Shown in pieces: positions 1 through 22,282 of a stretch of 22,282 nucleotides of DNA. Under the pieces are notes generated by a model, which was not told the DNA's origin, did not search any database, and saw only the letters and a program-made list of their open reading frames with translations. Made by a program: the position numbers and the translations under genes. This DNA comes from Hepatocystis sp. ex Piliocolobus tephrosceles. Taxonomy: Eukaryota; Apicomplexa; Aconoidasida; Haemosporida; Plasmodiidae. The stretch covers positions 1 to 22,282 of the forward strand of contig CABPSV020000220.1 of assembly GCA_902459845.2 (NCBI GenBank). The letters are read 5' to 3'. Numbering within the stretch: the first letter of the stretch is position 1; every line of letters starts with the position of its first letter.

Positions 1-175
1 ATTGGTCTCCTACTTATTTATTTATTTTAATTTTTTTTTTTTTTTGTACATTTAAATGAAAAATAAAATTACAGCTTTGCGAAATGTAAGCAAGTGATAT
101 ATTGAACAAAAAATATAAACACATATTTTTTAATCTCATTTATCTATTAATCTGTTTATTTATTTTTGTTTTATG

Positions 176-209
<34 letters not shown>

Positions 210-588
210 CATAAAATCAACTTAAACGGATATACATTCGTACGTACATACGTACATACTTAGGGACTTATATCAATACACGGATATACTCGCTCATACA
301 CATGTAGTATGATCATACGACGTCAAAATAAATAACACATGTCCTGCCTTAGTCTGGACAAAAATAATTTATTTATAACATTTATATGATTTATACTTTA
401 TTTATTTTTTTTTTTTTTATTTTTTTTTTTTTGCTTTGTTCCTCTTATTCATTTTTTTTGCTTTATTCACCTTGTTCACCTTATCCCTTTTGTTTCCTTT
501 TGCTTCCTTTTGTTACCTTTTTTTTTTTTTTTTTTTATTAATTTTTATTTTTTAAACTGAAGTAACGTGTTCACCCAGTAAATTAAAA
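1..588. other. Upstream non-coding region of the RPT5 gene
   Basis: No credible coding frame is seen. The stretch holds a (TA)n microsatellite around 178-206, several poly(T) runs, and a pyrimidine-rich tract with repeated CCTTTTG-like words around 480-520. That tract ends shortly before the RPT5 start and is probably 5' leader or core promoter sequence. A slightly more complex patch at about 225-360 shows no recognisable motif. Confidence 0.6.
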
Positions 589-1920
589 ATGAACGCCTCA
601 AGCGTGTTTGAACAGGAAGATGTCAACCTGGATGAGATAAAAAAGATGTCGGACGCAGAAGTGCGAACAAGAGTAAGTTTAATTGATACAGAAATAAAAA
701 TTCTTAAAAATGAATATACACGATTAAAAAATGAATATAAGAATATACAAGAAAAGATTAAAGATAATGTAGAAAAAATAAATTTAAATAAAATGTTACC
801 ATATTTAGTAGCAAATGTAATAGAATCATTGGATTTAGAAAATGAAGAAAATGATACAGAACAAATTGACGATTATGATTTATATGATAATATTTTACAA
901 AAAAATAATAAAAATAATGAAGAAGGTTTTAGGGATATTGACGACGAACAAAAAGGAAAATCTATGGTAATTAAAACATCAACAAGACAAACTATTTTTT
1001 TACCAGTACCTGGATTGATAGAAGTATCAGAATTAAGACCAGGTGATTTAGTAGGAGTAAATAAAGACAGTTATTTAATCATTGAAAAATTACCACCAGA
1101 ATACGACAATAGAGTTAAAGCAATGGAAGTTATAGAAAAACCATCTGAAGATTATTCAGATATAGGAGGTTTAGATAAACAAATAGAAGATTTAGTTGAA
1201 GCCATTGTTTTACCTATGATACATAAAGAAAAATTTGAAAAAATTGGAATAAAACCACCTAAAGGGGTTTTAATGCATGGACCACCAGGAACAGGAAAAA
1301 CATTACTAGCAAGAGCATGTGCTTCTCAAACAAATGCTACATTTTTAAAATTAGCTGGCCCACAATTAGTACAAATGTTTATAGGAGACGGAGCAAAAAT
1401 GGTTAGAGATGCATTTAATTTAGCCAAAGAAAAAGCACCTTCTATTATTTTTATTGACGAATTAGATGCAATTGGTACCAAAAGGTTTGATAGTGAACTT
1501 TCAGGAGATAGAGAAGTACAAAGAACTATGCTTGAACTATTAAATCAATTAGATGGATTCAGTACTGATGATACTGTAAAAGTTATTGCTGCTACTAACA
1601 GACCAGATACATTAGATCCTGCTTTATTACGTTCAGGTAGATTAGATAGAAAAATAGAATTACCACATCCTAATGAAGAATCTAGAGCTAGAATTTTACA
1701 AATACATTCAAGAAAAATGAATGTTCATAAAGATGTTAATTTTGAAGAGTTAGCTAGATCAACAGATGATTTTAACGGTGCGCAATTAAAAGCTGTTTGT
1801 ATAGAAGCAGGTATGATAGCACTAAGAAGAGGTGCCACTGAAATAGACCACGAAGATTTCGTTGAAGGAATAACGTCAGTGTTGTCCAAAAAAAAAAGTA
1901 CACTAAATTATTTTACATAA
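589..1920 (+). CDS. RPT5: 26S proteasome regulatory subunit 6A (RPT5 / PSMC3), AAA ATPase
   Basis: One of six AAA ATPases in the ring of the 19S regulatory particle, which unfolds ubiquitinated substrates and feeds them into the 20S core. Seen in the 443-residue intronless frame: an N-terminal coiled coil (about 25-65), an acidic Asn-rich spacer (85-120), the OB domain (about 125-180), Walker A GPPGTGKT at 231-238, Walker B IIFIDE at 286-291, sensor-1 ATN at 335-337, and arginine fingers in LLRSGR near 348-351. Length and order match RPT5 closely, and the N-terminal region distinguishes it from other RPT paralogues. The C-terminus ends in Tyr-Phe-Thr where other eukaryotes have the 20S-docking HbYX tail, so the usual penultimate Tyr is Phe. 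The ATG at 589 is the first in frame, after a T-rich leader. Confidence 0.95.
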
Positions 1921-2089
1921 ACTATATGCGACATGTATATATGTACATATGTATATATATACATACATAAGTTGTATACAGTTTCTTATAGTAAACATAT
2001 TGTTTCAGTTTTTTTTTTTTTTTTTTTTTAAATTATTATGTTCATATTATATGGTTAGTGGCTAGTGACGTGTGCAAAAGTGAATGCAT

Positions 2090-2149
<60 letters not shown>

Positions 2150-2283
2150 AAAAAAAAAAAAAGGAGGCCTTTAAATAAATATGTACTTATGTGCTTGCAT
2201 GTTAATGCTAATTTATGGGCTTAAAATGTGTAAGTATTGTCAACACTGAATGATAATAAAAAAAAAGAGCAAACAAGAACACG

Positions 2284-2314
<31 letters not shown>

Positions 2315-2497
2315 TTGTGTCCGTATTTTTTTTTTTTTTTTTCTTTTGATTTTCTAAACTTATGTACATTTATGAAACTGCCTTTCAGTTTATGATAAAT
2401 CATTTTCAATAGTATAGCTCCTTTTTCATTAATGTGTAAACATATAGTTATATATTATGTGCACAGTTTTTCTTCATTCATAATTGTTTGTTTGTTT

Positions 2498-2547
<50 letters not shown>

Positions 2548-3040
2548 GCCTGCTACTTACATATATGAACATATTTATGTATACCCTAACATGATATGTT
2601 TTAACTACTTTATTTTATTCTTATTTTATTTTTTTTTTTATGAAAAATTTTTATAAAAATAATAATTCAATTCTTTTTCTATTTTTATACTGCAATGTTT
2701 CTTTTTTATGTATGTTATGTAAAAAAAAAAAAAAAAAAAAATTGCTAAAGAAAAAATTGTTTTTAATTTTAAAAAAAATTTCTTTCTCCGTGAATAATTT
2801 GTTGCTTGACTAACACAACGCTTTAGGTAATACAAATATGTACACATAAATACATGTTACACAAGGTGTTGTTAATTATACATGTACACATACAAATAAG
2901 CACTAATAAATAAAGAAAATAAGAAGCTAAGGAACGAGAAGAAAAACATTGTATGATTTTTCTTTTCTTTTTTTTTTTTTTGGGGGGAGGATTTATGCTT
3001 AAATTGGTATCTTTTCATTATGTTGACTTGTTTCAATAAA

Positions 3041-3112
3041 ATTGATAAAATTGATAAAATTGATAAAATTGATAAAATTGATAAAATTGATAAAATTAAT
3101 AAAATTAATAAA
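3041..3112. repeat. 9-bp minisatellite (ATTGATAAA)n
   Basis: Six perfect copies of ATTGATAAA followed by two ATTAATAAA variants, read directly from the sequence. It is non-coding and lies upstream of the COG2-like gene. Confidence 0.9.
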
Positions 3113-3166
3113 AATATAAAAAAAAAAAATAAAGTAAAATAAGTAAAAACAAAACGAAAGCATTAA

Positions 3167-3236
3167 AACGGAGGTATTTAAACGAAGGTATTTAAACGAA
3201 GGTATTTAAACGAAGGTATTTAAACGAAGGTATTTA
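3167..3236. repeat. 14-bp minisatellite (AACGAAGGTATTTA)x5
   Basis: Five direct copies of a 14-bp unit; the first has GGAGG in place of GAAGG. It lies about 260 bp upstream of the COG2-like start codon, in probable promoter or 5' leader sequence. Confidence 0.9.
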
Positions 3237-3493
3237 AAAAGCTCTAAAACGAAGGCGACAAAGAGATGATGTAACTCCCCTTACAAATAAACTTTTACTA
3301 AATTGAAACAAAAACGAGTCAAAACAATTACCATTTGTATATACATATAAAAATACAGATATATAAACATTATATATATATATATATATATATAACTTAA
3401 TAATTTTAAAGCGTTTGTAGTGAAAAACACGCAATAAACAAGAGTCAGCAAATTATAATTGAAGAACAACGCCTATTACAGCACAGAAACAAA

Positions 3494-5817
3494 ATGAAAA
3501 AAATGAAAAAAATGAAAAAAATGGAAAAAATGGAAAAAATGGAAAAAAGGGAAAAAATGGAAAAAATGGAAAAAATGGAAAAAATGGAAAAAATGAATAC
3601 TGATAACATTATGGATCTTATGGATGACTCTATAACATACGTTATAGAAGCTAGTAAAAACAAACCCCTTACTTCAATAAAAATGGAAATAGAAGGAATG
3701 AAAAATATTATACATAACGATATAATAAAAATATTAAATAAAAATTTTTATGAATTTATGTCTTTACCATCTAATCTTAATCATATAGAAAATATAATAC
3801 CTATTTTAGAAAAAGAAATAATTAACTCTAAACATCATATAAAAAATTGGTTACATGAAATACAAATAATAAATAATAATATAAATAATATTATAATAGA
3901 TAAAATTAATATATTTTATATAAAAAATATATTAACAAATCATATAGAAATATATCAATTAATTAATAAAATACAAAAAGAAATAAGTATTTATGAAAAA
4001 TTAGAATATCATAATTTTATAGTACATATACAAAAAACAGTTAGCTCCTCAAATAATAAACTCAATGAGGATAATGAAAAATTGTTAAAAAAATGTATAT
4101 ATAGTCATAAGGACATGTATACTAGTAATAATAATAATAGCACATATACAGAAAGTTGTAATGAAAAACATGATTTTTATCTTTTTTATCATCTCAGTGA
4201 AAGAATTTTTAGTATATCAAAAGAAATTTGGAAAACAAAAGCTATGTTATATAATACTTATAAAAAAATATGTAAAATATCACCAACATTATATCACTTT
4301 AATAATATTATTATAAAATACGGTATAGCATCAAATTGCAACAAACAAATTATAGACATAACTAATAAATATTCTTTTGAGTATTTAAATAATTGTTTAA
4401 TAAATGTTGTTAATAAAATGAAACATATTTTTTATTATCTATTATATGTTTATCTTCAAATTATTAAAATTGTTCCTATTCAAAATATAACAAATAATTA
4501 TATATTAAATCAAACTACTTGCTATATTATCAATTCTTGTTACTTACTTAACAATTTTGATGTGTTTATTCAACAGTTCAATGACATCTTTATTAAGCCC
4601 ATGGTATGATTTGTCTATACAAAAAAGAGCGAAATAAAAAAAAAAAAAAAAAAAAAAAAAGCTTTGAACAAGCTACCACAAAATAAAATTAACAAAAAAA
4701 AAAAAAATAAACAAAACATAACAGTGTTTTTTTTTGTTTTTTATGTACCATAATACATAAATGTGTTAGTAAATAAATACGTTAGTACATAAATACGTTA
4801 GTACATAAATACGTTAGTACATAAATGTGTTAGTACATAAATACACTAGTACATAAATACACTAGTACATAAATACACTAGTACATAAATACACTAGTAC
4901 ATAAATACACTAGTACATATTGTTTTCCTCCCACTTTCACAGGAACACGAACCGACGAAGGCATATGATGACTTCTTGGCTTATGTAAAAACAGAAATAA
5001 TAGAAAATAAAAAGTTAGTAGACATTACCCAAAAAATAGAAGAAATGGATGAATATGTTTTGTTTTACACCAAAGGAATAATAACAAGTGTATTATCCAT
5101 GATAAAAGAAAAATACTGTGATATATTTGTAATAAAATATTATGACTTATTTATTGAAAATTATATTAAGACAGTTGATTTTTTAAATAATGTAAAAAAA
5201 AATAAAAAACCATATGAACAATTCATGCTTAATAAAGTTATTAATAAATTTTTAAGTACTTTTCAAACAGATTTATATGTCAAATATATATTAAATGTTA
5301 TAGATACGAAAATAAATGAAAAAAATCAAAATATTATTATTTTCGATAAAAAGTATGTATTCTATGATAATTTTTTTTGGCTTAAAGAAACCATAAATTT
5401 AATTAAAATATTTAAATTAATATTTAATAATAGTCATTATATACAAACTGCTTTAACTACTTATCTTACTTTTATATATAAACATGTTAAAATTTATTTA
5501 AAAAATATAAAATCGTTTTTAATGTTTTTAGAAGATAATAATAGTAACAACAATAATATAAACAAAATAAATCAAATAAATAAAAATGAATTTAACTGGA
5601 GTCCTACTTTAAGTTACAATAGTATCGGTTTTATCTTATCAGAATTTTTATCATTACTTCAAATTTTAAAAACAAAATATAAAATAACAAATTTTATTAA
5701 CAAAGATAATAACCAGTTTATAGTACCTCAAGATTTGGGACATATACCTACATGGATTTTTAACAAATTATTGGGTTCTTCAGAGCATTATTATTATGAG
5801 TATTTACATACAGGTAA

Positions 5818-5849
<32 letters not shown>

Positions 5850-7928
5850 CTGTTCTTATATACCACTGTTAGTTTCATTATTACTTATAACTTGTCATGT
5901 TCTATTAACGTTTTCCCTTGATCATGTTTTAATTGAATATTCGTTATGTTTTTATTACTTTCTATTTTTTACTTCACCTCAGAATGTAATAAAAAATTAC
6001 AAGGAACAGAGAATAAACAAAACAAAATATATAATGCGTCCGATTACATAACTGATAAAAATAACAATACTAACATTGACAATGATGATAAAACACATAA
6101 TCATGTAGATGATAATATGACTAGTGATGATACCACATGCTACAGTAGCAGCAGTAGTAGTAGTAGTAGCAGCGATACCGAAAATGATGAAATTTCGATT
6201 TATTTGTATAATAACAGTGACAACCACAGTGACTATAGAAAATACAAAGATAATAACCACAATGTCAATCCTAATGAAGACAACAACAACGATATAGATA
6301 GAGATAGAGACAGAGATAAAGATAAAGATAAAGATAAAGATAGAGATAGAGATAACAATAGCGATGACGATAACGACAATTGTAATGAACATACCAAGTT
6401 ATGTGAACAAACAAATAAACTACATGAAATAGGAAAAGCTAATAAAAATATGCTAAAAAAAAAAAGAAAACAAAAAAAACTAGAATTACATATATACCAA
6501 AAAGAAAACACACAAAAAATTATTCATGATATTAATTGTATAAATGGTTTTATAAAAACATTGTCAGAAATAATTATTAATACTCAACAAACATTTGAAG
6601 AGTTTTTCGTTAATAAAATGTTTGACATTTGTTCTGGATTTTTAATTTATTTGCATTCATTGTTAGCTATTTATAAAATGACGAACAAAAGAGTAAAAAC
6701 TTGGAAAAAAAAAAAAAAAAAAAAAAAAAAAGCATAATTTTTGTAGATATTACTTTTTTTTATTATTATTTTTTTATTATTATTATTTTATTTTTTTTTT
6801 TTCTGTATATACCTTTCACATATATACATTTTTATAGGACTCATATAGTCAACTATAATATATATATATTTTATACCCGCTTTATCGCAGATGCCAGAAA
6901 AACCAAGTGAACACGTAGACAAAATCATTCTTCCGTTAATATCTTTTAAACAATTTTATGAGGATATTATTCAAAATGTATAAAAACGAATAGATAAACC
7001 TAAAAACAAATACATAGATAAATAAATAAATAAATATAAATTAGGAATGTACAAATACTTATGTGCATGTAATTAATTATTACACACGCATTCTTAACAT
7101 ATATACGTATTATTTATTTTATTTTATTTTATTTTTTTGTAGATCCTTATTCACGAAATAATTAAAAGAGTTGTTAATAAAATAAGTGATTATTATCTGC
7201 AAGAGGTAATATCTAAATAAAAAAGTATAATATACAATATGCGCACCTTATAAATAATATATATTAATTATTTTAACATTATCTATTTTTTTTTTTTTTT
7301 TGTACTTATTTTTTTTTAATTTAGATTAAAAACATTATCAATGTAAAAATCGATGAAGAGAAAAAAAAGATTACTAAGCTGAACTTGTCGGATTCGTTAA
7401 ATGTAATATGTGCATAAACACACAAAATGCCACACATAAATATATATATTTATATGTATATGTACTAACAAATTTATGTAAAAATAGTAGTATTTTGTGA
7501 GTGTCGTACAATGTGTCTTTTTTTTTTTTTCATTTTTTTACGCACATATGTAACTTTTTTAATTGATCTATATAAATATGTAAACATTGGAAGCATTTTT
7601 TTTTTTTTTTTTTGTGGGGGAATTTTACTCCTTGTTTTAAATCTTTTTAGGATAATGATATACTTTATTTTGAAAAAATACAAAGACAAATAATTTTGGT
7701 AAGTACTACGTACATTACATACGTACGTATACGTATCTATATATGTGTACATATGTATATATTAAGATATATGTTTGCAAAAAAAATTTTGCGTATTTCT
7801 TTTTTTTTTTTTTTTCTTTCAAATAATAGGATGTGCGTCATTATGAAAGTATTTGTGATAAAAATTTTCAAATAAATAGCAAAACAAGTTCATCTATGAA
7901 CTCACTAGTAAATTATTTTGTGTCATGA
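3494..7928 (+). CDS. COG2: Conserved oligomeric Golgi complex subunit 2-like protein (COG2), eight exons
   Basis: Proposed subunit of the COG complex, which tethers vesicles for retrograde intra-Golgi transport. Exons reconstructed from GT-AG signals and frame continuity: 3494-4603, 4943-5813, 5983-6692, 6891-6977, 7143-7205, 7325-7402, 7651-7698 and 7830-7928 (stop TGA 7926-7928), giving 1021 residues. All junctions are phase 0 except the second intron (phase 1). After a Met-Glu-Lys repeat, the segment about 60-100 (helical, with KNFYEFMSLPSNLNHIE) resembles the COG2 N-terminal signature of a lipid-tether-like coiled coil. The last exons encode a helical, charged tail (IIKRVVNKISDYYLQE) like the COG2 C-terminus. 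Exon 3 carries poly-Ser and an Asp-Arg/Asp-Lys repeat insert, both parasite-specific in appearance. Assignment to COG2 rather than another tethering subunit rests mainly on the N-terminal part. The exon 3 donor (GTAAAA, 6693) is the least certain junction because reading on runs into poly-Lys. Confidence 0.65.
4762..4918. repeat. 16-bp minisatellite inside intron 1 of the COG2-like gene
   Basis: About ten copies of a 16-bp unit of the form TACGTTAGTACATAAA, with TGTG, TACG and TACA variants at the left of the unit. The array lies entirely within the intron at 4604-4942 and stops just before the acceptor's pyrimidine tract. Confidence 0.9.
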
Positions 7929-8126
7929 AGATAAAGAAAATCAGAAGAGCAGAACAAAAGATAATAGTAGAATAAAAAATAATAGTAGAACAAAAAAGTA
8001 TAGCAGAACAAAAGAGAATAGCAGAAGAACAGAAGAGCATATTCATAGAACCTGTTAAAAGTATGTAAAAAAAAAAAAAAAAGTTTTGACTTCATTTTTT
8101 TTGTTTAATATAAATCTTATATTGTG

Positions 8127-8160
<34 letters not shown>

Positions 8161-8204
8161 GTGATAAAGCTTTTTTTCGTTTTACACGAATATGCATATG
8201 TTTA

Positions 8205-8245
<41 letters not shown>

Positions 8246-8780
8246 CTATTTATTTATTCATTTATTTTTCTATTCCGCTCTTGTTATTTCGTTTATTTTA
8301 TTTTTTTTTTTTTTCTACTTGTCACATATGAAAAATTATTTTAACGCTTTGTAAGAAAAAAAAAAAAATAAAATAAAATAATTCACATCGATTCAACACA
8401 ATAACTATTTTTGAGTAATATTGAAAAATAATAAAAAAAAACGAATTATATTCATATGTTCATTTGTTTATATATTCATGTATTTATGTATTCATGTATT
8501 TGTATACTCATGTATTTATAGGTTTATGTATTTATGAGTGGGCGGAATTATTTTTAATTTAGTTGCCTATTTCGTTGCTTAACAAATTTAATAATTTAAA
8601 AAATATATATATATATGTACCCACATATAAAAAGCATATATTTCGATTGTTTTTTGTATGACCATACACGCACGCACATACATAAGGGCCCCTTAAAAAA
8701 TATACAACATTAAAAACTCAACATATACATATATATATATAAAGCGTAGCGTAATAGAGCCTAACCACTCTGCTGAGATA
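7929..8780. other. Intergenic region, COG2-like to TRM13-like
   Basis: No gene is seen. Directly after the COG2-like stop there is an imperfect repeat of GCAGAA/GTAGAACAAAA words (about 7945-8030). Poly(T) tracts follow near 8130-8158 and 8300-8314, a (TA)n tract near 8210-8240, and ATGTATTTATG/TTCATGT near-repeats around 8460-8535. It presumably contains the COG2-like 3' UTR and the TRM13-like promoter. Confidence 0.65.
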
Positions 8781-10985
8781 ATGCAATATACATGCCCTTT
8801 AGAAAACAACAGCAGCTTCAATATAGAAAAAGAAAAACGAAAACAATTGTTTAAACATCTCAAAAAATGTCCCTTATATTTAAAAAATTTATTTTTACAT
8901 TACAATCCTTTTTACTTCCCACACATAAATGATAGTTATTTTTATTTGATTAATAAAAAAAATGATGAAGTAAAGAATATAGAGCAGGTCTTATTTGATT
9001 TTCAGGATTTTTTTAATTTTATTATTATAAATATATTAAAAACAAATAATATATATATAACAACTTATGAACAATTTTTAAATTTAAAATATAAAATCTT
9101 ATTAAAATATTTTATAAAATATGAACAAAATGGATTACTATTACTTTTAAAAAATGAAAATTTTATAATTAAATTAAAAAAAAAAATAAATATTGGTGAA
9201 CATGTAACTTACGAGGACATGTTTAAGTCTAAACATGAGCAGGAAAATGCTATAAGAGAACAGAATAAAAACGAAACTAACGAATATTTTAACGAAACTA
9301 ACAAATATTTTAACGAAACTAACAAATATTTTAACGAAACTAACAAATATTTTAACGAAACTAACAAATATTTTAACGAAACTAACAAATATTTTAACGA
9401 AACTAACAAATATTTTAACGAAACTAACAAATATTTAAACGAAACTAACGAATATTTTAACAAAATCAATGAATATTTAAACTGTTATATTTCCAAATTG
9501 AAAATATCAATAAAAGAAAGTAGAGGTGATAACATAAAATATAATAACGACTGTTCGCATACTGGGTATTATCCTCCTCATAACAACAATAGCAATAAAA
9601 ATGACAACAACAGCAGTAGCAACGGTATACAAACAGAAGTACCAACTTTGTCAAAAAATGTAAAATTTCTTTTACCAATATTAATGCTTAAAAATATAAC
9701 AAATATTAATAATTACAAAATATGCAAAGAAATTGTACAGTTTATAGATAAATATGTATTTTGTGAAAGTAAAAAAATATATTCTTCAGATAAAAAAGAA
9801 GGAAAATACACAACTAGTGATTACGATGATGAAAATTACCTAACGAATAACAGTGATGATAATGTAAAGATATCGAATTCATCAAATGTACCTATAGAAA
9901 AAAATTCTTTAGATAAAGATGAGATTATTAGCATAGTGATATACCTTACTGTTTATCTTTGTTGTAAAGTAAGTATGACAAAAAGAATACAAAATAAAAA
10001 TTTTGATAAAAAACAAAAAAATAATCAAGAAGAAAAAATACCAACATCTATACATTTTTTTTTACATAATTTAAATAAACATGATATACAAAATATAAAT
10101 AAATTATTTCTTTTAATATATTTTAATACTAATTTTTATGAAATTTATCATTCTTTGTTTAATAATACTAAAACATGTACTCATTACAACCATAATAATC
10201 TTTTTATTGAACTAGGAGCTGGTAAGGGGAATACAACAAGGTGGGTTAATTTTACTATGAATGAATTGCCAGCAATATTATTTCAGTTTTTTTCATTTCA
10301 AGAAAATAATTTTTATAAAATCAAAAGTAGTATACAATATAATAATGAAAATTATAACAGTTTTTATAATTCAACAATAAATACCAATATACTACAAAAA
10401 AAAGAGTCCAAAGAAACTGTTATATTTAATGAAATAAATAACACCACACTCAATAATGTATCTATATCACTAATAGAGTGCAAATCTGAAAATAAAGTTA
10501 TACCTTCAACAACCCAATTGGTTGAACATAGTAGATGCAAAATTCTAATTATTGAAAAGGAATCACTTAGAAATAAAAAAGAACAGAAAGATTTATTTAT
10601 GCATATACAAAAAGAAAATTATAAAAATTTGTTCAGAATAAAATCAGATATAATTGATTTTAATTTAAATGAGTTTTTAATGTTTGTTAAAAATATAAAC
10701 AAAACTAAAAAGTCACAATTTATTACCAAAAAAAAAAACATATATTTCTTTTTTATACCAGATATAATAACTTTCTATTACTACATGGGCGTGTTTAAAC
10801 TTAAGAGCAGTATGTCCACGATGAACTGCATTAAGAGAGTGTTGCAGGTAGGGGAGCCACTCATGCAAGAACAACAACAACAGCAGCAACAGAAACAGAA
10901 ACAGCCTATGCAACAACAACAACTTGTGCAACAACAACAACTTGTGCAACAACAACAACTTGTGCAACAACAACAACTTGTGCAA
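8781..10985 (+). CDS. TRM13: tRNA:m4X modification enzyme / tRNA 2'-O-methyltransferase TRM13-like, partial (3' end in assembly gap)
   Basis: The TRM13 family methylates the 2'-OH of nucleotide 4 in the tRNA acceptor stem using S-adenosylmethionine. Seen: an N-terminal CP...HLKKC segment (C5, H26, C30) like the CHHC zinc finger of TRM13; PFYFPHIN near 43-50; the SAM-binding motif ELGAGKG at 477-483; a KILIIEKESLRNKKEQ segment near 590-605 matching the family's next conserved block; and IKSDIIDFNLNEF near 620-632. Long Asn-rich inserts include ten heptad repeats (164-233). The open frame reaches a Gln-rich repeat and then 100 N; the short frame and stop after the N run are meaningless because the gap length is unknown. 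The family's later GKHLCG and CCHH blocks are not visible. The CAG|GTAGGG at about 10848 could instead be a splice donor, making the Gln-rich part intronic. The first finger His appears replaced by Ser. Confidence 0.8.
9270..9479 (+). repeat. 21-bp coding repeat in the TRM13-like gene
   Basis: Ten in-frame copies of a 21-bp unit encoding Asn-Glu-Thr-Asn-Lys-Tyr-Phe, with Glu and Leu variants at the edges. The near-identical nucleotide sequence points to recent slippage or unequal exchange. The insert lies N-terminal to the methyltransferase core. Confidence 0.92.
10873..10985 (+). repeat. Gln-rich coding repeat, 15-bp unit, broken by the gap
   Basis: CAA/CAG runs are followed by four to five copies of a 15-bp unit encoding Gln-Gln-Gln-Leu-Val. 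The array runs straight into the N run, so it is the likely reason the assembly broke here, and its true length is unknown. Confidence 0.88.
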
Positions 10986-11085
10986 NNNNNNNNNNNNNNN
11001 NNNNNNNNNNNNNNNNNNNNNNNNNNNNNNNNNNNNNNNNNNNNNNNNNNNNNNNNNNNNNNNNNNNNNNNNNNNNNNNNNNNNN
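10986..11085. other. Assembly gap, 100 N
   Basis: Exactly 100 N, the usual placeholder for a gap of unknown size. It follows a 15-bp tandem repeat and precedes an (ATCATTA)n repeat. The missing sequence must hold the 3' part of the TRM13-like gene. Confidence 0.98.
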
Positions 11086-11290
11086 AATCATTAATCATTA
11101 ATCATTAATCATTAATTAACAAGTATGACATTATATATGTATAATAAAAGAACTATAATAAAAATAATTTTTTTTTTTTATTTTACAATAATGAAAAAGA
11201 TAGGTATTGAAGGATGTGTTCCAATATTTTATTTTATTTGTCATTCTATTTTACTTGTCATTCTATTTTATTTGTCATTCTATTTTATTT

Positions 11291-11345
<55 letters not shown>

Positions 11346-11396
11346 AGTCGCCATATTTATTTATATATATTTTTTATTTATTTCACTTTTCTCTTA
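11086..11396. other. Post-gap sequence between the TRM13-like gene and the mutase
   Basis: It starts with four copies of ATCATTA (11086-11115). Then come about four imperfect copies of a 17-bp unit TGTCATTCTATTTTATT (about 11227-11298) and a poly(T) tract of about 45 T. No TRM13 C-terminal motif is recognisable, so this is probably 3' intergenic sequence shared by two convergent genes. A short frame starting at 11125 encodes mainly Phe/Ile from the T-rich DNA and is not credible. Confidence 0.6.
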
Positions 11397-14300
11397 TTAA
11401 CCATTCTTCTTCGCTTGGTCGCTAACATAACTCAAAACGATGCCTTTGACTTTTTCCAAAATCTGATTTAATTGATCAGTTGTTTTTGCCTCTGCATATA
11501 TACGAATCATATGTTCGGTACCGGATGGCCTTATAAAACATCTACCACAATATGGATCCACTTCCTTTACTATTTTATTAATATTATGTTGTAACAACTG
11601 TGGCTGGATTAAATATTGTTCGTGTGTTGGGTGCGGTATAAGTGTAGATAATACATGACTAGGACATGGTAAATTAATAAATAAGGAAGGTAAACGTATA
11701 TAAATATTATGCCATTGTTTCAAAGTCCAATTTAACAAAGCTAATGACAATTCAATACTTATAAAATTTAACAATGCATCACCTGTTCTCTGATTAAAAA
11801 AAAATATATATTTTTTTAACCCTATAAAAAATATATTATTTTTTATACCTAAGTTTTCAGACCATTTATCTAATTTATTTATATTTGCATATATACTACC
11901 ATGACCATTGGATTCAAATAATATACCTATCGATGATTCTTGAGCTAATCGATCTAAATATTTTATACCAGTTTTAGTACATAAAAGATTTATATTAATA
12001 TATTCAAATACTGTATTTTTATTTTTATTAATTTCATTTATTGTTTTTTTCATGTAATAAACAAAACTTGAATTGACATAAGCAGTATATATTATATTTA
12101 TGTCAATTTTTTTTTCTAATATATTTATTCTATTAGTTATATTACCTTTTTCTAAATTTATATTAGATAATATTTTTATTACACATTGAAAAATCAAGCA
12201 AATTATTTTGGATCCATCGATAATGGAAATGTTGTCACTTTTTCTGTAGATGCCACTATCGATAGTATTGTCGATAGTATTGTCTATAGTATTGTCGATA
12301 GTGTTGTCGATGCCGCTGGCGATACCACTGTCTATACCACTGTCTATGCCACTGGCAATGCTTCTCCGGTTACTTCTTTTATTATCATTACAACGACCAG
12401 TACTAGTATCATTTTTTATAAAAAAATAAATTACCCTGTCTATATCCCCATCAAACGAACAACATTTGTAATTTATTTTTTTTAAAGGCATATTATTAGG
12501 AGATTTATGTTTACTATACACATAATCAGCACCACATTTGAAATTCAAAACAGATTTTTCACTTTCTATGTAATTTATTTTTTTTATTTTTTTTTTTAAT
12601 AAATGAAATACTTTTTTAAATTTATCAATCTTTAAGCTACCCACACCGTTCGAACAATCCAAATAAATAGTTTCTTTTATACAATTTTTCTCTATTTCGC
12701 CATGAAATATTTCGTTTAAATAAGTATAAAGATTTTCAAATAAATAAGTATGATAATAAAAATAAAAATTTTCGCTGTTATATGATGTTAAATATTTATA
12801 TTTATCGTTTTTACTTGTCTCATTTATAAAACTAAGATTTGTTTTTTTTTCTGTGTTTGCATTTTTTTCTGTGTTTGCATTTTTTTCTGTGTTTGCATTT
12901 TTTTCTGTGTTTGCATTTTTTTCTGTGTTTGCATTTTTTTCTGTGTTTGCATTTTTTTCTGTGTTTGCATTTTTTTCTGTGTTTATATTTTTTTCTGTGT
13001 TTATATTTTTTTCTATGTTTATATTTTTTTTTGTACGTTTTTCGTTTCTTTCAATAACAATATTACTTCCGTTATTATTACTGCTACTATTGCTGCTACT
13101 ACTACTGCTGCTTCTACTGCTACTTCCGATACTACTCCCGGTACTACTTCCCATATTGCAGGTACTATCATAAAAATTATCTCCCACAATATTATCTCCA
13201 CTCACATAATTTAGATCATCCAAATTATAATCTTTGTCTATGTCTAAATAGTACAAAACCTTAATTATATTTTTATTTTTTAAAAAGACAAATTTTTTTA
13301 AATAATTTAAATCATTTTTTTTTTTTTGTATGTTGTTATGTATATATTCTTTCTTCTTTTCTATAAAACTATGATCAATTGTTTTATCATGAAAAGCATT
13401 ATTTAGAAAAAAAATTATAAAATGCATACAAGGTGTAGTAATATAACACAAGTTATTTATACATTTGTATATATTTACACAATGTAATGCATCGATAATA
13501 ACATTATTCAAATATATACAACTATCTCTTGTATCAAAACCAATACATATATTACTTTTTAATATACTATAAAAATTATTATTATATATTATATCATCTA
13601 GCTCTTTTAACTTATTATATATATTATCATCAAATATATTTATATTTATCTCTTCTTTAAAAAGCTTACCAATAAAACTTATAGTATTAAAAACGATGTC
13701 GTCTATTTTACAATTGCTATTTTCTTTTGTATAATATAAATGATTATTAACAAGTTTATTTAAAAAATCTTCATATGTTTTCTTCAGTAGCCTACCATCA
13801 CAATCAATCAATTTTATTCCATTCTCATAATGGGGGTTATGCGAAGCAGTTATAACTGCACCAACGCTTTTACAGACAAAAGAAGACAGTTTTTTATCGT
13901 TTAAATCAAAATAGGCATCACTTTTTGTGTATTTATTATTTACATTATTATTATTTACATTATTATTTACATTATTATTTACATTATTATTTACATTATT
14001 ATTTACATTATTATTTACATTATTATCATTTGCATTATTATTAACTTTATCTCTTTCTTCGATTATTTTATAATTGTTCTTAATAAATAACAGACCTAAT
14101 ATTATACCGCATTTACTTACAGCGTTCACTAAGTCACACTTACTATTCCTATATTTATCACGAAAGCCACTAGTACCATAAACAAATTCTACTGAATTTT
14201 CAAAATGAACATTTTCTTTTTCCAAAAAGTAATTTGGTAAATGTTTTTCTATTAATACTTTTACTTTTTTATAAAATTGGCTATTTTTACAGTTATCCAT
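11397..14300 (-). CDS. PAGM: Phosphoacetylglucosamine mutase (GlcNAc-phosphate mutase)
   Basis: Interconverts GlcNAc-6-phosphate and GlcNAc-1-phosphate, the step before UDP-GlcNAc formation, which feeds GPI anchors and N-glycans. All four hallmarks of the alpha-D-phosphohexomutase superfamily are present: active-site loop TASHNP at 151-156 with phospho-Ser153; metal-binding DGDIDR near 615-620; sugar-binding ESNGHG near 794-799, the AGM1-type variant that separates it from PGM/PMM enzymes; and phosphate-binding RPSGTEH near 924-930. YGTSGFR near 41-47 matches the family start. At 967 residues it is much longer than typical AGM1 enzymes (roughly 540). The excess is low-complexity inserts: Asn-Val repeats (about 87-122), a Ser/Asn tract and NTEK repeats (about 395-490), and Ser-Gly-Ile-Asp repeats (about 645-685). 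All lie between core motifs. No intron is needed; the ATG at 14298-14300 gives a complete N-terminus. Confidence 0.95.
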   Translation of the reverse strand: MDNCKNSQFYKKVKVLIEKHLPNYFLEKENVHFENSVEFVYGTSGFRDKYRNSKCDLVNAVSKCGIILGLLFIKNNYKIIEERDKVNNNANDNNVNNNVNNNVNNNVNNNVNNNVNNNNVNNKYTKSDAYFDLNDKKLSSFVCKSVGAVITASHNPHYENGIKLIDCDGRLLKKTYEDFLNKLVNNHLYYTKENSNCKIDDIVFNTISFIGKLFKEEININIFDDNIYNKLKELDDIIYNNNFYSILKSNICIGFDTRDSCIYLNNVIIDALHCVNIYKCINNLCYITTPCMHFIIFFLNNAFHDKTIDHSFIEKKKEYIHNNIQKKKNDLNYLKKFVFLKNKNIIKVLYYLDIDKDYNLDDLNYVSGDNIVGDNFYDSTCNMGSSTGSSIGSSSRSSSSSSSNSSSNNNGSNIVIERNEKRTKKNINIEKNINTEKNINTEKNANTEKNANTEKNANTEKNANTEKNANTEKNANTEKNANTEKKTNLSFINETSKNDKYKYLTSYNSENFYFYYHTYLFENLYTYLNEIFHGEIEKNCIKETIYLDCSNGVGSLKIDKFKKVFHLLKKKIKKINYIESEKSVLNFKCGADYVYSKHKSPNNMPLKKINYKCCSFDGDIDRVIYFFIKNDTSTGRCNDNKRSNRRSIASGIDSGIDSGIASGIDNTIDNTIDNTIDNTIDSGIYRKSDNISIIDGSKIICLIFQCVIKILSNINLEKGNITNRINILEKKIDINIIYTAYVNSSFVYYMKKTINEINKNKNTVFEYININLLCTKTGIKYLDRLAQESSIGILFESNGHGSIYANINKLDKWSENLGIKNNIFFIGLKKYIFFFNQRTGDALLNFISIELSLALLNWTLKQWHNIYIRLPSLFINLPCPSHVLSTLIPHPTHEQYLIQPQLLQHNINKIVKEVDPYCGRCFIRPSGTEHMIRIYAEAKTTDQLNQILEKVKGIVLSYVSDQAKKNG
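12845..13030 (-). repeat. 18-bp coding repeat in the mutase gene
   Basis: About ten in-frame copies of an 18-bp unit encoding Asn-Ala-Asn-Thr-Glu-Lys, with Asn-Ile variants at the N-terminal side. The central copies are identical at the nucleotide level. The array forms a hydrophilic loop between the active-site Ser and the metal-binding motif. Confidence 0.92.
13935..14030 (-). repeat. 12-bp coding repeat (Asn-Val-Asn-Asn) in the mutase gene
   Basis: Several near-perfect copies of a 12-bp unit give an Asn/Val run just ahead of the TASHNP loop. It lies between beta-strand segments of domain 1, where a long surface loop would be tolerated. Confidence 0.88.
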
Positions 14301-14822
14301 GTTGCATCTAGCCTTAATAAAAAAAAAAAAAAAATGCTATGGGTGTTACAATTTGAAGTATTATGTATATAAAATATGAACATACATATGTATATATATA
14401 TATAAACATTTACAATGCTTTATGTTTTTTTTTTTGTTTTTTTCACTATTCATGTATAGTGGACAATGTAAAAAAAAAAAAATGTTATGTTTCTATTATG
14501 AACATTTACAAACAGGAAAACTGACATAACAATAAATGAAAATTTTATTTATATGTAAAAAAAAAAAAAATAAATAAAAAAAAAAAGTTAAAAAACCACA
14601 AAAGTACCAAAATTCAACAACACAGACATATAGGAAAGCTATTTAATACCATACAATGTCGCGTATGTATATATTAATGTTTAACTGAATAGAACGAAAA
14701 AAAAATTTAATTTTTATTTTTAGAAATAGCCAAATATAATTAACGTTGTGTGGTGTTTATAAGATTTTATTATCTCTCACACATGCTTATATACATATAT
14801 ATATACCGCGTACTACTATTAT

Positions 14823-14858
<36 letters not shown>

Positions 14859-15898
14859 GGAGGAGGGCATTAAAGTGCTTATAAAAAAGTGAAACAATTT
14901 TAGTAAAAAATGATTCATACAATTTTTAATTGTATTATGCTTTTTTTTTTTTTTTTTTTCTTTTTCGTTTTTAACAAACGTACATAATGCCTAATATTTA
15001 AAATGTAGGAGAAAAAAAAAAAAAAAAAATGCCTATGTAAAATCTTTTTTTTTATTTCATTTGTTAAAAAATAAAAATCTATTTTTTATGTCTTAATATT
15101 CAATAAATACACATACATAAATATAATCAAGATTAAAACCCTTTTTAAATTGTATAAAGTATTTGTTCTTGTTCTTGCTTTTTTTTTTTTTTTTCTTTTT
15201 TTTTTATCTTTTTGAATAAATTAATATTATAATACAAAGACAACATATATATAATACTTAGAATTACTCAAAAATGCTATTATGTTTAATTGAGCAAAAA
15301 GAAAAATAATAACGATAAAAAAAAACTGAACAGAGAGTTATATTAATGTTCTATGCACGCCAGTACATAAGTACCAGGTAAATATATATATATATATATA
15401 TTTAAATTTTTATCTATACATGTTTCTAATTAACTGGAAAAAAGTATGTAAATTAATAATGAATTTCATATGTAGTATATAATTACTAAACTTATTATGC
15501 ATTGGTAGAAAAAAAAAAAAAAAAAAAACACACACATACAAACATTATATATTTATTCTTACATAATAAGCATTTAAACAGTGTACTTTTTTATTTTTTT
15601 TTTTTTTTCTTTCTTTTTTTAAAAGTTGTACGTAACATTGATTTATAAGCTTTAAGCGTTAACTAGCTATATTTTATCATAAAAAAAAAATAAATAAATA
15701 AATGTTAATAATAATAAAAATAAACATAACTAATTATAAAATTTATCCTGTGGTTAGCTTATTCATTATTATTATTAAATTTTGATAACTTTTTATTTCT
15801 TCCTCGATATTTCTCTTCCATGTTTAATTATTTGTTTATACTTGTGGTGTGTACATAACTACTTGATTCTATCCTCCTTGCAACTATAACTTTAACTA

Positions 15899-15929
<31 letters not shown>

Positions 15930-15950
15930 CTATAATCTTCATTATGCTAA
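14301..15950. other. Intergenic region between mutase and L38 (both minus strand)
   Basis: No credible gene is seen. It should contain the mutase promoter and 5' leader (right of 14300) and the L38 3' UTR (left of 15951). Content is poly(T) tracts (14826-14857, 14941-14959, 15180-15194, 15902-15929), poly(A) tracts and short (TA)n runs. The stretch at 15770-15900 is slightly more complex, including TTCTTCCTCGATATTTCTCTTCC, but shows no box C/D pair or tRNA signature. Confidence 0.6.
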
Positions 15951-16214
15951 TTACTTTTTAGCCGCTTTTTTTCCACCTTTTGCTGGGTAATATATTTTTT
16001 TGAGGGATGGTAATAAGGATGATTCAATTATTTGTGCTTTTTTAGCGTCATCAAAAACCATAGTGTATAAATATTTCTTTGTTCTTAGTTTTAATTTTGT
16101 TATTATCAGGTTCTTTCTTTTCTTACTTTTCTTCTTTACAATAATAACTGCTGTAGTATCAGGCAACCTGCTGATTTTCAAAAAGGAACGTATATCTGTT
16201 ATTAGTTTTGGCAT
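15951..16214 (-). CDS. RPL38: 60S ribosomal protein L38 (eL38)
   Basis: Small eukaryote/archaeal-type protein of the large ribosomal subunit. The 87-residue frame begins MPKLITDIRSFL and contains the family's most conserved block, KLRTKKYLYTMVF (about 42-54), followed by DDAKKAQIIESSLLPSL, both aligning with the eL38 fold without gaps of note. Compared with the roughly 70-residue human protein it has about a dozen extra residues at the C-terminus (YYPAKGGKKAAKK), a basic tail, and a small internal Lys-rich insertion. The ATG at 16212-16214 gives the canonical MP-K start. A CAG preceded by a T-rich tract lies about 15 bp upstream on the minus strand and could be a 5' UTR splice acceptor. It is transcribed divergently from P0. 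Confidence 0.93.
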   Translation of the reverse strand: MPKLITDIRSFLKISRLPDTTAVIIVKKKSKKRKNLIITKLKLRTKKYLYTMVFDDAKKAQIIESSLLPSLKKIYYPAKGGKKAAKK

Positions 16215-16996
16215 TTTCGATTTTACTTCTGTATATTTAATAAAAATATAATGTAAAAATTAATTTTAAAAAAAGGGTATGAAGTGATAATATATGTATA
16301 TGTTATATTATTGAAATTTTTGAAGAAAAAAAAAAAATATTATTTAAGATTTATTAAACTTTGTTTAATAAAAAAATTTAACATAAGTAAAATAGTAAAA
16401 AAAAAAATTTTTTTTTTTTTTTTTTATATACTTTTGTTTGTATTTTTGTATATGCTTTATTTGTACTTATGGCTTGTCATCTTTTTTTTTTTTTTTTTTT
16501 TTTTATATCTACATTATGTTATCATATGTATTATATTAAAAAAATAAGAGGGAAAAATTGTATGTAGTAATGCCATATGCATTTTTTATTTTAGAACAAT
16601 TTTTTTTTTTTTTTTTTTTTTTCAATTCAAGTATATTATTATTTTTGTTAGTAAGCCCGTGTCGCATTGCAAAAGCATTACATACATACATATATACGTA
16701 CATATGTATATATATATATATATGCGTAATAAGCACATTAACATAATTGAATATTATACATTTGCACAAAATACGGTCGTATTAATATATAAGTACAGCA
16801 TATTACTTTATATCATTTTTTATGTCAATTTTTACTGTATGTTGTATAACATTTAAAAAAAATGTCGCTGCATTTATGTAAAGCTGAAAATATGGAAAAC
16901 ATAAAATTGAATTTTTCATCTCTTTTAGTATAGTATATACAATTATGCCATGACAAAAATGAGACCACTTATTTAACTATATATTATATATAAATA

Positions 16997-17029
<33 letters not shown>

Positions 17030-17510
17030 TTTTTTTAAAAACACCCTTTTCACACTACAAGCCAACTAAATATATAAATATATATATATAAGCATATTGT
17101 TCATTTTCTCTTTTTATTTACTTTTTATAAAAAAATAATTAAATAAAAATATTAAATTTTTTTTTTTTTTTCTTTCAAAAAAGATTTATTTTTTAATTTT
17201 TAAAAGTTTTATTTTATTTATTTTTTTTTTTCATTCCTAGTTTTTGGATTTTTCATGAAAAAGCTTAATTTATGGTAAGCCCAAAAAAAAAAAAAAAAAA
17301 TATACATATATATATGCAATATACTTATAATGTAATGTATATATATTTATATCGGCAAAGTGATTAGTACAATGCATCATTTTATGTTGCTTGTCATCTA
17401 GCAAAAAAAACAAAAGTGGATCAACAAATGTATATATGAATATATTTATGTATGTGATTTATGTTGTTAAGCTAATACATTTTTTTTGTACATCATAACT
17501 TGTATTTAAT

Positions 17511-17546
<36 letters not shown>

Positions 17547-18295
17547 CATGTGATAACAATATTACGTTATATATTTTGTAATATTCATGTTCTTACATTG
17601 GAAACTTGATGATGTATTAGTAAAACATATGTACATATACATATATACATATACATATATACATATACATATATATACATATCGTTGTATGCATTTTTTA
17701 CATGATTTATAATCTGTTTTCGTGAAAATACATATATAAAACATATACATATATATATTTACAATATAACTTCATGTATTAAGTTTTTTTTTTTTTATTT
17801 TTTGTTCACATTTTTTATTTTCTATTTATGCATAATTATTATTGTTAATTTTTTTTTAGTTTTTGTGAGCTAAATATCTGCTGACAAATCAATTAATCAA
17901 TCCGTTTATATATATATATGTATTTGTGCTTATGTATGTACATATATACCTGCGCGCACGTATATTATTAATCACTTGCTCATTTTATTTTATTTTTTTT
18001 TTATTTTGTTTGTTGTTTTGCAGGTTAAATTGATTGTCGGACATAGATCGTGTACTGCCAGTCTCCATAAACACAAAAACATGTTTCCTTTTTTTACATT
18101 ATAATATTCTTTTTTCTATTCGTTTATATCTTTTTTTTTTTTTTTTTTTTTTTTTTACTACTATATTATTAACTATATACTACTACCAGCTACGCAGTTT
18201 TTCAAACTCTTGTTATTTTTAATAGTGTCTTCTAGTTTTTTAATTTTTTAGTTTTTTTTTTTTATCATTTATTACATAAATAACAGCAGAAGAAA
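16215..18295. promoter_or_regulatory. Divergent intergenic region between L38 and P0 (probable promoters and 5' leaders)
   Basis: About 2.1 kb separates two head-to-head ribosomal protein genes that are normally highly expressed together, so promoters for both must lie here; I cannot place core elements. It contains many poly(T) tracts, (TA)n tracts (16710-16722, 16999-17012) and a CATATA-rich near-repeat at 17629-17682. No protein gene is credible. A TTGATGATG at 17607 resembles box C but has no box D at a suitable distance. Confidence 0.55.
17275..18023 (+). other. Possible 5' UTR intron of the P0 gene
   Basis: A donor-like ATG|GTAAGC at 17275 lies in a short patch of more complex sequence preceded by TTCATTCCTAG. 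An acceptor-like T-rich tract ending TTGTTGTTTTGCAG lies at 18010-18023, followed by an unusually mixed sequence (18024-18080) that looks like exon rather than intergenic DNA. Together they would fit a leader intron for P0. This is inference from splice-site appearance only; the pairing of this donor and acceptor is not proven. Confidence 0.3.
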
Positions 18296-19246
18296 ATGGC
18301 AAAGTTATCAAAAGCACAGAAGAAACAAGTGTATATGGAAAAGCTGAGTGCCCTTATTCAGCAATACACAAAAATTTTAATTGTACATGTAGATAATGTT
18401 GGGTCCGATCAAATGGCTACTGTACGTCAAAGTTTGAGAGGTAAAGCTATATTGTTAATGGGTAAAAATACAAGAATAAGAACAGCATTAAAAAAAAATT
18501 TAAGTGCAGTACCAAACATAGAAAAATTATTACCCTTAGTTAAATTAAACATGGGTTTTGTTTTTTGCATAGACGATTTAGCTGAAATTAGAAATATAAT
18601 TCTTCAAAATAAATCACCAGCACCAGCAAGATTAGGAGTTATTGCACCTGTTGATGTTTTTATACCACCAGGACCAACAGGTATGGATCCTTCACATACT
18701 TCTTTTTTTCAGTCACTAGGTATATCCACAAAAATTGTTAAAGGACAAATTGAAATACAAGAACATGTACATCTTATAAAACAAGGTGAAAAAGTATCAG
18801 CATCTTCAGCTACACTTTTACAGAAATTTAATATGAAACCATTTTCTTATGGTGTGGATGTACAAACAGTATATGATGATGGTGCTGTTTATGATGCCAA
18901 AGTGTTAGATATAACTGATGAAGATATATTAAAAAAATTTTCAGTAGGTGTTGCTAATGTAGCTGCATTATCGAGAGCTACTGGTATCATAACAGAAGCA
19001 TCTTATCCACATGTATTCGTCGAAGCATTCAAAAATATTGTTGCATTAGTTATTGACACAGATTATACTTTCCCATTAATGCAAAATATTAAAAACATGA
19101 TCGATAACCCAGATGCATTTGCTGCTCCTGCACAGTTACCTACTACCGATACTAAACAAGAAACTAAAAAAGAAGAAGCGAAAAAAGAAGAGGAGGAAGA
19201 AGAAGAAGATGATGAAGGATTTATGGGATTTGGCATGTTTGATTAA
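18296..19246 (+). CDS. RPLP0: 60S acidic ribosomal protein P0 (uL10)
   Basis: Forms the base of the large-subunit stalk; it binds the GTPase-associated centre of 28S rRNA and carries the P1/P2 dimers that recruit elongation factors. The 316-residue frame has the length and order of P0: an N-terminal uL10 rRNA-binding domain with GKNTRIRTALKK at 57-68; the eukaryote-specific insertion domain (about 110-185) with the conserved IPPGPTGMDPSHTSFFQSLG segment; the P1/P2-binding helices (about 200-265); an Ala/Thr/Lys/Glu-rich hinge (about 275-305); and the universal acidic tail ending DDEGFMGFGMFD. Codon usage is less extreme than in neighbouring genes, as expected for high expression. The start context AGAAAATGGC is favourable. 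The stop is followed after 96 bp by the first U14 snoRNA copy, so the snoRNA may lie within, or just past, the P0 3' UTR. Confidence 0.97.
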   Translation: MAKLSKAQKKQVYMEKLSALIQQYTKILIVHVDNVGSDQMATVRQSLRGKAILLMGKNTRIRTALKKNLSAVPNIEKLLPLVKLNMGFVFCIDDLAEIRNIILQNKSPAPARLGVIAPVDVFIPPGPTGMDPSHTSFFQSLGISTKIVKGQIEIQEHVHLIKQGEKVSASSATLLQKFNMKPFSYGVDVQTVYDDGAVYDAKVLDITDEDILKKFSVGVANVAALSRATGIITEASYPHVFVEAFKNIVALVIDTDYTFPLMQNIKNMIDNPDAFAAPAQLPTTDTKQETKKEEAKKEEEEEEEDDEGFMGFGMFD

Positions 19247-19342
19247 GGTACTATTTTTGTAATACATAAAAAAAAACAATAAAAATAAACATAATAAATT
19301 GTGATATTTATGTATAAAGCTTATTCTAAAATAATGTTTTAT

Positions 19343-19441
19343 TTGTGAATGATGATAAATATATATAAACCGTTCGCAGTTGAGTTTACACAACGATGAA
19401 TTTTTAATATATTTGAGCCTTTACTTAGATGTCTGACACAA
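19343..19441 (+). ncRNA. U14: U14-like box C/D snoRNA, copy 1
   Basis: U14 acts in early pre-18S processing and guides one 2'-O-methylation in 18S rRNA. Seen: terminal stem TTGTG/CACAA (19343-19347 with 19437-19441), box C ATGATGA 19349-19355, domain A CCGTTCGCAGTT 19370-19381, C'-like GATGA 19395-19399, guide CTTAGATG 19424-19431, box D CTGA 19433-19436. Domain A pairs with the conserved AACTGCGAATGG near the 18S 5' end (one G-U). The guide pairs with CATCTAAG, and the fifth base upstream of box D selects the C equivalent to human 18S C462, the known U14 target. It begins 97 bp after the P0 stop codon. The rRNA complementarity uses my knowledge of conserved 18S sequence, since no rRNA is in the window. 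Mature ends are estimated. Confidence 0.88.
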
Positions 19442-19644
19442 TATAAAAATTATTTTTATTTGATATATACTTATATATATACATACGTTTTTTTGTATGT
19501 TTTAATGAAAAAAAAAAAAAGAAGCATAGCAAAAGTTGTATACATATATTTGTATGTCAACGAACCAAATGTAATTATATATATACACACCTTTGCGATG
19601 TACTTTTGCGTGTGTATGTAAATATAATTGAAAATAAATTTTTT

Positions 19645-19743
19645 TCTTGAATGATGATAAATATATATAAACCGTTCGCAGTTGAGTTAATACAACGATG
19701 AATTTTTAATATATTTGAGCCTTTACTTAGATGTCTGACAAAG
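19645..19743 (+). ncRNA. U14: U14-like box C/D snoRNA, copy 2
   Basis: Same architecture as copy 1: box C 19651-19657, domain A 19672-19683, GATGA C' element near 19696-19700, guide CTTAGATG 19726-19733, box D 19735-19738. The terminal stem is of a different type: T-rich ...TTCTTG upstream pairs with CAAAGGAGAAAA downstream using A-U and G-U pairs with one mismatch. The core differs from copy 1 only in the loop after domain A (GTTAATAC instead of GTTTACAC). Ends are estimated from the stem. Confidence 0.86.
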
Positions 19744-19950
19744 GAGAAAATTTATTTTTATGTTATACGTACTTATATATATATATATACCTACGTTTTT
19801 TTGTATGTTTTTAATGTTAAAAAAAAACAAAAAAAACAGGCAAAAGTTGTATTAATACATTAATACATGTTAATAGTCGAATAGCATTATATATACATAC
19901 TTATGTATATACATATGTATGTATATACTTATTCTAAAATAATGTTTTAT

Positions 19951-20049
19951 TTGTGAATGATGATAAATATATATAAACCGTTCGCAGTTGAGTTAATACA
20001 ACGATGAATTTTTAATATATTTGAGCCTTCACTTAGATGTCTGACACAA
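19951..20049 (+). ncRNA. U14: U14-like box C/D snoRNA, copy 3
   Basis: Box C 19957-19963, domain A 19978-19989, guide CTTAGATG 20032-20039, box D 20041-20044. The terminal stem TTGTG/CACAA is the same as copy 1, as is the 28-bp sequence just upstream. It differs from copies 1 and 2 by a T-to-C change in the extended guide (GCCTTCAC for GCCTTTAC), which brings it closer to perfect complementarity with conserved 18S rRNA. Confidence 0.87.
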
Positions 20050-20250
20050 TATAAAAATTATTTTTATTTGATATATACTTATATATATACATACGTTTTT
20101 TTGTATGTTTTAATAAAAAAAAAAAAAGAAGCATAGCAAAAGTTGTATACATATATTTGTATGTCAACGAAACAAATGTAATTATATATATACACACCTT
20201 TGCGATGTACTTTTGCGCGTGTATGTAAATATAATTGAAAATAAATTTTT

Positions 20251-20349
20251 TTTTGAATGATGATAAATATATATAAACCGTTCGCAGTTGAGTTAATACA
20301 ACGATGAATTTTAAATATATTTGAGCCTTCACTTAGATGTCTGACAAAG
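20251..20349 (+). ncRNA. U14: U14-like box C/D snoRNA, copy 4
   Basis: Box C 20257-20263, domain A 20278-20289, guide CTTAGATG 20332-20339, box D 20341-20344. The terminal stem is of the copy-2 type: poly(T)-G pairs with CAAAGGAGAAAA by A-U and G-U pairs, about ten pairs without a mismatch. It carries the GCCTTCAC form of the guide, as in copy 3, plus a TTTTAA-to-TTTAAA change in the internal A/T-rich loop. It is the last copy; no fifth box C is seen downstream. Confidence 0.86.
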
Positions 20350-20375
20350 GAGAAAATTTATTTTTTTTTTTTATA

Positions 20376-20967
20376 TATAATACATATTTATGCTTTTGTA
20401 TATATATATATATATATATATATCTACATTTTATATGCACTTTTAAGCAAATGAATAATTTATATCGTTTATTGTATGTTAATTTTTATTTTTTTTTATT
20501 TTTTTAAATTTTGTAGATTTACAAGTTATAACAATATTGTTATTCAAGGATAAAACGACATACAAACACAGAATTACACGGTTGGAATGCTATACATTTA
20601 CATACATATAAGTATATACTTTGTTTATAGATATTTTTTCATTACATATGGTAAAAAAAAATCAAAAATAAAAAAGGAATGAGTAAATAAAAACTAGTAA
20701 AAAAACAAAACCATTAATATGGTCATTTAACTATACATTTTATGTACTCTTACATTTATGTTTACACATATCATTTGGTTTTTTTAATTTAAGAACTTAA
20801 CATAGTTATAATTTTAAATAAAAATAACATGAAAAATAATCGGTATTGATTTTATTTAATTAACTTTTTTTTTTTTTTTTTTTTATAATATGATTTAATT
20901 AGTAAACAAATTGCCAGTCTATATTGTTCATATATATTGGTTATTAAAAAAAAAGGAATAATAAGAA

Positions 20968-21000
<33 letters not shown>

Positions 21001-21953
21001 ATATATGTTTTAATATGTTAAGGTAAATAAAAAAATAAAAGTGATAATAATAGCAACAAATGTATATCTACATGTGTTGATGCATACATAGGGCGCATAC
21101 AACTTTAACAATTTTATTTAATAAGTTTTTTATGTGTACTTTTTCAAATATGTTGTTACTTTCTCGATTTGTTAAATAAACCTAAATCATTTATTATTGT
21201 GTTATATCTTTCTAAAAAATTAGCAAATACGTTTGTAGTGAAAAAAAAAAAAAATGAAAAAAATGAATAAAAATTAGTTACGTTAAAATGCTAATAAATA
21301 GTGTCATAATATTATTTTATTTATTTTGCTATGCATAGACATTTTTTTTTTTTTTTTTTACTTACATTAATTAAAACATATTTATTAATTTTTTATAAAA
21401 AGCTGAGTATGTGAGACAAATAAGAATTTTTAATATTTAAAAGCATGGGTATATATGTTTGTTAAATCATAGTTGTTTTTTAGTTTTTATTAAAGATTAT
21501 TGCCACTACTGCAATAGTGATTGCCTTACTTTGCGATTGGTTTGCTATTATGACTATCGATGATACTATTAATAGCATTATTATAATTATGAGTAGTTGG
21601 TGGTATTTTTTTTTTTGTTATATAAATAGGTACTAAGTTTAGTGTAAATAATATTATAGTGGACGTTCTACTTTAAAACAGTTCCTGTTTTTTACTTTTT
21701 TTTAAAGTTTTTTTTTTTTTTTTTTTTGTTCATTTCGAAGGTAGTATTGGTGAAAATGGAAACATATACTTGTACCTTATGAAACACAACGAGCACGTGT
21801 ATATATACATACATATATATATGTACATATTTATGTGCATGACTTTTATATAACTTATACAAAAAACAATTTAAATTGTTCTTGATATGTTTTGGGTTTG
21901 TTCTTGTTTGGCCTTTGTTTTTTATTTTTTATTTTTTATTTTTTTGTTTACAT

Positions 21954-22001
<48 letters not shown>

Positions 22002-22282
22002 AGCATTTGTTATTTTATTTCCATTCTCTTAAAGTTCATTAGCTATGTATATATACAGGGGCATTTAACCGTTTATATGTTTGTGTTTTTAATATTTTTA
22101 CGTGTTAGACTAAGCATTTATATTTACATACTTATCCATTCACATAATGTTTACTTATGTGCTCATTTACGGAAATATTTATTCGTATGTTTATCAATAT
22201 GTAATGTACGTGTTATTTATTTATATTTAAATTACCTAGGTAATTTTTTTTTATTATGTATTTATATACATACATACATATA
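20376..22282. other. Downstream region without an identified gene
   Basis: About 1.9 kb of mainly A/T homopolymers and (TA)n. Two patches stand out by mixed composition. At 20540-20605 the sequence includes AAACGACATACAAACACAG and ACGGTTGGAATGC. At 21495-21680 frames of about 50 codons are open on both strands without a start codon. Neither shows a domain, a tRNA or a box C/D structure I recognise. The right end (22040-22282) is again simple A/T sequence with GTAC/CATA words. Confidence 0.55.

Follow-up and report, generated by a model that had tools for sequence, protein, structure and literature searches.

What are the four nearly identical elements that lie just 3' of the gene for ribosomal protein P0 in a contig of Hepatocystis sp. 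ex Piliocolobus tephrosceles, and how did there come to be four of them? The stretch of DNA analyzed here (the window) is 22,282 nucleotides long (GenBank assembly GCA_902459845.2, contig CABPSV020000220.1, positions 1 to 22,282 of the forward strand), and 3' of P0 (uL10) it carries four head-to-tail 99-nt box C/D snoRNA genes, all on the plus strand. A preliminary description had placed four tandem 99-nt elements at 19343..20349; this span is exact, and 91 of the 99 columns are invariant across the copies. Judging from their sequence, these genes are very probably four paralogues of the U14 box C/D snoRNA in a tandem array; this confidence covers U14 identity in a tandem array, and the alternatives concerning the number of working or existing copies (below) overlap with that reading. 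The genes and their neighbor are as follows:

18296..19246, plus strand: 60S ribosomal protein P0 (uL10), a single open frame of 316 aa; upstream neighbor and possible transcript partner
19343..19441, plus strand: U14/snoR13 copy 1 (snoR13 62.5 bits; SNORD14 36.2 bits, below cut-off), with box C at 19349-19355, domain A at 19370-19381, C'-like element at 19394-19399, D-guide at 19424-19432, box D at 19433-19436 and terminal stem UUGUG/CACAA
19645..19743, plus strand: U14/snoR13 copy 2 (snoR13 61.8 bits; SNORD14 31.3 bits, below cut-off), with domain A at 19672-19683, D-guide at 19726-19734, box D at 19735-19738 and a single C/A mismatch in the stem
19951..20049, plus strand: U14/snoR13 copy 3 (snoR13 65.6 bits; SNORD14 34.7 bits, below cut-off), with domain A at 19978-19989, D-guide at 20032-20040, box D at 20041-20044 and a stem like that of copy 1
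20251..20349, plus strand: U14/snoR13 copy 4 (snoR13 64.6 bits; SNORD14 33.8 bits, below cut-off), with domain A at 20278-20289, D-guide at 20332-20340 and box D at 20341-20344

The array does lie directly downstream of P0, as had been proposed: the P0 open frame ends at 19246, copy 1 starts 97 nt beyond the stop codon, and the encoded protein matches the Pfam domains RL10P_insert, Ribosomal_60s and Ribosomal_L10 as well as PDB P0 chains (lowest E 7e-90). P0 is the final ORF of at least 100 aa in the window, and the 3 kb that follow it are AT-rich and hold no ATG-started ORF of such size. A gene for ribosomal protein L38e (window 15954-16214, minus strand, 87 aa, Pfam E 8e-19) lies close by, upstream of P0 and on the opposite strand, so two ribosomal-protein genes adjoin here. 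Ahead of the P0 start codon, at window ~17860-18025, the sequence GTGAGC is followed ~160 nt on by the pyrimidine-rich TTTTGCAG, an arrangement that by eye looks like an intron in the P0 5' UTR. The window also encodes a homologue of phosphoacetylglucosamine mutase (AMG1) whose long inserts are rich in asparagine and in repeats, repeated NTEKNA units among them (11397-14300, minus strand), a protein of the 26S protease regulatory subunit type with an AAA ATPase and a proteasomal OB domain (589-1920), a protein with a COG2 N-terminal match barely above the cut-off (3494-4609) and one with a weak TRM13 match that is below the cut-off (8781-11108).

Comparison of the whole window with Rfam at its curated cut-offs gave four matches, one per element, and all four are to snoR13 (RF01588), a family of C/D snoRNAs: the copies score 61.8-65.6 bits against a gathering score of 60 (E 5.9e-8 to 8.6e-9 for the whole window), and each is thus a member of that family by its curated covariance-model cut-off. 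The check that had been suggested, an Rfam covariance search for U14, gave a divided answer, in that the same four places are found by SNORD14/U14 (RF00016) at 31.3-36.2 bits (E 0.00036 to 1.6e-5 for a 1.1-kb stretch), below its cut-off of 64, so none of the four is a member of RF00016 as curated, and the family that does accept all of them is snoR13. The SNORD14 model is nonetheless aligned end to end to each copy, covering box C, domain A and GAUGUCUGA. In an assembly of 12.39 Mb in 611 contigs, SNORD14, snoR13 and a DNA search each gave these four places and nothing else at E<=0.001; the candidates scored were 98 of 121 for SNORD14, 59 of 5124 for snoR13 and 4 of 4 for the DNA search; such counts are lower bounds. 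Matches to microRNA families in AT-rich sequence were far below their cut-offs and were ascribed to low complexity, and a 35-base piece of the element had 0 matches among viral contigs.

If the curated U14 model falls short, on what does the U14 assignment rest? In all four copies, each of the two U14 guide segments pairs with a published Plasmodium 18S primer, and because of this we regard the copies as U14 orthologues that Rfam files as snoR13; the original designation of the elements as U14 snoRNAs is upheld by this pairing together with the end-to-end SNORD14 alignments and the four snoR13 scores. In every copy, 12 contiguous pairs join domain A (CCGTTCGCAGTT) to AACTGCGAACGG, as computed against a Plasmodium SSU (18S) primer that reads AACTGCGAACGG (PMC10141976), so the expected complementarity of domain A to 18S AACUGCGAAYGG is found in four of four. 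The preliminary description was correct that this complement is present, but the target that it quoted, AACTGCGAATGG, is one letter off the true one. The stretch before box D likewise forms 9 contiguous pairs with ACATCTAAG in every copy, computed against a pan-Plasmodium 18S primer that contains ACATCTAAG (PMC6796404). By eye, these 9 pairs are followed by one extra (bulged) A and then by 6 more pairs, one of which is G-U in copies 1 and 2.

Counting back from box D, the fifth base in all four copies is a G, which faces the C of ACATC (ACAUC), so that by the +5 rule the guide selects this C in the pan-Plasmodium primer. We take this nucleotide to be Cm462 in human and Cm414 in yeast. The claim that the D-box guide selects the equivalent of human Cm462 therefore stands, with G opposite that C and 9 contiguous pairs in each copy. 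Neurospora U14 is listed with 18S-Cm411 (PMC2780460).

Relative to the SNORD14 consensus the copies differ by one letter in each of the two segments: A to G in domain A and G to A in the guide (CAUUCGCAGUU to CGUUCGCAGUU and CUUGGAUGU to CUUAGAUGU). With the Plasmodium primers, each of the two altered letters makes a Watson-Crick pair; at these positions the 18S of most other eukaryotes retains the older letters. Exact patterns for both target sites found no 18S of the species' own in the 12.39 Mb assembly, nor did a 641-nt 18S stretch used as query (a search that had no positive control), and since this 18S was not found there the pairing rests on the Plasmodium primers.

Each copy had also been said to combine box C, box D, a C'-like element and a closing stem, and all of these are present: box C (ATGATGA), box D (CTGA) and the C'-like CGATGA occur in four of four copies, and the five-pair terminal stem accompanies the boxes as expected of U14, with 19 of its 20 cells paired (5/5 in three copies and 4/5 in copy 2, which has the C/A mismatch). 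One G-C to U-A replacement distinguishes the stems of the copy types; covariation among these four rows does not go beyond that of shuffled alignments, 87 of 500 of which reached its score and 415 of 500 its number of pairs with both sides changed. By minimum energy the copies do not fold clearly better than shuffled sequence does (z -0.05 to -1.40 in five folds). The terminal stem appears in none of the four energy folds of the 99-nt copies and is seen only in a 111-nt fold of copy 4, where it is extended outward by pairing of a U-run with AAAGGAGAAA.

The P0 protein bears on the genome in which the array lies. Among the best 120 of its 2836 matches, the top one is 89% identical and the 21 Plasmodium-named rows are 79-86% identical. 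In the P0 tree the window protein branches at a fork that is open (89/85) and outside the rows named Plasmodium, which does not fit neatly with the consensus, as stated in the Hepatocystis genome paper, that Hepatocystis is nested within Plasmodium (PMC7425995). P0025, a UniRef entry filed under Piliocolobus tephrosceles, lacks one inner segment and is 86% identical in the match list; it is identical to the window P0 in 272 of 272 aligned tree columns and groups with it at 100/100. A second such entry, P0031, begins in the same way but ends differently. Both are P0 proteins of the parasite filed under the monkey's name, most likely because parasite sequence was left in the host assembly. Hepatocystis sequence is known to occur in the red colobus assembly, whose reads gave a Hepatocystis draft of 19.95 Mb in 2,439 contigs (PMC7425995). 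The P0 match thus makes Hepatocystis, a blood parasite of monkeys akin to the malaria parasites, the most likely source by sequence, in preference to a named Plasmodium. The 12.39 Mb, 611-contig assembly searched here is smaller and is either part of that draft or another assembly.

How, then, did four copies arise? Repetition extends to the spacers between the copies, which makes the array a block that was duplicated rather than a set of four separate genes. Two dimer units can be delimited:

19320..19927, plus strand: first dimer repeat unit, copies 1 and 2 with their spacers, 608 nt
19928..20369, plus strand: second dimer repeat unit, copies 3 and 4; likeness to the first dimer fades ~20 nt past copy 4

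The two dimers are identical in 433 of 444 aligned columns (97.5%). Copies 1 and 3 have downstream surroundings in common (187/191 columns), and copies 2 and 4 have upstream surroundings in common (97/101 columns). The bodies of the copies are 95.5-98.9% identical in pairwise comparisons. Within the first dimer, the bodies of copies 1 and 2 agree at 87 of 89 positions (97.8%) and the spacers that follow them (~190 nt) in only 146 of 203 columns (72%), which is still above the values for 100 random intergenic pairs (mean 52%, maximum 61%). The sequence after copy 4 is 58.5-59.5% identical to the other spacers, inside that random range. Because the dimers are near-identical, while copies 1 and 2 have like bodies and diverged spacers, the doubling appears to have taken place in two rounds: on this sequence evidence a single gene was probably doubled first and the pair afterwards. 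One gene, a unit of ~300 nt, would have been doubled, the spacers would then have drifted as the bodies were kept, and the resulting dimer of ~608 nt would have been doubled in turn. One letter of the guide extension (T in copies 1 and 2, C in copies 3 and 4) groups the copies differently from their flanks; this one site faintly hints at conversion between neighboring copies.

The same comparisons bear on how many of the copies are real and working. The array could hold only one or two functional genes, the others being recent duplicates on their way to becoming pseudogenes; early decay of this kind might look like the stem mismatch of copy 2, or like the U that copies 1 and 2 have in place of C in their guide extension (where a G-U pair is still possible), and a difference between the dimers of just 11 of 444 aligned columns means that there has been little time for decay. 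We consider this unlikely, though it is the strongest of the alternatives, given that no copy has a change in box C, in box D or in either contiguous guide segment and that copies 1 and 2 have kept their bodies far more alike than the spacers that follow. The 97.5% identity of the dimers would also fit an array that is partly an artefact of assembly, the true locus having two copies and two haplotypes or strains having been joined end to end. If the contig comes from the published draft, that draft goes back to short linked reads from a single monkey with a natural infection, and contigs of several assemblies were pooled and merged (PMC7425995). However, the sequence after copy 2 (~19770-19927) differs from that after copy 4, so the second dimer does not simply repeat the first over its full length; we judge such a joining quite improbable, and even then two tandem copies would be left.

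A chance resemblance of AT-rich sequence to a snoRNA is a further alternative, in favor of which stand the very high AT content of the region and folding that is not clearly better than that of shuffled sequence. The E-values of the snoR13 matches, with 12-bp and 9-bp complementarity at both U14 sites in every copy, make such a coincidence so improbable that we set it aside and proceed with four tandem U14 paralogues.

How might such an array be expressed? We infer that the genes would be transcribed, together with P0, and processed, that their RNA would direct methylation, that all four copies may function and that dosage may be the reason for there being four. The four copies would probably come from one longer RNA polymerase II transcript, read out of P0 or begun just past it, and exonuclease trimming to ~90-99 nt would be halted where protein is bound to the terminal stem and boxes C and D. 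The mature RNA would pair with pre-18S at two sites, through domain A (12 bp, a processing contact) and through the guide before box D, and the guide would place a 2'-O-methylation on the C of ACAUC. Because copy 1 is so close to the P0 stop codon, it likely lies within the P0 3' UTR or a read-through transcript. There is precedent in Plasmodium, where the snoRNA PFS9 was placed in the RPL7a 3' UTR by RT-PCR and PFS11/12 are a co-transcribed pair after RPL5 (PMC2656528). A 3' UTR location was shown there for only one of three snoRNAs tested (PFS9), PFS11 having given no product with its upstream gene and PFS14 having been inconclusive (PMC2656528), so nearness to a stop codon is no proof of co-transcription. 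A more ambitious and somewhat doubtful idea is that in the Hepatocystis lineage the essential U14 was amplified fourfold and tied to the P0 3' UTR, so that one transcript couples subunit supply; if true, a single transcript would supply P0, a protein of the large-subunit stalk, along with several RNAs that process the small subunit.

U14 is a well-known small RNA with a part in ribosome production, and the RNA described here belongs to a known family and is mostly ordinary, as its biochemistry is expected to be; all that is mildly unusual is that four copies of it stand in tandem. In the Hepatocystis genome paper non-coding RNAs were predicted with Rfam, and 19 were counted (PMC7425995), so the four genes may already be annotated there. 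That an annotation of protein genes would show nothing here, as had been remarked, is thus beside the point, as Rfam finds all four. No description of a U14 cluster next to P0 was found in literature searches that covered open-licence papers, and the main text of the Plasmodium snoRNA study mentions U14 once, in a reference title (PMC2656528). That study describes most Plasmodium C/D snoRNAs as single-copy; against this background four tandem copies are notable, as had been claimed, although linked multi-copy U14 was already known. When copy numbers of other snoRNAs within this genome were compared, a pattern of the U35 type, based on a published P. falciparum oligonucleotide (PMC2656528), was found at one place at up to 1 mismatch, as an exact match, and a U24-type pattern at 0 places; the U3 family search, which had no positive control, gave 0 matches. 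The array offers a clear multi-copy case for a group whose C/D snoRNAs were called mostly single-copy (PMC2656528), and its four natural, distinguishable copies provide a means to ask if haemosporidian snoRNAs come from ribosomal-protein 3' UTRs.

How does the array compare with known systems? All four copies match snoR13 end to end, and they share the bulged guide of its consensus (CUUCACUUAGAUGUCUGA), which is exact in copies 3 and 4 and has one C to U change in copies 1 and 2. They differ from the snoR13 model in lacking nine of its positions between domain A and the C'-like box and in having 5 nt extra before the guide and 1 nt extra near the 5' end. The Plasmodium RNAs from which this family was built are reportedly those of Chakrabarti et al. 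2007. With SNORD14/U14 the copies have box C, domain A, guide and box D in identical order, but most of that model's inner stem is deleted and their guide has the extra A. U14 is clustered in some plants. In human, mouse and rat there are three U14 copies in hsc70 introns (PMC7277114), which resembles our case in that several linked U14 copies accompany one host gene; the mammalian copies are intronic, however, and by eye there is no convincing intron around those described here. A likeness in position is seen to Plasmodium PFS8, 9 and 13 (RPL7a) and PFS11/12 (RPL5), whose genes also lie in the 3' UTR or downstream of a ribosomal-protein gene (PMC2656528), but those clusters set different snoRNAs side by side, whereas the Hepatocystis array presents one snoRNA four times.
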